Source: Balneolaceae bacterium (lineage in GTDB: Bacteria > Bacteroidota > Rhodothermia > Balneolales > Balneolaceae). From it: 64,000 nt of DNA. The notes beneath the pieces are model-generated. The model did no database searches, had not been told where the DNA came from, and saw only the letters and a program-made list of their open reading frames with translations. The stretch is taken from contig JAEPNO010000006.1 in the NCBI GenBank assembly GCA_017643365.1, forward strand, positions 124,001 through 188,000, in the 5' to 3' direction. This document shows, piece after piece, positions 1 to 64,000 of the stretch. Position numbers and translations under genes: made by a program. Within the stretch, counting starts at the first letter, position 1. Each line of letters begins with the position of its first letter.

Positions 1-727
1 TGAACAAGCTGAACTTCGAACTCTGGAGAATTACGAATATGAGAGATAAGATTTTCGATTTACGAATTAAATAATCACAGACATCTAAAAAAGGAAATGA
101 AGTTAATTTACAAAAAGACTCAAACAACGAGCTCCCTCTCCTGTAGGAGAGGGTCGGGGCGGGGTGGTGATGAACAAACGAGCAGTTAAACTCGGGTGAA
201 TTACGAATAAGCGAGTAACGAAATAAGAATTACGAATTTTCTACACCAAGTCACACTGAGTGAAAGCGAAGTGTCAACGAAATTTTAAATATGGCATTGA
301 GCCAGTGCTTTACTCGATTAGATCTGCAGATCAGACTTCGATAATAAAAAAATTACTGTGTACGATTTATAATTAGTCTCCCCTTGAGGGGAGTACCGTC
401 CGCCAACCGGCGGATGGGGAGGGGTGTTCGGTGATGTGATGAATTACGAATTGACTAATCACAGACACTTTGAAATGAAATGAAGTTATTCTACAAATTG
501 ACTCAAACAACGAGCTCCCTCTCCTGCAGGAGAGGGTCGGGGTGAGGTTAGAAGAACATTGAACATCGAACAATCGAACTTTGAATACTAGAGAAATACG
601 AATTAACTAATCACAGACATCTAAAAAAGGAAATGAAGTTAATTTACAAAAAGACTCAAACAACGAGCTCCCTCTCCTGTAGGAGAGGGTCAGGGTGAGG
701 TGTATTAATAACATCGATAGAACTTAA
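1..727. repeat. Gene-free repeat region with three copies of a ~105-bp unit
   Basis: No credible gene is seen. A unit of about 105 bp occurs at about 61-170, 441-548 and 598-701. It starts near 'aatcacagaca', passes 'caaacaacgagct', and ends with the hairpin CCCTCTCCTGTAGGAGAGGG (134-153, 517-536, 670-689; the middle copy has CTGCAGG in the loop), then a GGGGTGAGG-like tail. Copies one and three are nearly identical and copy two is diverged. Between them lie short AT-rich phrases such as 'gaattacgaat' and a second hairpin type (CTCCCCTTGAGGGGAG, near 379). Small ORFs here are repeat sequence. The downstream gene runs towards this region, so it acts as a 3' flank. Confidence 0.8.
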
Positions 728-1621
728 TCAAAAAGGCTTCCACTCAGCGATTTCATCGCGGCCTTCGTGGGTAGTGATTCTTCGCTTATCCGATCCATCA
801 GGACGCATAATAAAAATATCAGAATTGCCATCGCGAACCGAGGTGTAGGCAATCCACTCGCCATCGGGCGACCAACGTGGCCAGCGGTTGTCGTATTCAT
901 CATTAGTGATGTTAGCCAGTGATTCACCACCCACCGAAATCGTAAATATGTCACAACCATTTTCTGAACACCCATGGAAGGTGAGCTGCTCGCCATCGGG
1001 TGAAAAATCGGATAAACAATCGAAACCGGGTTTGTTAGTTACACGACGTTCTTGTTTGGTTTCCAAATCATACACAAAAATCTCGCCATTACTTTCTTCC
1101 CGATTTACCTGTCGGCAAAACGTGAGTTGCGAACCATCCCGAGAGAAGCGAATACCCGAATCGTAGGTTTCGTTAAAAGTGATTCGAGTGGTGTCGGTGG
1201 TTCCAATTTCCACCAGATAAATTTCGTCACCACTGCCGTATCTGCCTTCAACATCACGATCGCTGGTAAAAGCTAACAGTTTTCCATCCGGAGATAATTG
1301 CGGACTTCCATCTTTTGCAGGATGATTACTCAAATTCGTGGTTTCGCCCGTTTCCAGATTCAAACTCATAATCTCAGTATTACCGGTTTGATAAAACACG
1401 AACAACACTTCGTTTTCAGAAGCCCATTGAAGTCCATACGCCGTGGTTGTGGTGTCTTGGAAAACTTCACGGACATTCGTGTAAGCGGTGTCGGTTATAA
1501 AAATGCCAAGATTTGCGTGCGTCTGATCGGAAGCGTAAACGAGTTCGGGTTCATATTGATCCGATTGAGTTCCGGTGCATGAAATCAAAAAAAAGAAGGA
1601 AAAAATGACGAAATATTTCAT
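728..1621 (-). CDS. TolB/PD40-type beta-propeller lipoprotein
   Basis: 297 residues. The N-terminus is a lipoprotein signal with lipobox ending LISC near residue 15, so it is probably anchored in the envelope. The body carries repeated blades of the WD40-like PD40 type, with motifs such as LSPDGKLLAFTSD, FSRDGSQLTF, FSPDGEQLTF and WSPDGEWIAYTS, as in TolB and related periplasmic propellers. Such proteins usually bind protein or sugar partners; no catalytic residues are visible. Monocistronic, with its own start 59 bp beyond the end of the epimerase gene upstream. The propeller is clear; the ligand is unknown. Confidence 0.8.
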   Translation of the reverse strand: MKYFVIFSFFFLISCTGTQSDQYEPELVYASDQTHANLGIFITDTAYTNVREVFQDTTTTAYGLQWASENEVLFVFYQTGNTEIMSLNLETGETTNLSNHPAKDGSPQLSPDGKLLAFTSDRDVEGRYGSGDEIYLVEIGTTDTTRITFNETYDSGIRFSRDGSQLTFCRQVNREESNGEIFVYDLETKQERRVTNKPGFDCLSDFSPDGEQLTFHGCSENGCDIFTISVGGESLANITNDEYDNRWPRWSPDGEWIAYTSVRDGNSDIFIMRPDGSDKRRITTHEGRDEIAEWKPF

Positions 1622-1680
1622 AGTGGAATGGGCTACAATTTGTTAACAGAAGTACCGTAAAAATGGTAGAAAAGAAAAGC

Positions 1681-2559
1681 CTAATCTAAAATAGTGATCT
1701 GATAACTTAATGATTCTTGAGTGCCGGGTTCGAGCAATCGTAGCTTCTCTTTATTACTAAACTTTCCGTTTGTTTGTTGGTGATCGGTGATGCCATGCCA
1801 AGGCTCGATACAAACGAAAGGAGCTCCGGGCTTTGCCCAAATTCCGAGGTAAGGAAACTCATGAAAATCGACGCGAAGGATACTCCCGAGGCTATCATTT
1901 TTGAGGGTAACATGATTGCTCTCCAGGTTTTTAAAAATCAATGCATCACGATCGTACATATTACTTTGTAGCCTTAAAATATTGCTGTTTTCCAGCATTG
2001 GGATGCTTTCATCTGTAAGTAACCCGTGTTCATCAATCAACCATGATTCTGAATGTTCGGTATGTTCGAATTCTAAATAATGATCAGAGTATTGTTCGCC
2101 GGGGTTTATCGGACAATTAAACGCAGGGTGACCGCCCAGATTATAGGGCATCACTTTCTCTTCAAGATTCTGAATGGTGTGTGAAACGTCGAGCTGTTTG
2201 CCGTTCAATGTAAATGTCACATCAATCAGAAAACGGAAAGGGAACACTGCCAATGTTTCTTCATCCCATTTCAATCGAAAAGTGATCGAGCTGTCTGTCT
2301 GGTTAAGGACGCTTGGCTTAGTAGAATGCCGAACGATACCATGTTTCGGAATCTGATATTCAGTGCCATTAATCATCATCTTTTGGTCTTTCAGCGATCC
2401 AATAATCGGAAATAAAACCGGTGCCTGACCTGTCCAGAATACCGGATCGGCTTGCCACATATACTCTGTTCCCGTTTGCTTATTTTTGATGGAGCTCAGC
2501 TCAATTCCTTTTTGTTGGATGGAGACTTCCAGAAATTCAGATTGGATAGAATAAATCAT
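1681..2559 (-). CDS. Aldose 1-epimerase family protein (LacX-like)
   Basis: 292 residues from the chosen ATG at 2559. A longer frame reaches 2610, but those extra codons lie in intergenic repeat phrases (gaacaatggaacgtcgaac), so the inner start MIYSIQ is preferred. Galactose-mutarotase fold is indicated by GQAPVLFPIIG, the His in KHGIVRHS, the His in GGHPAFNCPI and the acidic residue in CIEPWHGITD near the C-terminus. The family interconverts alpha and beta anomers of aldoses or acts on related sugars; the substrate of LacX-type members is mostly undefined. No signal peptide, so cytoplasmic. Confidence 0.85.
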   Translation of the reverse strand: MIYSIQSEFLEVSIQQKGIELSSIKNKQTGTEYMWQADPVFWTGQAPVLFPIIGSLKDQKMMINGTEYQIPKHGIVRHSTKPSVLNQTDSSITFRLKWDEETLAVFPFRFLIDVTFTLNGKQLDVSHTIQNLEEKVMPYNLGGHPAFNCPINPGEQYSDHYLEFEHTEHSESWLIDEHGLLTDESIPMLENSNILRLQSNMYDRDALIFKNLESNHVTLKNDSLGSILRVDFHEFPYLGIWAKPGAPFVCIEPWHGITDHQQTNGKFSNKEKLRLLEPGTQESLSYQITILD

Positions 2560-2610
2560 GCCGCGAAGATAGAGAATTATAGAACAGTTGAACAATGGAA
2601 CGTCGAACAC

Positions 2611-2836
2611 TTGAACTTTGAACTTCGAATATGCGAATAAAGATCAACTACGCTGAAGCTTCGTTGATTAAAATTTACGAAATACGAATTGACAAATTCC
2701 CCTCCGGTGGAGGGGTGGTCCGACGAACGTCGAAGCGGGGTGGTGATGAACAATCGAACAGTCGAACATTGAACACTTGAACCCGGAAGAATTACGAATA
2801 AGCGAATAATGATTTACGAATTACGAATTAACCAAT
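2611..2836. repeat. Intergenic repeat phrases and hairpin
   Basis: About 225 bp without a gene. It holds the recurring phrases 'gaacattgaacacttgaac' and 'gaattacgaat' and a hairpin CCCCTCCGGTGGAGGGG (about 2700-2716) followed by 'gcggggtggtgatgaacaa'. The same tail follows the hairpin at 134-153, linking this region to the 1-727 family. Confidence 0.6.
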
Positions 2837-3496
2837 TCAACCCGCAAGCTCATGCACTTCCAATCCTTCGTAAATCACTTGATTTGATTGTGAATGGATG
2901 CCGTTGATCATTGCTTTGGCAACATCCCGAACATGAATGGGCTTGTATTTTTGAAAGGGAGGAATTATGGTAGCGATTTTCAATAGCGGCTCACCCAATT
3001 GCTCCCCAATTCTGCGTTCTTTGCGATCACCGATTAGTAAAGATGGGCGGACAATCACCACTTTTTCAAACTTAAGCTCTTGGACTTTGTTATCCAGCTT
3101 ACCTTTCATGTTCAGGTAAAAGTTCTTGGTAGATTGGGTAGCGCCCAAAGACGAACATAGCGCGTATTTGTTCACTCCGTGCTTTTTAGCTTGTTTGGCA
3201 ACATCCAACTGGTACTCAAAGTCGACTTCGTATTGCGCTTCTTTCGAACCGGCTGCCTTTATTGTAGTTCCTAAAGCTGAGTATAATTCATCGCCCGTAA
3301 TCAGATGCTGCCAGATGCGCATCTCGTGAAAGTTGATAATGTGTTCTTCTAATTTTGGATGGGAAACACCCGTAGTTCTCCGATGGAAGACCTTAACGGT
3401 AGAATATCGATCATCATTTAAAAGTAGATCCAAAAGTTGAGATCCCACCAAGCCTGTGGCTCCCAATACAATGGCGGTTTTTTGCACATCACTCAT
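2837..3496 (-). CDS. NAD(P)-binding Rossmann protein (SDR, HTATIP2/YbjT-like)
   Basis: 219 residues from the ATG at 3496. A start at 3526 is also in frame, but a strong promoter ends right there, which would make that start nearly leaderless. The N-terminus has the nucleotide-binding motif GATGLVGSQL. Further features are YALCSSLGA and VVIVRPSLLIGDR, typical of atypical short-chain dehydrogenases of the TIP30/YbjT type. The substrate cannot be told. Signal peptide and membrane segments are absent. Confidence 0.8.
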   Translation of the reverse strand: MSDVQKTAIVLGATGLVGSQLLDLLLNDDRYSTVKVFHRRTTGVSHPKLEEHIINFHEMRIWQHLITGDELYSALGTTIKAAGSKEAQYEVDFEYQLDVAKQAKKHGVNKYALCSSLGATQSTKNFYLNMKGKLDNKVQELKFEKVVIVRPSLLIGDRKERRIGEQLGEPLLKIATIIPPFQKYKPIHVRDVAKAMINGIHSQSNQVIYEGLEVHELAG

Positions 3497-3525
3497 TGCA
3501 AAAAGGGGGTTAGTTAGATTTTCCA

Positions 3526-3555
3526 CAAAGATAGCACGGTGGTTGTAACTAACAA
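3526..3555 (-). promoter_or_regulatory. Bacteroidota-type promoter TTG-N19-TATCTTTG
   Basis: On the minus strand, TTG (3555-3553) is followed after exactly 19 bases by TATCTTTG (3533-3526). This matches the primary-sigma consensus described for Bacteroidota (TTG, 19-bp spacer, TAnnTTTG). It sits 30 bp upstream of the preferred ATG of the Rossmann protein and supports that start. It is the best promoter match seen in the window. Confidence 0.65.
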
Positions 3556-3663
3556 TTAAAGGGACTTAATACTTGCAAATTGATGCATCACCAAAAATAA
3601 GAAAGTCCATTAATTCGATGTTTGAACCAACTTCCTGATTGGTAATTTCTCAAATCTCAAATC

Positions 3664-4872
3664 TCATTTTTCAATCGCCCCAATCACTCGCTTCACAATT
3701 CCTTCCATGGCAGAACGATTAATCCAGCGAGCTACAATTACCAAGTTATTTTCGGGATCGCAATACACCATATTTGTGCCGGCACCAAGATGCCAAAAGG
3801 CTGATTCCGGTGCGCTCGGCATGGCTTCCCGATCGGTATTCAAAAAATAATTCATGTATCCGTAGCCGGTGTTAACATCAGTTGGAGTTTTGGAAAGCTC
3901 AATCCATTCCTTGCTTATGATTTGCTCGCCATCCCAATTTCCCTCGTTCAAAGTTAGTAAGCCTAAACGGGCTTGATCACGAGCTGAGATAAACATCCCG
4001 CCACCCCAATGACCGCCACCGCTTACCGATTGCATCAATTGTCCGTCGATCACCACCCAGCTGGTTTCGTAGCCTTGCCAACGCCAGGTTGGTGATGCTC
4101 CGATTTTGTCCATCATTTGTTCGCGCAGTACAACCGGTAACGGCTTTCTGAATACATTCATCGCGGCTAAAGCTAGCAGGTTCACCCGAACATCGTTGTA
4201 TTCCCATTCGCTGCCCGGTTCATATCGCTCGCGGGTTAACCAAGTTGAACGATCCCGATCCGGACGATCGGCCCATTCCGGCTTGCCAAACAAAGTGCCT
4301 TCCCAATCGGAAGTTTGGCGCAATAAATGATCCCAGGTGATTTTCGAGTTGTGTTCTCCTTTAAATAGCTCTATCACTTTGGGGGATTTGAACTCATCGG
4401 CTTTGAACTGATCACCATCAAAATTAGCCATTAGAATGGGCGCCATGTAAGCATCAACCTTGTCGTGAACATCGCGAATTAGTCCCAAATCGTAAGCAAT
4501 GCCCACGGTGCTACTCAAAAAAGTTTTGGTAACCGAATGCGTCATATCTACCCGAAACGGCTCGCCCCATTCTGCGATGATGTATCCATCTTTAATAATA
4601 ATTCCGGTTTGATCGCCCCGATCTTTAAACGGACCCACACCATCACCAAAAGGCTCCCGACCAAAAGTGCCGTAATGATTTTCTTCCATGCTTCTGGGAT
4701 TGGTGGTTTCATTTGCCTGGGCATATTCGATCACTGCAGCTATTGAGTCTGCATTAAAACCCATTTGTTCTGGAGTACGAGTTTCCCAATCTCCCCACTG
4801 GCCGGGAAAGTATTGAGCGTTAACATTTTGAGATAATAAAAGAAGTAGAAAGAGCAACGAATAACGTTTCAT
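3664..4872 (-). CDS. Secreted serine hydrolase, beta-lactamase class C family
   Basis: 402 residues with a cleavable signal peptide (LLFLLLLLSQNVNA), so periplasmic or secreted. The penicillin-binding-protein fold shows in the SxxK motif SVTK (in THSVTKTFLSS), a tyrosine motif in WEYNDVRVNLL, and a C-terminal HxG triad equivalent in FWHLGAGTNM. The second motif reads Y-N-D rather than the usual Y-x-N, a family variation. Members include esterases, D-aminopeptidases and beta-lactamases; the text does not decide which. Stands alone. Confidence 0.82.
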   Translation of the reverse strand: MKRYSLLFLLLLLSQNVNAQYFPGQWGDWETRTPEQMGFNADSIAAVIEYAQANETTNPRSMEENHYGTFGREPFGDGVGPFKDRGDQTGIIIKDGYIIAEWGEPFRVDMTHSVTKTFLSSTVGIAYDLGLIRDVHDKVDAYMAPILMANFDGDQFKADEFKSPKVIELFKGEHNSKITWDHLLRQTSDWEGTLFGKPEWADRPDRDRSTWLTRERYEPGSEWEYNDVRVNLLALAAMNVFRKPLPVVLREQMMDKIGASPTWRWQGYETSWVVIDGQLMQSVSGGGHWGGGMFISARDQARLGLLTLNEGNWDGEQIISKEWIELSKTPTDVNTGYGYMNYFLNTDREAMPSAPESAFWHLGAGTNMVYCDPENNLVIVARWINRSAMEGIVKRVIGAIEK

Positions 4873-4968
4873 AGGATTGGGTTTTTAAGAGAATCTAACG
4901 AGGTGAGGCTATATATCAAAAACCTGCATATATTAGCTTGTAATTATTGAGACTATTAAGCTTGAAGA

Positions 4969-5517
4969 ATGAATAATCTGCTCAAATTTTTATTGGTTGC
5001 GATCTTAGTTACAGGAACTGTTTGCAATACTTCGTCACCCGAAATTAACACTGAAAGTTTACTGCCGGGTCGATTTACCGGAAAGGCAGGAGTTAGCCAG
5101 AATACAGGGCATTATGAAGAATTTATCGGAACCGTGAACTATTTAACCCTTCAGAGTGATAGCTCTTTCATTTTTAGTTTTGTGTCGCTCACTTCTCAAA
5201 ACGACACTTCATTTATTAAGCTTTTCATCAAATCTTTGGATTTACCAAATGAATCTGAGTACACGATAAAGGAAGCTGAGGATAAGAATAAAATATTCTC
5301 GGATAGTTTTACGGGTGAATATATTAGCTCACTCGCTGTAGATGACCGGATATATTATTCTGAATCAGGTATTCTAACAATTACGGAAATCAACGATATT
5401 GGAATTAAAGGAACCGTTGATGCAGAGTTTTATTATATAGCTCCGACAGGCTCCGAAACAGAGGTTAAGGTAAGAACACCTTTAGAGATCAAATTTTACG
5501 CAATTAGTGCGCAATAA
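4969..5517 (+). CDS. Hypothetical lipoprotein
   Basis: 182 residues, family not recognised. The first 20 residues form a hydrophobic signal with a Cys in VTGTVCNTS, which suggests a lipoprotein. The rest alternates polar and hydrophobic residues, consistent with a beta-rich envelope protein. It starts 96 bp from the divergent serine hydrolase gene. Confidence 0.6.
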   Translation: MNNLLKFLLVAILVTGTVCNTSSPEINTESLLPGRFTGKAGVSQNTGHYEEFIGTVNYLTLQSDSSFIFSFVSLTSQNDTSFIKLFIKSLDLPNESEYTIKEAEDKNKIFSDSFTGEYISSLAVDDRIYYSESGILTITEINDIGIKGTVDAEFYYIAPTGSETEVKVRTPLEIKFYAISAQ

Positions 5518-5623
5518 CTAATCTATACTTCAGCGAACGCTTTATCCGAAATCCAGCTTTTCGTGATACCTTAATGTAGATTATTTAATTAATTAAGGAA
5601 CACCATCAGGTTAACCAAATGGT

Positions 5624-6418
5624 TTGATAAAGCTGAAAACTCATAGGATACTTACCGTTTCTGTTTTTGCATCGCTACTGATTGCATCATGTTCAGTAAA
5701 TAATGCTACTCCTGAGAACACCTGCATTTTAAATGAAATCCAGTTTGCCGAAAATAGCCGCTTGGTGTTTACTACTATTTCGGGTGGACAAATTTATCAA
5801 CTTAGGCAAGAGTTTTTGAGAGAGGATGATAAGCCCTTGGTCGTTGCCTCTTTTCAGTTCCAATATTTTGTGGATTCGCTGGTGGTACGTAATCAACTAG
5901 AGCAGACGCTTAAATTTCCGTACATGACCGTTAAATTTGAGGGCGATAAACCAAAGCGTGTGGAGAAATATTTCGGTGGATCAGGAGTTCGGCTTATCCA
6001 TGAAATGGATTATAGCCAATCGGATAAAATACTGATCGATTTATACCGCGAAGCCAGCGATGGACAAATTTTGTATGCCGGCTACTCGAATTACTTCACC
6101 GATGAAAACGGAAACATCACTCGAAATGAGCGCTATTTTGCAGATCGTGATGATCCTTCAATATTCGAAAAATTTGAGGATGTTACTTTCGAATACGACG
6201 AGTTTCAAAGTCCGCAGAAAAACTTATTCCTGCCCTTCTTTACCGATACCAATTTCCCCGATGCTCGATTTTTCTCGTCAAATAATGTGCTTGCAGTTCG
6301 TAGCGACTCTACCGTGTACAACTATCAATATTCCTATGACAAGTTTGGAAATATGACATCGATGATCCAGCCTGATGGCACACCGGTGTATTATCGCTAC
6401 ATCGGTTGTGGCGACTAA
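5624..6418 (+). CDS. Hypothetical lipoprotein with YD-repeat-like C-terminus
   Basis: 264 residues starting at TTG (5624). The ATG at 5619 is out of frame and stops after two codons. The signal ends in LLIASC, a clear lipobox, which supports the TTG start. The C-terminal third (TVYNYQYSYDKFGNMTSM) resembles one Rhs/YD repeat and the final residues hold a Cys. No catalytic motif is seen. It runs tail to tail with the VOC gene, overlapping by 4 bp. Confidence 0.65.
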   Translation: MIKLKTHRILTVSVFASLLIASCSVNNATPENTCILNEIQFAENSRLVFTTISGGQIYQLRQEFLREDDKPLVVASFQFQYFVDSLVVRNQLEQTLKFPYMTVKFEGDKPKRVEKYFGGSGVRLIHEMDYSQSDKILIDLYREASDGQILYAGYSNYFTDENGNITRNERYFADRDDPSIFEKFEDVTFEYDEFQSPQKNLFLPFFTDTNFPDARFFSSNNVLAVRSDSTVYNYQYSYDKFGNMTSMIQPDGTPVYYRYIGCGD

Positions 6419-6774
6419 GCAATCTCCTGCACAAAAATAAGGGCGTGCTTCGTTGGTGAATAACAGCCTAATTCGTGGGTTCCCCAAGGAGTTTGTTCAT
6501 GAAGATTTCCCTTTAATTTCGCAGCTTCAAAAAGTGTTTTAACCTGATTAATATCGGCAACCCAGAACTTTATTTGTTGTCCTACAAAGTTTCCATCTGC
6601 GAAAAGTTGAAGGTGAATGCTCTGCGAATCGAAAGTCATTACCGCATAATCTAATGCATCAGAATATCGAAGGGAGTCATGGGTATTAGAAAACCCGAGT
6701 TTTTCAAAGAATGCAATTTCTTTTTGGATGTCTGCTACCGGAAGCACCGGCGATATATTCGAGATCTTCATCAC
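6415..6774 (-). CDS. VOC / glyoxalase-bleomycin resistance family protein
   Basis: 119 residues, one vicinal-oxygen-chelate domain: ISPVLPVADIQKEIAFFEKLGF at the start is the first beta-alpha module, followed by a second module with IKFWVADINQVKTLFEAA. This resembles the binding type (bleomycin resistance, ligand sequestration) more than glyoxalase I. The start overlaps the stop of the upstream PqqB-like gene by 4 bp (ATGA type), so the two are probably co-translated. Confidence 0.75.
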   Translation of the reverse strand: MMKISNISPVLPVADIQKEIAFFEKLGFSNTHDSLRYSDALDYAVMTFDSQSIHLQLFADGNFVGQQIKFWVADINQVKTLFEAAKLKGNLHEQTPWGTHELGCYSPTKHALIFVQEIA

Positions 6775-7712
6775 AATTCGATGCGCATGCCTTCGTAGGC
6801 TACCTTAAATCCCAAACTTTCAACATGAGTGCGTTCTCGTGAATCAAGAATTAACGGATTAGTATGATTGAAATGAATAAAGATGATTTTTGATTTTTCA
6901 GAGACCGGTAAATCCTTAAACAAAGCGATGCTTTCTTCCACAAATGGATGAGGAATATCTGACATGTTTCTGCCGGGGAGTTCGTCGGAATCAAAAAAAG
7001 TAGCATCAAGGAGTGCGTAGTCTACTTTAGCGATTTCATCGATAATGCTGCGATCCCAAACTTCCCATTTGTTGATGTCGGGGATGAAAAGTACTGATTT
7101 GGAATCAGACTCAATCCGGTATCCAACCGTTTCAGAAAACTCATCGCGATGTGGCACCAAAAAGGGCGTAACCCTAATCTGATCAGAAATTTGAAAAGCA
7201 GAATCAGCCTTCAATTCACTGATGCTGATATTTCCATAATTAATCAGCTGGCTCCAGGGACCGTTGGTGGTTAGAAAATTTTTCATTCTAGGCATCGCAT
7301 AAACCGGAGCATTCGAGCCGCCCATTACCTCGGTTCCTAGATTCATCAAACCGGTATAGTGTCCGATGTGCGCATGGGTTAGAAAAATCCCGCCGAGCAC
7401 GGTACCACTTTTTAATTTTTTGATGGTTTCCAACTGATATTTGAAATCGGGCGTGGCTTCAAACATCCAGAATTTGCCGGATTCCTGATCAATAAGTCCT
7501 AAACTGGTTGCATGCCTCGCTTCTACTTTCCCTTCCCAAAACAAACGGCATTGTTCCTTCTCACAACCTGCTTGTGGAAAGCCCGCATCCTGAGCTACTC
7601 CCAAAACAGAGATGTATTGCGCTGAAGAAGTTGACTGTGGTTGATTATCGAGTTTGATTTCGGAGCATGAAATCAGAAGAAAGGCTAGCAGGAGGATAGA
7701 AATAATTTTCAT
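6771..7712 (-). CDS. PqqB-like metallo-beta-lactamase-fold lipoprotein
   Basis: 313 residues from ATG 7712 (MKIISILL), which gives a clean lipoprotein signal with LLISC; the longer frame to 7751 overlaps a terminator region. The domain starts ISVLGVAQDAGFPQAGC, a PqqB/MBL signature. The metal motif reads T-H-A-H-I-G-H instead of HxHxDH, so the usual Asp is Gly. Later metal-site candidates are the His in LVPHRDE, the Asp in FIPDINKW and the His in IFIHFNH. It may be a one-metal or altered hydrolase; the substrate is unknown. No other pqq gene is in the window. Confidence 0.75.
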   Translation of the reverse strand: MKIISILLLAFLLISCSEIKLDNQPQSTSSAQYISVLGVAQDAGFPQAGCEKEQCRLFWEGKVEARHATSLGLIDQESGKFWMFEATPDFKYQLETIKKLKSGTVLGGIFLTHAHIGHYTGLMNLGTEVMGGSNAPVYAMPRMKNFLTTNGPWSQLINYGNISISELKADSAFQISDQIRVTPFLVPHRDEFSETVGYRIESDSKSVLFIPDINKWEVWDRSIIDEIAKVDYALLDATFFDSDELPGRNMSDIPHPFVEESIALFKDLPVSEKSKIIFIHFNHTNPLILDSRERTHVESLGFKVAYEGMRIEL

Positions 7713-7740
7713 CCTATTAAGGAATGAAAATCGTGTGAAT

Positions 7741-7771
7741 AAAAAAAGCAATACGATACAGTATTGCTTTT
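7741..7771 (-). terminator. Rho-independent terminator after the SnoaL-like gene
   Basis: The inverted repeat AAAAGCAATAC / GTATTGCTTTT (arms 7744-7754 and 7761-7771, 6-base loop) is followed on the minus strand by a T run (7747-7741). It lies just after the minus-strand gene ending at 7806 and ahead of the PqqB-like gene. Confidence 0.75.
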
Positions 7772-7805
7772 AAATGATTGGAGGAAAATGCTTTAAGTTT
7801 GTTTG

Positions 7806-8174
7806 CTATTCCATTCCACGGGTATCGTAGTAGAAGCGGATGTGTTTGATTTTACCGTCTTCCCACGTTTGTACTTCCACTTCCTGCATTTTCATTCTGT
7901 TGCCATCCTGGAAGGTCATATCTACCCATGATTCCATAAAAACAACGCCAGTTTCCGGGTTTTCGGCGGCAGCAATAATGCCTCCATCATGCACTTCTTT
8001 AATACCGGCAATCCAACCTTTATGAAATTCAACATTCGCTTCAAGTCCTTCGGTTACCTCACCGGTCCCTTCTACTTTTACCGAATCTTCGTGGTAATAT
8101 TTTAATAGGGCTTCCATCATTTGGCCCTCATTGCTCATTTTAACAATATCGTAGGCGCGATCTAAGTTGGTCAT
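7806..8174 (-). CDS. SnoaL-like / NTF2-fold protein
   Basis: 122 residues matching the SnoaL-like fold: an N-terminal helix pair with ALLKYYHEDSV, a central ANVEFHKGWIAGI, and C-terminal strands with FMESWVDMTFQDG and VEVQTWEDGKIKHIRFYYD. The family covers isomerases, hydrolases and ligand-binding proteins with no common substrate. Cytoplasmic, monocistronic, followed by a good terminator. Confidence 0.7.
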   Translation of the reverse strand: MTNLDRAYDIVKMSNEGQMMEALLKYYHEDSVKVEGTGEVTEGLEANVEFHKGWIAGIKEVHDGGIIAAAENPETGVVFMESWVDMTFQDGNRMKMQEVEVQTWEDGKIKHIRFYYDTRGME

Positions 8175-8372
8175 GACTCTTCTCCGTGTAGTTTTGGTTG
8201 ATTGGGATTAACTCCGTGTACTACCACAACAAACAAAGAATGTTTTAGGGGACAAAATTAATTTTCTGGGTAAATCGAATTTATACCACAAACAATAATA
8301 TGATTTTTGATACTCGAAACAGTGTTTCGAGCACGTATTCGGAACAGGTTGTTCGGAGTGATGGGATCGGTT

Positions 8373-8726
8373 TTAATCGTAAGGAAGTGTCAATTTGATT
8401 GTTCCGTGATGGCCTTTTTCAGTAGTCCAATAAATCCATGCACGTGTATCCCCCTCATCGTACCAAGCTAACTGTTCGTAAGAGATGGCCTTAGTTTTGT
8501 CAGGTTTTATTTTTGGCCAATTTGAATGATCTTTCAAGTTTACGCTTATACGGGCACCATCATCTTCATCCCCTGCAAAGAAATAAACAGTACGATTGGT
8601 ATTATTATTTAGGTATATCATAGGCTCGATTGCCTCAGCCGTAACTTCACCATCAAACAATACGAAGCTACAATTAACAAGAAGTGTGGAGACAAGTAAT
8701 AATAGAAGAGTACGGTTTAACATCAT
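8373..8726 (-). CDS. Hypothetical lipoprotein
   Basis: 117 residues. Lipoprotein signal LLLLLVSTLLVNC at the N-terminus. The mature part includes an NNTNRTVYFFAGDE stretch and several tryptophans; no family is recognised. Probably a small beta-sandwich envelope protein. The flanks (8175-8372 and 8727-8929) show no further gene. Confidence 0.6.
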   Translation of the reverse strand: MMLNRTLLLLLVSTLLVNCSFVLFDGEVTAEAIEPMIYLNNNTNRTVYFFAGDEDDGARISVNLKDHSNWPKIKPDKTKAISYEQLAWYDEGDTRAWIYWTTEKGHHGTIKLTLPYD

Positions 8727-8929
8727 CAGTGAATAGCGTTGGTAAAATTAACTTAACAAAAATAACATGTTAACCGAAAGATTATTGCTTTGAAGCAGTA
8801 CGTATACTTTTGCTTTTTGATGTTAATTTGAGAATGCAATAGAAATCCGAGTTTCCCAATCAGGTATTCTGAGATGTAGTTCTATTTGAACAATGAATAT
8901 TCAATGTTGCCTATTGAATATTGCTCCGC

Positions 8930-10039
8930 TCAGCTTCGCTCCAACATTCTTTCGAGCGAAAGCACTGCATTTTTGGTGATATCGGCCGGTACCGTGATGT
9001 GATTTACAACCTCACCTTGCTCAAGTTTTTCCAAGCTCCACAGCAGATGAGGCAGATCTATACGGTTCATCGTTAGGCAAGGACACATAAACGGGTTTAA
9101 GCTCACGATTTCTTTGTCGGGATGCTCATCGATAATGCGATTCACAAGATTCATCTCAGTACCAATGGCCCACTTAGAACCGGCAGGCGCATTCTTAATG
9201 GTCTCGATAATGTAGTTGGTTGAGCCGGCATAATCCGAAGCTTGAACTACATCGTAGGTACACTCAGGATGCACAATGATGTTCATTTCAGGTTGCTGCT
9301 TGCGTAGGTTTTGAATGTGCTGCACATTGAATTTTTCGTGCACCGAGCAGTGTCCTTTCCAAAGAATCACTTTCACATCTTCCCATTCGCCTTCATACTC
9401 AAACTCGCCGGTAAGTGGAGCGTACACTGCCATCTGTTCGAGAGGAATGCCAATATCAAAAGCGGTATTTCTACCCAAATGTTGATCAGGTAGAAACAAG
9501 ATGCGCTCTTTTTGGGTGAAGGCCCATTCCAGCATTTTTTTAGCGTTGCCGGAGGTTACACAAGCCCCTCCATTTTTGCCAACAAAGCCTTTAATAGCAG
9601 CTGTCGAATTCACATAGGTAAGCGGTAAAATGGTATCGCCCCAAATTTCCTGCATTTTAGTCCAACCGATTTCAGTCTGCTCGATATCGGCCATATCAGC
9701 CATGGAGCAACCGGCGCGTAAATCCGGCAAAATAACTTTTTGGTTCGGATTCGTAAGCATATCAGCCGTTTCGGCCATAAAATGAACGCCACAAAAAACG
9801 ATATACTCGGCATTCGGCTTCGTCTGGCAAATCTGCGCCAGCTTCAACGAATCGCCACGGGCATCGGCAAACTGAATCACTTCATCTTTTTGATAGTGAT
9901 GACCGGGAATAAACAGGCGATCCCCAAAATGCGCTTTGATCTCGTTAACCCGCGCCTCCATTTCTTCCACAGAAAGGGTAGAGTATCGCTTGGGAAGACT
10001 TACTTCAGATTCGATTTCTAAAAGTTCTAAAACGTCCAT
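8930..10039 (-). CDS. nadA: Quinolinate synthase NadA
   Basis: 369 residues. It condenses iminoaspartate with dihydroxyacetone phosphate to quinolinate using a [4Fe-4S] cluster. Visible signatures are [23 protein letters not shown] (first cluster Cys), [11 protein letters not shown], the second Cys in [39 protein letters not shown], and [11 protein letters not shown] (last cluster Cys). nadC follows upstream on the same strand about 100 bp away. No nadB is in the window, so the iminoaspartate source (NadB or aspartate dehydrogenase) lies elsewhere. Confidence 0.97.
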
Positions 10040-10141
10040 GCTATAATTGGTTGCCGTAATCTAGTACGAAACAGGAATGCGTAACGAGCATCAAAAATAC
10101 AAAAAATTGCGCTTATGCGTTACGTTTGGGTTAAGAGTTAG

Positions 10142-11038
10142 CTAGTTATTTAAATTAAAGCTGATGTCGAGCGCTTTTACCGAATGAGTGATCCAACCCA
10201 CCGAAATAATATCGGCGCCGCAGCCTCGATAAGCAGCAATATTTGTTGGGTTTATCCCGCCCGAAACTTCAACAGTAATATGATCGGGAATGATGCTGGT
10301 TAGTTCACGAACTTCTTGGGGACTTCGATTATCCAACATAATCACATCTGCACCGGCCTCTACTGCTTCTAACACTTGTGCTTTGCTCTCCGTTTCTACT
10401 TCGATGGAAACCATATGCCCGGCTTTGGCTCGAATCTGTTCCACGGCTTTGGTGATAGAACCGGCCGCTTTTATATGATTGTCTTTAATCATGGCACCAT
10501 CATCCAAACGAAAACGATGATTCTTGCCACCACCGCAGGTAACCGCGTATTTTTGAAGTCCGCGAAGAGCCGGCAATGTTTTGCGAGTGTCGACAACAGC
10601 AATGGTTGGATCGTCCAATAATCGCACCAATTCGCGTGTGCTGGTTGCGATGCCACTCATGTGCTGCAGGATATTCAATATCACCCGCTCGCCACTCAAT
10701 AATGTGGTAACAGGACCTTCAACTTCGGCCACAATCTGCTGATTGCTTACAAGTCCACCATTGTTCACTAACAATTCAACGGATACATCGCCATCGAAAA
10801 AAGCATACACAGTTTCCAGAACTTCCAGTCCTGCAATTACACCAGCGGATTTAGCTCGAAAAGTGCCTTTTGCAATTTGCGACGCATCGAAGATCGAATT
10901 TGTGGTGATGTCGCCCATGCCGAGGTCTTCAAACAGGGCGTCTTCAACGATTTTTTTATAAAGATGGTTATGCACGAAAATCGGGTTTAACTGAACGAAA
11001 GTAGTTATTTTTGAACTGCTGAAGATACCGGTTTTCAT
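10142..11038 (-). CDS. nadC: Quinolinate phosphoribosyltransferase NadC
   Basis: 298 residues. It converts quinolinate and PRPP to nicotinate mononucleotide. Family signatures are EDLGMGDITTNS, VDTRKTLPALRGLQKYAVTC, GGGKNHRFRLDDGAMIKDNHI, MLDNRSPQEV, and EVSGGINPTNIAAY near the phosphate site. The first about 25 residues before LYKKIVEDAL are longer than typical, so a later start is possible. The 5' end lies 17 bp from the divergent cysteine desulfurase gene. Confidence 0.96.
   Translation of the reverse strand: MKTGIFSSSKITTFVQLNPIFVHNHLYKKIVEDALFEDLGMGDITTNSIFDASQIAKGTFRAKSAGVIAGLEVLETVYAFFDGDVSVELLVNNGGLVSNQQIVAEVEGPVTTLLSGERVILNILQHMSGIATSTRELVRLLDDPTIAVVDTRKTLPALRGLQKYAVTCGGGKNHRFRLDDGAMIKDNHIKAAGSITKAVEQIRAKAGHMVSIEVETESKAQVLEAVEAGADVIMLDNRSPQEVRELTSIIPDHITVEVSGGINPTNIAAYRGCGADIISVGWITHSVKALDISFNLNN
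11006..11013 (+). promoter_or_regulatory. Candidate -7 element TATTTTTG for the cysteine desulfurase gene
   Basis: TATTTTTG matches TAnnTTTG and ends 42 bp before the ATG at 11056. The 10-mer TTATTTTTGA is the same as the one upstream of trhO (20016-20025). No TTG is found at the expected -33 position, so support is partial. The site lies inside the first codons annotated for nadC, which hints that the true nadC start may be further in. Confidence 0.35.
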
Positions 11039-11055
11039 CTATAAGAACGAGTTTA

Positions 11056-12204
11056 ATGATTTATCTTGATTATGCTGCTACCACGCCCATCTACCCACAG
11101 GTTATGGAAGTGATGCAACAAGTTTCTACGCGCTATTTTGGCAATGCAAGCAGCCTACACGATGTGGGCTCGAACGCAAAGCAGGTATTAAGTGCGAGTA
11201 CAAAGGTGATTGCCTCATCGATTAGCCAAACTCCCGGCGATGTAGTGTTTACTTCTGGCGCAACGGAAGCGAATTTTTTAGCGATTCAGGCATTGTTAGA
11301 TGGAAGAAACGACGATCGTAACGAAATCATCAGCTCGCAAATGGAGCATTCTTCGGTAATAAATGTGCTTCGCCGATTGGAGTCGCAAGGTTTTGTAGTG
11401 CGATGGGTGGATGTTCTCGAAAACGGTGAGCTGGATTTGGATTATTTTGATAGCCTCATTTCTGATCAAACAGCCCTCATCACCATTCAGCGTGTTAATT
11501 CTGAGTTGGGAGTGATTCAGCCATTGGAAAAAATCGGAAAAATCATCGAAGGAAAAGACATTCGCTTTCATTCTGATTGCGTGCAGAGTTTTGGAAAACT
11601 CCCGCTTGATCCGGAAAGCTGGGGAGTGGATGCAATTTCGATATCTGCGCATAAAATTTATGGGCCGAAAGGCGTGGGTGCATTGTGGATGCGCAAAGAA
11701 GTTGATTGGAAGCCCATGTTCGACGATCCCGATCAAAAAAGAGCGCTGCGATATGGCACAGCTAACGTGCCCGGTATAGCGGCATTTGCGACGGCTGCAA
11801 AAATTAGCATGCAAGGGCGAGATGAGGAACACCATCGAATTACAAATATTCGCCAACAATTGATTGACGGTTTAAAAGCATTGCCTTTTGAGGTGGTTGT
11901 GGAAGGAGATTCCGATTCTCAATCACCGTATATTCTGGGAGTACGTTTTCCGGGCATCGAAGGACAGTTTTTGATGTTAGAATGCAGTCAGGCCGGCTTA
12001 GCGATTTCAACGGGGAGCGCCTGCCAAGTTGGTTCCGATCGCCCAAATCGTACGATGATGGCACTAGGACGAAACGACGAACAAGCGCGAGAGTTTGTAC
12101 GATTATCGTTCGGCAGGGATGTAAAAGAACATGATATCCCCGAGATAATTGAAAAAATAGACAGTATCTTAACCCGACATTTTAAAAAAGTTCATCGATC
12201 TTAA
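11056..12204 (+). CDS. Cysteine desulfurase (IscS/NifS family)
   Basis: 382 residues, class V aminotransferase fold. It releases sulfur from cysteine for Fe-S clusters or thiolation. Seen: MIYLDYAATTPIYPQV at the start, FTSGATEANFLAIQ, the catalytic loop HSDCVQSFGKLPLD, the PLP lysine in SISAHKIYGPKG, and the active-site Cys in STGSACQVGSDRPN. Its position back to back with nadC/nadA resembles the nifS-nadBCA clusters of Firmicutes, where the desulfurase serves the NadA cluster; that role here is inference. General IscS is the alternative. Confidence 0.9.
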   Translation: MIYLDYAATTPIYPQVMEVMQQVSTRYFGNASSLHDVGSNAKQVLSASTKVIASSISQTPGDVVFTSGATEANFLAIQALLDGRNDDRNEIISSQMEHSSVINVLRRLESQGFVVRWVDVLENGELDLDYFDSLISDQTALITIQRVNSELGVIQPLEKIGKIIEGKDIRFHSDCVQSFGKLPLDPESWGVDAISISAHKIYGPKGVGALWMRKEVDWKPMFDDPDQKRALRYGTANVPGIAAFATAAKISMQGRDEEHHRITNIRQQLIDGLKALPFEVVVEGDSDSQSPYILGVRFPGIEGQFLMLECSQAGLAISTGSACQVGSDRPNRTMMALGRNDEQAREFVRLSFGRDVKEHDIPEIIEKIDSILTRHFKKVHRS

Positions 12205-12223
12205 GAATAAAACAGACTAGAAC

Positions 12224-12835
12224 ATGAAGAATTTATTATTTGGCCTCACTGCAATATTGTTGGTGTTTACTGCGTGCCAAAAATCTGAAACAACACCACA
12301 ACCATCCAATACTGCTCCTTCTACCGAAGCAGCTGAAACACAATCTGATGTAGAAGCAAAAGTTACCATCGTAAAATTCAGCGACTACGAGTGCCCGGCT
12401 TGCGCGTATTACCACTCTATGCTTAAGCAACTAAAACAAGATTTAGGCACCGATGTTAAAGTGATTGCCAAGCATTTCCCGTTAAGTATTCATCCGTATG
12501 CACAAGTTGCAGCACGTTCTGCCGAAGCAGCTCGACTTCAGGGTAAATATGATGAAATGCATGACCTGATTTTCGCCGGTCAATCTCAGTGGAGCCGCGG
12601 TAATGCGGAGAATATTTTTATCGGATATGCTCAGTCGCTCGATTTGGATATCGAAAAATTCCGAGCAGATATGAATTCAGCGGATATGAATAGAATTGTA
12701 ATTTCTGATCGTCGCGAAGGCATGGAGTTGGGTGTGAATTCAACACCTACTTTTTTCATCGAAGGCGATAAAATTAATGGTAACCCAAGTAGTTATCCGG
12801 AATTTAAAGAGCTTGTTGAGAGCTACATGGACTAA
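12224..12835 (+). CDS. DsbA-family thioredoxin-fold lipoprotein
   Basis: 203 residues. The signal ends in LVFTAC, giving a lipoprotein. The thioredoxin domain has the redox motif C-P-A-C in YECPACAYYH and a cis-proline loop NSTPTFFIEG. Between them is a helical insertion typical of DsbA/BdbD-like proteins (HPYAQVAARSAEAARLQGK). It probably oxidises or isomerises disulfides in the periplasm. It starts 20 bp after the desulfurase gene, so the two may be cotranscribed; a strong terminator follows. Confidence 0.88.
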   Translation: MKNLLFGLTAILLVFTACQKSETTPQPSNTAPSTEAAETQSDVEAKVTIVKFSDYECPACAYYHSMLKQLKQDLGTDVKVIAKHFPLSIHPYAQVAARSAEAARLQGKYDEMHDLIFAGQSQWSRGNAENIFIGYAQSLDLDIEKFRADMNSADMNRIVISDRREGMELGVNSTPTFFIEGDKINGNPSSYPEFKELVESYMD

Positions 12836-12853
12836 ATATCCTGCAGTTGATTT

Positions 12854-12890
12854 TAAAAAGGTTTCGGTTGTTTCGATCGAAACCTTTTTT
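12854..12890 (+). terminator. Rho-independent terminator after the DsbA-like gene
   Basis: The stem AAAAAGGTTTCG pairs with CGAAACCTTTTT across a short loop and ends in a T run at 12885-12890. It lies 19 bp after the stop codon at 12835. Confidence 0.8.
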
Positions 12891-12901
12891 ATTTTCGGGA
12901 T

Positions 12902-13657
12902 ATGAGCAGCACCGATAAAATCACTACCAATTCCTGCCTAAATTGTGACTCCGACAACGTTGAGCAATTCTGCCCGAATTGCGGACAAAAAGCACAAGCC
13001 ACACGCCAACCGCTTCGTGTTTTTTTAAGTGATGCCGTTGAAACCTTGTTTAATATTGATAGTCGCTGGTTTCATACCTTCCGCGATTTATTTCTAAAAC
13101 CCGGCAAAGTAACCCGAGAATATATCGCCGGAAAACGAGCAAGTTATCTTCCGCCTTTGCGCATTTATGTGTCCATTAGTGTGCTGTATTTTTTGATGGT
13201 GCAATGGGTGGATTCTTCACAAGTATTCTTTATCAATTTCAATAACGACGATGGAAATGCCGGAGAACTTGGGACGGCCGTTCAATATGGATTGTTTTTT
13301 TTGGTGCCCCTTTTTGCATGGATAATTAGCCTCTTTTACAGGAAGCGAAAAGCGTTTTATGTTGAATATTTAATTCTGGCTATTCATATCCATTCCATCT
13401 GGTTTGTTTTGCTGATGGTTGAACTTTTAACCATTTGGTTTAGCAGAGAATTTGATACCGGCTTCGCAATAATCCTAGATATTATTATTAGCGGCCCGGC
13501 GCAAATAGCTATTTTTGGCTATTTAATCGCGTATCTTAAGCGAACATTTGAAGACGGTTGGATTAAATCGTTTTTCAAAAGCTTTGGGATAATGACACTT
13601 TATGTAATGTCGATAGCGGCCCTTGTGGCTGCCTACATTTTTGCACCCATCGGTTAG
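12902..13657 (+). CDS. DUF3667 zinc-ribbon membrane protein
   Basis: 251 residues. The N-terminus has a zinc ribbon, SCLNCDSDN..QFCPNCGQK (residues 16-35), followed by the DUF3667 signature LFNIDSRWFHTFRDLFLKPG and YIAGKRASYLPPLRIYVSIS. The rest has four or five hydrophobic segments. Function is unknown for the family, which is common in Bacteroidota and relatives. It begins 12 bp after the preceding terminator and is followed 21 bp later by the carbonic anhydrase homologue. Confidence 0.85.
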   Translation: MSSTDKITTNSCLNCDSDNVEQFCPNCGQKAQATRQPLRVFLSDAVETLFNIDSRWFHTFRDLFLKPGKVTREYIAGKRASYLPPLRIYVSISVLYFLMVQWVDSSQVFFINFNNDDGNAGELGTAVQYGLFFLVPLFAWIISLFYRKRKAFYVEYLILAIHIHSIWFVLLMVELLTIWFSREFDTGFAIILDIIISGPAQIAIFGYLIAYLKRTFEDGWIKSFFKSFGIMTLYVMSIAALVAAYIFAPIG

Positions 13658-13678
13658 AACTGTTAAAATGATTGTATA

Positions 13679-14227
13679 ATGATCAGAGAATTTTTAGGAA
13701 AATCGCCCGACATCCACTCCACAGCATTTGTTGCTGATAGCGCAGAAATTATTGGCGACGTTACTATGGCTGAAGAAAGCAGTGCTTGGTTTAACGTAAC
13801 CATACGTGGCGATGTAAATAAAATCACCATCGGGAAACGCTCGAATGTACAGGATAATGTGTGTATTCATGTGATGAATCAAACCGGACCAACCATTATT
13901 GGCGATGAAGTAACTATTGGCCATGGCGCTGTTGTTCATGGTTGTACTATCAACGATCGGGTGCTGATTGGAATGAATGCCACCATTTTAGATAAGGCTG
14001 TGGTCGAATCGGATGTAATCATTGCCGCAGGCACGCTGGTGCCGCCCAATAAAACTTTGGAAAGTGGATACTTATACATGGGTTCGCCAGCAAAAGCTGC
14101 TCGAAAATTAAGTGCAGATGAAATTGCCTCCATCAAAAAGTACTCACAAAACTATGTGAAATACAGCCGCGCATATTCCGGCAAAGACACCTACGATTCA
14201 AACCCGTTTTATAACAGCAATCAATGA
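13679..14227 (+). CDS. Gamma-carbonic anhydrase family protein
   Basis: 182 residues, left-handed beta-helix of hexapeptide repeats (DVTMAEESSAWFNVTIRGDV onward). Metal-binding histidines are present in CIHVM, IGHGAVVHGC, matching the three-His site of the Cam/YrdA/PaaY class. The C-terminal helix contains YSRAYSGKDTYDSNPFY. Such proteins may hydrate CO2 or act on acyl groups; most bacterial YrdA types have little measured activity. Cytoplasmic. Confidence 0.88.
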   Translation: MIREFLGKSPDIHSTAFVADSAEIIGDVTMAEESSAWFNVTIRGDVNKITIGKRSNVQDNVCIHVMNQTGPTIIGDEVTIGHGAVVHGCTINDRVLIGMNATILDKAVVESDVIIAAGTLVPPNKTLESGYLYMGSPAKAARKLSADEIASIKKYSQNYVKYSRAYSGKDTYDSNPFYNSNQ

Positions 14228-14300
14228 TTCAATTATCAATTAAGAATTATCAATGGTAAATGAATTGATAATTGAAACATTCTTAATTGTAAATTGATCT
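14228..14300. repeat. AT-rich inverted repeat between genes
   Basis: A 73-bp spacer in which 'caattatcaattaagaatt' is mirrored by 'aattgataattgaaacattcttaattg'. It can fold into a hairpin. It resembles the AT-rich inverted spacers at 21918-21983, 23366-23439 and 28218-28284, with no gene content. Confidence 0.5.
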
Positions 14301-15443
14301 ATGTCTGGTATTTACATTCATATCCCGTTTTGCAAGCAGGCGTGTTCTTATTGCGATTTCTACTTCGTAACCCGGCATCATCAGAAACAAGCATTTGTAG
14401 ATGCATTGGTTGAAGAAATCCGGAGTTACAAGAATTTGGAAATCTCGTCCGAGTCTGTTTCTTCCGTGTATTTTGGAGGAGGAACACCATCACTGTTAAG
14501 CGCTCAACAATTTGAGCAAATATTGAATGCACTCGAAGACGTTTTTCCTCTTCAGCTTAAAGAACTCACCATCGAAATGAACCCGGATGATGTGCGTCCG
14601 GATTACTTGAATGAGTTAAAAAGCATTGGCGTTAACCGGGCAAGTATGGGGGTGCAAAGTTTTGATGAAAACCTGCTTGCTTTCATGCATCGGGCACATA
14701 ACCGGAGCGAAGCTTTGCGAAGTCTCGAGTATTTATCAGCGGCCGGTTTCGATACGTTTACGGTAGATTTGATCTATGGAAATCCCGGTCAATCATTGGA
14801 GGTGCTCAATCAGGATATCGATACTTTGCTATCATTTGAGCCCCCTCATGTTTCTGCCTATTCCCTTACAGTAGAGCCCCAAACACGGTTAGGTAAACAG
14901 GTAGATTTGGGCCGCATTATCCCGCCTGAAGATGATCAGGTTGCCATTCATTTTGAAACAGTAGTGAATCGTTTAGGCAAAGCGGGAATCCAACAATACG
15001 AAGTGAGCAATTATGCCAAACCCGGCCACGAAGCCGTACATAATTCTGCTTATTGGAGTCATGTGAATTATCTTGGTCTGGGTCCGGCGGCACATTCCTT
15101 TTTGTGGGATGCAGACCGAAATCAAGCTCAACGATGGAGCAATAAGCCTAGCCTAAAAGACTATCTGGAGAGTCCATCACACCAAAAAATCGAGGTTGAA
15201 ATACTGACGTTACCAGCACTTGCCGAAGAACGGTTAATGCTCGGACTTCGAACGAAGCAAGGTGTAGGCTTCGCCGAGTTGGAAAATCGATATCATTTTT
15301 CTTTAAGTGATAAACAAAAGCTTTACCTAAAAGAGAAGCAAAATCTTGGGCTGGTTGAGCCACAAAATGATCGCATTTCCTTAACCACTGATGGACTTAA
15401 GATCGCCGATTCCATCATACTTGATCTGATCACTAGCGCATAG
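14301..15443 (+). CDS. hemW: Radical SAM protein HemW (heme chaperone family)
   Basis: 380 residues. The radical-SAM cluster motif CKQACSYCDFYF is near residue 11. GGGTPSLL and DLIYGNPGQS follow, and the HemW-type HNSAYWSHVNYLGLGPAAHSF motif is present. HemW is thought to bind and deliver heme and lacks coproporphyrinogen dehydrogenase activity in characterised cases. The C-terminus has the HemN-C helical domain. It ends 11 bp inside the convergent HU-LysM gene. Confidence 0.92.
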   Translation: MSGIYIHIPFCKQACSYCDFYFVTRHHQKQAFVDALVEEIRSYKNLEISSESVSSVYFGGGTPSLLSAQQFEQILNALEDVFPLQLKELTIEMNPDDVRPDYLNELKSIGVNRASMGVQSFDENLLAFMHRAHNRSEALRSLEYLSAAGFDTFTVDLIYGNPGQSLEVLNQDIDTLLSFEPPHVSAYSLTVEPQTRLGKQVDLGRIIPPEDDQVAIHFETVVNRLGKAGIQQYEVSNYAKPGHEAVHNSAYWSHVNYLGLGPAAHSFLWDADRNQAQRWSNKPSLKDYLESPSHQKIEVEILTLPALAEERLMLGLRTKQGVGFAELENRYHFSLSDKQKLYLKEKQNLGLVEPQNDRISLTTDGLKIADSIILDLITSA

Positions 15444-16875
15444 ACTCATACCAATCGGCAGCTTTGCGATAGGCTGCTGCCTGACTGTCATTTCCCGCTT
15501 GCTCGTAAGCAACAGCGACATATCGTGCTGCATCGGCTAAACGGCGATAATCTTCTGAACTGGGATTGTCGGTTGTGCCTTCTAATTTCGGAATGTTCAG
15601 GTTTACATTCGGCAGGATTAAGTCGGGATCGTTTGCAGTAGTGTAATTTGCTTGAAATATCAGGGGCCAAAGCCGTGTATTTCCATAAGTTTGCCGAGCG
15701 ATTTCATAAATCCAAACTCCAGAGCCGGTTGTGTAAGTAACGGCTATAGTTTCCTGCATTTCAATTTGTGGCTCCGGATTATTGATAGACCGCATTTCCC
15801 CGGGATTCTCTGAAAGATCAACATCGGCGGCAACCATAGGAATAACCTGACTTTCCGTTTCGGCAGGCTCATCGCTCTGGGTAGATTCTGTATTTGATGG
15901 TGGTTCAAAAGCTAAAGGATCGTTAATCGGATCAGTTTGAGTTGACGGGGCCGACTCTGAATCTGCAGTTTGAGTTTGTGTGGAATCTGTTCTTAAAAAG
16001 AAAAACCAAATAGCTAAAATCATTATCACAAAAGTCGCAAGTACAGCTAATAATACAGTCGGGTTAAGTGCACTTTTATTTCGATTTGGCAATCCGGGTG
16101 TGCGTAAACCTGCCGGATTTTCCTCTTCTTCTACTTCTTTTTCTTCTTGAATCGAGCCAGATTCTTCGAAAATATCGGATTCTTGCTCGTCTTCGTCCGC
16201 TTCAAGCGTTAATTCAACTTCTTCAACTACTTCTGTTTCCAGAACTACTTCGTCAACCGAAGTTTTCTCAATGGTTGATTCTTCGGGCTCATCCGATAAT
16301 CCCAAAATATCATCTAATACTTCATCGTCAGATTCTACCGGTGTTGCAGTGATTTCTTCCTCATCAATTCCCAATGATTCAGTGGGATTAAAGTCCTCTT
16401 GTTTGTCTACCTCGGGTTCTTCTTCAAAATTAAACGGGTCATCATCCGGCGAAGGTTGTTTACCGGGCGATGTTGTTAAGGTATTAAATAAAGCCTCGGC
16501 ACTATTTGGCTCACTTTTCGAGCTGTCATCGTTCTTTGGTGCTTTATCCGAATTATCTTCAATTACTTTTGCCTCAAGATGATCGTACTCGTGGTTCACC
16601 TTTTTTTCCAGCGCTTTGTAAGGGGTAAAAGAAATTCGTTTATGCGCCGGAATTGAGATCGGTTCTCCGGTTTGGGGATTAACTCCATTCCGTTCTGCAA
16701 CTTCAACCACAGTAAAACTGCCAAAATTGGTAATGGCGGCTTTTTCTTTTTCAGTAATTTCTTTGAGTAAGATGTCGGTTAAATGACCTATATAATCTTG
16801 AGCAGCTGTTTTAGAAATGTAAGTCTCGTCAGAAAGTTGCTCTATTATTTCGGCTAATGTGACTTTATCCTTCAT
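15433..16875 (-). CDS. HU-domain protein with transmembrane segment and C-terminal LysM domain
   Basis: 480 residues. Residues 1-92 are an HU/IHF-type DNA-binding domain (ITNFGSFTVVEVAERNGVNPQTG, ISFTPYKALE). Residues about 100-260 are a low-complexity, strongly acidic linker. Residues 273-294 form one transmembrane helix preceded by RNK, suggesting a cytoplasmic N-terminus. Residues about 379-431 look like LysM (VWIYEIARQTYGNTRLWPLIFQAN, LPNVNLNIP), and the end is a TPR-like helix pair. It could tie DNA to the envelope or peptidoglycan (inference). It starts 2 bp after another HU gene, so the pair is an operon. Confidence 0.85.
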   Translation of the reverse strand: MKDKVTLAEIIEQLSDETYISKTAAQDYIGHLTDILLKEITEKEKAAITNFGSFTVVEVAERNGVNPQTGEPISIPAHKRISFTPYKALEKKVNHEYDHLEAKVIEDNSDKAPKNDDSSKSEPNSAEALFNTLTTSPGKQPSPDDDPFNFEEEPEVDKQEDFNPTESLGIDEEEITATPVESDDEVLDDILGLSDEPEESTIEKTSVDEVVLETEVVEEVELTLEADEDEQESDIFEESGSIQEEKEVEEEENPAGLRTPGLPNRNKSALNPTVLLAVLATFVIMILAIWFFFLRTDSTQTQTADSESAPSTQTDPINDPLAFEPPSNTESTQSDEPAETESQVIPMVAADVDLSENPGEMRSINNPEPQIEMQETIAVTYTTGSGVWIYEIARQTYGNTRLWPLIFQANYTTANDPDLILPNVNLNIPKLEGTTDNPSSEDYRRLADAARYVAVAYEQAGNDSQAAAYRKAADWYESMR

Positions 16876-16877
16876 TC

Positions 16878-17156
16878 TTAACCCTCATTTAAATCATCTT
16901 TAAGGGTAGTGCTTTGCGTAAATTGTACCACTTTTTTCTTTGGTAATTGAATCATCCCTTTATAATGGGGATTATACGTTTGATAACTATCGCGAATGCG
17001 TGAATGAAAACTGCCTAATTTAGGAATTGTAAACCCGTCATCATTTGCAAGATGATCCGATAATATGTCGACCAAGCGATTATAAATTCGTTCAGTTTCT
17101 TGTTGCGTGAAGCCTGTTCGTTCGCTTAATTGCCTGATAGTTTCTAGTTTTCCCAT
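16878..17156 (-). CDS. HU-family DNA-binding protein, divergent
   Basis: 92 residues from the ATG at 17156 (MGKLETIRQ); a longer frame begins at 17180. The HU/IHF fold is recognisable in the N-terminal helices (FTQQETERIYNRLVDILSDHL) and in FTIPKLGSFHSRIRDSYQTYNP, with a basic arm KKKVVQF. It is less conserved than housekeeping HU. It sits directly upstream of the HU-membrane-LysM gene, and the two may form a heterodimer (inference). Confidence 0.8.
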   Translation of the reverse strand: MGKLETIRQLSERTGFTQQETERIYNRLVDILSDHLANDDGFTIPKLGSFHSRIRDSYQTYNPHYKGMIQLPKKKVVQFTQSTTLKDDLNEG

Positions 17157-17290
17157 ATGCAGCTTAAGAATGTGATTCAATTACTTATAAAATACCTAAA
17201 GAATCAAATATCATAATCGGCGAAAATAGTTAAAAAAAACCACAATCTTTTTTTCATCAAACCAATTCGGATACGTATTATTCGTGAGAT

Positions 17291-18265
17291 ATGACTAAAT
17301 CAGTTGAACAACTCCTTTCTGATGCGATAGATTACGCCGCTTTAAAGCCACCGGCTAGTATAGATTTGCGCGACGCACTCCGCGAATATGCCCGCATTAC
17401 CAGCAGTAAAGAGAGTTGGATTCTGTCTCGATTTGTTATTCCATTCTCTCAAATTCCTGATCTGGCAAAGTTCGCAGATCGTAGAGATCGGCTGCAAGGC
17501 CCTTTAAACCTTTGTATTTTTGGCCCCATTGTGGAAACCTTGCACGAATTTAGGAACACCGTACTGAATATTGAGAAAGATATTATCTCGGTGCATTCTG
17601 ATTTTCCCGGCGAAGTTCGCACCAATATTCTTGAGCTGACCCTGCCCAAAGTAAGTGTAGATAATTTCAATGCCGAAGAATTAGTAAAGGCTATTGAAGC
17701 CGTTGTTACTACATCTGCCGATTCCAGATTGCTTCCGCACAGAGTGTTTTTTGAAATTCCAGGGCAGGATATTGATATCAATCTGGCTAAAAAGATTATC
17801 AAGGTAATTGCTGTTCACAATAAATCGGTTCTTAAGCGAAAAATTGATAATTACCTGTTTTCGGGGCTTAAAATTAATTGTACCCCGGCGCCAACGGCCG
17901 AGTTTTTGGCAGAAGTTATGCTCTATGCTCGCGATGCCAACGTAGCGCTCAAATTCGCCGGTCATAATATTCATTCTTTCCCGAGCTATGACTACACCAC
18001 CAACTCCAAAGTGTTTGGGCTGATTAATCTATTGATGGCCGGATTGCTGGCCTACACTCAAGATCTTACGGTTGAGGAAACCATCGAAGTACTCGAAGAG
18101 AAAAACTCCAGTAACTTTATCTTTAAAGATGGTTACATAGCTTGGCGCGAATTGGCAGCTCCGTTAATGGAGATAAAAATGCTACGAATGCTTTCCATTA
18201 CTTCAATAAACCTAACCGATTTCGATTTACCGCTGGCTGGTTTAAGAGAACGTTCTATTTTATAA
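17291..18265 (+). CDS. Conserved-looking hypothetical protein
   Basis: 324 residues, soluble, family not recognised. No signal peptide, membrane segment or obvious catalytic motif. The composition is that of an alpha/beta enzyme: FFEIPGQDIDINLAKKIIKVIAVHNK and NVALKFAGHNIHSFPSYDY suggest strand-helix repeats such as a TIM barrel, but this is a guess. It is divergent from the HU pair with 134 bp between starts. Its 3' end overlaps the convergent T9SS protease gene by 11 bp. Confidence 0.65.
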   Translation: MTKSVEQLLSDAIDYAALKPPASIDLRDALREYARITSSKESWILSRFVIPFSQIPDLAKFADRRDRLQGPLNLCIFGPIVETLHEFRNTVLNIEKDIISVHSDFPGEVRTNILELTLPKVSVDNFNAEELVKAIEAVVTTSADSRLLPHRVFFEIPGQDIDINLAKKIIKVIAVHNKSVLKRKIDNYLFSGLKINCTPAPTAEFLAEVMLYARDANVALKFAGHNIHSFPSYDYTTNSKVFGLINLLMAGLLAYTQDLTVEETIEVLEEKNSSNFIFKDGYIAWRELAAPLMEIKMLRMLSITSINLTDFDLPLAGLRERSIL

Positions 18266-20006
18266 GCGTCATTGCTTTCGAGCGGACTCCATCCTCACTT
18301 TCTAAGCGATATATATAAATTCCTGAAGCCAGATTTTGAGCAAAAAACGGGATGTCGTGAAAGCCCGCTTCGATAGATCCGTTGTAAATGGTTTGAATTT
18401 CCCTGCCTATGGAGTCAAAAATACGGAGTGTGATATCTTGAGTTCGAGGGATGGTAACCCGAATGGATGTGTTCGGGTTAAACGGGTTGGGATAATTCTG
18501 TGCTAGTTCGATATCCTCAGCAATAAAATAATCGGTAAACCGAAAAGCATAATTGTTATTCGCTTCCGGTGAACTGTTCATGACCACAAGCCCAATTTTT
18601 TCGATTTCGGTGTACAACCAATTGGTTTCGATACTACCGGTAGTTCGATCAGGTGAACCTAAAGCCGTTTGAATTTTTGTAGAACCATTTTGCAGATAAG
18701 CAATCAAACCTAAATGCATGGCGGGGCTGTCTACATAAAAATCGAATTTCACGTAGCCTTCAGAAATTGTATTAAACTCATTGTCTAGAGCATAATAACG
18801 AGCGGCAAATGGCGAAAGTTGAAGGGTATCGGTTAGATCGGGTTGCAACTCGGTATAGGTAGATGTTCTACGCGGGTTAGGATAATTCAATCGTTCTTCG
18901 AACCCGTAATTATCGCTAGAAAAATCCGGCCCACTGGCAAAATGCCACATATACGATTCTAGCACGGCCGCATTGTAAGACTCATCTCTACTATTCAAAA
19001 CGGCTTCAATCGCATCAAGTAATAGAATGTCATTGTCGTTTTCAATAATCTCCCAAACATCCGTCCAGAAAAGGGGACCAAATCGCTCATGAAAATATAA
19101 AGCCCAAGTAATGTCTTCGTATGATCCGGCGGTTAAAGAACTCGAAGGAGAGTTAAACAAATCGGTTGAAAAGCCGGTGATGTAATTGTAATAATCATTC
19201 ACATCGTCGTAAACCACTTCTTCCATCAAAGTGGCATCCATTTCAGCCCATCGATCCGCATTACCCCGCCAATTATTTTGTGCGAATTGGATAGCGTGCT
19301 TAAACTCGTGCGCCATAGTAACTTTTACCGACCCAATAATATCGCCTTCGGGATCGGTGTTTGGCGGATATCCCGAGAAATCATTTTCGATATAAATACA
19401 AGTTCCGGGCGAGTTAGAATTACATGCAAAACTCCCTGATGTCCGATTATTGGTAAGGCCATATGCACCTACATTTGCCAGGTTTTGCACAAAAACATCG
19501 TACACTTCGCCGGCACCAATCGGGTCGGTAAACCCTAGAGTTATTATCTCATGTTGATAAGAGGAATCGGCGGCTTCGGCAACTTCTTCTACATAATCGG
19601 GAATGCCATTGGTGTTAAAATCATCCGAAGGAACGCGATCTGTGCCGGAAGTTTCGTAGTGAATTCGAAATTTACCGCTCGGTGAAATGTATTCCTCAGA
19701 GGCTTGGGTTTCGCGGACATCAATTTGATCAAATGCGGTTTTAAGAGCGGCTGGTACATTCGAACCATCGTTTTGTAAAGAAATAATGAGCGGGGTAAGA
19801 CACTTCACAAATGAATGCTCGTGATTTTGAATCGAGTGCGTCGAATGACCAAAAAATTGCTTTATCGCTTCTGCAGGATTTGGTTCTTCGAACGAAGTAT
19901 CAGATTGTTGAGCCGATAATGAATTATCCGCCAGAACAATAATGCAGCACGTAAGGAGCAAATATAAATAGTGTCGACAATGAGTTGTCAGGGGCGTCTT
20001 TTTCAA
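18255..20006 (-). CDS. Secreted metalloprotease (MXAN_6640-like) with T9SS type A sorting domain
   Basis: 583 residues. The signal peptide (YLYLLLTCCIIVLADNSLSA) is followed by a segment with NTNGIPDYVEEVAEAAD and the zinc motif HEFKH in VTMAHEFKHAIQFAQ. The HExxH motif and surroundings match the MXAN_6640 family of putative proteases. The last about 80 residues are a type IX secretion sorting domain: AQNYPNPFNPNTSI, LRIFDSIGREIQTI, and a basic tail MTLIK. It should be exported by Sec, then T9SS, and attached at the cell surface or released. PorX, a regulator of T9SS, is encoded at 23.4 kb. Confidence 0.85.
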   Translation of the reverse strand: MKKTPLTTHCRHYLYLLLTCCIIVLADNSLSAQQSDTSFEEPNPAEAIKQFFGHSTHSIQNHEHSFVKCLTPLIISLQNDGSNVPAALKTAFDQIDVRETQASEEYISPSGKFRIHYETSGTDRVPSDDFNTNGIPDYVEEVAEAADSSYQHEIITLGFTDPIGAGEVYDVFVQNLANVGAYGLTNNRTSGSFACNSNSPGTCIYIENDFSGYPPNTDPEGDIIGSVKVTMAHEFKHAIQFAQNNWRGNADRWAEMDATLMEEVVYDDVNDYYNYITGFSTDLFNSPSSSLTAGSYEDITWALYFHERFGPLFWTDVWEIIENDNDILLLDAIEAVLNSRDESYNAAVLESYMWHFASGPDFSSDNYGFEERLNYPNPRRTSTYTELQPDLTDTLQLSPFAARYYALDNEFNTISEGYVKFDFYVDSPAMHLGLIAYLQNGSTKIQTALGSPDRTTGSIETNWLYTEIEKIGLVVMNSSPEANNNYAFRFTDYFIAEDIELAQNYPNPFNPNTSIRVTIPRTQDITLRIFDSIGREIQTIYNGSIEAGFHDIPFFAQNLASGIYIYRLESEDGVRSKAMTLIK

Positions 20007-20016
20007 TGAAATTGCT

Positions 20017-20024
20017 TATTTTTG
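20017..20024 (+). promoter_or_regulatory. Candidate -7 element TATTTTTG for trhO
   Basis: TATTTTTG matches TAnnTTTG, 50 bp before the chosen ATG at 20075 and 10 bp beyond the start of the divergent protease gene. No TTG is seen at the expected -33 spacing, so this is only half of a promoter. Confidence 0.35.
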
Positions 20025-20074
20025 AGGTTGCTAACGATGTAATCGGCAATCTCGTCTTTAACAAAAGAATTACA

Positions 20075-21028
20075 ATGTACGAAGTTATACTTTATTACAA
20101 TTTTAACCCAATCGAAGAAGTGGAGCGTTTCACAAAGCTTCATAAAAATAAGTGTCAAGAACTTGGCTTAAAAGGTAGAATTTATATTTCGAGCGAAGGT
20201 ATTAACGGTACTGCCGGGGGCACAAAAGAGCAAATCGATGCTTACAAAGAATATGTGTGGTCGCTACCGGGGTTTGAAAACACCGAGTTTAAGCAAGATC
20301 AGTCAGATTATATCCCGTTTGCAAAGCTGATTTGTAAAGTGCGCGAAGAGATAGTTTCGTTACATATGGATGGTATTGATCCGAAAGAAGGTGGAAAGCA
20401 CCTGCTACCAAGCGAATGGCGAAAAGTGATGGAGTCGGGCGAAGATTATGTAATGATCGATGTTCGCAATAACTACGAATCGAAAGTAGGGCATTTTAAA
20501 GGAGCGCTAACTCCGGATCTGGAGAATTTCTACGATTTCCCACAATGGTTAGACGAAGCCAACATCCCCAAAGACAAAAAAGTACTGATGTATTGCACGG
20601 GCGGAATCCGTTGCGAGAAGTTCTCGGTGCTTATGAAAGACAAAGGCTGGGATGATGTAAACCAGCTGCATGGGGGAATCCTGAATTATGCGAAAGAAGA
20701 AGAGGGAAAGCATTTTGAGGGCAAGTGTTTTGTTTTTGATGATCGGTTGATTGTGCCGGTAAATCCAAAAGATCTGGCGCCCATAGCCCATTGCGAAATA
20801 ACCGGTAAACCAGCTGATACCTATGTGAATTGCGCAAATATGGAATGCAACAAACTGTTTGTATGCAGCGAGGAAGGCGCCCATATTATGGAAGGATGTT
20901 GTAGCGAAGAGTGCAAAGCCAGCGAGTATAAGCGTCCGTTTGATCCAGAAAATGCATTCAAACCGTTTAGGAAGTGGTACAATTATTTCGGCGAAGACTT
21001 CAAACAACGTTCGGTTGAATCAGCCTAA
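20075..21028 (+). CDS. trhO: Rhodanese-family tRNA uridine-34 hydroxylase TrhO (YceA)
   Basis: 317 residues from ATG 20075 (MYEVILYYN). The frame is open to 19985, but the family starts here and the candidate promoter lies in between. It has the N-terminal acylphosphatase-like domain (GRIYISSEGINGTAGG), the rhodanese domain with YVMIDVRNNYESKVGHF, the active-site Cys in YCTGGIRCEKF, and a C-terminal Cys-rich zinc site (CANMECNKLFVCS, GCCSEEC). TrhO makes 5-hydroxyuridine at tRNA position 34. It overlaps the following RluA-type gene, so two RNA-modification genes are coupled. Confidence 0.93.
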   Translation: MYEVILYYNFNPIEEVERFTKLHKNKCQELGLKGRIYISSEGINGTAGGTKEQIDAYKEYVWSLPGFENTEFKQDQSDYIPFAKLICKVREEIVSLHMDGIDPKEGGKHLLPSEWRKVMESGEDYVMIDVRNNYESKVGHFKGALTPDLENFYDFPQWLDEANIPKDKKVLMYCTGGIRCEKFSVLMKDKGWDDVNQLHGGILNYAKEEEGKHFEGKCFVFDDRLIVPVNPKDLAPIAHCEITGKPADTYVNCANMECNKLFVCSEEGAHIMEGCCSEECKASEYKRPFDPENAFKPFRKWYNYFGEDFKQRSVESA

Positions 21029-21917
21029 AAAAAACGCATCTTCGGTTCGGATTGTAGCGCCTTATCCTATCACCCATCAGTTTAAAGCCGGCGGTGAATT
21101 CGAAGGTAAATCGCTGCTGGAAATGATGAGCACAAAGTTTCCATTTCGAACGGAAAATGAGTGGAGAAAACGCATTAATGCTAGTCGCGTTTATCTGGAA
21201 AACAGAGCTTCTAATCCCGATACACTGTTAACGCAACAGGATGAAATCCGGCATCATAATCCTGCAGTAATTGAGCCCAGTGTGCCTGATGAAGTTCGGA
21301 TCATTATGGATACCGACGATTACTTAGCAGTATTCAAACCGGCGCCCATGCCGATGCATCCCGGGGGTAGGTATTTCAAAAACACTCTTAAAACAATCCT
21401 CGAAGAAAAAGGGTACCCGGAATTGAAAATCACCCATCGTTTAGATTCGGTGACTTCCGGAGTTGTGCTATTTGCCAAAAATAAAGCGTTTGCAAAACAA
21501 GTGATGGAAGCCTTTACCAATGGATTGGTTGTTAAAGAATACGAGGCGACAGTTTTTGGTATCCCGGCCGAAAACAAAATAACCATAGAATCGAAAATAC
21601 GGCGAAAGCATGGTTTTGTATTCGAAAGCGGTGAAGCGTTGGATTCTGGTCAGCTTGGAATAACAAAATTCGAGGTAATCGAGACTTCACCCGAATCCAA
21701 TTCTAGTTTGATACGATGTAATCCGGTAACAGGACGTACTCATCAGATTCGCTTACATCTTGCAGAGTGGGGATATCCCATAATCGACGATCCAATTTAC
21801 GGTCCCAACGGCGATACCAGCAGCAAACGCACTCAAAATGTGGGAATCAGTTTAACGAGCACAAAACTCAAAATTGAAGCATTAGGCATAGAATTAAGCC
21901 ATTCCATAAACCCGTAA
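21015..21917 (+). CDS. RluA-family pseudouridine synthase
   Basis: 300 residues if started at TTG 21015; the frame remains open to 20859 inside trhO, but homology-like sequence only begins near RIVAPYPITHQFKAGG. Catalytic motif HRLDSVTSGVVLFAK carries the nucleophilic Asp. GRTHQIRLHLAEWGYPIIDDPIYG is the second conserved block. An N-terminal S4-like region (LLEMMSTKFPFRTENEWRKRI) is present. The RNA target is not decidable. The 14-bp overlap with trhO suggests translational coupling. Confidence 0.88.
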   Translation: MNQPKKNASSVRIVAPYPITHQFKAGGEFEGKSLLEMMSTKFPFRTENEWRKRINASRVYLENRASNPDTLLTQQDEIRHHNPAVIEPSVPDEVRIIMDTDDYLAVFKPAPMPMHPGGRYFKNTLKTILEEKGYPELKITHRLDSVTSGVVLFAKNKAFAKQVMEAFTNGLVVKEYEATVFGIPAENKITIESKIRRKHGFVFESGEALDSGQLGITKFEVIETSPESNSSLIRCNPVTGRTHQIRLHLAEWGYPIIDDPIYGPNGDTSSKRTQNVGISLTSTKLKIEALGIELSHSINP

Positions 21918-21983
21918 TTCAAAATTTAAAATGAAAAATGGGGAGGCCTAATTCTTCATTTTTAATCTTTCATTTTGAATTCT
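21918..21983. terminator. AT-rich inverted repeat between convergent genes
   Basis: 'aattcaaaatttaaaatgaaa' just after the RluA stop is mirrored by 'tttcattttgaatt' next to the hydrolase stop. The hairpin could end transcription from both sides. The same sequence family occurs at 23363-23425. Confidence 0.5.
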
Positions 21984-22778
21984 TTACTTCGGTTCAAAAA
22001 AGGCTCGGGCGATGGCGGCGAACTGTTTGGGTTTATCGAGGAAGGCATAATGTCCCGCATCTTCAATTACCACAAGCGCGCTGTTTTTAAGTCCTTGGTC
22101 GATGCGTTCGGCTTGGTATATCGGCGTTGCATCGTCGTTTCTTCCCCAAAGCAGCAAGGTTTCATGTTCGATGGTTGGTAACTGCTCCTCCAAATGTTCC
22201 GAAATTGATTTCACGAAAGTCTCGCGCATCACTCCCGACAATTTGGAATAATCGCTGGATCCCAAGCTCTTCCAAAGATCCGTTCCCCGCAACCAACTCA
22301 ACGCCTTTTCCCGAAGTGGATTTGGAAGAATCATAAATGGAGCTTTCAGTGTTTTTGCGGTGTATTTGCGAAGGTAAAACTTCCACGAACGCTGGGGTTT
22401 CATTCCGGCGCCACCGGTAATCAATACTTTTTGGATGATCTGCTTTCCCTTCGTTCTGTTCAACAATTTTAAGATCACTCGACCTCCAAAAGAGTGAACG
22501 AGTACGTCTACGTGATCGTCGGGCAACATCGAAATAAATGCTTCCACGGCATCGGCATAATCGTCGATGCTCCACGGTGAAGTTGGCTCCATCGATTCCC
22601 CAAAACCTGGAAAATCGAGTACATAACTAGCTCGAATATCTGCTAATTGATTCGCGATGGGCATCATTACGCGTTTACTTGAACCCCAGCCATGCAAAAC
22701 CACCAAGGCTTTACCCGTGCCCACAACCTCGTAGGCGATACGTTGTTCTTTAAAATTGAAATAGTGTGTTTTACTCAT
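21984..22778 (-). CDS. Alpha/beta hydrolase
   Basis: 264 residues from ATG 22778 (MSKTHYFNF). The longer frame to 22805 is less likely because a promoter-like sequence covers it. The fold shows LVVLHGWGSSKR (oxyanion region), the nucleophile elbow HSFGGR, the acid in LLWGRNDDATP and the catalytic His in EDAGHYAFLDKP. A cap region separates them. The substrate is unknown; resemblance is to the BioH/MhpC esterase-like class. Cytoplasmic. Confidence 0.85.
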   Translation of the reverse strand: MSKTHYFNFKEQRIAYEVVGTGKALVVLHGWGSSKRVMMPIANQLADIRASYVLDFPGFGESMEPTSPWSIDDYADAVEAFISMLPDDHVDVLVHSFGGRVILKLLNRTKGKQIIQKVLITGGAGMKPQRSWKFYLRKYTAKTLKAPFMILPNPLREKALSWLRGTDLWKSLGSSDYSKLSGVMRETFVKSISEHLEEQLPTIEHETLLLWGRNDDATPIYQAERIDQGLKNSALVVIEDAGHYAFLDKPKQFAAIARAFFEPK

Positions 22779-22793
22779 TCGATTCGCTTTGTG

Positions 22794-22824
22794 CAAACAT
22801 CTCACTTCATCCAGTTCGAAACAA
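22794..22824 (-). promoter_or_regulatory. Candidate promoter for the alpha/beta hydrolase
   Basis: On the minus strand, TTG (22824-22822) is followed after 20 bases by GATGTTTG (22801-22794), one mismatch from TAnnTTTG. It ends 16 bp before the ATG at 22778 and supports that start over 22805. Confidence 0.35.
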
Positions 22825-22876
22825 GTTGACTTAAAAAGAAATCTTTGGCTTATTGTTTGGTACTTGTGGGGTACTT

Positions 22877-23365
22877 ATGAATAAACAACGTATTAAGAGA
22901 AGTCTATTTTTTTGGGTTGATCGACTCCAGATCAGAAAGCGAGAGCGTTATTCGATAACGTTATTGCTGCTTCTGTTTGTAATACTTGCATTATTTAATG
23001 TATTCAGAAAAGAAAAGTATGTTCCAGAGCCGGAAAATCACGCTCAAATTCTCGCCGATTTTGAACAACGAAGCGCGCTCATCCAACGCGAAAAACTGTT
23101 AGAAGACCAAAAGTACGCAGGTATTAGCTCTGAAGAACCTATGCAAAAAGAAGAAAACAGTGTAGCGATGACGGAACCTATTTCCATCAATACCGCTACA
23201 TTGAGCCAGCTTACCGATTTGCCCGGCATCGGAAATACCTATGCCCAAAGAATTATTGAATATCGGGAAACTAATGGGGATTTTACTTCCGTTGATGAAC
23301 TCGTGAACGTGAAGGGAATCGGCGAGCGAACCCTCGAGAAGATTAAACCCTTTATAAAACTATAA
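22877..23365 (+). CDS. ComEA-like helix-hairpin-helix protein, membrane anchored
   Basis: 162 residues from ATG 22877. The N-terminus is basic, then one transmembrane helix (ITLLLLLFVILALFNVF), a linker of about 50 residues, and a C-terminal tandem HhH domain (INTATLSQLTDLPGIGNTYAQRIIEYRE, VKGIGERTLEKIKPFI). This is the ComEA layout for binding incoming DNA in the periplasm. Other competence genes are not in the window, so a role in DNA uptake is inferred from the family. Confidence 0.85.
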   Translation: MNKQRIKRSLFFWVDRLQIRKRERYSITLLLLLFVILALFNVFRKEKYVPEPENHAQILADFEQRSALIQREKLLEDQKYAGISSEEPMQKEENSVAMTEPISINTATLSQLTDLPGIGNTYAQRIIEYRETNGDFTSVDELVNVKGIGERTLEKIKPFIKL

Positions 23366-23439
23366 TTCAAAATTTAAAATGAAAGATTCAAAATTGTACT
23401 CATCTTTCATTTTGAATCTTAAATTTTTAATTAAAAAAA
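23366..23439. repeat. AT-rich inverted repeat
   Basis: The stem 'aattcaaaatttaaaatgaaag' is mirrored by 'ctttcattttgaatc', closely matching the 21918-21983 hairpin. It may terminate the ComEA-like transcript before porX. Confidence 0.5.
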
Positions 23440-24987
23440 ATGCCAACAATACTTTGGGCGGATGACGAGATTGATCAGTTGCAATCGCTGATACTATTTT
23501 TAGAGAAAAAGGGATTCGAAATTGTGCCCGTGGCAAATGGTCAAGACGCCGTAGAGGAAATAAAAACTCGCTCGTTTGATATCGTTTTTCTGGATGAACA
23601 AATGCCCGGCATGGGCGGACTCGAAGCGCTGGATGCCATCAAAGCAGAGCAGCCGTTACTGCCGGTGGTGATGATCACCAAAAGCGAAGAAGAATCGATT
23701 ATGGAAGATGCCATCGGTGCAAAAATCAGCGATTACTTGATCAAGCCGGTGAATCCCAGCCAGATTTTATTAACCACCAAAAAACTGCTCGAAACGAGTC
23801 GACTTCAAACGGAGAAATCATCCCAAACCTATCTGAGGCAATTTGGCGAGTTAACTTCGAGAATATCACCAAGAACAAGTTGGGAAGAATGGATCGAGAT
23901 ATATCGAGAGCTTACTAAATGGCATATCGAGTTAAGCGATGGCGACGAAGCGTTGGTTCAGGTATTGGAAGATCAGTTCAAGGATGCGAATCATCAATTC
24001 GGGAAATTCATCCAGAAGAATTACGAACAGTGGCTGAACGAGGGTAAAGATGAAGCTCCTTTATTATCGCCCGGCGTAATTGAGAAGTATGTATTTCCGC
24101 ATCTACAAGATGACAAAAAAACCATGTTTTTCCTGGTTGATTGCATGCGCTACGATCAATGGCTGGTGTTTGAGCCGTATTTGGCAAAGATGTACGACAT
24201 CAATACCGATTTTTATTATTCGATTCTTCCAACGGCAACACCGTATTCGCGAAACGCCATTTTTGCGGGTCTTTCACCCATGGAAATCGAGCAATTATAT
24301 CCGAGTTTATGGCAGCAAGGTCAGGATGAATCGTCGCTAAATCGCCACGAAGAAGAGTTGCTAGCAAAGCAATTAAAGCGCGCAGGCATCGACATCAATT
24401 TTAGGTATGAGAAAATCCTGAGTGCTGATGTTGGCAAACAAATTGCCGGCAAGATGCAGAACTTTGCGCAGTCGAAACTAGCCGCTTTTGTGTTCAACTT
24501 TGTAGATACGCTGGTGCATTCGCGATCAGATTCAGAAGTGATTAAAGAACTTGCTCCGGATGAAGGCGCATTTCGATCCATTACCGAAGCTTGGTTTCAA
24601 CATTCTACTTTACTGCAAATGTTTAAGGAGCTAGCTGATGAAGATGTTACGGTGATTGTTACGGCTGATCATGGCTCGGTGCGTTCGATGCGCGATACCA
24701 AAGTGTTTGGCGATCGGGATACGGCAACAAATCTGCGATATAAATATGGCAAAAATCTGAATACCGTAGACGAAACGGCAAGCATTAAAATCAGTGATGC
24801 AAAGCGATTTAAATTGCCTGAAATAGCGAAAGCCAACGAATACATCATAGCCTTGGAAGATTACTATTTCGTTTATCCCACTAATTATCACAAGTTTCAA
24901 AATCGATATCGTGATACATTTCAGCATGGGGGTGCATCGATGGAAGAAATGATTTTGCCCATTGTTACGATGACACCAAAGAAGTGA
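23440..24987 (+). CDS. porX: PorX-type response regulator with PglZ phosphatase domain
   Basis: 515 residues. Residues 1-120 are a CheY-like receiver: acidic pocket ADDE (8-10), phospho-acceptor Asp52 in [12 protein letters not shown], Thr80 in MITKS, Lys102 in YLIKPVNP. The C-terminal half is an alkaline-phosphatase-like PglZ domain ([39 protein letters not shown]). In Porphyromonas gingivalis PorX works with the kinase PorY and a sigma factor to control T9SS, and its PglZ domain cleaves oligonucleotides. The window also encodes a T9SS cargo protease. No PorY is adjacent. Confidence 0.9.
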
Positions 24988-25152
24988 ATCGACGAATGAT
25001 AAGTGTTAGACACGTTAAATTAGTTGGTGATATATTCTAACAATATTGATTTGTGTCATTCCCGCGAAGGCGGGAATCCAAAATGTGATGTTAATTTATT
25101 AATCAAGACTAATGCAGATCCCTGCTTTCGCAGGGATGACTAATTACAGGAA
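24988..25152. repeat. REP-like inverted pair with GTCAT/ATGAC ends
   Basis: Two hairpins sit head to head: GTCATTCCCGC..GCGGGAATCC (25055-25079) and GATCCCTGC..GCAGGGATGAC (25117-25140). The outer ends are inverted copies (GTCAT / ATGAC), giving an 86-bp unit. This is a widely seen intergenic palindrome type in bacteria. No gene is present. Confidence 0.7.
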
Positions 25153-25563
25153 ATGTTAAGCGCATCCATCAAAGAGACGATACAAATAGGAAAGCAATTC
25201 GCAGAGCGGTTAAAGCCCGGCGATGTGGTTTGCTTAGATGGAGATCTTGGAGCAGGAAAAACGCACTTTGTGAAAGGGATCGCTTCGCACTTTGGAATCG
25301 AAGAGTACGAAGTTAGTTCGCCCACTTTTACTTTGATCAATGAGTACAAAGGTGAAATCCCGGTTTATCACTTCGATTGTTATCGAATTAAAAGCGAGCA
25401 AGAAGCGTTGGAGATAGGCACAGAGGACTATTTATACGGCGATGGGATTTCGATTGTGGAATGGCCGAAAAAAATCGGAAATTTATTGCCGCCCGAATCC
25501 GTTTGGGTTTTCATCACGCATAAGAGCGAACACGAAAGAGAAATACGAATAGAAGACGCATAG
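25153..25563 (+). CDS. tsaE: tRNA threonylcarbamoyladenosine ATPase TsaE
   Basis: 136 residues. TsaE is the small P-loop ATPase that cycles the TsaB-TsaD complex in making t6A37 of tRNA. Seen: Walker A in GDLGAGKTHFVKGI, SSPTFTLINEY, the acidic YHFDCYRI and IVEWPKKIGNLLP. Length is normal. The next small gene starts 7 bp after the stop, so they probably share a transcript. Confidence 0.95.
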   Translation: MLSASIKETIQIGKQFAERLKPGDVVCLDGDLGAGKTHFVKGIASHFGIEEYEVSSPTFTLINEYKGEIPVYHFDCYRIKSEQEALEIGTEDYLYGDGISIVEWPKKIGNLLPPESVWVFITHKSEHEREIRIEDA

Positions 25564-25569
25564 AGCATT

Positions 25570-25857
25570 ATGTCCCTTACCGGGAAACGCAGACTTTCAT
25601 ATCGATTAGATTTACTACCGGTCATTTATCCGTATCACCGAAGGGCGAATAACGAGTTGAATAAAGGCGATTTGGTGTATTATGGTCCGAGCCCGGAGTA
25701 TTACGGCATCGGCGAAGTGGTTCAAAAAGAAGAGAAAGTGTGTGTGGTAGATTTCCGAGGAACGGGATTACTTGGGATTCATAAAGATGAGATGCTCTCT
25801 TCTTACCTCATTCCTATTCATAAGCTCAATCTCACGAATTTATTGAAGGGCAGGTAA
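25570..25857 (+). CDS. Small hypothetical protein next to tsaE
   Basis: 95 residues, family not recognised. A basic N-terminus (SLTGKRRLSYRLDLLPVIYPYHRR) is followed by a beta-rich part with NKGDLVYYGPSPEYYGIGEVVQKEEKVCVVDFRGTG. The latter resembles an SH3-like barrel (KOW/CarD type spacing), which often binds nucleic acid or polymerase; this is only a resemblance. It is 7 bp after tsaE and converges on the PIN toxin gene. Confidence 0.6.
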   Translation: MSLTGKRRLSYRLDLLPVIYPYHRRANNELNKGDLVYYGPSPEYYGIGEVVQKEEKVCVVDFRGTGLLGIHKDEMLSSYLIPIHKLNLTNLLKGR

Positions 25858-25858
25858 G

Positions 25859-26266
25859 TCATTCTTCAGTTACAAAATCTTTTGGGTGGATGGCTGTTTC
25901 AGGGAACTCCGCAAGGATTTTCTTATCGAATGTGAGCAGTGGTACTTCTAAATCTTTAGCCAAAGCAACAAATTCGCAATCGTAAGAAGAGCATGAGGAC
26001 GTATTAATCAACTCAAGAACCTCAATCGGCTCAACTTCTAAACTAAATGAAGACATCATTTGCTTAGCTTTGAACTGTGCATTCAGAATGTCTTCGAACT
26101 GTAAAATATCTTTTCGTAAGTATACACTCAAAACACTAAGAAATTCTGTTTGCCAAAGTCGAGGGGCTAGCCAAATGGGCGTTTTTTTGTGTACTTCAGT
26201 TACAATATTCTTTTCAGTACCATTTAAAATGAAATGAACAATAATGTTAGTATCAACTACTATCAT
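25859..26266 (-). CDS. PIN-domain toxin (VapC/FitB-like)
   Basis: 135 residues. A PIN nuclease with acidic residues in the expected places: Asp5 in MIVVDTNIIVHF, Glu in LWQTEFLSVL, Asp in SSYDCEFVALA, and Asp in LLTFDKKIL. Characterised relatives cut tRNA or rRNA. Its ATG overlaps the antitoxin stop by 4 bp, the usual antitoxin-first order. Confidence 0.87.
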   Translation of the reverse strand: MIVVDTNIIVHFILNGTEKNIVTEVHKKTPIWLAPRLWQTEFLSVLSVYLRKDILQFEDILNAQFKAKQMMSSFSLEVEPIEVLELINTSSCSSYDCEFVALAKDLEVPLLTFDKKILAEFPETAIHPKDFVTEE

Positions 26267-26502
26267 TCTCGTCCTTCATTGATAGCAGCCTCAATTTCTT
26301 CGGTAGTCAAAGACCGTTTTATTTTTTGCCGAAATTTTTCTGCCTCATAACGAATTTCCTCAGCATTTACTTGATTGGCCCGAAACTGAGACTCGATCAA
26401 ATGAATCACTTCGTTATTGATGGATCTTCGATTGCGTTTCGCACGGTCTTTCAGCTTTTCGTATACCTCATCGGGGATATTTTTTATCGTGATATTTGCC
26501 AT
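26263..26502 (-). CDS. FitA/Arc-type ribbon-helix-helix antitoxin
   Basis: 79 residues from ATG 26502 (MANITIKNIPDEV); an in-frame start at 26532 is also possible. The N-terminus is a ribbon-helix-helix (ITIKNIPDEVYEKLKDRAKRNRRSINNEVIHLIESQF), and the C-terminal tail should block the PIN active site. It is the first gene of a type II toxin-antitoxin pair and probably represses its own promoter. Divergent from pnuC with about 90 bp between starts. Confidence 0.85.
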   Translation of the reverse strand: MANITIKNIPDEVYEKLKDRAKRNRRSINNEVIHLIESQFRANQVNAEEIRYEAEKFRQKIKRSLTTEEIEAAINEGRE

Positions 26503-26562
26503 GGTTCCAAATTGGTTGCGTAATGAAACCAAAAGATATAAAATTCCGATCGAACTTTTAGC

Positions 26563-26570
26563 TACCTTTG
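26563..26570 (+). promoter_or_regulatory. Candidate -7 element TACCTTTG for pnuC
   Basis: TACCTTTG matches TAnnTTTG exactly and lies 23 bp before the proposed TTG start of pnuC. No TTG is found 19-20 bases upstream, so the match is partial. Confidence 0.4.
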
Positions 26571-26593
26571 GCGCGCATCAAAATTATAGAAGC

Positions 26594-27220
26594 TTGAACG
26601 AGTTACTTTCTGCATTTATCGAAGGCGTAATCGCCACTTCAACCCTTGAATGGATCGCTGTGATCACCGGCATAATGAGCGTGTGGTGTTCGATGAAGGA
26701 AAACATTCTCGTGTATCCTTTCGGCATCGTAAGTGTGTTGATTTACGTGTACCTGGCGTTCAATTACAAGCTCTACGCCGACATGGGCGTGAATAGCTAC
26801 TATTTTGTGATGAGCGTGTATGGCTGGATCCACTGGACGGATACTTCCGGGGATCGGGCGCAAATTCCGGTTACAGTAAATGATGCTCGCGAATGGCTGA
26901 TAACTGCAGCACTATTGATAGGTTCGTTCGGGATCTTAGTTTTTGTTCTGATGAACTTTACCGACAGCGATGTGCCTGTTTGGGATGCTACAACAACTTG
27001 CTTTGCCATTACCGGAATGTGGCTGATGGCACGAAAAAAACTCGAAAACTGGATCGCCTGGATCATCTGCGATCTTATTTCCATCCCGCTTTATTTCTAC
27101 AAAGGATTAGTGCTTACCAGCGTGCAGTTTCTGTTATTCACAATACTTGCGATTGCAGGATACGTGGCATGGAAGAAATCACTGGAAAAGGAAAAAATCG
27201 AAGGTGCAACCGGCGCTTAA
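26594..27220 (+). CDS. pnuC: Nicotinamide mononucleotide transporter PnuC
   Basis: 208 residues when started at TTG 26594 (reading SLNELLSAFIEG before it). The frame is open to 26417 but that part is antisense to the antitoxin. PnuC family: about seven membrane helices, WIAVITGIMSVWCSMKENILVYPFGI, the conserved SYYFVMSVYGWIHW, and an Asn/Trp-rich region NWIAWIICDLISIPLYFYKG. It imports nicotinamide riboside or a related NAD precursor. With nadA and nadC it is the third NAD-supply gene here. No riboswitch is visible in the short leader. Confidence 0.9.
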   Translation: MNELLSAFIEGVIATSTLEWIAVITGIMSVWCSMKENILVYPFGIVSVLIYVYLAFNYKLYADMGVNSYYFVMSVYGWIHWTDTSGDRAQIPVTVNDAREWLITAALLIGSFGILVFVLMNFTDSDVPVWDATTTCFAITGMWLMARKKLENWIAWIICDLISIPLYFYKGLVLTSVQFLLFTILAIAGYVAWKKSLEKEKIEGATGA

Positions 27221-27311
27221 AGCTTATAGGTACCGTAAGGCCAATTCACGAATTGGCCCGACCTAGTTACTAATCATAAAGTAAATAAGGCGTTGCAATG
27301 CTGAAACAGAA
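27221..27311. repeat. Palindromic intergenic repeat GGCCAATTC-AC-GAATTGGCC
   Basis: A perfect 9-bp inverted repeat with 2-base centre lies at 27239-27258. Copies with one arm mismatch occur at 37634-37653 and 41689-41708, on either side of the CBASS island. It sits between convergent genes and may act as a terminator or a mobile palindrome. Confidence 0.65.
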
Positions 27312-28217
27312 TCACATCATCAATTTGGAAATCGACTGCGCTAAGTCCTTCACCGAATTTTGGAAATCAAAGCCGACTTCTTCCACAATGTCGATCATTT
27401 TAAGTCCACGCGCATTTTGAACGATCGTGTTCGCAGTTTCTTCGGATGCTACGATATCCAAAGATGAAGAAAGTAAACCGATATTCCGTCCACCTTGATT
27501 CAAGATGGCGTTAAACTTGGTGGACCCAAAGGGAGTAGATGAAAAAGCGACAGCCAGTCGGGTCTGTTCATTGATCATCAAAACCTGATAATAGTTTGGG
27601 AGATACAAATCCGGCTCAGTGCCTTCAAAGGGAAAATATCGGGCAGGATTTGTAGTGTTAATTAATAACGAAGTTGCATTTTCTGTGAGCCAATGAACCA
27701 TTTCTGGCTGAGCTTCGCTTCCGGCAAAACCACGTTCTACCCAGTAATCAAAAGCAGGATCGCGTTCGATGGAAGCCGTAAAAGCATCCGGAATAGAATC
27801 CAATAAAGTGATTTGCTCATCGGAATAGCGAAACCAATAATCGTACATGCCATTGGTGACTAGCAGAAAGGGCGCCTTAACTTCAGAGTTATACCGAGCA
27901 ATTTGAAGAGCGGCTTTCTCATCTAGTTGGATTGAGGGCGCTTTGCATTCCACCAGCAGCAACGGCTTGAAATCATCATCGTAACAAATGATATCGGTGC
28001 GAGAAGCTGATTTATCTTTGGGTAAAGAAACCGGACTTTCGAATGAAATTCTACTTTTCGAAAAGCCGACATCATACAGCAAATACTCGATGAATTGAAG
28101 TCGTACTTGTTCCTCGGGGCGAATAACGTAGGTTTTCTTAAGCACCGGATTCCAGAGGACCTTCTGATCTTCTTTGAACCGAATCTGTGGATATTGAAAA
28201 AGTGCGGTACTTATCAA
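27312..28217 (-). CDS. HsdR N-terminal-like (HSDR_N_2) nuclease-fold protein
   Basis: 301 residues. The N-terminal half is the nuclease-like domain of type I restriction HsdR: RPEEQVRLQFIEYLLYDVGF, then Asp in RTDIICYDDDFKPLLLVECKAP, giving the PD-(D/E)xK-like D..ExK set. The C-terminal half is unassigned. No HsdM, HsdS or helicase is nearby, and this stand-alone form is common in Bacteroidota-like genomes, so classical restriction is unlikely. It lies downstream of yidC on the same strand. Confidence 0.8.
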   Translation of the reverse strand: MISTALFQYPQIRFKEDQKVLWNPVLKKTYVIRPEEQVRLQFIEYLLYDVGFSKSRISFESPVSLPKDKSASRTDIICYDDDFKPLLLVECKAPSIQLDEKAALQIARYNSEVKAPFLLVTNGMYDYWFRYSDEQITLLDSIPDAFTASIERDPAFDYWVERGFAGSEAQPEMVHWLTENATSLLINTTNPARYFPFEGTEPDLYLPNYYQVLMINEQTRLAVAFSSTPFGSTKFNAILNQGGRNIGLLSSSLDIVASEETANTIVQNARGLKMIDIVEEVGFDFQNSVKDLAQSISKLMM

Positions 28218-28284
28218 AAGAATAAGGTTAATGGTTATTGGTTAACGGTTTGGTATTCCTATTAACCAATAACTAATTCCTAAA
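28218..28284. repeat. AT-rich inverted repeat downstream of yidC
   Basis: 'ttaatggttattggttaa' is mirrored by 'ttaaccaataactaatt', a hairpin of AT-rich phrase type that may attenuate transcription between yidC and the HsdR-N gene. Confidence 0.45.
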
Positions 28285-30075
28285 TCACGCTTTAGCAACA
28301 GCTGCCTGGTGCGTAGTTTTATTGATGTATAACTGCTGAAAGATCGACAGAACGTTGAATATGAGGTAGTACAAACTCAAGCCGGATGCAAAGTTGTTGA
28401 ATACAAACAATAGCATTACCGGTAAAAAGTATTGCATCATTTTCATTTGTTGCGCCATCGGGTTGTTGGCTCCGCCCGTAGAATTTGCAGCAGAAACTCT
28501 GCTTTGGAACACCATTGAAACCGTCATCAACAATACCAATCCGGCAATTTGATCACCTAAAAATGGAATACTGAATGGTAAACTTATGATGTAATCCGGC
28601 GCGGAAAGATCGCTTACCCAAAGAAACTCTTCCTGACGTAATAAAATCGAATTCTGGAAAAATCTCCAAAGCGTAATCAGAATCGGAAACTGAAGCAACA
28701 TAGGTAAACATCCACCAATCGGGTTTACTTTGTTCTTTCGATACAACTCCATCGTAGCTTTTTGCTGCTTCTGGGGATCGTTTTTATGCTTTTCCTGAAT
28801 CTCTTTCATTTGCGGCTGAAGCTCGCGCATGGCCGCCATGCTTTTGTAGCTTTTAATTGTAAGCGGCGAAAGTGCAAGTTTTACTAGAAAGGCAAAAATG
28901 ATTACCAGTACTCCATAGTTAGAAATAAAACCACTGAAGAAATTGAAAAACGGAATCACGGCGAATCGCACAAAAGGATCAGAGAACCAACGCAGCCAGC
29001 CGTAACTAACTTCAACCATATCGAAGGCATGCTCATCAAATTCTTTGATATCCAAATAGCGCATCGGTCCCATGTATAATTTCATCGAAACCGTGCCATC
29101 AGAAGGGATATCGGCGGTAACTGTACTTGTGTATCGGTGGCGAGTTGTTTGTTCGTCAACCTCGCCGGTAATTTGCCCGCTCAGGTAAGCACCCTCGGTT
29201 TCAGTAACCGGCTTAATCATTTGGGAAAAGAACTTGGTCTTTGTAGCTACCCAATCGATATTTCCATTAACATTAAGTTCGCTGTAGCCGTCATTCTCTT
29301 CGAAGTCGGTTACTTTGAGCTGCTCAAGTTCTCCGCCTGCATAAAGATAAGAGGTAGTTGCCAAGGCTTCCTGAACGCGATCTTTTTCGGTAAATCGTAA
29401 GCGAGAATTGAAACCAAAATCGATTGCTCGGCCAATTACGTATTCGCGAACACCAACAAATCGAATATCCAGATCGATTTCGTATTTGCCACCATAAATG
29501 GTGTAGGTGTAAATCATTTGGCGACCGTCACCCAATTGAAGTGCGTAAGATAATTCTTCAATCTCACCTTCTTCTAAAAATATCGATGAACCTGAATTAA
29601 GCTGTGTGAATAACAAGGTGTTGGTATCCACATTGTAATTTTCGGTGGTGAGGAAACCGGTGTTATACGCCGACCGTGTAGTGTCACCGATCATTTGGAT
29701 GAGTTGCCCGGCCCACGTCTTATGATCTTTTAGTGTAAACTTTGATGGACCGGCACCTAAGTTTGTAAATACAGCAGTGTAACGAGGAGTTTCAACAACA
29801 AATTCAGTTTGAACGGAATCCTGTCCGGCTGAGAAAATACCCACTGTTTGTGGGGCTTGTTCTTCGTCGGGGGTTGTGAATTCGGGTTGACGAATTACCG
29901 GTTCAGCGGTTTCTTCAGGAACTTCATCAATTTGCTCAAGCGCATTTAAGCTGTCTTGAATGGCTGCTTGGCGGCGTTGTTCAGCTATTTCTTCTTCGCT
30001 TGGCAGGGTAAAATAAAACCAGCCCAGCATGAGTATAAAAATGAGTGAAAAACCAATTACTGTATTCTTATCCAA
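28285..30075 (-). CDS. yidC: Membrane protein insertase YidC
   Basis: 596 residues, the long Gram-negative form. An N-terminal signal-anchor helix (VIGFSLIFILMLGWFYF) is followed by the large periplasmic P1 domain (about 70-350). The conserved insertase core starts with GVLVIIFAFLVKLALSPLTIKSYKSMAAM, then QPQMKEIQEKHKNDPQKQQKATMELYRKNKVNPIGGCLPMLLQFPILI, and later helices. It inserts and folds inner-membrane proteins with SecYEG. It begins 4 bp after rnpA; yidD, often found between them, is absent. Confidence 0.97.
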   Translation of the reverse strand: MDKNTVIGFSLIFILMLGWFYFTLPSEEEIAEQRRQAAIQDSLNALEQIDEVPEETAEPVIRQPEFTTPDEEQAPQTVGIFSAGQDSVQTEFVVETPRYTAVFTNLGAGPSKFTLKDHKTWAGQLIQMIGDTTRSAYNTGFLTTENYNVDTNTLLFTQLNSGSSIFLEEGEIEELSYALQLGDGRQMIYTYTIYGGKYEIDLDIRFVGVREYVIGRAIDFGFNSRLRFTEKDRVQEALATTSYLYAGGELEQLKVTDFEENDGYSELNVNGNIDWVATKTKFFSQMIKPVTETEGAYLSGQITGEVDEQTTRHRYTSTVTADIPSDGTVSMKLYMGPMRYLDIKEFDEHAFDMVEVSYGWLRWFSDPFVRFAVIPFFNFFSGFISNYGVLVIIFAFLVKLALSPLTIKSYKSMAAMRELQPQMKEIQEKHKNDPQKQQKATMELYRKNKVNPIGGCLPMLLQFPILITLWRFFQNSILLRQEEFLWVSDLSAPDYIISLPFSIPFLGDQIAGLVLLMTVSMVFQSRVSAANSTGGANNPMAQQMKMMQYFLPVMLLFVFNNFASGLSLYYLIFNVLSIFQQLYINKTTHQAAVAKA

Positions 30076-30079
30076 TGAT

Positions 30080-30511
30080 CTACGTATTTAGAAATGGGTG
30101 TTCGGCAAGGCGGTTACGCAATTTAGTAAGCAGTGTTACTACATCTTTTTGAGTTGCGTCGAAATCGAGATCAGAAGATCTGGCAATAAGCCCAACATGG
30201 AGCAATACCGGAGCATTGAATAAGGGATCAAGCAGTTCCTGATTTAACCGGAATGATTCTCGCATCAGGCGTTTAATTCGATTTCGTTTAACCGCAGATC
30301 CTATCTTTTTAGGAGAAATGAATGCGATTTTAAATTCAGGTGAATTGCTTTCGGCAATTCGGTATCTGAGAAAAATGGAGGCAGATGACAGTGACGTAGA
30401 GTTCGTAAATAGACTCTTGAAATTTGTTCTGCCTCGCAGAATTCTAGATTTAGGGAGGGTAAATCTGCGAGGAGAAGGAGCAGCTAAATTACTTTGCTCC
30501 TTTTTTCTCAT
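30080..30511 (-). CDS. rnpA: Ribonuclease P protein component
   Basis: 143 residues. RnpA fold: [19 protein letters not shown] at the start, [32 protein letters not shown] containing the RNR motif. It binds the RNase P RNA for 5' tRNA maturation. Its ATG lies 23 bp inside the end of rpmH, a long overlap that couples the two genes. Confidence 0.95.
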
Positions 30512-30647
30512 CGCTTACAGTTAATTTATGACGCCCTTTTGCGCGACGGCCGGCAATTACATTACGCCCACTTTTAGTGGACATGCGCTTGCGGTATCCG
30601 TGCTTATTGGTGCGCTTCTTATTACTAGGTTGAAATGTACGTTTCAT
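30489..30647 (-). CDS. rpmH: Ribosomal protein L34
   Basis: 52 residues, read directly from the sequence. It starts [20 protein letters not shown] and continues with [32 protein letters not shown] before a TAA stop. This is the normal L34 consensus with an extended basic tail. The order rpmH-rnpA-yidC is conserved across bacteria. The upstream 190 bp shows no DnaA boxes and no dnaA gene. Confidence 0.97.
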
Positions 30648-30836
30648 GAATCAGGATGTTTATGTCAATTTCGTAATCCAAAAGACTCCAAATATAAGTA
30701 GAAATTCACTCAATTTGCACATTATTAATTAGAAAATTTATCGGGTTCTAATTCTGTCAAAATTAAGGGCAATCTGATTGGCTCTAGTCTTCGTACTCAT
30801 CAATGAAACACGAACTAAAAAAGACAAATAAATTAA

Positions 30837-32348
30837 ATGAACTCGATTAATAAAAAACTATTCATAATGCTGGTTGCAATGTCAACGGCGTTTACTGCCT
30901 GCGACGAAAGTACAACCGGTGGAGATACAGAAACAGATACTACAATACCTGAAGTAGTTACTAATACTCAAGGCACTTCCAACGGTAACATGGTAACCAT
31001 TGCCGAAGTTACTGCCCAACAAGATGGCTGGATTGTAATCCATCGATCGAACGCAACAAACGACGGCCCGATGGTGCCCGACATTATTGGTAAAACAATG
31101 GTTGATGCCGGTACTAATACCAACGTTATGATTCAACTTAACGAAGGCGTATCAAACCAAGAGAAACTGTGGGCGATGCTTCATATAGATGACGGCACTA
31201 TTGGTGAGTACGAATTTGACGGCCAAAGCGGATTCGACGGTCCGGTTATTGTAGATGAAAACATTGTGATGACTTCTTTTGAAATCGCACAAACTAATCC
31301 AAAAATCACCGTTCAGGATCAGGTAAATAAGGGAAACATCTTTTCTATGGATGTTGATGCCGCCGAAGCCGGCTGGATTGTAATTCATGCTTCTAACGCT
31401 GATAACAGCGGTCCTCAAATCCCAGAAATTATTGGTAAAACTATGGTGAATGCCGGAATGAATGAAGGCGTGGAGATTAAGGTGGAAGGCGAAATAGCTG
31501 CCAACGCAACCTTATACCCAATGCTTCATTTTGATACCGGAACCATTGGAGAGTATGAATTTGACGGTAATAATGGATTCGACGGACCGGTTCTTGACGG
31601 TGCAGATGTAGTAGTTACTTCGTTTACCGCGCTCGAAAATATGTCGACACTTACCGCAAACGATCAAATGGTAGAGAATAACTCAATTACCGTTGATGTG
31701 GATTCCGATACCGATGGTTGGGTAGTAGTACACCGCTCAAATGCTACCAACGATGGTCCTCAGGTTCCTGAGATTATCGGTAAAGCTCAAATTACTGCCG
31801 GTTCAAACACCGACGTACAAATCATGTTTAATGATGGAGAGATTGTTGAAGATGGCGAAACCCTATGGCCAATGGTGCATTACGATACCGGCGAAAAAGG
31901 TGTGTACGAATTTGATGGTGTTGGCATTCATGACCAACCAGTTGTTACTGCCAATGGCGTACTAATGACTTCAATTACTGTGATGGGCGCAACAGCACCA
32001 TCTGTAATGGCTGCTGATCAATCAGCGATGGACAACATGGTAACTATTGCTGAAGCAATGATGCAGGAAGATGGATTTGTAGTGCTACACCGTGATAACG
32101 GTAGCGATGCTCCGGTTGTACCGGCAAGTATCGGTAAAGCAAAATTGTTTTTAGGTAACAATACTAACATCGAGGTAATGCTTGATGACGGTGAAACATT
32201 GCAGGCAGGAGAGAAGGTTTGGGCAATGTTACATATCGATAACGGAACAACTGGTGCCTATGAGTTTGACGGTTCAGCTGAATCGAATGACCCACCGGTT
32301 TTCAACGAATCGAATAATGTTGTAATGGTTCAGTTTACTGTTCAATAA
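30837..32348 (+). CDS. Lipoprotein with four tandem DUF7282-like domains
   Basis: 503 residues. The signal ends AFTAC, giving a lipoprotein with a threonine-rich acidic linker (GGDTETDTTIPEV). Four repeats of about 110-115 residues follow, beginning near residues 43, 155, 270 and 390. Each has a GWIVIHRSNATNDGPMVP-like strand, IIGK, and LWAMLHIDDGTIGEYEFDG. This resembles the DUF7282 domain, frequent in secreted proteins of haloarchaea. The protein is very acidic and probably surface exposed; its role is unknown. Repeat 4 is the most diverged (VLHRDNGSDAPVVPASIG). Confidence 0.82.
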   Translation: MNSINKKLFIMLVAMSTAFTACDESTTGGDTETDTTIPEVVTNTQGTSNGNMVTIAEVTAQQDGWIVIHRSNATNDGPMVPDIIGKTMVDAGTNTNVMIQLNEGVSNQEKLWAMLHIDDGTIGEYEFDGQSGFDGPVIVDENIVMTSFEIAQTNPKITVQDQVNKGNIFSMDVDAAEAGWIVIHASNADNSGPQIPEIIGKTMVNAGMNEGVEIKVEGEIAANATLYPMLHFDTGTIGEYEFDGNNGFDGPVLDGADVVVTSFTALENMSTLTANDQMVENNSITVDVDSDTDGWVVVHRSNATNDGPQVPEIIGKAQITAGSNTDVQIMFNDGEIVEDGETLWPMVHYDTGEKGVYEFDGVGIHDQPVVTANGVLMTSITVMGATAPSVMAADQSAMDNMVTIAEAMMQEDGFVVLHRDNGSDAPVVPASIGKAKLFLGNNTNIEVMLDDGETLQAGEKVWAMLHIDNGTTGAYEFDGSAESNDPPVFNESNNVVMVQFTVQ

Positions 32349-32369
32349 GAATAGTAAATGTCCTAAAAT

Positions 32370-32405
32370 AGCCCGCACTGGATGATATCTGGTGTGGGTT
32401 TTTTA
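32370..32405 (+). terminator. Rho-independent terminator after the DUF7282 gene
   Basis: The stem AGCCCGCACTGG pairs (with G-U pairs) with CTGGTGTGGGTT around ATGATAT, followed by a T run at 32399-32404. It also overlaps the end of the convergent desaturase gene. Confidence 0.7.
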
Positions 32406-33230
32406 TTTCTGAGTCTTATCAAAAGGCATTTTGAACAAATCGGATAAGCGCTGTTCTTCATCGGGCGCGTATTCTTCTAAGCCTAGCTGAATCTTGTGCT
32501 GATCTTTTCTGATGCGAAGCGTGCGTAGCATCCGATCCCAAAAAGTAAAGATGGTGCCGTAATTAGAATCCGTTTCGAGTTGATAGTTCGAATGATGCAC
32601 TTTGTGGATGGATGGAGTTACAATAAATTGCCTTAGCCAGCGATCCATTTTCTCGGGGATTTGAATATTTGCATGATGAAATTGAATCACTCCAATGGCG
32701 ATGATTTCGTACGCGAGTAACTCCCACAAATGCATGCCGAGCGCAATCAATACAAAAATGCGGAAGATCGAAGAAAGTATGATCTCACCGATATGAAAGC
32801 GTGTTGCCGTGGATACATCCATAAAAGGATCGGCGTGATGCACTTTGTGAAAGCGCCATAAAAACGGAACTTTGTGATTGATTCGATGCCACAGGTACAT
32901 CCACAAATCGAATAAGAGAATTACACCAATGAGCCGCGCCCAAGTTGGGATGCCGGGCATAACAGTATCAAGCCAGTTAAACAATCCAACATTCTGATCA
33001 CTTGCCCAAACCGTTGCCCACAGCCACAAACCACTAAACAGCGCTACAATCACCATTGCGTTCACCGCGCCCACGGCTAAATTGCGAACAAAGTGTTTGG
33101 TCCGGGTATCTTTTTTCTGTTGATAAAAATCGAAGAAAGGATGCATGCTTTCGTACACGCCCAATAAAATGAGTCCGCCTAAAGAAACGGCAACTTGGGT
33201 ACCGGATAATATGTCGATTACAGCCTGCAT
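32403..33230 (-). CDS. Sterol desaturase / fatty acid hydroxylase family protein
   Basis: 275 residues from ATG 33230 (MQAVIDILSG); the frame is open to 33296 but those codons cover a promoter-like sequence. An integral membrane di-iron enzyme type with histidine clusters HRINHKVP, FHKVHHADP, and IHKVHHSNYQLETDSNYG, plus HHANIQIP. Four hydrophobic segments precede and separate them. Members hydroxylate or desaturate sterols, carotenoids or fatty acids; the substrate is open. Confidence 0.87.
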   Translation of the reverse strand: MQAVIDILSGTQVAVSLGGLILLGVYESMHPFFDFYQQKKDTRTKHFVRNLAVGAVNAMVIVALFSGLWLWATVWASDQNVGLFNWLDTVMPGIPTWARLIGVILLFDLWMYLWHRINHKVPFLWRFHKVHHADPFMDVSTATRFHIGEIILSSIFRIFVLIALGMHLWELLAYEIIAIGVIQFHHANIQIPEKMDRWLRQFIVTPSIHKVHHSNYQLETDSNYGTIFTFWDRMLRTLRIRKDQHKIQLGLEEYAPDEEQRLSDLFKMPFDKTQK

Positions 33231-33253
33231 CGAAAAAGGTTGAATTGAAAAAT

Positions 33254-33285
33254 TTAAAGTACAGCTTGTTCCTTTTGTGCTACAA
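33254..33285 (-). promoter_or_regulatory. Candidate promoter for the desaturase gene
   Basis: On the minus strand, TTG (33285-33283) is followed after 21 bases by TACTTTAA (33261-33254), close to TAnnTTTG. It ends 24 bp before ATG 33230. Confidence 0.3.
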
Positions 33286-33409
33286 CTTGTCATCATAAGT
33301 AGTTCCTATCCGGGTTATCGAGTACATCAAATATCAGATTGGAACAAAACACGCCTGGTTCCCATTTATATAAGTGAAGTTGAATAAAAACAGCAACAAA
33401 AATTACATT

Positions 33410-33976
33410 ATGTATACCGACAGAATTAAAGATTATACAACAGAATTATATAATTACAACAAGCATTTATTAAGCGCAGTAAGAACGCAAAAGAGTTCTG
33501 ATGCAATCAAAAACACAAAAGCAGTAACATTATTAAACGATATCGACATTGCGTTAACCAATCAATTAAATACAATGGAAAGTTTCGATGATTTATTAAA
33601 TGAATCGAAAATGGATCAGTTTAAAGAGAACGCAGCACGAGTACTCGGCACCATAGCCGGAAGCATTGGCAATATCCGAGAAGATGCCGTATCGAAGATG
33701 ATTCGCGATAATTACACCGCACTGAGCATGACCGCCAGCGGTTACACCATGTTAAACACGTTAGCCATCAGCAATAAGAACGATGAGTTGGCGAATTTTG
33801 CAGCCGACAGTTTAGAGCGAATGGCACAGTTGATTACCGAAACAAGCAAGGTGTTGCCGTTTGTAGTAGCCGATGAGCTGGTAGAAGATCAAGAAGAAGC
33901 GAATCGCATTGGTGAGCAATCGATGAAAGAAACGCAACTGGCCTGGAAGCCGGAACATCTTTTTGAAGGCGAATAA
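33410..33976 (+). CDS. Hypothetical all-helical protein
   Basis: 188 residues from ATG 33410 (MYTDRIKDYTTELYNYNKH); an in-frame GTG at 33374 is less likely. The whole sequence reads as amphipathic helices with no Cys, no signal peptide and no membrane span. It faintly recalls four-helix-bundle stress proteins, but no metal-binding set is visible, so no function is assigned. Followed by a strong terminator. Confidence 0.6.
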   Translation: MYTDRIKDYTTELYNYNKHLLSAVRTQKSSDAIKNTKAVTLLNDIDIALTNQLNTMESFDDLLNESKMDQFKENAARVLGTIAGSIGNIREDAVSKMIRDNYTALSMTASGYTMLNTLAISNKNDELANFAADSLERMAQLITETSKVLPFVVADELVEDQEEANRIGEQSMKETQLAWKPEHLFEGE

Positions 33977-34009
33977 TACTATACCGACCAAATACTAAAT
34001 TTGGCCACG

Positions 34010-34034
34010 CCCCGGTTAGCGTCGGGGTTTTTTT
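34010..34034 (+). terminator. Rho-independent terminator before secA
   Basis: CCCCG / CGGGG stem around GTTAGCGT, then a T run at 34028-34034. It closes the helical-protein gene and separates it from secA. Confidence 0.75.
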
Positions 34035-34098
34035 ATGCGCGATAAATCTGTCAGCACAAAAAGATTGGCTCAATATTTGTCAAAACAATGCAGAACAG

Positions 34099-34129
34099 TT
34101 GAACCACCTTTGGTTAAAGGTTAACTTTA
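34099..34129 (+). promoter_or_regulatory. Candidate secA promoter
   Basis: TTG (34099-34101), 20-base spacer, TAACTTTA (34122-34129), one base from TAnnTTTG. A leader of about 30 bases to the ATG at 34169 would follow. Confidence 0.4.
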
Positions 34130-34168
34130 AGGCTGTTTGAATAAATAATATCCACTCCAAGCGAGATT

Positions 34169-37555
<3,387 letters not shown>

Positions 37556-37591
37556 GGAATTACGATTTACGAATTCCGAGATAATAATTAC

Positions 37592-37632
37592 GAATTAAGG
37601 TGAGCGCTGCGAAGTGTTCACCTTTTTTTGTT
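37592..37632. repeat. 41-bp direct repeat, left copy (contains the secA terminator)
   Basis: This segment repeats at 41604-41644 with 39 of 41 identical bases (differences at 37603 and 37625). Inside is a 28-base hairpin (37597-37624, arms AAGGTGAGCGCT / AGTGTTCACCTT, loop GCGA) with a T run at 37623-37629, so it works as the secA terminator. The distance between copies is 4012 bp and they bracket the whole CBASS island. Confidence 0.85.
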
Positions 37633-37633
37633 G

Positions 37634-37653
37634 GGTCAATTCATGAATTGGCC
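37634..37653. repeat. Palindrome GGTCAATTC-AT-GAATTGGCC, left of the island
   Basis: A near-perfect 20-bp palindrome directly after the left 41-bp repeat. It shares the sequence at 27239-27258 and 41689-41708. Between here and the capP stop (37654-37727) nothing else is seen. Confidence 0.65.
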
Positions 37654-37727
37654 TTGTACTGGAGTTCCATTTCTTATTTCCAAAATGGAGCATAAATTGC
37701 ATTGATATCTGCGTTTGAGCTATTGAA

Positions 37728-38552
37728 TTAAATTAAATCTTCAGGATCATCTAAAGCAGAAAGTAAAACCATAACAGTATTGTTATACCCCAATTTAAAA
37801 ACGGATTCATTACAACGGATACTTACTCTCATATTTTGATAGTATTCATTCAATTCTACAATTTGATCATTAATATCATAACCTAATGGTTTTGCTAAAA
37901 GTCTTGTTACTGAGCCTTGTTCAGGAGCATACCAACCTTGCAAATAGGGATGTTTGTTATATTGTTTCATTAATCCAGATCGAATCTCATACTTTATTTT
38001 TTGGGTACTTCCATCAAATATGATTAATGAACAGCACAAATCAGTCAGCTCAACAAATCTAAAAGCACATGACAGTAAAGAAATGCCGAAAATGTTACCC
38101 AAATTTGATAAACTTGAATATGTTAATTCAAGATTTTCAATTTCTTTCTTAAACAATCCAACGGGTGCTAAAAAATTTATAGCAAATTTGTCAGCCTCTC
38201 TCTCTATGACACTATTTGACTGAAATTCAGCTTTTGATTTCAAAAGACCACCATTCCTGATCATTTCTGCGTGATGCTGAACCAATGAAATATGTCCAAG
38301 TTCATGTGCTACAGTAAACCTTCTAAAGTTTTCATTCCACATTTGCGAAGTATTTAAAGCTATGGTGAATTTAATTCCATTAATAGTCATGCAGGTTGCA
38401 GAAAAATCATCTCCAAAATCATTTTCAACTAAATCATGTCCTAAGTCAAATACTAACTGTGTAATGTCACCAATTGGTGACATTAGATTTATTCCTGCCT
38501 CTTCCCGTAAATTTTTAGCCGCTGAAATTAATTCTAAATCCTTGTAGCTCAC
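37728..38552 (-). CDS. capP: CapP-like ImmA/IrrE zinc metallopeptidase
   Basis: 274 residues, GTG start. Zinc motif HELGH at residues 83-87 (FTVAHELGHISL) and the third ligand in EREADKFAINFLAP (Glu119). The C-terminal half (about 150-274) is a sensor-like domain with many aromatic residues. In CBASS loci described with CapH-CapP pairs, CapP cleaves the repressor after sensing DNA damage signals and turns on the operon; that role is transferred from those systems. The GTG shares one base with the repressor stop (TAGTG), so the two are translationally coupled. Generic ImmA-like anti-repressor is the alternative. Confidence 0.85.
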   Translation of the reverse strand: MSYKDLELISAAKNLREEAGINLMSPIGDITQLVFDLGHDLVENDFGDDFSATCMTINGIKFTIALNTSQMWNENFRRFTVAHELGHISLVQHHAEMIRNGGLLKSKAEFQSNSVIEREADKFAINFLAPVGLFKKEIENLELTYSSLSNLGNIFGISLLSCAFRFVELTDLCCSLIIFDGSTQKIKYEIRSGLMKQYNKHPYLQGWYAPEQGSVTRLLAKPLGYDINDQIVELNEYYQNMRVSIRCNESVFKLGYNNTVMVLLSALDDPEDLI

Positions 38553-38863
38553 TATTCTTTCATTCTTTTAGCAATTTCGTTTAATGCTCTTATAGATTCC
38601 GGACTCATTCCTTTGAGATTTCGCATGAGCATATTTTTTTCAAAATTCTCTTCACCTTCTTTACCAACAAGTTCCTCTCTATTTACTTCTAGTATTGAAC
38701 ACATCTTTTCGATTGTTTTAGGTGTGGGTTGTCTAGCTCCGCTCTCAAATTGAGATACTGCAGCCTGTGAAAGATTAAGTTTTTTTGCAAAATCACCTTG
38801 TTTAATATTTCTAGATTCACGGATTTGTTTAATGTTTTCACCTAGATAGAAGGATTTTTTCAT
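38552..38863 (-). CDS. capH: CapH-like helix-turn-helix repressor
   Basis: 103 residues. An N-terminal Cro/CI HTH (GENIKQIRESRNIKQGDFAKKLNLSQAAVSQFESGARQPTPKTIEKMC) is followed by a short helical tail (LMRNLKGMSPESIRALNEIAKRMKE) likely for dimerisation and where a CapP-type protease would cut. It reads away from the CBASS operon and should repress both directions. The 79-bp space to the first CBASS gene contains matching inverted half-sites. Confidence 0.85.
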   Translation of the reverse strand: MKKSFYLGENIKQIRESRNIKQGDFAKKLNLSQAAVSQFESGARQPTPKTIEKMCSILEVNREELVGKEGEENFEKNMLMRNLKGMSPESIRALNEIAKRMKE

Positions 38864-38864
38864 T

Positions 38865-38914
38865 TTAACATAAAGTGTTAAATTTTAATTACAATAATTG
38901 TTAAATTTAACAAT
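38865..38914. promoter_or_regulatory. Paired operator candidates between capH and the CBASS operon
   Basis: Four half-sites TTAACA/TGTTAA: TTAACAtaaagTGTTAA (38865-38881) directly in front of the capH start, and the perfect 18-bp palindrome ATTGTTAAATTTAACAAT (38897-38914), 29 bp before the first CBASS gene. TGTTAA half-sites begin at 38876 and 38899, TTAACA at 38865 and 38907. This arrangement fits a dimeric HTH repressor that shuts off both divergent promoters. Confidence 0.65.
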
Positions 38915-38942
38915 CAATGAATTAACTACAAATTTAAATATC

Positions 38943-39143
38943 ATGAAATCAACACATGTAGTACCAGCAAAACAAGGTGGATGGAACGTAAAAGCTGGAA
39001 ACAGCCAACGAGCATCAGCCCACTTTGATACAAAACAACAGGCCATAGATAGAGGAAGAGAAATTAGCCGGAACAAAAACTCTGAGTTCTTCATCCATGG
39101 CAAAAACGGACAAATTCAAAAACCGAGACAGCCACGGAAATGA
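38943..39143 (+). CDS. DUF2188 small protein, first gene of the CBASS operon
   Basis: 66 residues (ATG 38943; an earlier in-frame start at 38898 would run through the operator). Sequence features HVVPAKQGGWNVKAGNSQRASAHFDTKQQAIDRGREI, a DUF2188 signature: a small beta-beta-alpha fold, basic overall (pI high), with a Lys/Arg-rich tail. Function of DUF2188 is unknown. Its stop overlaps the capV start (ATGA at 39140-39143), so it is an integral part of the operon and translated together with the effector. Confidence 0.82.
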   Translation: MKSTHVVPAKQGGWNVKAGNSQRASAHFDTKQQAIDRGREISRNKNSEFFIHGKNGQIQKPRQPRK

Positions 39144-40171
39144 TCCAAGACGAACAAAAGGTTAATGGACATGAAAGGAGCTCTAGTACTTCAAGTCCGA
39201 AAAAAACTTTCAAAATATTATCGATTGACGGTGGAGGAATAAAAGGGTTGTACCCCGCCAGAATTCTTCAACATATTGAAGAGAGGTTCCAAACTAGAAT
39301 TGCAGATCAGTTCGATATGATCTGTGGGACATCAACAGGAGGGTTAATTGCTTTAGGGCTATCTATTGGCAAGCCCGCCTCCAACATTGTGAAACTGTAT
39401 CAAGAGAAGGGACAATTAATTTTTCCTGAGCCGAAAAATAGATTTAGAAGAGTGATTCAAAAAGTTAATCAGTTAGTAGGAAAGGGTAAATATGATAAAG
39501 ATGAACTGGAAAAGGCTCTTCATGATTTTTTTGGAAACAAAACACTTTCAGAAGCCAAAACATATTTAAATATCCCTAGCTACAATCTAACAATTGGGCA
39601 ACCCAGAGTCTTTAAAAAACCTCACGTTGAAGGAGGCCTTTTCAAAGATGAGACTATAACAATGGTTGATGCTGCGCTGGCTACCTCTGCAGCTCCCAGC
39701 TATTTACCTATCCATCAAATCAATAGCGCCCTTTATTGTGATGGTGGCATGTGGGCAAACAATCCTTCTTTAACGGGACTTATTGAGGCTTTAGATTATT
39801 TCGTCGGAGAGGATAAAGAGTACGATTCGTACAGTATTCTTTCTTTACCAACGATTTCAAACCCAACTGGATGGGCTGGAAAAGCATCAAAGAATATGTC
39901 TTTAAAAGATTGGGGCGGTAAAATTCTTGACCCATCAATGGAAGGACAATCTTATTTCACTGATTTCATGACAAGAAAGATAGTGAAACACACAAAAGCA
40001 CCGGGACAATATTACCGGGTTAGCCAGCCAAATTTATCGGCTGAGCATATATCAATGATCGCTCTAGATAATACAAGCGAATCCGCTTTAAAACTTTTGA
40101 CCGAGTTTGGCGATCAAACCGCTGCTGATCTTATCAGTAAGGGACAGCTAAATAATTATATAACTATATGA
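39140..40171 (+). CDS. capV: CBASS effector phospholipase CapV (patatin-like)
   Basis: 343 residues. Patatin fold: glycine-rich oxyanion loop DGGGIKG (30-36), nucleophile Ser65 in GTSTG, catalytic Asp201 in DGGMWANNPS. In CBASS, binding of the cyclic nucleotide activates CapV, which degrades membrane phospholipids and kills the infected cell. The ligand is cGAMP in the best known cases; which one is used here cannot be read. No membrane span. The start overlaps the DUF2188 stop, and the CD-NTase gene begins 12 bp after its stop. Confidence 0.92.
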   Translation: MIQDEQKVNGHERSSSTSSPKKTFKILSIDGGGIKGLYPARILQHIEERFQTRIADQFDMICGTSTGGLIALGLSIGKPASNIVKLYQEKGQLIFPEPKNRFRRVIQKVNQLVGKGKYDKDELEKALHDFFGNKTLSEAKTYLNIPSYNLTIGQPRVFKKPHVEGGLFKDETITMVDAALATSAAPSYLPIHQINSALYCDGGMWANNPSLTGLIEALDYFVGEDKEYDSYSILSLPTISNPTGWAGKASKNMSLKDWGGKILDPSMEGQSYFTDFMTRKIVKHTKAPGQYYRVSQPNLSAEHISMIALDNTSESALKLLTEFGDQTAADLISKGQLNNYITI

Positions 40172-40183
40172 GAGGAAAAGTAA

Positions 40184-41179
40184 ATGGCTAACTGTCATAA
40201 TCTCTTTTCGGATTTTAATGATGATCTGAAAATCACAAAAACAAAAAATAATAACCTGATGACTTCAAAAGATAACATCAGGGAAACGATTAAAAAATGG
40301 TTCAAAGAAAATCATCCTGAGTATAAACCTGAATTTTATATTCAAGGATCGAAAAAGCTAGGAACCTTAATACGAACTAAAGAAGACACCTGTGATCTAG
40401 ATGATGGTGCATATTTCAAAAGAGAGATAGGAGTTTCTGGTACTACACTTCAGAATTGGATTTATGAAGCTGTAAAAGATATAACTAATGCTAAGGTAGT
40501 ACACAAAGCAAAATGTATACGAGTCATCTATGCAAGTGATTACCATATCGATATTCCCATATACTATTTTCCAGAAGATGAAGACCATCCTCAGCTTGCT
40601 GTAAAAAATTCAGATTTGGAAGAAAGTGACCCTAAGGATTTCGTCGATTGGTTCAGATATATGAAAACCGATCAATTAGTTCGTGTAATCAAATTTCTAA
40701 AAGCTTGGGGTGATCATCTTCGCAATAAAATGCCTAGTGGGCTTGCATTTACTGTTCTAGCTGAAAAGAATCACGTAAATGATGATCGTGACGACATCAG
40801 TCTATATGAAACTCTAAAAGCAATCAGATCACATTTAAAAAATGATTTTAAATGTGTAATGCCAACAGTTCCATATGATGATCTTTTCTCTGAATATGAT
40901 CAGGTTAGAAAGGATAATTTTTTTGACAGACTTGATGCTTTTATTGATGATGCAAAAAAGGCGATAAAAGATGAGGACAATCAATACAAAGCTTCAAAAT
41001 ATTGGAAGAAACATCTAGGGAAAAGATTTCCCGAAGGAAAAGATGAACATCTAGAAAACTTACTTACTGCTGCTGCTCTACTCAAAAAAGGGAATGCGGG
41101 CACTGATAAAGAAGGGAGAATTCGTACTAAAGATGAGACCAAAATTCATAACAAACCACATCGTTTTTATGGAGAATAA
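40184..41179 (+). CDS. CBASS CD-NTase (cyclic oligonucleotide synthase, DncV-like)
   Basis: 331 residues, preceded by a purine-rich GAGAGGAAAAG. Nucleotidyltransferase motif GSKKLGT (55-61), catalytic Asp71 and Asp73 in CDLDDGAYF, third Asp123 in YHIDIPIYYF. It would make a cyclic di- or trinucleotide from NTPs on phage infection. The C-terminus is a flexible tail KIHNKPHRFYGE; in E2-containing CBASS this tail is the conjugation site. Here the penultimate residue is Gly and the last is Glu. The clade and product cannot be assigned by eye. Its end overlaps the E2 gene by 11 bp. Confidence 0.9.
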   Translation: MANCHNLFSDFNDDLKITKTKNNNLMTSKDNIRETIKKWFKENHPEYKPEFYIQGSKKLGTLIRTKEDTCDLDDGAYFKREIGVSGTTLQNWIYEAVKDITNAKVVHKAKCIRVIYASDYHIDIPIYYFPEDEDHPQLAVKNSDLEESDPKDFVDWFRYMKTDQLVRVIKFLKAWGDHLRNKMPSGLAFTVLAEKNHVNDDRDDISLYETLKAIRSHLKNDFKCVMPTVPYDDLFSEYDQVRKDNFFDRLDAFIDDAKKAIKDEDNQYKASKYWKKHLGKRFPEGKDEHLENLLTAAALLKKGNAGTDKEGRIRTKDETKIHNKPHRFYGE

Positions 41180-41591
41180 GCTGCCATTAATTCGAAAAAC
41201 TGGTTTTGAATTACGGTACCAATACGAAAAGAGTATAATTGAGGAAGAGTTTCCTTTCCTCAGTTGTACTTTTACTTCAACAGAAATGAAAGTAAGAGGT
41301 GTTTTCTCACCTACATTGACGTCAAATAAATATGATGTACTAATACGGTTTAATGCAGTAGAGCAACCTGAGGCATTCATTTTGAGCCCAACAATTAACT
41401 ATAATTCGGACATTCATGTTTACCGAAATGGTTCACTATGTCTACACTATCCGAATGATATGTCTTGGTCAAAAAATGATTTACTTGCTTATACTATAAT
41501 TCCCTGGATTTCAGAATGGTTGGTTTATTATGAATTATATCAATACTACAATAAATGGAAAGGGCCTGAAAAATTACATGAATTACTATAA
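41169..41591 (+). CDS. Stand-alone E2-like protein of a short type II CBASS
   Basis: 140 residues from ATG 41169; the frame is open to 41094 inside the CD-NTase gene. E2/UBC-like signature: a beta-rich first half (YDVLIRFN), then DIHVYRNGSLCLHYP with the catalytic Cys91, and a C-terminal helix pair (LLAYTIIPWISEWLVYYELYQYY). There is no E1 or JAB domain and no following cap3. In such short systems an E2 alone links the CD-NTase C-terminus to a target to tune its activity. It ends 17 bp before a terminator. Confidence 0.87.
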   Translation: MENKLPLIRKTGFELRYQYEKSIIEEEFPFLSCTFTSTEMKVRGVFSPTLTSNKYDVLIRFNAVEQPEAFILSPTINYNSDIHVYRNGSLCLHYPNDMSWSKNDLLAYTIIPWISEWLVYYELYQYYNKWKGPEKLHELL

Positions 41592-41603
41592 TTTTGAGAC
41601 ATT

Positions 41604-41644
41604 GAATTAAGGTGGGCGCTGCGAAGTGTTCACCTTATTTTGTT
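41604..41644. repeat. 41-bp direct repeat, right copy (contains the CBASS terminator)
   Basis: Second copy of the secA-terminator repeat, with the hairpin at 41609-41636 (arms AAGGTGGGCGCT / AGTGTTCACCTT, loop GCGA) and a T run at 41638-41641. It terminates the CBASS operon. Confidence 0.85.
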
Positions 41645-41854
41645 ACCCCAATTCCTTACTTTTTACACAGGCTGGAGCTACGGAACGAGGTCAATTCACG
41701 AATTGGCCCTCATCGATTACGATTTCCTTACTTTTTACACAGCCCGAGAGCTAAGGAACGAGGTTAAATATCTGAATGATTCCCGAAGATTTAACATTGG
41801 ATATTTGCACGCATTCCTTATGTTTGAAGCCCATGTTACCAAATTGTTAAGCCA
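41645..41854. repeat. Tandem hairpin repeats and palindrome right of the island
   Basis: A gene-free 210 bp. TTCCTTACTTTTTACACAG occurs at 41652-41670 and again at 41724-41742, each followed by a variant of 'gagctacggaacgaggt' (to 41691 and 41764). Each unit can form a hairpin because its ends are TTCC(TTA) and (TAA)GGAA. Between them lies the palindrome GGTCAATTCACGAATTGGCC (41689-41708), matching the one left of the island. ORFs across this stretch are repeat sequence. Confidence 0.7.
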
Positions 41855-42628
41855 TTGGAAGTACTCGGAATCGTAATAGAAGAGGATAGCGTAAAAGGCG
41901 CTATCGTTGATACCAAAAAAGGAGAGATTCTTTCAGGGAAGAAGTCCATCGATAAGATTGAGGATACCCGTCCGCACAAGCTGATTTCGAAAATGCACAA
42001 GGTGGTAAAAAAATTCGATTGGGATGGTCCGGTTGGAGTGGCTTTACCGGCAGCTGTACGCAAAGGCCGAATTCTAACGAGCTATGTGTTAAACGAGGCT
42101 TGGGTGGATGCCGACGCCGATCACTTGTTTTCCGAAATTACAGGTTGTGATGTGTATGCCCTAAATGCATCGGATGCAGCAGGGCTTGCAGAAGTAACCT
42201 TCGGAGTTGGAAAAGGCATTTCGGGAACTATCGTAATTCTAACCATTGGCGAAACCATTGGTTCTTCGGTGTTTGTAGACGAAACGCTGGTGCCTAATAC
42301 CGAATTAGGTCATATCGAAATTAAAGGAATCACCGTTGAGGAACGGGCTTCAAACCGAGCTCGAAAAGAGGAAGGTATTCAGAAAAAAACCTGGGCAAAG
42401 CGACTTCAATTTGTTCTGGAACACTACGAAAAGCTTTTCCATCCCGAGATGTTTATCATCGGCGGGCAAATCAGCTCGAAAGCCAACAAAACGCTGCCTT
42501 ATATCAAGTTGAGTACTCGGTTTAAACCGGCAGAATTTAAAAACGATTCGGCCATAGTTGGAGCAGCGTACTTTGCAATGCACTTAGAGCAAAAAAAGAG
42601 CAAGCGGAAAGCGAAGAACGACGATTAG
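41855..42628 (+). CDS. Degenerate polyphosphate-glucokinase paralogue (ROK fold, probable pseudokinase)
   Basis: 257 residues from TTG 41855. It aligns along its whole length with the intact glucokinase at 52654-53391, including [42 protein letters not shown] and FHPEMFIIGGQIS. Key residues are lost: the phosphate loop DVGGSG is VIEEDS, the catalytic Asp of VNDVD is Ala (LNASD), and the adenosine/phosphate-2 motif GTGIG is GETIG. A Lys/Arg-rich tail is added. It is intact as a frame, so likely a regulatory or binding protein. It ends 4 bp inside the convergent TPR gene. Confidence 0.8.
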   Translation: MEVLGIVIEEDSVKGAIVDTKKGEILSGKKSIDKIEDTRPHKLISKMHKVVKKFDWDGPVGVALPAAVRKGRILTSYVLNEAWVDADADHLFSEITGCDVYALNASDAAGLAEVTFGVGKGISGTIVILTIGETIGSSVFVDETLVPNTELGHIEIKGITVEERASNRARKEEGIQKKTWAKRLQFVLEHYEKLFHPEMFIIGGQISSKANKTLPYIKLSTRFKPAEFKNDSAIVGAAYFAMHLEQKKSKRKAKNDD

Positions 42629-43689
42629 TTCAGCGCAGCTAAAGCTTTTTTAGCTTCTTCGTGATCGCCATCAACTTGTAAAGCTTGTTGGTAGAATTCT
42701 TTGGCTTTAGCCTTTTGGTTCATGTGCTCGAATATACTTCCCTTCCGGTAAAGTGCCCACGCGAGGTTTACACTTCCCAGTTCATCGCCAAGCGAAATAT
42801 ACTTTTCGATGTGCTCCATTCCTGTTTCAAGATGCATTCCGGATACCGCTGCCATTCGCCCGATTTGATACCAAGAATTGGAAAAATCAGGGTCTATTTC
42901 TAGGGCTTTTTGATAATTCTCTAAAGCCTGATCATACAAGCCATATCGTTGCTGAGCGTTGCCAAGGTTGTTGTAGATTGCAGCGGTGGTATCGTTCACT
43001 TGAAGCTGTTGAATCGCTAAATCGGCCGCTTTTTCAAACTCCTGTTCGTTGAAATAAAAATTGAACAGCTCAAAGTACGAAACCATGATCTCGGGATGAT
43101 TTTCGATGGCCGTTTTATAGTGCACTTCAGCAAATTGGGTCTCATCGTAATAGGTGTAAATCCTGCCCCAGGCTTTTATTCCGGCTTCGGTATCCAACTT
43201 TTCGATGGTTGAAGCTTGTAGCTCGGCTTTATCTCGTCCGCCCCCTAAAAATCCCGGCGCTTGTAAGTAAAACTCCATGGCACTTTCGCGAGCCTCCACA
43301 TTATTGGGATCAAGCTCGATGGCTTTTTCGTAGTTTTTTCTGCTGTTTCTAGCCAACCCGGCCTGTCGAAGTACCGATGCGTTTTGAGCTTGCCGACCAA
43401 AAGAGTGCCCCATCCACATCCAATACAAGGAATTGTCTTCGTCCAAATCAGCCGCTTCCTCAAACCATTTTCCGGCGTCTTTGTATTCATCTTTGTTGAA
43501 CTCAATCCTCCCTAAATAGAAATAGACTTGAGGATTCTTAGGTTGCGATTTTTTTAGTGATTGGAAAACGTCTTCGGCTTTATCCAATTCACCACGTTCA
43601 AATAGCTGTACGCCGGCATCAAAATTTTGAGCATTCACCGAAGCAGTTAAAAGTACTGCTAGCACTCTGGCCAGGATTCTTGATTTCAT
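42625..43689 (-). CDS. TPR-repeat periplasmic protein
   Basis: 354 residues from ATG 43689 (MKSRILARVL), which yields a signal peptide ending VNA; the frame is open to 43725. At least seven TPR-like helix pairs: FERGELDKAEDVFQSL, PQVYFYLGRIEFNKDEYKDAGKWFEEA, NYEKAIELDPNNVEAR, AIYNNLGNAQQRYGLYDQALENYQKALEIDPD, and AKEFYQQALQVDGDHEEAKKAL. It should act as a protein-binding scaffold in the periplasm; partners are unknown. Confidence 0.82.
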   Translation of the reverse strand: MKSRILARVLAVLLTASVNAQNFDAGVQLFERGELDKAEDVFQSLKKSQPKNPQVYFYLGRIEFNKDEYKDAGKWFEEAADLDEDNSLYWMWMGHSFGRQAQNASVLRQAGLARNSRKNYEKAIELDPNNVEARESAMEFYLQAPGFLGGGRDKAELQASTIEKLDTEAGIKAWGRIYTYYDETQFAEVHYKTAIENHPEIMVSYFELFNFYFNEQEFEKAADLAIQQLQVNDTTAAIYNNLGNAQQRYGLYDQALENYQKALEIDPDFSNSWYQIGRMAAVSGMHLETGMEHIEKYISLGDELGSVNLAWALYRKGSIFEHMNQKAKAKEFYQQALQVDGDHEEAKKALAALN

Positions 43690-43746
43690 AAGGATCGATG
43701 TTAAATTCCGAAACAGGTACGACAACTTGAGCGCTTTGTTCCGCGA

Positions 43747-44124
43747 CTAGTTATTCGAATGCAATGCCATTCGATTTCCTTCCGAATCCTCAAAAACGGC
43801 CATGTAACCATGCTCGGGGGAAATCTGTCGTTTTGGGATAGTCACGGTTCCACCCGCTTCTGCAATTCTATCTTCAACAACCTGAAGATCGTCGCCGCCG
43901 TTTAGGTAGATTAGCGGTCCGTGCGATGCGCTTGGTTTATACCATTCTTTGTTCATCACAATTGCTCCCGAAATTGCACCTTGCTCGCTGGGAAACATTT
44001 CCATTTTAAATTCATCGCCCATATCTAACGAAATAAGCTCGATATCTAAGATTGTTTCGTAAAAGGCTTTTGCGCGTTTAATATCTGTTGCAGGAATTTC
44101 GAACCAACTGATTACATGTTCCAT
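43747..44124 (-). CDS. VOC-family protein
   Basis: 125 residues from ATG 44124 (MEHVISWFEIPATDIKRAKAFYETIL); the longer frame to 44259 overlaps the LysR gene. A compact single VOC domain with two beta-alpha-beta modules, the second containing GPLIYLNGGDDLQVVEDRIAEAGG. Similar to YdcJ/CatE-type glyoxalase-like proteins; metal residues are His4 and Glu in the last strand. Stands just after the LysR gene on the same strand. Confidence 0.8.
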   Translation of the reverse strand: MEHVISWFEIPATDIKRAKAFYETILDIELISLDMGDEFKMEMFPSEQGAISGAIVMNKEWYKPSASHGPLIYLNGGDDLQVVEDRIAEAGGTVTIPKRQISPEHGYMAVFEDSEGNRMALHSNN

Positions 44125-44186
44125 AATGGTGGACTTAGGTTGATGTGGACTCCGATATAGTAATCTTAGCACATAAAAAAGCCAAA

Positions 44187-45089
44187 TCAGTTTTTGGCGA
44201 GTTCCTGAAGAATGGGAGTTACTCGGTGGACCAAAGGGTTGCGATGATCGGTTTTCCAAACGGCCGATAAGGTTGTTCGCTGAGGAATGTTATTCAACTC
44301 GATGAATTTGATGGGTAAACTAAAGCCATGTTTTAAACTACTAGGCACAATTCCGATACCAAGCCCGTGTTCCACCAATCGAAAGATGGTGCTGGCATGC
44401 ACCGATTCGTGCGCAACACGAGGAGTAAAACCCGCATCCTCAAAAATGCTCATAATCTTATCGAAATAACCATGGCTGTACTGACTCGAAAACAGGATAA
44501 ACGACTCGTCCCGTAAATCAGCAACTGAATTGAAAGAGTGTTGATCAAGCGGGTGATCGGAGGGTAAAATCAGGCAAAAGTTTTCTTCTATTACATCCAG
44601 CTTTTGGATACCGGCTGGTAGCCGAATCGTTCGAATAAATCCCAGATCGAGCTGGTCGTTTTTCAGCATGTCGATCTGCTGTTGATTGGGAAGCTCGGTA
44701 AGCACCGAATGAATTCCCGGCGATTGCGTGTTGATCTCTTTCAACAATCCTGGAATTACGGATTGCATGGCAGAACCCACAAATCCGATTCTAAGCTCGC
44801 CTTGATCCCCATTCTGGATATGCCTCAAGTTATCTTTGATAAACTCGATGTTATCGAAAATCTGACTGGTTTCGGTGAGTAGATACTCTCCTGCCTTTGT
44901 AAGGCTTACCGTTCGCTTTGTTCTTTGAAACAACGATACACCAAGAATTTCTTCTAACTGTTTAATCTGTCTACTCAACGCCGGTTGAGTGAGAAACAGC
45001 TGCTCAGCGGCTTTCCCGAAGTGAAGTTCCACGGCCAGTTTCCGGAAATATCGAAGATGTCGCAATTCTAAATCATTACTCATAATCAT
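44187..45089 (-). CDS. LysR-family regulator, probable hut regulator
   Basis: 300 residues (ATG 45089 or 45083). N-terminal winged helix RHLRYFRKLAVELHFGKAAEQLFLTQPALSRQIKQLEEILGVSLFQR, then a periplasmic-binding-like effector domain with ELRIGFVGSA and GLGIGIVPSS. It is divergent from hutH with 71 bp between starts, the classic LysR position, so it probably activates or represses histidine degradation. The ligand (urocanate or histidine) is inference. HutC, the usual repressor, is absent. Confidence 0.87.
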   Translation of the reverse strand: MIMSNDLELRHLRYFRKLAVELHFGKAAEQLFLTQPALSRQIKQLEEILGVSLFQRTKRTVSLTKAGEYLLTETSQIFDNIEFIKDNLRHIQNGDQGELRIGFVGSAMQSVIPGLLKEINTQSPGIHSVLTELPNQQQIDMLKNDQLDLGFIRTIRLPAGIQKLDVIEENFCLILPSDHPLDQHSFNSVADLRDESFILFSSQYSHGYFDKIMSIFEDAGFTPRVAHESVHASTIFRLVEHGLGIGIVPSSLKHGFSLPIKFIELNNIPQRTTLSAVWKTDHRNPLVHRVTPILQELAKN

Positions 45090-45100
45090 TAATATATAAA

Positions 45101-45141
45101 AACTGGTAATTACAAAGTATCAGTTGTGCGACATACCTTTA
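45101..45141 (+). promoter_or_regulatory. LysR operator candidate and -7 element in front of hutH
   Basis: AACTG-N15-CAGTT (45101-45125) is a perfect 5-bp-arm inverted repeat with GTAATTAC, itself palindromic, inside. TACCTTTA (45134-45141) follows, one base from TAnnTTTG, then an AGAGG sequence 7 bp before the ATG at 45161. The inverted repeat would put LysR just upstream of the -7 region. Confidence 0.4.
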
Positions 45142-45160
45142 AGCAAATTAAGAGGAACAC

Positions 45161-46726
45161 ATGAAATTTAAATTTGGGGAAGACACCCTTACCATTCGGG
45201 TGCTAATCGACTTAGCGGAAGGACGTCGAAAAGGCGAACTATCACAATCTGTTCGGGAAAAAATCCGGCAAAGCAGCAGTTATGTTGATGAAATCGTAGA
45301 AAGTGGCGAAGTGGTATATGGGATCAATACCGGTTTCGGTCCGCTTTGCAATACCACCATTTCGAAGAAAGATACGCGTCAGCTTCAGGAGAATATACTT
45401 CGTAGCCACAGTGTGGGCGTTGGAAATTCCATCGATCCGAAATTGGCCAAAATGATGCTGATTCTAAAAATTCAGAATCTGAGCATGGGCTATTCAGGAA
45501 TCCGGGAAGAAACGCTCGATCGTATGCTTTTATTCCTGGAGCAGGATATGATTCCCGTTGTTCCCGAAAAAGGATCAGTCGGTGCTTCCGGTGATCTGGC
45601 GCCGCTGGCACATTTGTTTTTACCGCTGATTGGTTTAGGAGAAATTGACTGGAAAGGCGAGCGGGTTTCGATGGATTTGGCGTACATGCAATTAGGCATG
45701 ACTCCACTCAAGTTGCAGGCCAAAGAAGGATTGGCACTCATCAACGGCACTCAATTTATAGCCGCGCATGCCGCCTGGGCGGTGTATCGAATGTATCATT
45801 ATTTGGATGTGGCCGACATCATTGGCGCGATGAGTTTGGAAGGCGTGCTTGGCTCTGCAAGTCCGTTTAAGAAAGAGCTGCATGATATTCGTCCTTTTGA
45901 AGGATGTAAACTCGTTGCTCATCGAATGCGAACGCTTTTGAATGGCTCGGAAATGCTGCAAAGTCATGCCGATTGCGGGCGAGTGCAGGATCCCTATTCC
46001 ATTCGATGTATTCCCCAAGTGCATGGAACTTCGCGCAACGCCTGGAAACATGTGAAAGAGCTGGTTGAAATCGAGATGAATTCGGTAACCGATAATCCAA
46101 TCATTTTATCTGCCGAAGAAACCATCAGCGGAGGGAATTTCCACGGACAGCCACTCGCAATCCCTTGCGATTATCTGACCGTTGCAGCCCACGAATTAGG
46201 CAATATTTCTGATCGGCGAATCTACTTGCTGTTGGAAGGTGGAAATGAAGGTCTGCCCACATTGTTGATGAAGGATATCGGCTTGAATTCCGGCTTTATG
46301 ATTCCACAATACACTTCGGCAGCGCTGGTAAGTGAAAATAAATCGCTGTGCTTTCCGGCATCGGCAGATTCAATTCCAACTTCACTCGGACAAGAAGATC
46401 ACGTAAGTATGGGCTCCATCAGCGCACGAAAATTGAACGAAGTGATCGACAACATCAGCAAAATTCTGTCGATTGAATTGGTAACTGCTGCACAGGCATT
46501 TGATTTCCGCCGACCAATGAAATCAGGCCCGATTTTGGAAGAATGTCATGCATTGGTTCGATCAAAAATCGACCATGCAGATCGTGACCGAGTGTTTGGG
46601 GTAGACATCGCCAAAGCACAGGAATTGATCACCTCACTTTCGCTGAATCAAGTGGCCAATCAAACAGCCAAAAAATTAAATATTTCACTGAACGGAGAAT
46701 TTGATGAACCATTCGGACTTTCTTAA
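45161..46726 (+). CDS. hutH: Histidine ammonia-lyase HutH
   Basis: 521 residues. It removes ammonia from histidine to give urocanate. The MIO cofactor forms from Ala-Ser-Gly in [15 protein letters not shown] (about residues 145-150). [11 protein letters not shown] near residue 53, [11 protein letters not shown], and [13 protein letters not shown] are family blocks. First gene of the hut operon; a Shine-Dalgarno-like AGAGG is 7 bp upstream. The end overlaps hutU by 23 bp. Confidence 0.96.
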
Positions 46727-48374
46727 TACCTACGCATCGCATCCTAACTACAAGTCCCCAACGGGATTGAAATTAAACGCAAAAAGTTGGCAGACGGAAG
46801 CGCCGTTGCGCATGTTATTGAACAACCTTGATCAGGAAGTGGCGGAAGATCCCAATGAATTTATCGTGTATGGCGGTAATGGTCAGGCCGTTCGAAATCG
46901 GGAAGCGCTGGAGATGATTGTGAAACAGCTTCTGAGTTTGGAAGAAGATCAAAGTTTGTTGGTGCAATCCGGAAAGCCGGTTGGGGTGATTCGATCGCAT
47001 CCTGAAGCTCCGCGTGTGCTTATCGCAAACAGTAATCTGGTGCCCGAATGGGCTACCTGGGATCACTTCAACGAGTTGAAATCCCGTGGATTGATGATGT
47101 ATGGACAAATGACAGCGGGATCGTGGATTTACATCGGAACGCAAGGGATTTTGCAGGGCACCTACGAAACCTTTGTTGCTTGTGGAAATACCCATTTTGG
47201 TGGTGACTTATCCGGCAAATTATTGGTTACAGGTGGTATCGGTGGAATGGGCGGAGCTCAGCCTTTGGCAGCCACTATGGCCGGCGCAACCTTTTTGGGT
47301 GTTGATGTGGATCCGACTCGCATCGAAAAACGCATCAAAACGGAATACATCGATCGGATGACACACTCGTACGAGGAAGCTATCAAATGGGTGCTGGAAG
47401 CTAAAGCGAAGAAAGAGAATATCTCAGTTGGTTTGGTTGGCGATATCGGAGATGTGTTAGAACGATTGATTGATGATGGCATCACACCGGATATTTTAAC
47501 CGATCAAACATCTGCACATGATCCGTTGAATGGATACGTACCGCATGGAATTTCGCTGAAAGAAGCTATGGCTTTGCGCACTTCTGATCCAAAAGAATAC
47601 GAACGAAGATCAATCGAGAGTATGGCGCGTCATGTACGCCACATGCTCACGTTGAAAGATCGTGGTGCGATCACTTTCGATTACGGTAACAACCTGCGCG
47701 CCTATGCAAAACAAGGCGGCATAGAAAATGCCTTCGATTTTCCGGGATTTGTTCCGGCCTATATTCGTCCGTTATTCTGCGAGGGGAAAGGGCCGTTTCG
47801 CTGGGCAGCACTTTCCGGCGATCCTGAAGATATTTACACTACCGATCGCGCTTTGAAAGAAGCATTTCCTGAAAACAAGGCGCTCATAAACTGGCTCGAA
47901 AAAGCCGGCGAACAAGTGGCTTTCCAAGGACTACCGTGTCGGATTTGTTGGTTAGGAATGGGCGAGCGAGAAAAAGCAGGAAAGATCTTCAACGACTTAG
48001 TTCGCGATGGTAAAGTAAAAGCCCCGATCGTAATTGGTCGTGATCATTTAGATTGTGGCTCGGTGGCATCCCCAAATAGAGAAACTGAAGGCATGAAAGA
48101 CGGAACCGATGCAGTGAGCGATTGGCCGTTGCTGAACTTAATGTCGAACGCGAGTGGTGGAGCAACGTGGATTAGTTTCCATCACGGAGGCGGCGTTGGA
48201 ATGGGATACAGCCAACATGCAGGAATGGTAGTTCTTGCTGATGGAACCGATCGAGCTGAACAATGCCTGAAAAGGGTGCTGCACAACGACCCGGCAATGG
48301 GAGTATTCCGTCACCACGACGCCGGATACGAACTTGCCACCGAAGTTGGCGAAGAACATGGGTTAATTTTATGA
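46704..48374 (+). CDS. hutU: Urocanate hydratase HutU
   Basis: 556 residues from ATG 46704 (an in-frame TTG directly before it extends the frame by one codon). It converts urocanate to imidazolonepropionate using NAD+. Signatures are [51 protein letters not shown], and [17 protein letters not shown]. Overlap with hutH suggests coupling. It is separated from hutI by 421 bp of repeats. Confidence 0.97.
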
Positions 48375-48380
48375 TTTTCC

Positions 48381-48753
48381 GACCTCCTCTGTCTTCCCCT
48401 TTATAAAGGGAAGGACGCAATGGATGAGATGGTTGTTGTGAAAATCGTTTAGTGTTAATTAATTGAAGCCGAATACTGAGATGAAAGGTGTACAACTTTT
48501 ATCAACGAGTCCTCCTCCTGCTTGTAGGAGGAGACAGTGGAGGTCAGAAACTGGTTGGTTGAAAAATCTTAAAACTTGCTCACTAATTGAAAACCTGGTC
48601 TTCCCCTTTAAAAAGGGGAAGGACGCAGTGGATGAGGCGGATGTTGTGAAAATCGTTTTGTGTTAATTAATTGAAGTCGAATAACGTGATGAAATGAGTA
48701 CAATTTTTATCAGCGAGTCCTCCTCCTATATGTAGGAGGAGACAGAGGAGGTC
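48381..48753. repeat. Duplicated hairpin-flanked ~160-bp element inside the hut operon
   Basis: Two direct copies (48391-48545 and 48597-48753) each run from a TTCCCCTTT..AAAGGGGAA-type hairpin, through GTGTTAATTAATTGAAG, to a CCTCCTCC..GGAGGAG hairpin. The outer ends form perfect 13-bp inverted repeats, GACCTCCTCTGTC (48381-48393) and GACAGAGGAGGTC (48741-48753), and copy one alone also has an almost perfect pair (GACAGTGGAGGTC at 48533). No ORF. The rest of the 48375-48795 gap holds nothing else. Confidence 0.75.
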
Positions 48754-48795
48754 AAATAACCCCATAAACTGCTCACATCAAAAAAACAGATAACC

Positions 48796-50025
48796 ATGCT
48801 TTACGGACCGTTTACACAATGTTTGCCAATGACCGGATTACCGCTTCACGGCTCATTGACCGATGATCAGCTACCGGTGATTGATGAGGCTGGAATATTG
48901 ATCAAAAACGGTCGGGTGCTTGAAATAGGAGCTTATGCAGAACTGCTTGAAGCTTTCCCCGAAGAGCAGCGCATCTCCATTTCGGATAAGAGGCTGGTAG
49001 CATTTCCGGCGTTTGTTGATTGCCACACCCATATTTGTTGGGGCGGAACCCGAGTGCACGATTATGCGATGAGGGTTGCGGGCAAAAGTTATCTCGAGAT
49101 TGCCAAAGCGGGCGGCGGGATCATGGATTCGGTTCGGTCTACGCGTGAGGCAAGTGAGGAAGAATTGGTGTCCGTAATTTTGGATCATGTTCAGGAGCAC
49201 CTAAAACGTGGAATTGGCACAATTGAAGTGAAGTCCGGCTATGGACTCTCGGTAGATGCTGAACTAACTATGCTGCGAGCCATAAAAACTGCAAATGAGC
49301 AAACGCCAGCTACCTTGATTCCAACCTTTCTGGGAGCGCATTTAAAACCATCTGACTTCGATGGATCAGCACGCGAATATCTGGAAATGTTGATTCGGGA
49401 TGTTGTGCCGATTATCAAAGAAGAAAACTTAGCGTCGCGAGCAGATATTTTTGTGGAAGAAGGCGCTTTTTCGGTGGAAGATGCTGATTGGTATGCCAAA
49501 GAAATGCAGGAATTGGGATTTGAAATGACCATGCATGTAGATCAATTTACAACCGGTGGAGCAGAGCTTGCCGTGAGTTTAGGTTGCGTTTCTGCAGATC
49601 ACCTGGAACAAACACAAAAAGTTGCGGCGCTTCGATTTGGTAATTCTGATACCGTGGCAGTGGCTTTACCCGGTGCTTCACTTGGGCTGGGCATGCAGTT
49701 TACACCGGGTAGGACTTTGTTAGATAACGATGCATGTTTGGCGATAGCTACGGATTGGAATCCGGGTTCTGCGCCCATGGGCGATTTGGTGACGCAGGCC
49801 TCCATTTTAGGTGCATCAGAAAAACTAACCATTGCTGAAACATTAGCCGGAATTACCTATCGCGCGGGATATGCATTGCGCGAAGACATGGGCACCATCG
49901 AAAAGGAAAAAGAAGCGAAGATCGTGGTGTTCGAAGCGGATGATTATCGATCTATATTTTACAGACAAGGGCAATTACGTCCACATTGTACCCTGATAGG
50001 AAGTGAGTACGTGATTTATGAGTAA
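48796..50025 (+). CDS. hutI: Imidazolonepropionase HutI
   Basis: 409 residues, amidohydrolase fold. It hydrolyses imidazolonepropionate to N-formimidoylglutamate. Metal and substrate motifs: FVDCHTHICWGGTRVHDY, KSGYGLSVDAELTMLRAI, MHVDQFTTGGAELA, VSADHLEQ, and ATDWNPGSAPMGDLV with the metal-binding Asp. Length is normal. Overlaps hutG by 8 bp. Confidence 0.96.
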   Translation: MLYGPFTQCLPMTGLPLHGSLTDDQLPVIDEAGILIKNGRVLEIGAYAELLEAFPEEQRISISDKRLVAFPAFVDCHTHICWGGTRVHDYAMRVAGKSYLEIAKAGGGIMDSVRSTREASEEELVSVILDHVQEHLKRGIGTIEVKSGYGLSVDAELTMLRAIKTANEQTPATLIPTFLGAHLKPSDFDGSAREYLEMLIRDVVPIIKEENLASRADIFVEEGAFSVEDADWYAKEMQELGFEMTMHVDQFTTGGAELAVSLGCVSADHLEQTQKVAALRFGNSDTVAVALPGASLGLGMQFTPGRTLLDNDACLAIATDWNPGSAPMGDLVTQASILGASEKLTIAETLAGITYRAGYALREDMGTIEKEKEAKIVVFEADDYRSIFYRQGQLRPHCTLIGSEYVIYE

Positions 50026-50980
50026 AAATAAATTCAATATCGAACCGGTAAGTGACGGCAATTGGAGCGGAAGAATTGATTCAACAAGTGATACTTCACA
50101 GTTTAGGTTGCATCAAGTAGTGCAACAAAACCCGGAATTCGATCTGCTTAAAAAGGATCATGTTGGATTGGTGGGATTTAGCAGTGATGAAGGCGTGCGA
50201 AGAAATAAAGGCAGAGTCGGGGCGTCAGGTGGGCCGGAGTATTTTCGAAAATCGATTGGATCGTTGTGTTATTATGGTGGAGAGGACGGTTTTTACGATT
50301 TGGGTACGATAGGAGTAGAAGGCAAAGAGCTGGAATCGGCGCAGGATCGACTGTCAGAATTCATCCAATTATTATTGAAAAAAGGAGTTCATCCGTTTGT
50401 AATCGGTGGCGGTCATGAAACTGCATTTGGTCATGTTGCCGGTCTTTTGAAGCATTTAAAATCAACAAGTAATGAAAGCTTAGGAATCCTAAACATCGAC
50501 GCTCATTTGGATATGCGGAGTTACGAAGAGGGCGCACATTCCGGTTCGTGGGCATTGCAAGCATTTGAGCTGGCCAAGGAGATGGACGTGAAACTCGGGT
50601 ATCATGCATTTGGGCTAAACGAAGATAACAACACTCGGTTTTTGTTGGATCAAGCTCGCTCGTTAGGAGCCACTTGGAGTTCAAATGAAGAAGTCATCCA
50701 TTCAGAAAAGGAGCAATTAGATAGAGTTAGGGAGTTTATAGAAAGCTATTCTCATATTTACTGCACAGTCTGCCTGGATGCTTTTGATGCAGTTAATGCC
50801 CCGGGAGTTAGTGCCCCGGCCTGGAATGGAATTGCACTTCAATCAGCTTTAAATGCAATCAATTTGGTTAAAAAGAGCGGGAAATTACTTTCGATGGATG
50901 TTTGCGAATTGAATCCTAAGTACGATAATGGCAACACAGTTAGAATTGCCGGAAGTATTTTTAATGCCTATTTGAGGTAG
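50018..50980 (+). CDS. hutG: Formimidoylglutamase HutG
   Basis: 320 residues, arginase/agmatinase superfamily. It splits N-formimidoylglutamate into glutamate and formamide, completing a four-step pathway without a HutF/HutG2 branch. Binuclear manganese ligands appear in IGGGHETAFGH, NIDAHLDMRSYEEGAHSGS and VCLDAFDAVNAPGVSAPA. Last gene of the operon; converges with the MarR gene after a 9-bp gap. Confidence 0.93.
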   Translation: MSKNKFNIEPVSDGNWSGRIDSTSDTSQFRLHQVVQQNPEFDLLKKDHVGLVGFSSDEGVRRNKGRVGASGGPEYFRKSIGSLCYYGGEDGFYDLGTIGVEGKELESAQDRLSEFIQLLLKKGVHPFVIGGGHETAFGHVAGLLKHLKSTSNESLGILNIDAHLDMRSYEEGAHSGSWALQAFELAKEMDVKLGYHAFGLNEDNNTRFLLDQARSLGATWSSNEEVIHSEKEQLDRVREFIESYSHIYCTVCLDAFDAVNAPGVSAPAWNGIALQSALNAINLVKKSGKLLSMDVCELNPKYDNGNTVRIAGSIFNAYLR

Positions 50981-50989
50981 TTTGTTTGC

Positions 50990-51442
50990 TTAACCGCGAA
51001 GCTTCTCGAGTAAATCGTTTAGTTGTTCAGCTTCCTTGTCCGACAAATGATTGAATTTCGCATCTAATGCATGCATTTCGGCATCTATGGAAGACAGTAA
51101 TTGCTCGCCATCCTTCGAGATAAAAACCTGAATCTTTCTCTTGTCGTTGGGACATGGATTTTTCTCAGCCAGATTTTTAGCCACCAATCTATCCACAATT
51201 CGGGAAGTGTCCGACATTTTGTCGATCATTCGATCACAAATTTCATTGGTCGAAAGTGGTTCGCTCTTTGCACCTCGTAGAATTCGCAGGATGTTATACT
51301 GTTGCTGGGTAATCTCAAATTGATCTAAAAACTCTTTGAACTCGTTTTTGAGCCAATTGCTGGTAATTAACAAGTTCACCCTCAGTTTATGCCATGGGCT
51401 TTGAAACTCTTTTTGTTGAATAAATTCTTCGGTACTTGTCAT
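50990..51442 (-). CDS. MarR-family regulator
   Basis: 150 residues. Winged-helix core: FEITQQQYNILRILRGAKSEPLSTNEICDRMIDKMSDTSRIVDRLVAKNLAEKNPCPNDKRKIQVFISKDGEQLL. Flanking helices for dimerisation. The target is unknown; the nearest candidates are its own gene and, less likely, the EamA gene 185 bp away on the same strand. An inverted repeat lies just upstream. Confidence 0.9.
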   Translation of the reverse strand: MTSTEEFIQQKEFQSPWHKLRVNLLITSNWLKNEFKEFLDQFEITQQQYNILRILRGAKSEPLSTNEICDRMIDKMSDTSRIVDRLVAKNLAEKNPCPNDKRKIQVFISKDGEQLLSSIDAEMHALDAKFNHLSDKEAEQLNDLLEKLRG

Positions 51443-51459
51443 AGTGTAATAATAAAAAT

Positions 51460-51478
51460 GGTAGTGTATTTCACCACC
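51460..51478. promoter_or_regulatory. MarR operator candidate GGTAGTG-tattt-CACCACC
   Basis: A 7-bp inverted repeat with one mismatch, 17 bp upstream of the marR start. The rest of the gap 51443-51626 holds no gene and AT-rich sequence only. Confidence 0.35.
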
Positions 51479-51626
51479 CGACTATCAAACAAATTGAAAT
51501 TCAATAGTTTAGGTCTTTTAAAAATTCTGGTTAATAATTTAACTGCTTAAGATCGGTGTTTCAACATTGAATTAGTTAAACTATTAAATCTTTATGGTAA
51601 ATATCCTCAATAAGGGATGATCCTAA

Positions 51627-52538
51627 CTAATCGTTGATTGGCTCAAGTGGCGATTCAGGATGCTTCTTCCTACGACTTATCAAGGCAATCATGTTTCCGG
51701 TTAAAATTAGGATGGCGCCAAAAATACTGGTGCTTTTCCATTGATAATCTTCCAGAAAAGTGGAAATAATTAACGCAATTACCGGAGCGATAAGACTTAC
51801 ATAAGCGGCTTTTCCGGCCCCAATATTTCCTACCAAGGTGAGGTAAGCACTAAAGGCGAAAATACTGCCGAAAATAGCGAGATAAAGTAACGAAGAAACG
51901 TAGCTGATATTCATCGCGAATTTGAATTCTACGCCGGTTAGCAAGGCGATGAGCATCATGGCAGTTCCGCCGTAGGTCATGCCATAGGCATTGGAAGCTA
52001 ACACCGACATCCCCTTCATTTGATTTCTGGCTGAAGTAATATTTCCCAAAGAAGCCACATAGGTGCCTCCGATGGCAAGAAACATTCCGGTCAGTTTTCC
52101 ATCCTCAAAAGAAAATATGCGGAGGTCTTCCCAGAAAGTCATTGCCGTACCGAAGATGCCCAGCAAGCCACCCAAAATTACTTTCGATTCTATGGCTTGT
52201 TTCAACAGAATTCGAGCGTTTAGGATGTTGAAGAAAACCAATAGAGAAAAAATGAGACCAACCAGGCCACTGGTTAAATACAACTCCGACATATAGATCA
52301 ACCAATAGTTAAAACCGAACAGCATGAGTCCTTGAAGTGCAATAAACCGATGCTCGCTGATAGAAAAGGTGCGCCAATGCGAACTGAATCGTAATCCAAT
52401 CAGTAATAGAAGTCCGGCAAGCAAAAAACGGTACGAAACCGAAAGAATGGGATCGACATCACCAACCTGAAATTTAATTACGTACCAGGTAGAGCCCCAG
52501 ATGAGGGTAGGCACGAGAAATAGAACTGCATTTTTCAT
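51627..52538 (-). CDS. EamA/DMT-family transporter
   Basis: 303 residues with about ten hydrophobic helices arranged as two EamA repeats. It begins VLFLVPTLIWGSTWYVIKFQVGDVDPILSVSYRFLLAGLLLLIG, the usual EamA signature, and ends with a basic tail SRRKKHPESP. Members export amino acids, purines or drugs; the substrate is unknown. Inner membrane. Confidence 0.87.
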   Translation of the reverse strand: MKNAVLFLVPTLIWGSTWYVIKFQVGDVDPILSVSYRFLLAGLLLLIGLRFSSHWRTFSISEHRFIALQGLMLFGFNYWLIYMSELYLTSGLVGLIFSLLVFFNILNARILLKQAIESKVILGGLLGIFGTAMTFWEDLRIFSFEDGKLTGMFLAIGGTYVASLGNITSARNQMKGMSVLASNAYGMTYGGTAMMLIALLTGVEFKFAMNISYVSSLLYLAIFGSIFAFSAYLTLVGNIGAGKAAYVSLIAPVIALIISTFLEDYQWKSTSIFGAILILTGNMIALISRRKKHPESPLEPIND

Positions 52539-52599
52539 GCGAGATGATACACCGTTATCCTGATTTTAGGAATAGGTGATTTTAATTAGTTATCTCCAA

Positions 52600-52640
52600 T
52601 TACTAACCCATCCAGGGTTTTAAACCCTGGAAGGGTTGAT
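52600..52640. terminator. Palindrome CCAGGGTTTTAAAACCCTGG-like hairpin after ppgK
   Basis: A 9-bp-arm inverted repeat (CCAGGGTTT / AAACCCTGG, around 52609-52631) located between the EamA and glucokinase genes. It can fold but has no clear T run on the minus strand. Confidence 0.5.
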
Positions 52641-52653
52641 GAAAAAATGGGTT

Positions 52654-53391
52654 CTACCCAAACTTCTTCGCTGCTAAAGCGGCCCCGATAATTCCGGCAT
52701 GGTTTCGGTTTTTGGCAGGCACAACCGGAGTGTCAATGGTTATATAATCTTCAAATTGGTCGAACTTTTTACTCACTCCGCCGCCCACGATAATCAGATT
52801 TGGGTAAAACAGTTTTTCGAGGTGGCTTAAGTACTCATTCACCCGCAAACCCCACGTTTTAAAATCGAGTTCTTCATTTTCGCGGATGGAGTTAGCAGCG
52901 TAATGCTCGGCGATCATTCCATGCATTAAAACGTGTCCTAACTCTGTGTTTGGTAGTAACTTTTTATGATTGAAAATGGCCGTTCCGATTCCGGTTCCGA
53001 AGGCGGCAATCAGAACAACACCTTTTTCATTTTTACCGGCGCCGAATTTCATCTCGGCAAAACCGGCGGCATCCACGTCATTTACCAAATGTGTCGGGCA
53101 GCCGGTTACTTTCTCAATTTTAGCGGATGCATTCACGCCAATCCAGCTATTGTCGATATTTGAAGCAGTTCTTACCACTTCATCAACCACTGCCGCAGGA
53201 AAACCGACGCCAACTTGACCATGCCAATCAAAATGGCGAATAATTTTGGTGATGGTTTTAATCACCGCATCGGGCGTAGCAGGTTGCGGGGTTGGTATAC
53301 GATGCCTTTCAGTTAGCAGGTTACCATTTTTTGTATCTACAATTGCTCCCTTTATTCCGGAGCCTCCAACATCTATTCCAAGTATTTTCAT
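52654..53391 (-). CDS. ppgK: Polyphosphate glucokinase (ROK family)
   Basis: 245 residues. Intact active site: phosphate loop [16 protein letters not shown], catalytic Asp in [21 protein letters not shown], and [10 protein letters not shown]. The PNTELGH and the VGFPAAV motifs mark the polyphosphate-using PPGK type, which phosphorylates glucose with polyphosphate or ATP. It is the paralogue of the degenerate copy at 41855-42628, 10 kb away. Confidence 0.88.
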
Positions 53392-53435
53392 GCGTTAAAT
53401 CTATTAAAGAAAATCAGAAATCTGAAATCAAATAA

Positions 53436-53768
53436 CTAAGCTACACAGTGTACACACCGAGTAGTGTGAGGCATATATTCAAGCCGGCCAAATGGAATTG
53501 CTTGTCCGCATTTAGTACATAAACCGAAATCTTTCTCGTTGATGCGTTCCAGTGTCCGTTCAAGTCGAGTTATCAGTTTTCGTTTTTCCCGGAGTGCGGC
53601 TTCGTTAATACTTTTATTATTGATGGCATCCATTCTTGAAACCCGCCCAATAGAAGCATCCAGAGGCACAGGTTTAGTCAATTCTTCGAGTTCTGATATT
53701 TCAGCGGTTAACTCTGAGATCTTCTCATGAACCAATTGTTCTAATTGTTGAATCTCATTAGGCGACAT
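53436..53768 (-). CDS. DksA/TraR-family zinc finger protein
   Basis: 110 residues. N-terminal coiled-coil helices (LEQLVHEKISELTAEISELEELTKPV), DAINNKSINEAALREKRKLITRLERTLERINEKDFGLC, and a C4 zinc finger: LCTKCGQAIP...RCVHC. This is the DksA/TraR layout; members bind RNA polymerase in the secondary channel. It lacks the DxxDxA tip of classical DksA in an obvious form, so a role equal to DksA is uncertain. Confidence 0.8.
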   Translation of the reverse strand: MSPNEIQQLEQLVHEKISELTAEISELEELTKPVPLDASIGRVSRMDAINNKSINEAALREKRKLITRLERTLERINEKDFGLCTKCGQAIPFGRLEYMPHTTRCVHCVA

Positions 53769-53903
53769 GCAGCTATTTGTAATTAGGGTTGTTCGTATAG
53801 TGCAAATAATGAACGGTTTTTCGGTGTCTAATCACAGTTTATAATTAGAAAATCGCAGTTTTTTCCGTTTATTGATGGGGTTCAATTTGCAGGGTTCATC
53901 TAT

Positions 53904-56135
53904 ATGGTTTCGAATTTTATTAATGAATTAAAAAGACGGAATGTCTTTAAAGTAGCTACGGCTTATGTAATTGCCGGTTGGTTGATTATTCAAATTGTTA
54001 CAGTAATTGAGCAACCACTTGCGCTTCCCGATTGGTTCGATACGGCGATTATCATACTGGTTGCTATAGGTTTCCCAATAGCACTCATCATTGCCTGGGC
54101 TTTTGAGTTAACCCCCGATGGGATGAAGAAATCGGATGAGGTTGCCATTGCCGAATCGGTAACAAATCAAACCGGAAAAAAGCTGAATAAACTAATAATC
54201 ACGGTACTATCTGTGGCGCTGGTTTTTTTATTGAGTGAGCGCATTTTCTTTGCCGAGTCGACCTTTAAGGCGGATGATTCGTTTACTGTGCAGTCGGCAT
54301 CTATTGCAGTTCTTCCTTTTGTAAATATGAGTAGCGATGAGGAAAATGAATATTTCTCTGATGGGCTCTCGGAAGAGTTATTAAATGCCTTAGCCAAAAT
54401 TGAAGACTTACAGGTTGCCGGGCGTACATCTTCGTTTAAGTTTAAAGGCCAAAACGAAGACTTAAAATTGATTGGGGAGCAACTCGGTGTTAACACTATA
54501 CTGGAAGGAAGTGTTAGAAAAGACGGTAACAGACTTCGAATTACAGCACAGCTCATTCGGGTTGAAGATGGTTTCCATATTTGGTCGGAGTCTTACGATC
54601 GTGAGCTTACCGTTTCGGATATTTTTGATATACAGGAAGAGATTTCGCGTCATGTATCTGAGGAACTAAAAGTGCAGCTGTTGCCGGAAGAAGAACTCGC
54701 AATTACTACACGGCCCACACAGGATATTGAGGCATACAATGCCTATCTGGCTGCCAATCAGATTGCAGCAACTCGACAGGCAGACGATTTAGAACGTGCC
54801 ATTGAATTATACAAACAAGCTCTCCGATTAGACCCGGGATATGCTGATGCCTATGCTAAACTTGCGTACACCTATTTATTGCTACATGAAAATGGAGACA
54901 TAGCGGTTGAGGAAATGAAAGAGTTGATGCAGGAAAACATCGACAAGGCGTTAAGAATTAACAATTCATTACCGATGGCTTTTGTTGCTGAGAGCGCGTT
55001 GTATCAATATTACTTTGATGATGAAAAAAGGCTTGAAAGCGCAATTAAAGCCTATCGCCTAGCACCAAACGATCCAGTAGTATTAAATACGTATTACTTA
55101 GCATTAAGAGCCGACAGTTTGGATAAAAAGTACGAGATGCTTAGTAAAGCATACCGTTTGGATCCTTTAAATTCTCCCATAGCTACAAACTATGCTAGGT
55201 ATTTAATCGACCGAAAAAACGAATATGAAAAAGCCAATGAAATTCTAAATCGAACGATTGAACGGAATCCGGATTATGCTCCTGCGTATGCTACGAAAGC
55301 TTGGTTATTGCGAGATGTTCCATATGGGCAACTGGATGAAGCCTTCAAATTTGCGTATGAAGCATATCTAAGAAGTCCAGATAATTTAGATCTTATGCAA
55401 TCGGTCAGTGATATTGCAAGAGATGTAGACCTGGCAGGACTACCCGAACATATAGCACGAAAAGGGATTGAATTATATCCGAATAATAATGCGGGTTACA
55501 GAAACTTACTGCTAACACTGATATATGAAGACAGATTGGAAGAGGCGGAAGAAATCCTGGATAGCTTTATTGAGTTATATGGTGAACAGGTAAAATCATT
55601 TTTTAGAATAGATATTACCTACATGGCATATTCAAGAGGAGATTATGAACAAGCCATAGAAATTTTGAAATTTGGAAATGGTACCGAAGTTTTTGATACA
55701 GGTGTTATCGAAAATAATTTTCATGAAACGTTAATTTGGTTTTATATACCGGTTTTGGAAAAGCTAGGCAGGAATGAAGAAGCCGAAGAGTGGGCAATAA
55801 AAGTTGAAGATTTTATGCTAAAACAAATGGCAGAAATGGATGAGGGCGAAGATTACAATCGAATAGTTGAAGAATTCGATTTATCAATTACAAGAAAAGA
55901 TTACAAGAAAACAGCAGAGCTTTTTTATGACATTCATTTCGATTTCAACTCAAAAGCCAATTGGCCAATAATTTTCCAAAAAGAGATTGTGTACTTCGGT
56001 TTTAAAGAATCTGAATTCTACCCGGAAGTACGAGCGAAATTAGATGACGACTTAGCTGAAATGCGAAGCAATATCGTGAAGTATTTAAAGGAAAAAGGCG
56101 AGTGGCGCGAAGAATGGGAAGAGGGACTGAATTAA
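53904..56135 (+). CDS. Membrane-anchored TolB-like/TPR protein, paralogue 1
   Basis: 743 residues. Residues 4-95 form a conserved domain with two membrane helices and the ELTPDGMKKSDEVAIAESV tail. A third helix (about 100-115) leads to a FlgO/TolB-like domain (SIAVLPFVNMSSDEENEYFSDGLSEELLNALA, LEGSVRK, LRITAQLIR). From about 270 to 740 are TPR helix pairs (ERAIELYKQALRLDPGYADAYAKLAYTY, PDYAPAYATKAWLLRDV). Such proteins are seen in Bacteroidota-like genomes; their function is unknown. First of a head-to-tail trio. Confidence 0.78.
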   Translation: MVSNFINELKRRNVFKVATAYVIAGWLIIQIVTVIEQPLALPDWFDTAIIILVAIGFPIALIIAWAFELTPDGMKKSDEVAIAESVTNQTGKKLNKLIITVLSVALVFLLSERIFFAESTFKADDSFTVQSASIAVLPFVNMSSDEENEYFSDGLSEELLNALAKIEDLQVAGRTSSFKFKGQNEDLKLIGEQLGVNTILEGSVRKDGNRLRITAQLIRVEDGFHIWSESYDRELTVSDIFDIQEEISRHVSEELKVQLLPEEELAITTRPTQDIEAYNAYLAANQIAATRQADDLERAIELYKQALRLDPGYADAYAKLAYTYLLLHENGDIAVEEMKELMQENIDKALRINNSLPMAFVAESALYQYYFDDEKRLESAIKAYRLAPNDPVVLNTYYLALRADSLDKKYEMLSKAYRLDPLNSPIATNYARYLIDRKNEYEKANEILNRTIERNPDYAPAYATKAWLLRDVPYGQLDEAFKFAYEAYLRSPDNLDLMQSVSDIARDVDLAGLPEHIARKGIELYPNNNAGYRNLLLTLIYEDRLEEAEEILDSFIELYGEQVKSFFRIDITYMAYSRGDYEQAIEILKFGNGTEVFDTGVIENNFHETLIWFYIPVLEKLGRNEEAEEWAIKVEDFMLKQMAEMDEGEDYNRIVEEFDLSITRKDYKKTAELFYDIHFDFNSKANWPIIFQKEIVYFGFKESEFYPEVRAKLDDDLAEMRSNIVKYLKEKGEWREEWEEGLN

Positions 56136-56319
56136 AAATGATTTCCCATTATTTGTCACTTCGAGTGAATACGAGAAGTCTAAAAAAAGGGGTACGGTTT
56201 AGTAAGTTTTTAGATGTCTCACATTGGTTCGACATGACAATACTAGAAGTTTTAAATTTTAAATTAGAAGAGTTAAATGGGCATTCAACTTTTAACTCTT
56301 GGCATTTAACATTATCGAA
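56136..56319. repeat. Spacer between TPR paralogues 1 and 2
   Basis: About 180 bp with no gene. It includes the hairpin-like 'cacttcgagtgaatacgagaagtc' and an AT-rich phrase 'gaagttttaaattttaaattagaagagttaaatgg' similar to intergenic repeats elsewhere. No clear terminator or promoter. Confidence 0.4.
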
Positions 56320-58173
56320 TTGAATATTTCCAATTTTATACAAGAACTAAAACGCCGGAACGTCATCAAAGTCGCTACGGCTTATGCTATCGCTGGTTGG
56401 TTGATTATTCAAATCGTAACGGTGATCGAGCAACCGCTTGCCTTGCCCGATTGGTTCGATACAGCGATCATCGTTTTAGTAGCCATAGGCTTTCCCATAG
56501 CACTTATAATCGCCTGGGCATTTGAACTCACACCCGACGGGATGAAGAAATCGGATGAGGTTGCCATTGCCGAATCGGTAACCAATCAAACCGGTAAAAA
56601 ATTAAATGTGGTAATTATTTCAGCATTGAGTTTACTCATCCTTGTTTTATTGGTCGAACGTTTCGCATTTGCACCGAAAGCTTCCATCGAAGAAAATCTG
56701 CCTAAAATTTCTACCATCTCTCAACAATCGGTGGCGGTGCTTCCTTTTGCCGATATGTCGGAGAATAAAGATCAGGATTGGTTTAGCGACGGCTTAACGG
56801 AAGAAATCCTGAATTCACTGGCTCAACTCCCCGAGTTAAAAGTCACATCGCGAACATCAGCTTTTCAGTTTAAAGGCAAAGACATCGACATAAGCATTAT
56901 TGCAGATACACTTGGCGTGGCACATATTGTGGAAGGCTCGGTTCGGCGGATTGGCGATCGATTGCGAATAACCGCACAGCTGATTCGAGCTGAGGATGGC
57001 TTCCATTTATGGAGCGAAACATACGACAGCAACACCGAGAATTTGTTTGAGGTACAGACCGATATCGCTGAAGAGATTGCAACAACGCTTGATGTATTTC
57101 TAGATGATGAACGTCGTGAACGGATGTTCGCTTCAGGTACACGAAATGTGCAGGCATTTCAGGAATATTTAAAAGGCATGGAGCTTTTCAGGAAATCGCA
57201 CGATGAAAGTGCAATAGATGGTCTTTGGGAAGCCAACAAATATTTTGATAAAGCATTAGCTCTGGATCCGAACTTTGGTCTGGCTTCTATCCAAAAAATG
57301 GATGCATATGCACACATGATCACTGACCCGGGCACTTCAACACTGGTAATGTCGTACGATGAAGCCAATCAAGGAATTTTAGAAAGCTTGGAATATGCTT
57401 CTGATCGACTTCAGGATCCTGCGCTAAAACATCTGGCGCGATTAAACGCCGTGTTCTTTAGTGATTCATGGTATCAACTCCCGGTTATTAAAGATGAAGT
57501 GAAAAAAGGGTTGGGTGATCGAACGAGTTTCCCGGTAGGTGGAATTTGGAGTGTTGAAATCTTCACGTTGCTTGGTGAAGATGAGCTGGTGTACAGCGAT
57601 ATTGAAGAAGAGGTAATGGTTGATCCTCTTAGTTTAAACTCCTGGATGTATAGAGGGATGGTGGCAATGAAAGAAGGCGATTCGGAAGGGTTATTAAATG
57701 TTGTAGAACGAGCAAAAAAATCGTTGGGAAATCACTCCTTTTTAAATGCCTTTGCACATGTGCTTCTGGGAGTAGATCAAGAAAAAGAACTGGTGCAAAA
57801 TTTCTATCCTAACGGAGTCCAAAACTGGGGAGCCAATGATATCTGGAGCATTCAATTTAATGCCTTTCTAGCTGCCTATCTTGGAAATGAGGAAGTGGCA
57901 AACGAACTCTTAGAAAAGTATAAAAGCAAAGCTGATTTTATTGACGACATGTCTGTTATCACTTTGTATGCATTAGGCAGGGAAGAAGAAGCGCGGGAAG
58001 CAATTCGATACATCGACAGCATGCCGGGTGGACCTGCAAACCTTGCGATTGGGATCGTCGCTTTTGGCAATCGCTTATTTTTCGATCTGGAAGATGCTCC
58101 CAATTTATCGGCTCGATTTAAAGAAGCAGGAATTGATGTTTCTCGCCTAAAAAAAGTAGAATGGGATAATTAA
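56320..58173 (+). CDS. Membrane-anchored TolB-like/TPR protein, paralogue 2
   Basis: 617 residues from TTG 56320, which gives MNISNFIQELKRRNV, parallel to the MVSNFINELKRRNV start of paralogue 1; the frame is open to 56299. The first about 90 residues differ from paralogue 1 at about four positions only, and a 40-bp DNA stretch (gggatgaagaaatcggatgagg...) is unchanged. The TolB-like domain follows (QQSVAVLPFADMSENKDQDWFSDGLTEEILNSLA). The C-terminal half has fewer TPRs and is unlike the other two. Confidence 0.75.
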   Translation: MNISNFIQELKRRNVIKVATAYAIAGWLIIQIVTVIEQPLALPDWFDTAIIVLVAIGFPIALIIAWAFELTPDGMKKSDEVAIAESVTNQTGKKLNVVIISALSLLILVLLVERFAFAPKASIEENLPKISTISQQSVAVLPFADMSENKDQDWFSDGLTEEILNSLAQLPELKVTSRTSAFQFKGKDIDISIIADTLGVAHIVEGSVRRIGDRLRITAQLIRAEDGFHLWSETYDSNTENLFEVQTDIAEEIATTLDVFLDDERRERMFASGTRNVQAFQEYLKGMELFRKSHDESAIDGLWEANKYFDKALALDPNFGLASIQKMDAYAHMITDPGTSTLVMSYDEANQGILESLEYASDRLQDPALKHLARLNAVFFSDSWYQLPVIKDEVKKGLGDRTSFPVGGIWSVEIFTLLGEDELVYSDIEEEVMVDPLSLNSWMYRGMVAMKEGDSEGLLNVVERAKKSLGNHSFLNAFAHVLLGVDQEKELVQNFYPNGVQNWGANDIWSIQFNAFLAAYLGNEEVANELLEKYKSKADFIDDMSVITLYALGREEEAREAIRYIDSMPGGPANLAIGIVAFGNRLFFDLEDAPNLSARFKEAGIDVSRLKKVEWDN

Positions 58174-58189
58174 TAGGTAAATTTAGGCA

Positions 58190-60430
58190 ATGAAATTGAG
58201 TCACTTTTTTAACGAACTCAAACGCCGCGATGTATTTCGCGTTGCTACGGCCTATACCGTTTCCTCCTGGTTGATTATCCAGATTGTAGTGTCCATTTTC
58301 CCCTATATCGGCATCGATGATTTCTGGATCACCACCATCATAGTTTTGCTGATTATTGGTTTTCCCATCGCTGTTATAGGCGGATGGATTTACGAAATGA
58401 CTCCGGACGGCATCCGCAAAACCGACGAAGTGGAAGTATCGGAAGCCTTCGAAGAATACAGCGATCGAAAGCTCAATCGAATAATCATTGGGGTGCTCGC
58501 AACGGTAATCCTTTTCATGTTGGTTGAACGCGTTTTCTTTGCTGAGGGAAGTATCATCGAGCGCGATACCTTACAAGTGCAAACAGCGTCGGTTGCAGTT
58601 CTTCCATTTGTAGATATGAGTGAAAACCAAGATCAGGAATACTTTTCGGATGGATTATCGGAAGAATTATTAAACGTCCTTGCTAAGGTAGAAGGCTTAC
58701 AGGTTGCAGGGCGTACATCTTCCTTTCAATACAAAGGGCAAAATATTGATCTACGATTGGTGGGCGAAGATTTAGGTGTTGATCACATTTTAGAAGGCAG
58801 TGTTCGAAAATTCGGTGATCAGATTCGGATAACCGCTCAGTTGATCAAAGCCGATGATGGATTTCATGTGTGGTCAGAGACCTACACGCGCGAATATTCG
58901 GCTAACAATCTATTCGATATTCAAGACGAAATTTCGAGCCAAGTTCTTCAAGAATTGCAAATCCGGTTGATCCCTGAAAAGGAATCACAACTTCAAAAAA
59001 ACCTGACATCAAATACCGAAGCGTACGATTTATACCTCAGAGCTACGCAACTTTTAGTAAATCGGAATGCTAACGAAATTGAAAAGGCCATTGAGCTGTT
59101 TGATGAAGCCATTGCGCTAGATGCTGACTTTGCCGCTGCCTATGCTCGTCAGGCAATTGCCTATCATTTACTCAGTTTTTTCGGCAGTATGAACTCGAAA
59201 GATCTCAAAACCATAATGCGGTCAAATATTGATAAAGCCTTACTTATCGATGGGAATTTGGGTTGGGCGTACGCTGCACTAGGTTTGTATTATCAAAAAA
59301 CCAGCGACTATGAAGCAGCTGGCACTGCGTTCGAACGAGCCTACGAACTGATACCGGGCGATCCTGAAATCATGATTTGGTATTCGCCCTACGCCGGTGA
59401 TCCGGAGCTTACATCATCGCTTATCGAGCGAGCATATAAAACGGATCCCTATTCGCCAATCGTTATCGACAAATACGCACGACAGCTTTATTTGGTTGAT
59501 CGCTTTGATGAAGCCGTTGATCTAATGGAGAAAAATATTCGGTTAAATCCCGGTTATTCGATGGCGCTAAGTTTGAAAGCAGAGTTTATTAAGGATCAAC
59601 CTTTTGGGCAGTTAGACGAAGCCTTCAAGCTGTCTTATCAAGCGTATAAAAATGAGCCGGCAAACTTATCCTATATGCAAGCACTGGCAGAGCTTTCATT
59701 TGATTTGGGCTTTCTGAATATCGTGGAAGAAATGATTAGAGAAATGGAGCGCTATTATCCTGAGAATGCATTTTATATCACCTATAAGCAAGAATTGCAT
59801 TACTACCGGTCGGAATATGAGGACATGCTTGAGGCAATGAAAGAATTTCAAGAGAAAGAAAATGTAACTCCTCAAGAGTGGTACTTTTTAGAAAACTATA
59901 TGCGAGCGTATATAGGCGCAGGTTGGTATGAACAAGGGTACGATTATGTGAAAGAATACTATCCGTCGATTATCAATGGTGAGTATAATCCGGCGCAATA
60001 TTTAACCTATGAGCTTTCATTTTTGAGTATTCTATTTGATCGGCTTGGTAACGAAGCGAAAGCAAATGAACTAAAAGAGAATGCTTGTTTGATAGCAACC
60101 GGATGGTTGCAAAACGAGGAAGATCCGGATAGCGAAATTGTACAAGATGTGTTTGACTACATGGATTGCCTGGCATTGAATAAAAACAAAGCCGAATTTT
60201 TACGATTGTTAGAGCAAACCCATTTTGAGAGAAATTCGAAAGCGAATTTGTATGAGTTTTTGGATGCAAATCCTATCTATGATTTTATCAAAGACGACCC
60301 CGATTATATTGCGCTGAGATCTAGGATGGAAGCAGATATAGACTCCATGCGCCAGAATGCGATTGAATGGATGAAAGAAAACGGCGAGTGGAATTCGGAT
60401 TGGGAAGTGTTCGTGTACGATTTTAAGTAA
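58190..60430 (+). CDS. Membrane-anchored TolB-like/TPR protein, paralogue 3
   Basis: 746 residues. Same order of domains: membrane part (FFNELKRRDVFRVATAYTVSSWLIIQIV, ITTIIVLLIIGFPIAVIGGWIYEMTPDGIRKTDEVEVSEA), TolB-like domain (SVAVLPFVDMSENQDQEYFSDGLSEELLNVLAKVEGLQVAGRTSS), then TPR. The membrane part is clearly diverged from 1 and 2, while the TolB-like and TPR parts resemble paralogue 1 (GQLDEAFKLSYQAYKNEP against GQLDEAFKFAYEAYLRSP). 16 bp after paralogue 2, so probably one operon. Confidence 0.78.
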   Translation: MKLSHFFNELKRRDVFRVATAYTVSSWLIIQIVVSIFPYIGIDDFWITTIIVLLIIGFPIAVIGGWIYEMTPDGIRKTDEVEVSEAFEEYSDRKLNRIIIGVLATVILFMLVERVFFAEGSIIERDTLQVQTASVAVLPFVDMSENQDQEYFSDGLSEELLNVLAKVEGLQVAGRTSSFQYKGQNIDLRLVGEDLGVDHILEGSVRKFGDQIRITAQLIKADDGFHVWSETYTREYSANNLFDIQDEISSQVLQELQIRLIPEKESQLQKNLTSNTEAYDLYLRATQLLVNRNANEIEKAIELFDEAIALDADFAAAYARQAIAYHLLSFFGSMNSKDLKTIMRSNIDKALLIDGNLGWAYAALGLYYQKTSDYEAAGTAFERAYELIPGDPEIMIWYSPYAGDPELTSSLIERAYKTDPYSPIVIDKYARQLYLVDRFDEAVDLMEKNIRLNPGYSMALSLKAEFIKDQPFGQLDEAFKLSYQAYKNEPANLSYMQALAELSFDLGFLNIVEEMIREMERYYPENAFYITYKQELHYYRSEYEDMLEAMKEFQEKENVTPQEWYFLENYMRAYIGAGWYEQGYDYVKEYYPSIINGEYNPAQYLTYELSFLSILFDRLGNEAKANELKENACLIATGWLQNEEDPDSEIVQDVFDYMDCLALNKNKAEFLRLLEQTHFERNSKANLYEFLDANPIYDFIKDDPDYIALRSRMEADIDSMRQNAIEWMKENGEWNSDWEVFVYDFK

Positions 60431-60432
60431 CG

Positions 60433-61605
60433 CTATTCTTGATACTTGATAAAAGCAGCGAGCCCAAACACCGGTCCGAAAAGCATTATCCAAAACACAA
60501 AGGGATTACCGGTTGCCGACCATATCAAATTTACCAGCTGAATACTTACGATGGTGATGGCAAACCCGATGCTGTTTACGATGGTCAGTCCCGTGCCCAC
60601 ATATTCCGATACCGCCGATTGAGCTACCAAAGTTGAAAATTGTGGACTGTCGGGAATCACAAAAATGCCCCATAAAAGCATCAACAAAAGAAAAAGCACC
60701 AACGGCGCGGTAAGCGAAAAGGGTAAGAGTAAACAACAGAGCCCGGATCCAATCAGCGAATAAAGCGCCACGTTTTTACTTCCCTTACTCTTAGATAAGT
60801 GTCCACCTATGGCACAACTGATTGCTCCCACTCCAATGATGATGAACGACCAAAAAGAAACATTGATAGATTCAGAATTGCTACTTACTAAATAATAAGT
60901 AAGCAATGCGGGCGTGAATGTCCAGAACGTATAAAGCTCCCACATGTGTCCGAAATAACCAAAAGCTGCCGATCGGAAGTTTTTGATTTTAAACAGTTCG
61001 ATAAGAGCGTTAATCTTGAATTTGAAACCATTGCTTACCTTTCGGTAAGGACCGTTTTTTACTGTAATGAATAAGATCAACCCACCCAGAGCTGAAAAAA
61101 TCGATGTGCCTACGATTACAAAGCGCCAAGGAAGTACCCCGCCCCATGCTTTAAGCAAATGCGGAAATGCTGTTCCTAGAACGAGCGCACCCACTAAATA
61201 TCCCAGCGCTTTTCCAAGTCCGCCTTGGTGCCAATCGGAAGCAATCTTCATCCCAACGGGATAAATGCCGGCAAGAAAGAACCCCGTACCAACACGACTG
61301 AACATCACTTCTGTAAAACTCGAGCTCCAAATGGTTGTGAGGTTAAGCGCCGCTCCGGCCAGCGAACAAACTAAGAAAACTGCCACCGGCGAAAACCGAT
61401 CGGCAATATTCAACAGTGCAAAAACCAGCGTACCGATGATAAAACCCGATTGAATCGCCATCGCAATAAAGCCGATGAACATTTCGAGCAAATCGAGTTC
61501 GGTGATTAGGTCATCCACCACGGCATTACCGGCGAACCAAAGGGAGGTTCCGGCAAATTGAGCAAAAACGATAACAGGTAAAACGTGTTTGGGGATGGAT
61601 TGCAT
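60433..61605 (-). CDS. MFS transporter
   Basis: 390 residues with twelve hydrophobic helices. The loop after helix 2 is degenerate (LNIADRFSP), and SRVGTGFFLAGIYPVGMKIASDWHQGGLGKALGYLVGALVLGTAFPHLL is typical of MFS motif B and C regions. The substrate is unknown. Inner membrane. Convergent with the TPR trio, 2 bp apart. Confidence 0.85.
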   Translation of the reverse strand: MQSIPKHVLPVIVFAQFAGTSLWFAGNAVVDDLITELDLLEMFIGFIAMAIQSGFIIGTLVFALLNIADRFSPVAVFLVCSLAGAALNLTTIWSSSFTEVMFSRVGTGFFLAGIYPVGMKIASDWHQGGLGKALGYLVGALVLGTAFPHLLKAWGGVLPWRFVIVGTSIFSALGGLILFITVKNGPYRKVSNGFKFKINALIELFKIKNFRSAAFGYFGHMWELYTFWTFTPALLTYYLVSSNSESINVSFWSFIIIGVGAISCAIGGHLSKSKGSKNVALYSLIGSGLCCLLLPFSLTAPLVLFLLLMLLWGIFVIPDSPQFSTLVAQSAVSEYVGTGLTIVNSIGFAITIVSIQLVNLIWSATGNPFVFWIMLFGPVFGLAAFIKYQE

Positions 61606-61693
61606 GCGCCAAAGAAACGAAAGAGCGAACTGATTGACAAAGTGATTTTATTAACTACATTGAGGTTAGTTATCAACTAATACAGCATCCATC

Positions 61694-61918
61694 ATGTCAA
61701 AAGAGCTAACAAATCAGACTATACCTTGTCCCAATAGCGGATGCGGAGGACTAATTACATTTAACACTTCCGAACTCTTTCAAGGAAAAGAAATTTCATG
61801 TCTGAAATGTAATTCGGTAATTAGCCTATCGGATGAAAGTAATGAGCTTGTTGAGGATGCATTCGAGAAATTTGAAGCTATGCGCGAAAAGTATATAGAG
61901 AACAAAAGTAATGGTTGA
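61694..61918 (+). CDS. Small zinc-ribbon protein
   Basis: 74 residues. Cys pairs in TIPCPNSGCGG and ISCLKC form a four-Cys zinc ribbon of the MJ0042/CPXCG type, then an acidic helix VEDAFEKFEAMREKYIEN. No other domain. Function unknown; such ribbons often bind nucleic acid or partner proteins. Divergent from the MFS gene. Confidence 0.7.
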   Translation: MSKELTNQTIPCPNSGCGGLITFNTSELFQGKEISCLKCNSVISLSDESNELVEDAFEKFEAMREKYIENKSNG

Positions 61919-62000
61919 TTGGGGTGAATTTGAACTATTTCAGTAAATCTCCGTACGGTATTCGGTAGTTTTAAAACAGGGCAAAGGGCGCCCAACCCAA

Positions 62001-62114
62001 ATGGATACGTTTACCATAGTAACTGTAATTGCAATAATCTTGTTTGCAAGATTGGGGATTAGACTGTTAATTGGGTGGATTAAAGCAAAAAAGAAAAATG
62101 GGGGCGATGTATAG
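62001..62114 (+). CDS. Possible 37-residue membrane protein
   Basis: MDTFTIVTVIAIILFARLGI..KAKKKNGGDV: one transmembrane helix and a basic tail. ATG at 62001, TAG at 62112-62114. It begins 83 bp after the zinc-ribbon gene. Codons look ordinary but there is no visible ribosome site, so it may be chance; included as a candidate small protein. Confidence 0.35.
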   Translation: MDTFTIVTVIAIILFARLGIRLLIGWIKAKKKNGGDV

Positions 62115-62224
62115 GGGAATGAACATTTATTCTAGTACTAGCATTGAATTTGAATCGCTGTCTGATCAGATTCAAAGATATTTAGTCCAATTTTGGTATT
62201 TGTCGGGTCAAGCTGGGCCGAGAC

Positions 62225-62415
62225 ATCTATTATACAGTCCCGTTAGGGACACTATTTGGGTAGAACTCAGGTTAAACCCAAATAATCCCCGTGCCGTGAG
62301 GTACGGAATATGCATTGGCTTTAATCTGCTCAATATTCACAGGATGTACCTACGGCACATTGATGTTTTTATGAATGTTATTTCTACCGATGTTAGGTCC
62401 CTACGGGACGAATTT
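62225..62415. repeat. Bacteroidota-type palindromic intergenic repeat cluster
   Basis: Several short palindromes in a row: GTCCCGTTAGGGAC (62237-62250), CCGTGCCGTGAGGTACGG (62289-62306), a piece with GTACCTACGGCAC (62346-62358), and AGGTCCCTACGGGAC (62395-62409). Spacers include 'tttgggtagaact' and 'attcacaggat'. The 128-residue ORF across 62071-62457 is produced by these repeats and is not considered a gene. Confidence 0.75.
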
Positions 62416-62456
62416 GTTGCTTGCTACCAATCAAAAACCACATTATTTAAACTGTA

Positions 62457-62525
62457 ATGCTCCGCTTCTTCCGAAATATCCGCCAAACAAGTATTGAACC
62501 ACTGATTAAACGGATTATGCGATGA
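62457..62525 (+). pseudogene. Truncated DUF6090-type gene start, copy 1
   Basis: ATG at 62457 reads MLRFFRNIRQTSIEPLIKR and ends at TGA (62523-62525) after 22 residues. The first ten residues match the DUF6090 start MLKFFRQIRQ at 63086, then the sequence moves into the repeat 'gaaccactgattaaacggatt'. Its stop overlaps the GxxExxY ATG (ATGA at 62522-62525). Confidence 0.6.
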
Positions 62526-62920
62526 ACACGGATTTAAAGCATAGTAATTTGACTAAAAAAATAATTGGAGCTTCCTTTGAGGTGCATAATTTTTTGGGCA
62601 ATGGATTTCAGGAAGTTATTTATCAAAGAGCTTTGGCCATTGAGTTTGAAAATGCGGAGCTGCCTTTTGAAAGAGAAATAGAGCAACAAATTTTCTATAA
62701 AGATAGAGACTTTCCGATTGGAACAAGACGAGCAGACTTTGTTGTAGATCAAAAAGTTATGGTAGAAATCAAAGCGGTTTCAGGGTTAAACGATGTACAT
62801 CTTGCTCAAGCATTAAATTACCTCAAAGCATATCGTTTAGAAATTGGGTTGCTTATTAATTTAGGTGCAAAAAGTGTTGAATATAAAAGACTGATCTTGA
62901 CTAACCCACAATCAGTGTAA
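62522..62920 (+). CDS. GxxExxY family protein
   Basis: 132 residues. The family name motif is seen in GNGFQEVIYQRAL, with the later core RRADFVVDQKVMVEIKAVSGLNDVHLAQALNYLKAYRLEIGLLINLGA. The D..E-x-K arrangement (ADFVV..MVEIKA) looks like a PD-(D/E)xK nuclease core, a resemblance only. Function is unknown. It is bracketed by the phrases 'ctgattaaacggat' and 'cacggattt', often found beside these genes, and by truncated DUF6090 starts. Confidence 0.85.
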   Translation: MNTDLKHSNLTKKIIGASFEVHNFLGNGFQEVIYQRALAIEFENAELPFEREIEQQIFYKDRDFPIGTRRADFVVDQKVMVEIKAVSGLNDVHLAQALNYLKAYRLEIGLLINLGAKSVEYKRLILTNPQSV

Positions 62921-62955
62921 TCCATTAATCCATTAAATCTGCGATTCAAACACTT

Positions 62956-63092
62956 ATGATTAGATTCTTCCGCAAAATACTATTTGAACCGCAGATTAAA
63001 CGGATGTTTGGATTAGCACGGATTTTAGCTACCAGCCATAAATCCGCGGCATCCCTTAATCCCAATAATCCGTGGTTCAAAACCTATGCTTA
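62956..63092 (+). pseudogene. Truncated DUF6090-type gene start, copy 2
   Basis: ATG at 62956 reads MIRFFRKILFEPQIKRMFG and runs in frame through 'cacggattttagct' repeat text to a TAA at 63090-63092, 45 residues. The first eight residues again match the DUF6090 start. It overlaps the ATG of the full gene at 63086. Confidence 0.55.
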
Positions 63093-64000
63093 AATTCTTC
63101 CGTCAAATCCGCCAAAAACTCATCGAACAAGAAAATGTTCGGAAATATGTATGGTATGCCTTAGGGGAAATATTGCTGGTTGTCATTGGGATTCTGCTGG
63201 CATTGCAAGTAAACAACTGGAACGAGCAGCGGAAAGCAGAAGAATCTTTAAAAATAGTTCTAAAAGAAGTTCAAGAGGATCTCTACAATGACTTAGTTGA
63301 GATTAGCCTTGCCCTTGATTGGCATATAGAAAAGGATAGTATCAGTACAAGAATGATCGAAAACCGATACGATATAAAAGATTTCGAGAATCCTGAAAAT
63401 GAATATCTGTTTAACACTGCATTAAGCTATTATGATATAATTATTAGCGACCGTTCCTTCCAACTTTTATCTGATTTTAAAGACCGGGTACCGGCAGAAT
63501 ATCGAGGAATTATTAAACGTCTTAACAATCTATACATCGAAGATCAGGCGTATTTAAATCGTGTACAAGACATGATTATTGTGTTCACTATGGACTATAA
63601 GAACAACGTATTTAATACCCATGAATGGGCAACCCCAAGTCCCGATTGGCCATCTGAAGAATGGATTAGGTACTTCTCTGAAGACACGTATCATAAAAGA
63701 AAATTATTTCGATATCGCAGTGATATTCGGGGCCTCATTGGTTACGCAAAAAGAATGAAAGATAAAGCGGTCACTAATTATATGATTATCAGGTCACTTC
63801 TAAATGACGATTCCGAGCTTCCGAAGTTTGTTAAGGATTACGGGATGAAAGAACGCCCATCGTCGTTAAACTATGCAGGAATATATGAATACAGTAATGA
63901 GGATGGAGCGGTTGATCAAGTACAGATAAATGAACTGTACGATGTGTTTGTTTTGCAATACATAAACGACCGAGCTATGTTTTATTTTTCTGAAATTCTA
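63086..64000 (+). CDS. DUF6090-family membrane protein, partial at window end
   Basis: Open to the end of the window (305 codons seen). It reads MLKFFRQIRQKLIEQENVRKYVWYALGEILLVVIGILLALQVNNWNEQRK, the DUF6090 signature: an amphipathic start, one transmembrane helix (VWYALGEILLVVIGILLAL), then NNWNE and a helical soluble domain. Function is unknown; the family is often in tandem arrays. The stop lies outside the window. Confidence 0.85.
   Translation, partial: MLKFFRQIRQKLIEQENVRKYVWYALGEILLVVIGILLALQVNNWNEQRKAEESLKIVLKEVQEDLYNDLVEISLALDWHIEKDSISTRMIENRYDIKDFENPENEYLFNTALSYYDIIISDRSFQLLSDFKDRVPAEYRGIIKRLNNLYIEDQAYLNRVQDMIIVFTMDYKNNVFNTHEWATPSPDWPSEEWIRYFSEDTYHKRKLFRYRSDIRGLIGYAKRMKDKAVTNYMIIRSLLNDDSELPKFVKDYGMKERPSSLNYAGIYEYSNEDGAVDQVQINELYDVFVLQYINDRAMFYFSEIL

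Follow-up and report, generated by a model that had tools for sequence, protein, structure and literature searches.

Two adjacent HU proteins, one predicted to be membrane-anchored with a LysM-like domain, as a candidate link between nucleoid and cell wall in Balneolaceae

A 64,000-nucleotide stretch of a Balneolaceae bacterium genome (hereafter the window; GenBank assembly GCA_017643365.1, contig JAEPNO010000006.1) encodes two adjacent members of the HU family, a small protein (HU-A) and a larger one (HU-B) in which an HU domain is followed by an acidic linker, a single membrane helix and a LysM-like domain. The architecture of the two proteins, their folds, their arm residues and, from sequence and phylogeny, their obligate pairing were computed here. 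We consider it somewhat more probable than not that HU-A and HU-B form an obligate heterodimer that spans the inner membrane and tethers the nucleoid to the wall.

Architecture and predicted topology

The initial annotation, made from the sequence without database searches, had described HU-B as an HU domain, an acidic linker, one membrane helix and a LysM-like domain, with a separate divergent HU gene 2 bp upstream. Both descriptions were confirmed (Table 1), the former by PF00216, composition, hydropathy, an AlphaFold model and structure alignment to Kbp. Residues 6–94 of HU-B match PF00216 with an E-value of 8.4e-23 (80.9 bits, over the curated cut-off of 22.4), the domain aligns with the Lactococcus lactis HU structure 5lvt at Z 10.4 (VIA structure alignment), and HU elements occupy residues 7–93 of the model, in which the HU and LysM parts have pLDDT values of about 91–97. 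Residues 95–272 contain 59 D/E and 11 K/R, the pLDDT of the linker is mostly below 50, and the membrane helix reaches a hydropathy of 2.92 over 19 residues. The C-terminal hairpin is modelled as helices 440–459 and 463–478, and is kept in close relatives. HU-A begins with the ATG at 17156 and ends at 16878, leaving the 2 bp gap to the ATG of HU-B; it matches PF00216 at 6e-18 (65.3 bits, same cut-off of 22.4) and its model (pLDDT 92) has an HU fold with a beta arm as assigned by Foldseek. The same Pfam model matches 53/53 HU-B relatives and 51/51 HU-A relatives at E ≤ 1e-2 (0.01). The search for relatives yielded 127 distinct ORFs for HU-B, and 126 of these have a single membrane helix and a LysM domain. 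A chance fusion or mis-assembly was ruled out, since this architecture repeats in those 126 of 127 distinct relatives from many independent genomes.

Table 1. Features of the HU-A and HU-B genes, in positions of the window
Feature	Position	Strand	Basis
HU-A, 92-aa HU, putative soluble subunit, arm-tip motif YNPHY	16878..17156	(-)	PF00216, model
HU-B, 480 aa: HU + acidic linker + membrane helix + LysM	15433..16875	(-)	ORF
HU-B HU domain, residues 6-94, arm tip NPQTG	16594..16860	(-)	PF00216
HU-B acidic disordered linker, residues 95-271	16063..16593	(-)	composition, low pLDDT
HU-B single transmembrane helix, residues 272-297	15985..16062	(-)	hydropathy, AlphaFold model
HU-B putative periplasmic linker, residues 298-376	15748..15984	(-)	low pLDDT; side by charge bias
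HU-B LysM domain, residues 377-432	15580..15747	(-)	predicted fold, structure alignment
HU-B C-terminal helical hairpin, residues 433-480	15436..15579	(-)	AlphaFold model

The C-terminal domain is most accurately labelled LysM-like by sequence and LysM by predicted fold. Residues 379–428 are modelled as the beta-alpha-alpha-beta unit of a LysM fold (pLDDT 93–97), and residues 377–432 superpose on the LysM domain of Escherichia coli Kbp in the solved structure 7vcm with Z 6.6 and an rmsd of 1.6 Å over 55 residues. The region also matches Kbp by sequence (E 8e-5) and the NCBIfam LysM protein PRK11198 (E 2.5e-7, below the equivalog cut-off). The Pfam LysM model PF01476 does not match the window HU-B, and it matches 7/53 HU-B relatives at E ≤ 0.01. 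The nearest solved LysM is that of Kbp, which the PDB describes as a potassium-binding protein rather than a wall binder; the VIA table for residues 377–432 lists no LysM wall-lytic enzyme, but consists mostly of HU and is hence no evidence against such a relation.

Topology was assessed from the K/R content of the 15 residues flanking the membrane helix, which is higher on the HU side in 102/126 proteins, tied in 14 and opposite in 10, with means of 3.4 on the HU side and 1.4 on the LysM side. HU-B has no N-terminal hydrophobic segment. As a statistical rule, this charge bias favours an HU domain inside and a LysM domain outside, and so lends support to the topology put forward in the initial annotation, rather than placing the HU part outside, the outcome named there as a refutation. 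The parts of HU-B also differ in their rate of change: compared with one relative of the same genus (G033), identity is 56% in the HU domain, 84% in LysM and 20% in the cytoplasmic linker, half of whose length is missing, and compared with another (G032) it is 84%, 93% and 49%, respectively. Conserved folded ends joined by a fast-drifting linker are the pattern expected of a tether.

Pairing and distribution of the two subunits

A small HU gene lies directly upstream of HU-B in 122 of the 127 loci, usually overlapping it, mostly by 4–11 bp and most commonly by 8 or 4; one of the five loci lacking it (L099) sits at a contig end. Within the family Balneolaceae, HU-A directly precedes HU-B in 30/30 loci, with spacing from a 23 bp overlap to a 3 bp gap. 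Gene order is A then B in all 112 complete pairs, and no ORF fusing the two was present among the 127 recovered loci.

In a tree of 113 HU sequences, HU-A forms one clade (56/56, support 0.93) and HU-B another (44/44, support 0.949), inside which four SPOR-type HUs nest. Each clade spans all three groups of carriers (Balneolaceae, Bacteroidales and the Neomarinimicrobiota group), indicating that the pair either predates the split of these groups or moved as a pair. An HU-A profile scored 116–150 bits in 13 scored carriers and gave no match in a fragmented carrier (G071), while in 19 family genomes lacking a full-length HU-B it found no HU-A-grade match, the best score being 61 bits, the level of an ordinary HU. 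In one of the 19 (G078), a fragment of a divergent HU-B is immediately preceded by an HU that scores 44 bits, and this genome may keep a diverged HU-A/HU-B pair. A single deletion can remove two neighbouring genes, so this co-absence supports, without proving, a mutual need. The upstream HU in 122/127 loci, the separate A and B clades and the lack of an HU-A-grade match where HU-B is absent together strengthen the earlier suggestion that the upstream gene encodes the dimer partner. By sequence, the pair comprises two separate paralogous HU clades that always occur together, a pattern that fits an IHF-like obligate heterodimer.

HU-B is carried by Balneolaceae, by Bacteroidales (Prevotellaceae, Bacteroidaceae and Tannerella forsythia) and by members of the phylum to which a genome with the title Candidatus Neomarinimicrobiota belongs. 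At E ≤ 1e-20, matches were found in 36/198 sampled Bacteroidales, a few of these being HU-only matches, and in 19/100 genomes sampled from the phylum of the Neomarinimicrobiota-titled genome. Full-length matches in a sample of 245 genomes from the same class were confined to Balneolaceae, and only ordinary HUs matched elsewhere; in a phylum-wide sample, with about four candidates scored per genome, they were confined to this family and to a handful of genomes from two others. The survey of the pair across genomes suggested in the initial annotation recovered a module conserved in two phyla, with 127 distinct relatives. The HU pair with LysM is absent from 11/66 good Balneolaceae genomes and from most sampled Bacteroidales, which indicates that the module is accessory rather than essential in general. 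HU-B is present once per carrier genome searched. Plasmid records gave HU-domain matches only, none covering 80% of HU-B.

In Bacteroidales the pair has a fixed location: rimO immediately precedes it, and it is often followed by a 331-aa gene that we take to encode a MoxR-type ATPase. In the window, a gene divergent from the pair (17291–18265, plus strand) encodes a 324-aa protein with no Pfam match, and proteins resembling it by eye adjoin the pair in loci L014 and L015. Beyond it lies a gene (18255–20006, minus strand) for a 583-aa protein with a C-terminal Por secretion (type IX) sorting domain, and a similar protein occurs near the pair in loci L028 and L031. Apart from its two HU pairs, the genome encodes another divergent HU-like protein, ~103 aa long and with the arm tip NPKT (contig C6, L003:1489–1800, minus strand).

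Relation to a second HU pair and to known systems

The second HU pair of this genome, on contig C51, consists of a 65-aa HU-like ORF followed by a 600-aa protein (L007:5286–7088) with a short degenerate HU-like part (PF00216 at 6–53), an acidic linker, a membrane helix and a SPOR domain (PF05036, E 5.1e-9); PF18175 matches it at 1e-5, below the cut-off of that model. The SPOR-type protein was matched in 87/89 family genomes, some of the matches being partial. An ExbB-like gene follows this pair after 9 bp, and then ExbD-like and TonB genes (L007:5090–9048); the order HU, SPOR, ExbB recurred in 6/6 close relatives inspected, a hint that a Tol- or TonB-like motor may be coupled to a membrane HU.

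Burroughs and co-workers reportedly proposed in 2017 that the related CCDC81/SPOR proteins of Bacteroidetes are membrane HUs that carry a wall-binding domain. The C51 pair is of their CCDC81-like type. As in that type, the window pair has a small HU gene immediately preceding the gene for a protein with HU, acidic linker, single helix and wall-binding-type domain, but HU-B carries LysM instead of SPOR, and both window HUs match PF00216 over its full length with intact arms. Neither window protein matches the CCDC81_bac HU models PF18174/PF18175 at E ≤ 1; relatives match them weakly, at best with 1.7e-4 for HU-B and 1.5e-6 for HU-A. The title of the 2017 study names chromosome partitioning (Burroughs et al. 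2017, Cell Cycle 16:1093; via PMC5906684).

HU-B may also fall within HU_bacL, a Bacteroidetes-only clade of HUs described as having a charged C-terminal extension that averages 238 residues and is compared to lysine-rich PAKKA tails (PMC5683647); the length and charge of HU-B fit this description. Neither a membrane helix nor a LysM domain nor a partner gene is mentioned in the HU_bacL passages of that article, and the word 'membrane' is absent from its main text. Like IHF alpha/beta and the E. coli HU alpha/beta, the window pair comprises two diverged HU-fold subunits with arm prolines in the window pair; unlike them, its subunits are encoded in tandem, one is membrane-anchored and the dimer is putative. 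Vibrio HubP combines a LysM domain in the periplasm with one membrane helix and a large, acidic part in the cytosol, and is linked via ParA1 to the positioning of a chromosome origin (PMC8789113). HU-B has a similar predicted layout of an outside LysM, one helix and an acidic cytosolic part, but is no homologue: HubP is LysM-first, ends in TPR and binds protein partners, whereas HU-B is HU-first with LysM last, and no Pfam match to the C-terminal TPR/FimV region of HubP/FimV was found in it. Leaving aside the architectures in Burroughs et al. 2017, we found no study of a membrane HU with LysM in the literature.

Arm residues, proposed function and alternatives

Both window subunits have full-length arms in their AlphaFold models and the arm-tip proline at HU position 63. 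In HU-A this proline is present in 112/112 sequences, as is a lysine at HU position 74, and the arm is basic (net charge +3.6 to +5.5), whereas the HU-B arm is near neutral. The proline is kept in HU-B of Balneolaceae (63/63) and of the Neomarinimicrobiota group (9/9; 72/72 together), and is found in only 2/40 Bacteroidales HU-B sequences, which mostly have V or I instead; at Bacteroidales loci including L118, L121, L128 and L137 the HU-B arm tip reads NVNTGE, and HU-A retains the proline in all of them. An absence of DNA-contact residues from all homologues, named in the initial annotation as the outcome that would speak against its reading, was not found, given the proline in every HU-A. The asymmetry between the arms is as would be expected, from sequence, of a specialised heterodimer, and with a nearly neutral HU-B arm and the loss of its proline in most Bacteroidales the grip on DNA may be asymmetric or weak.

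We infer the following mechanism. The small, soluble HU-A and the anchored HU-B would form an obligate heterodimer in the cytoplasm that grips and bends DNA with its two arms, and the acidic linker of HU-B would hold this dimer away from the membrane. The single helix would span the inner membrane and place outside a LysM domain that grips peptidoglycan. The nucleoid would thereby be tied to the wall, which would probably aid chromosome positioning or segregation alongside the second HU pair ending in SPOR. This genome also encodes ParB, and so has other segregation machinery.

Membrane-bound regulators such as ToxR and CadC offer a model for a different role, in which LysM would respond to the state of the wall, or to an ion like Kbp, and the membrane-bound HU pair would bend DNA at specific promoters as a wall-sensing one-component regulator. 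The nearest LysM structure does belong to a ligand-binding protein, IHF-type dimers are known to work at specific sites, and the difference in proline between the arms could suit such a site; the lack of a sequence-reading domain, a long disordered linker poorly suited to signal transmission and the failure to see a fixed genomic target nevertheless make this role unlikely. A protein-contact role has been proposed for the HU fold of eukaryotic CCDC81, and the complex could in the same manner be a scaffold that organises envelope proteins and not DNA. The near-neutral HU-B arm agrees with this, as does the related SPOR-type HU-B, whose short HU matches only part of PF00216 (6–53), yet HU-A keeps its basic arm together with its proline and lysine 74 in 112/112 sequences and both window subunits have arms of full length, and we regard a scaffold as quite improbable. 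An anti-invader role has been proposed for the HU-HIG expansion of Bacteroidetes, to which the HU domains are weakly similar, and foreign DNA enters via the envelope, where the pair might trap it; that the pair serves this purpose is very improbable in view of the single copy per searched genome, the vertical clades, the housekeeping neighbours fixed in Bacteroidales (rimO upstream) and the absence of a PADLOC match.

How bacteria attach the chromosome to their envelope has long been debated, and the usual answers are indirect links (transertion, polar hubs). The tether proposed here would be one two-chain complex whose opposite ends carry a DNA-binding fold and a wall-binding-type fold. We suggest, tentatively and with somewhat less than even confidence, that an IHF-like asymmetric HU heterodimer found in at least two phyla links nucleoid to wall via LysM in parallel to the SPOR pair, a direct tether of a kind not known from model bacteria. 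The asymmetry of the arms offers a natural way to test the contribution of each one, and because the pair occurs in gut and oral Bacteroidales, the attachment question can be tested there by deleting two adjacent genes.
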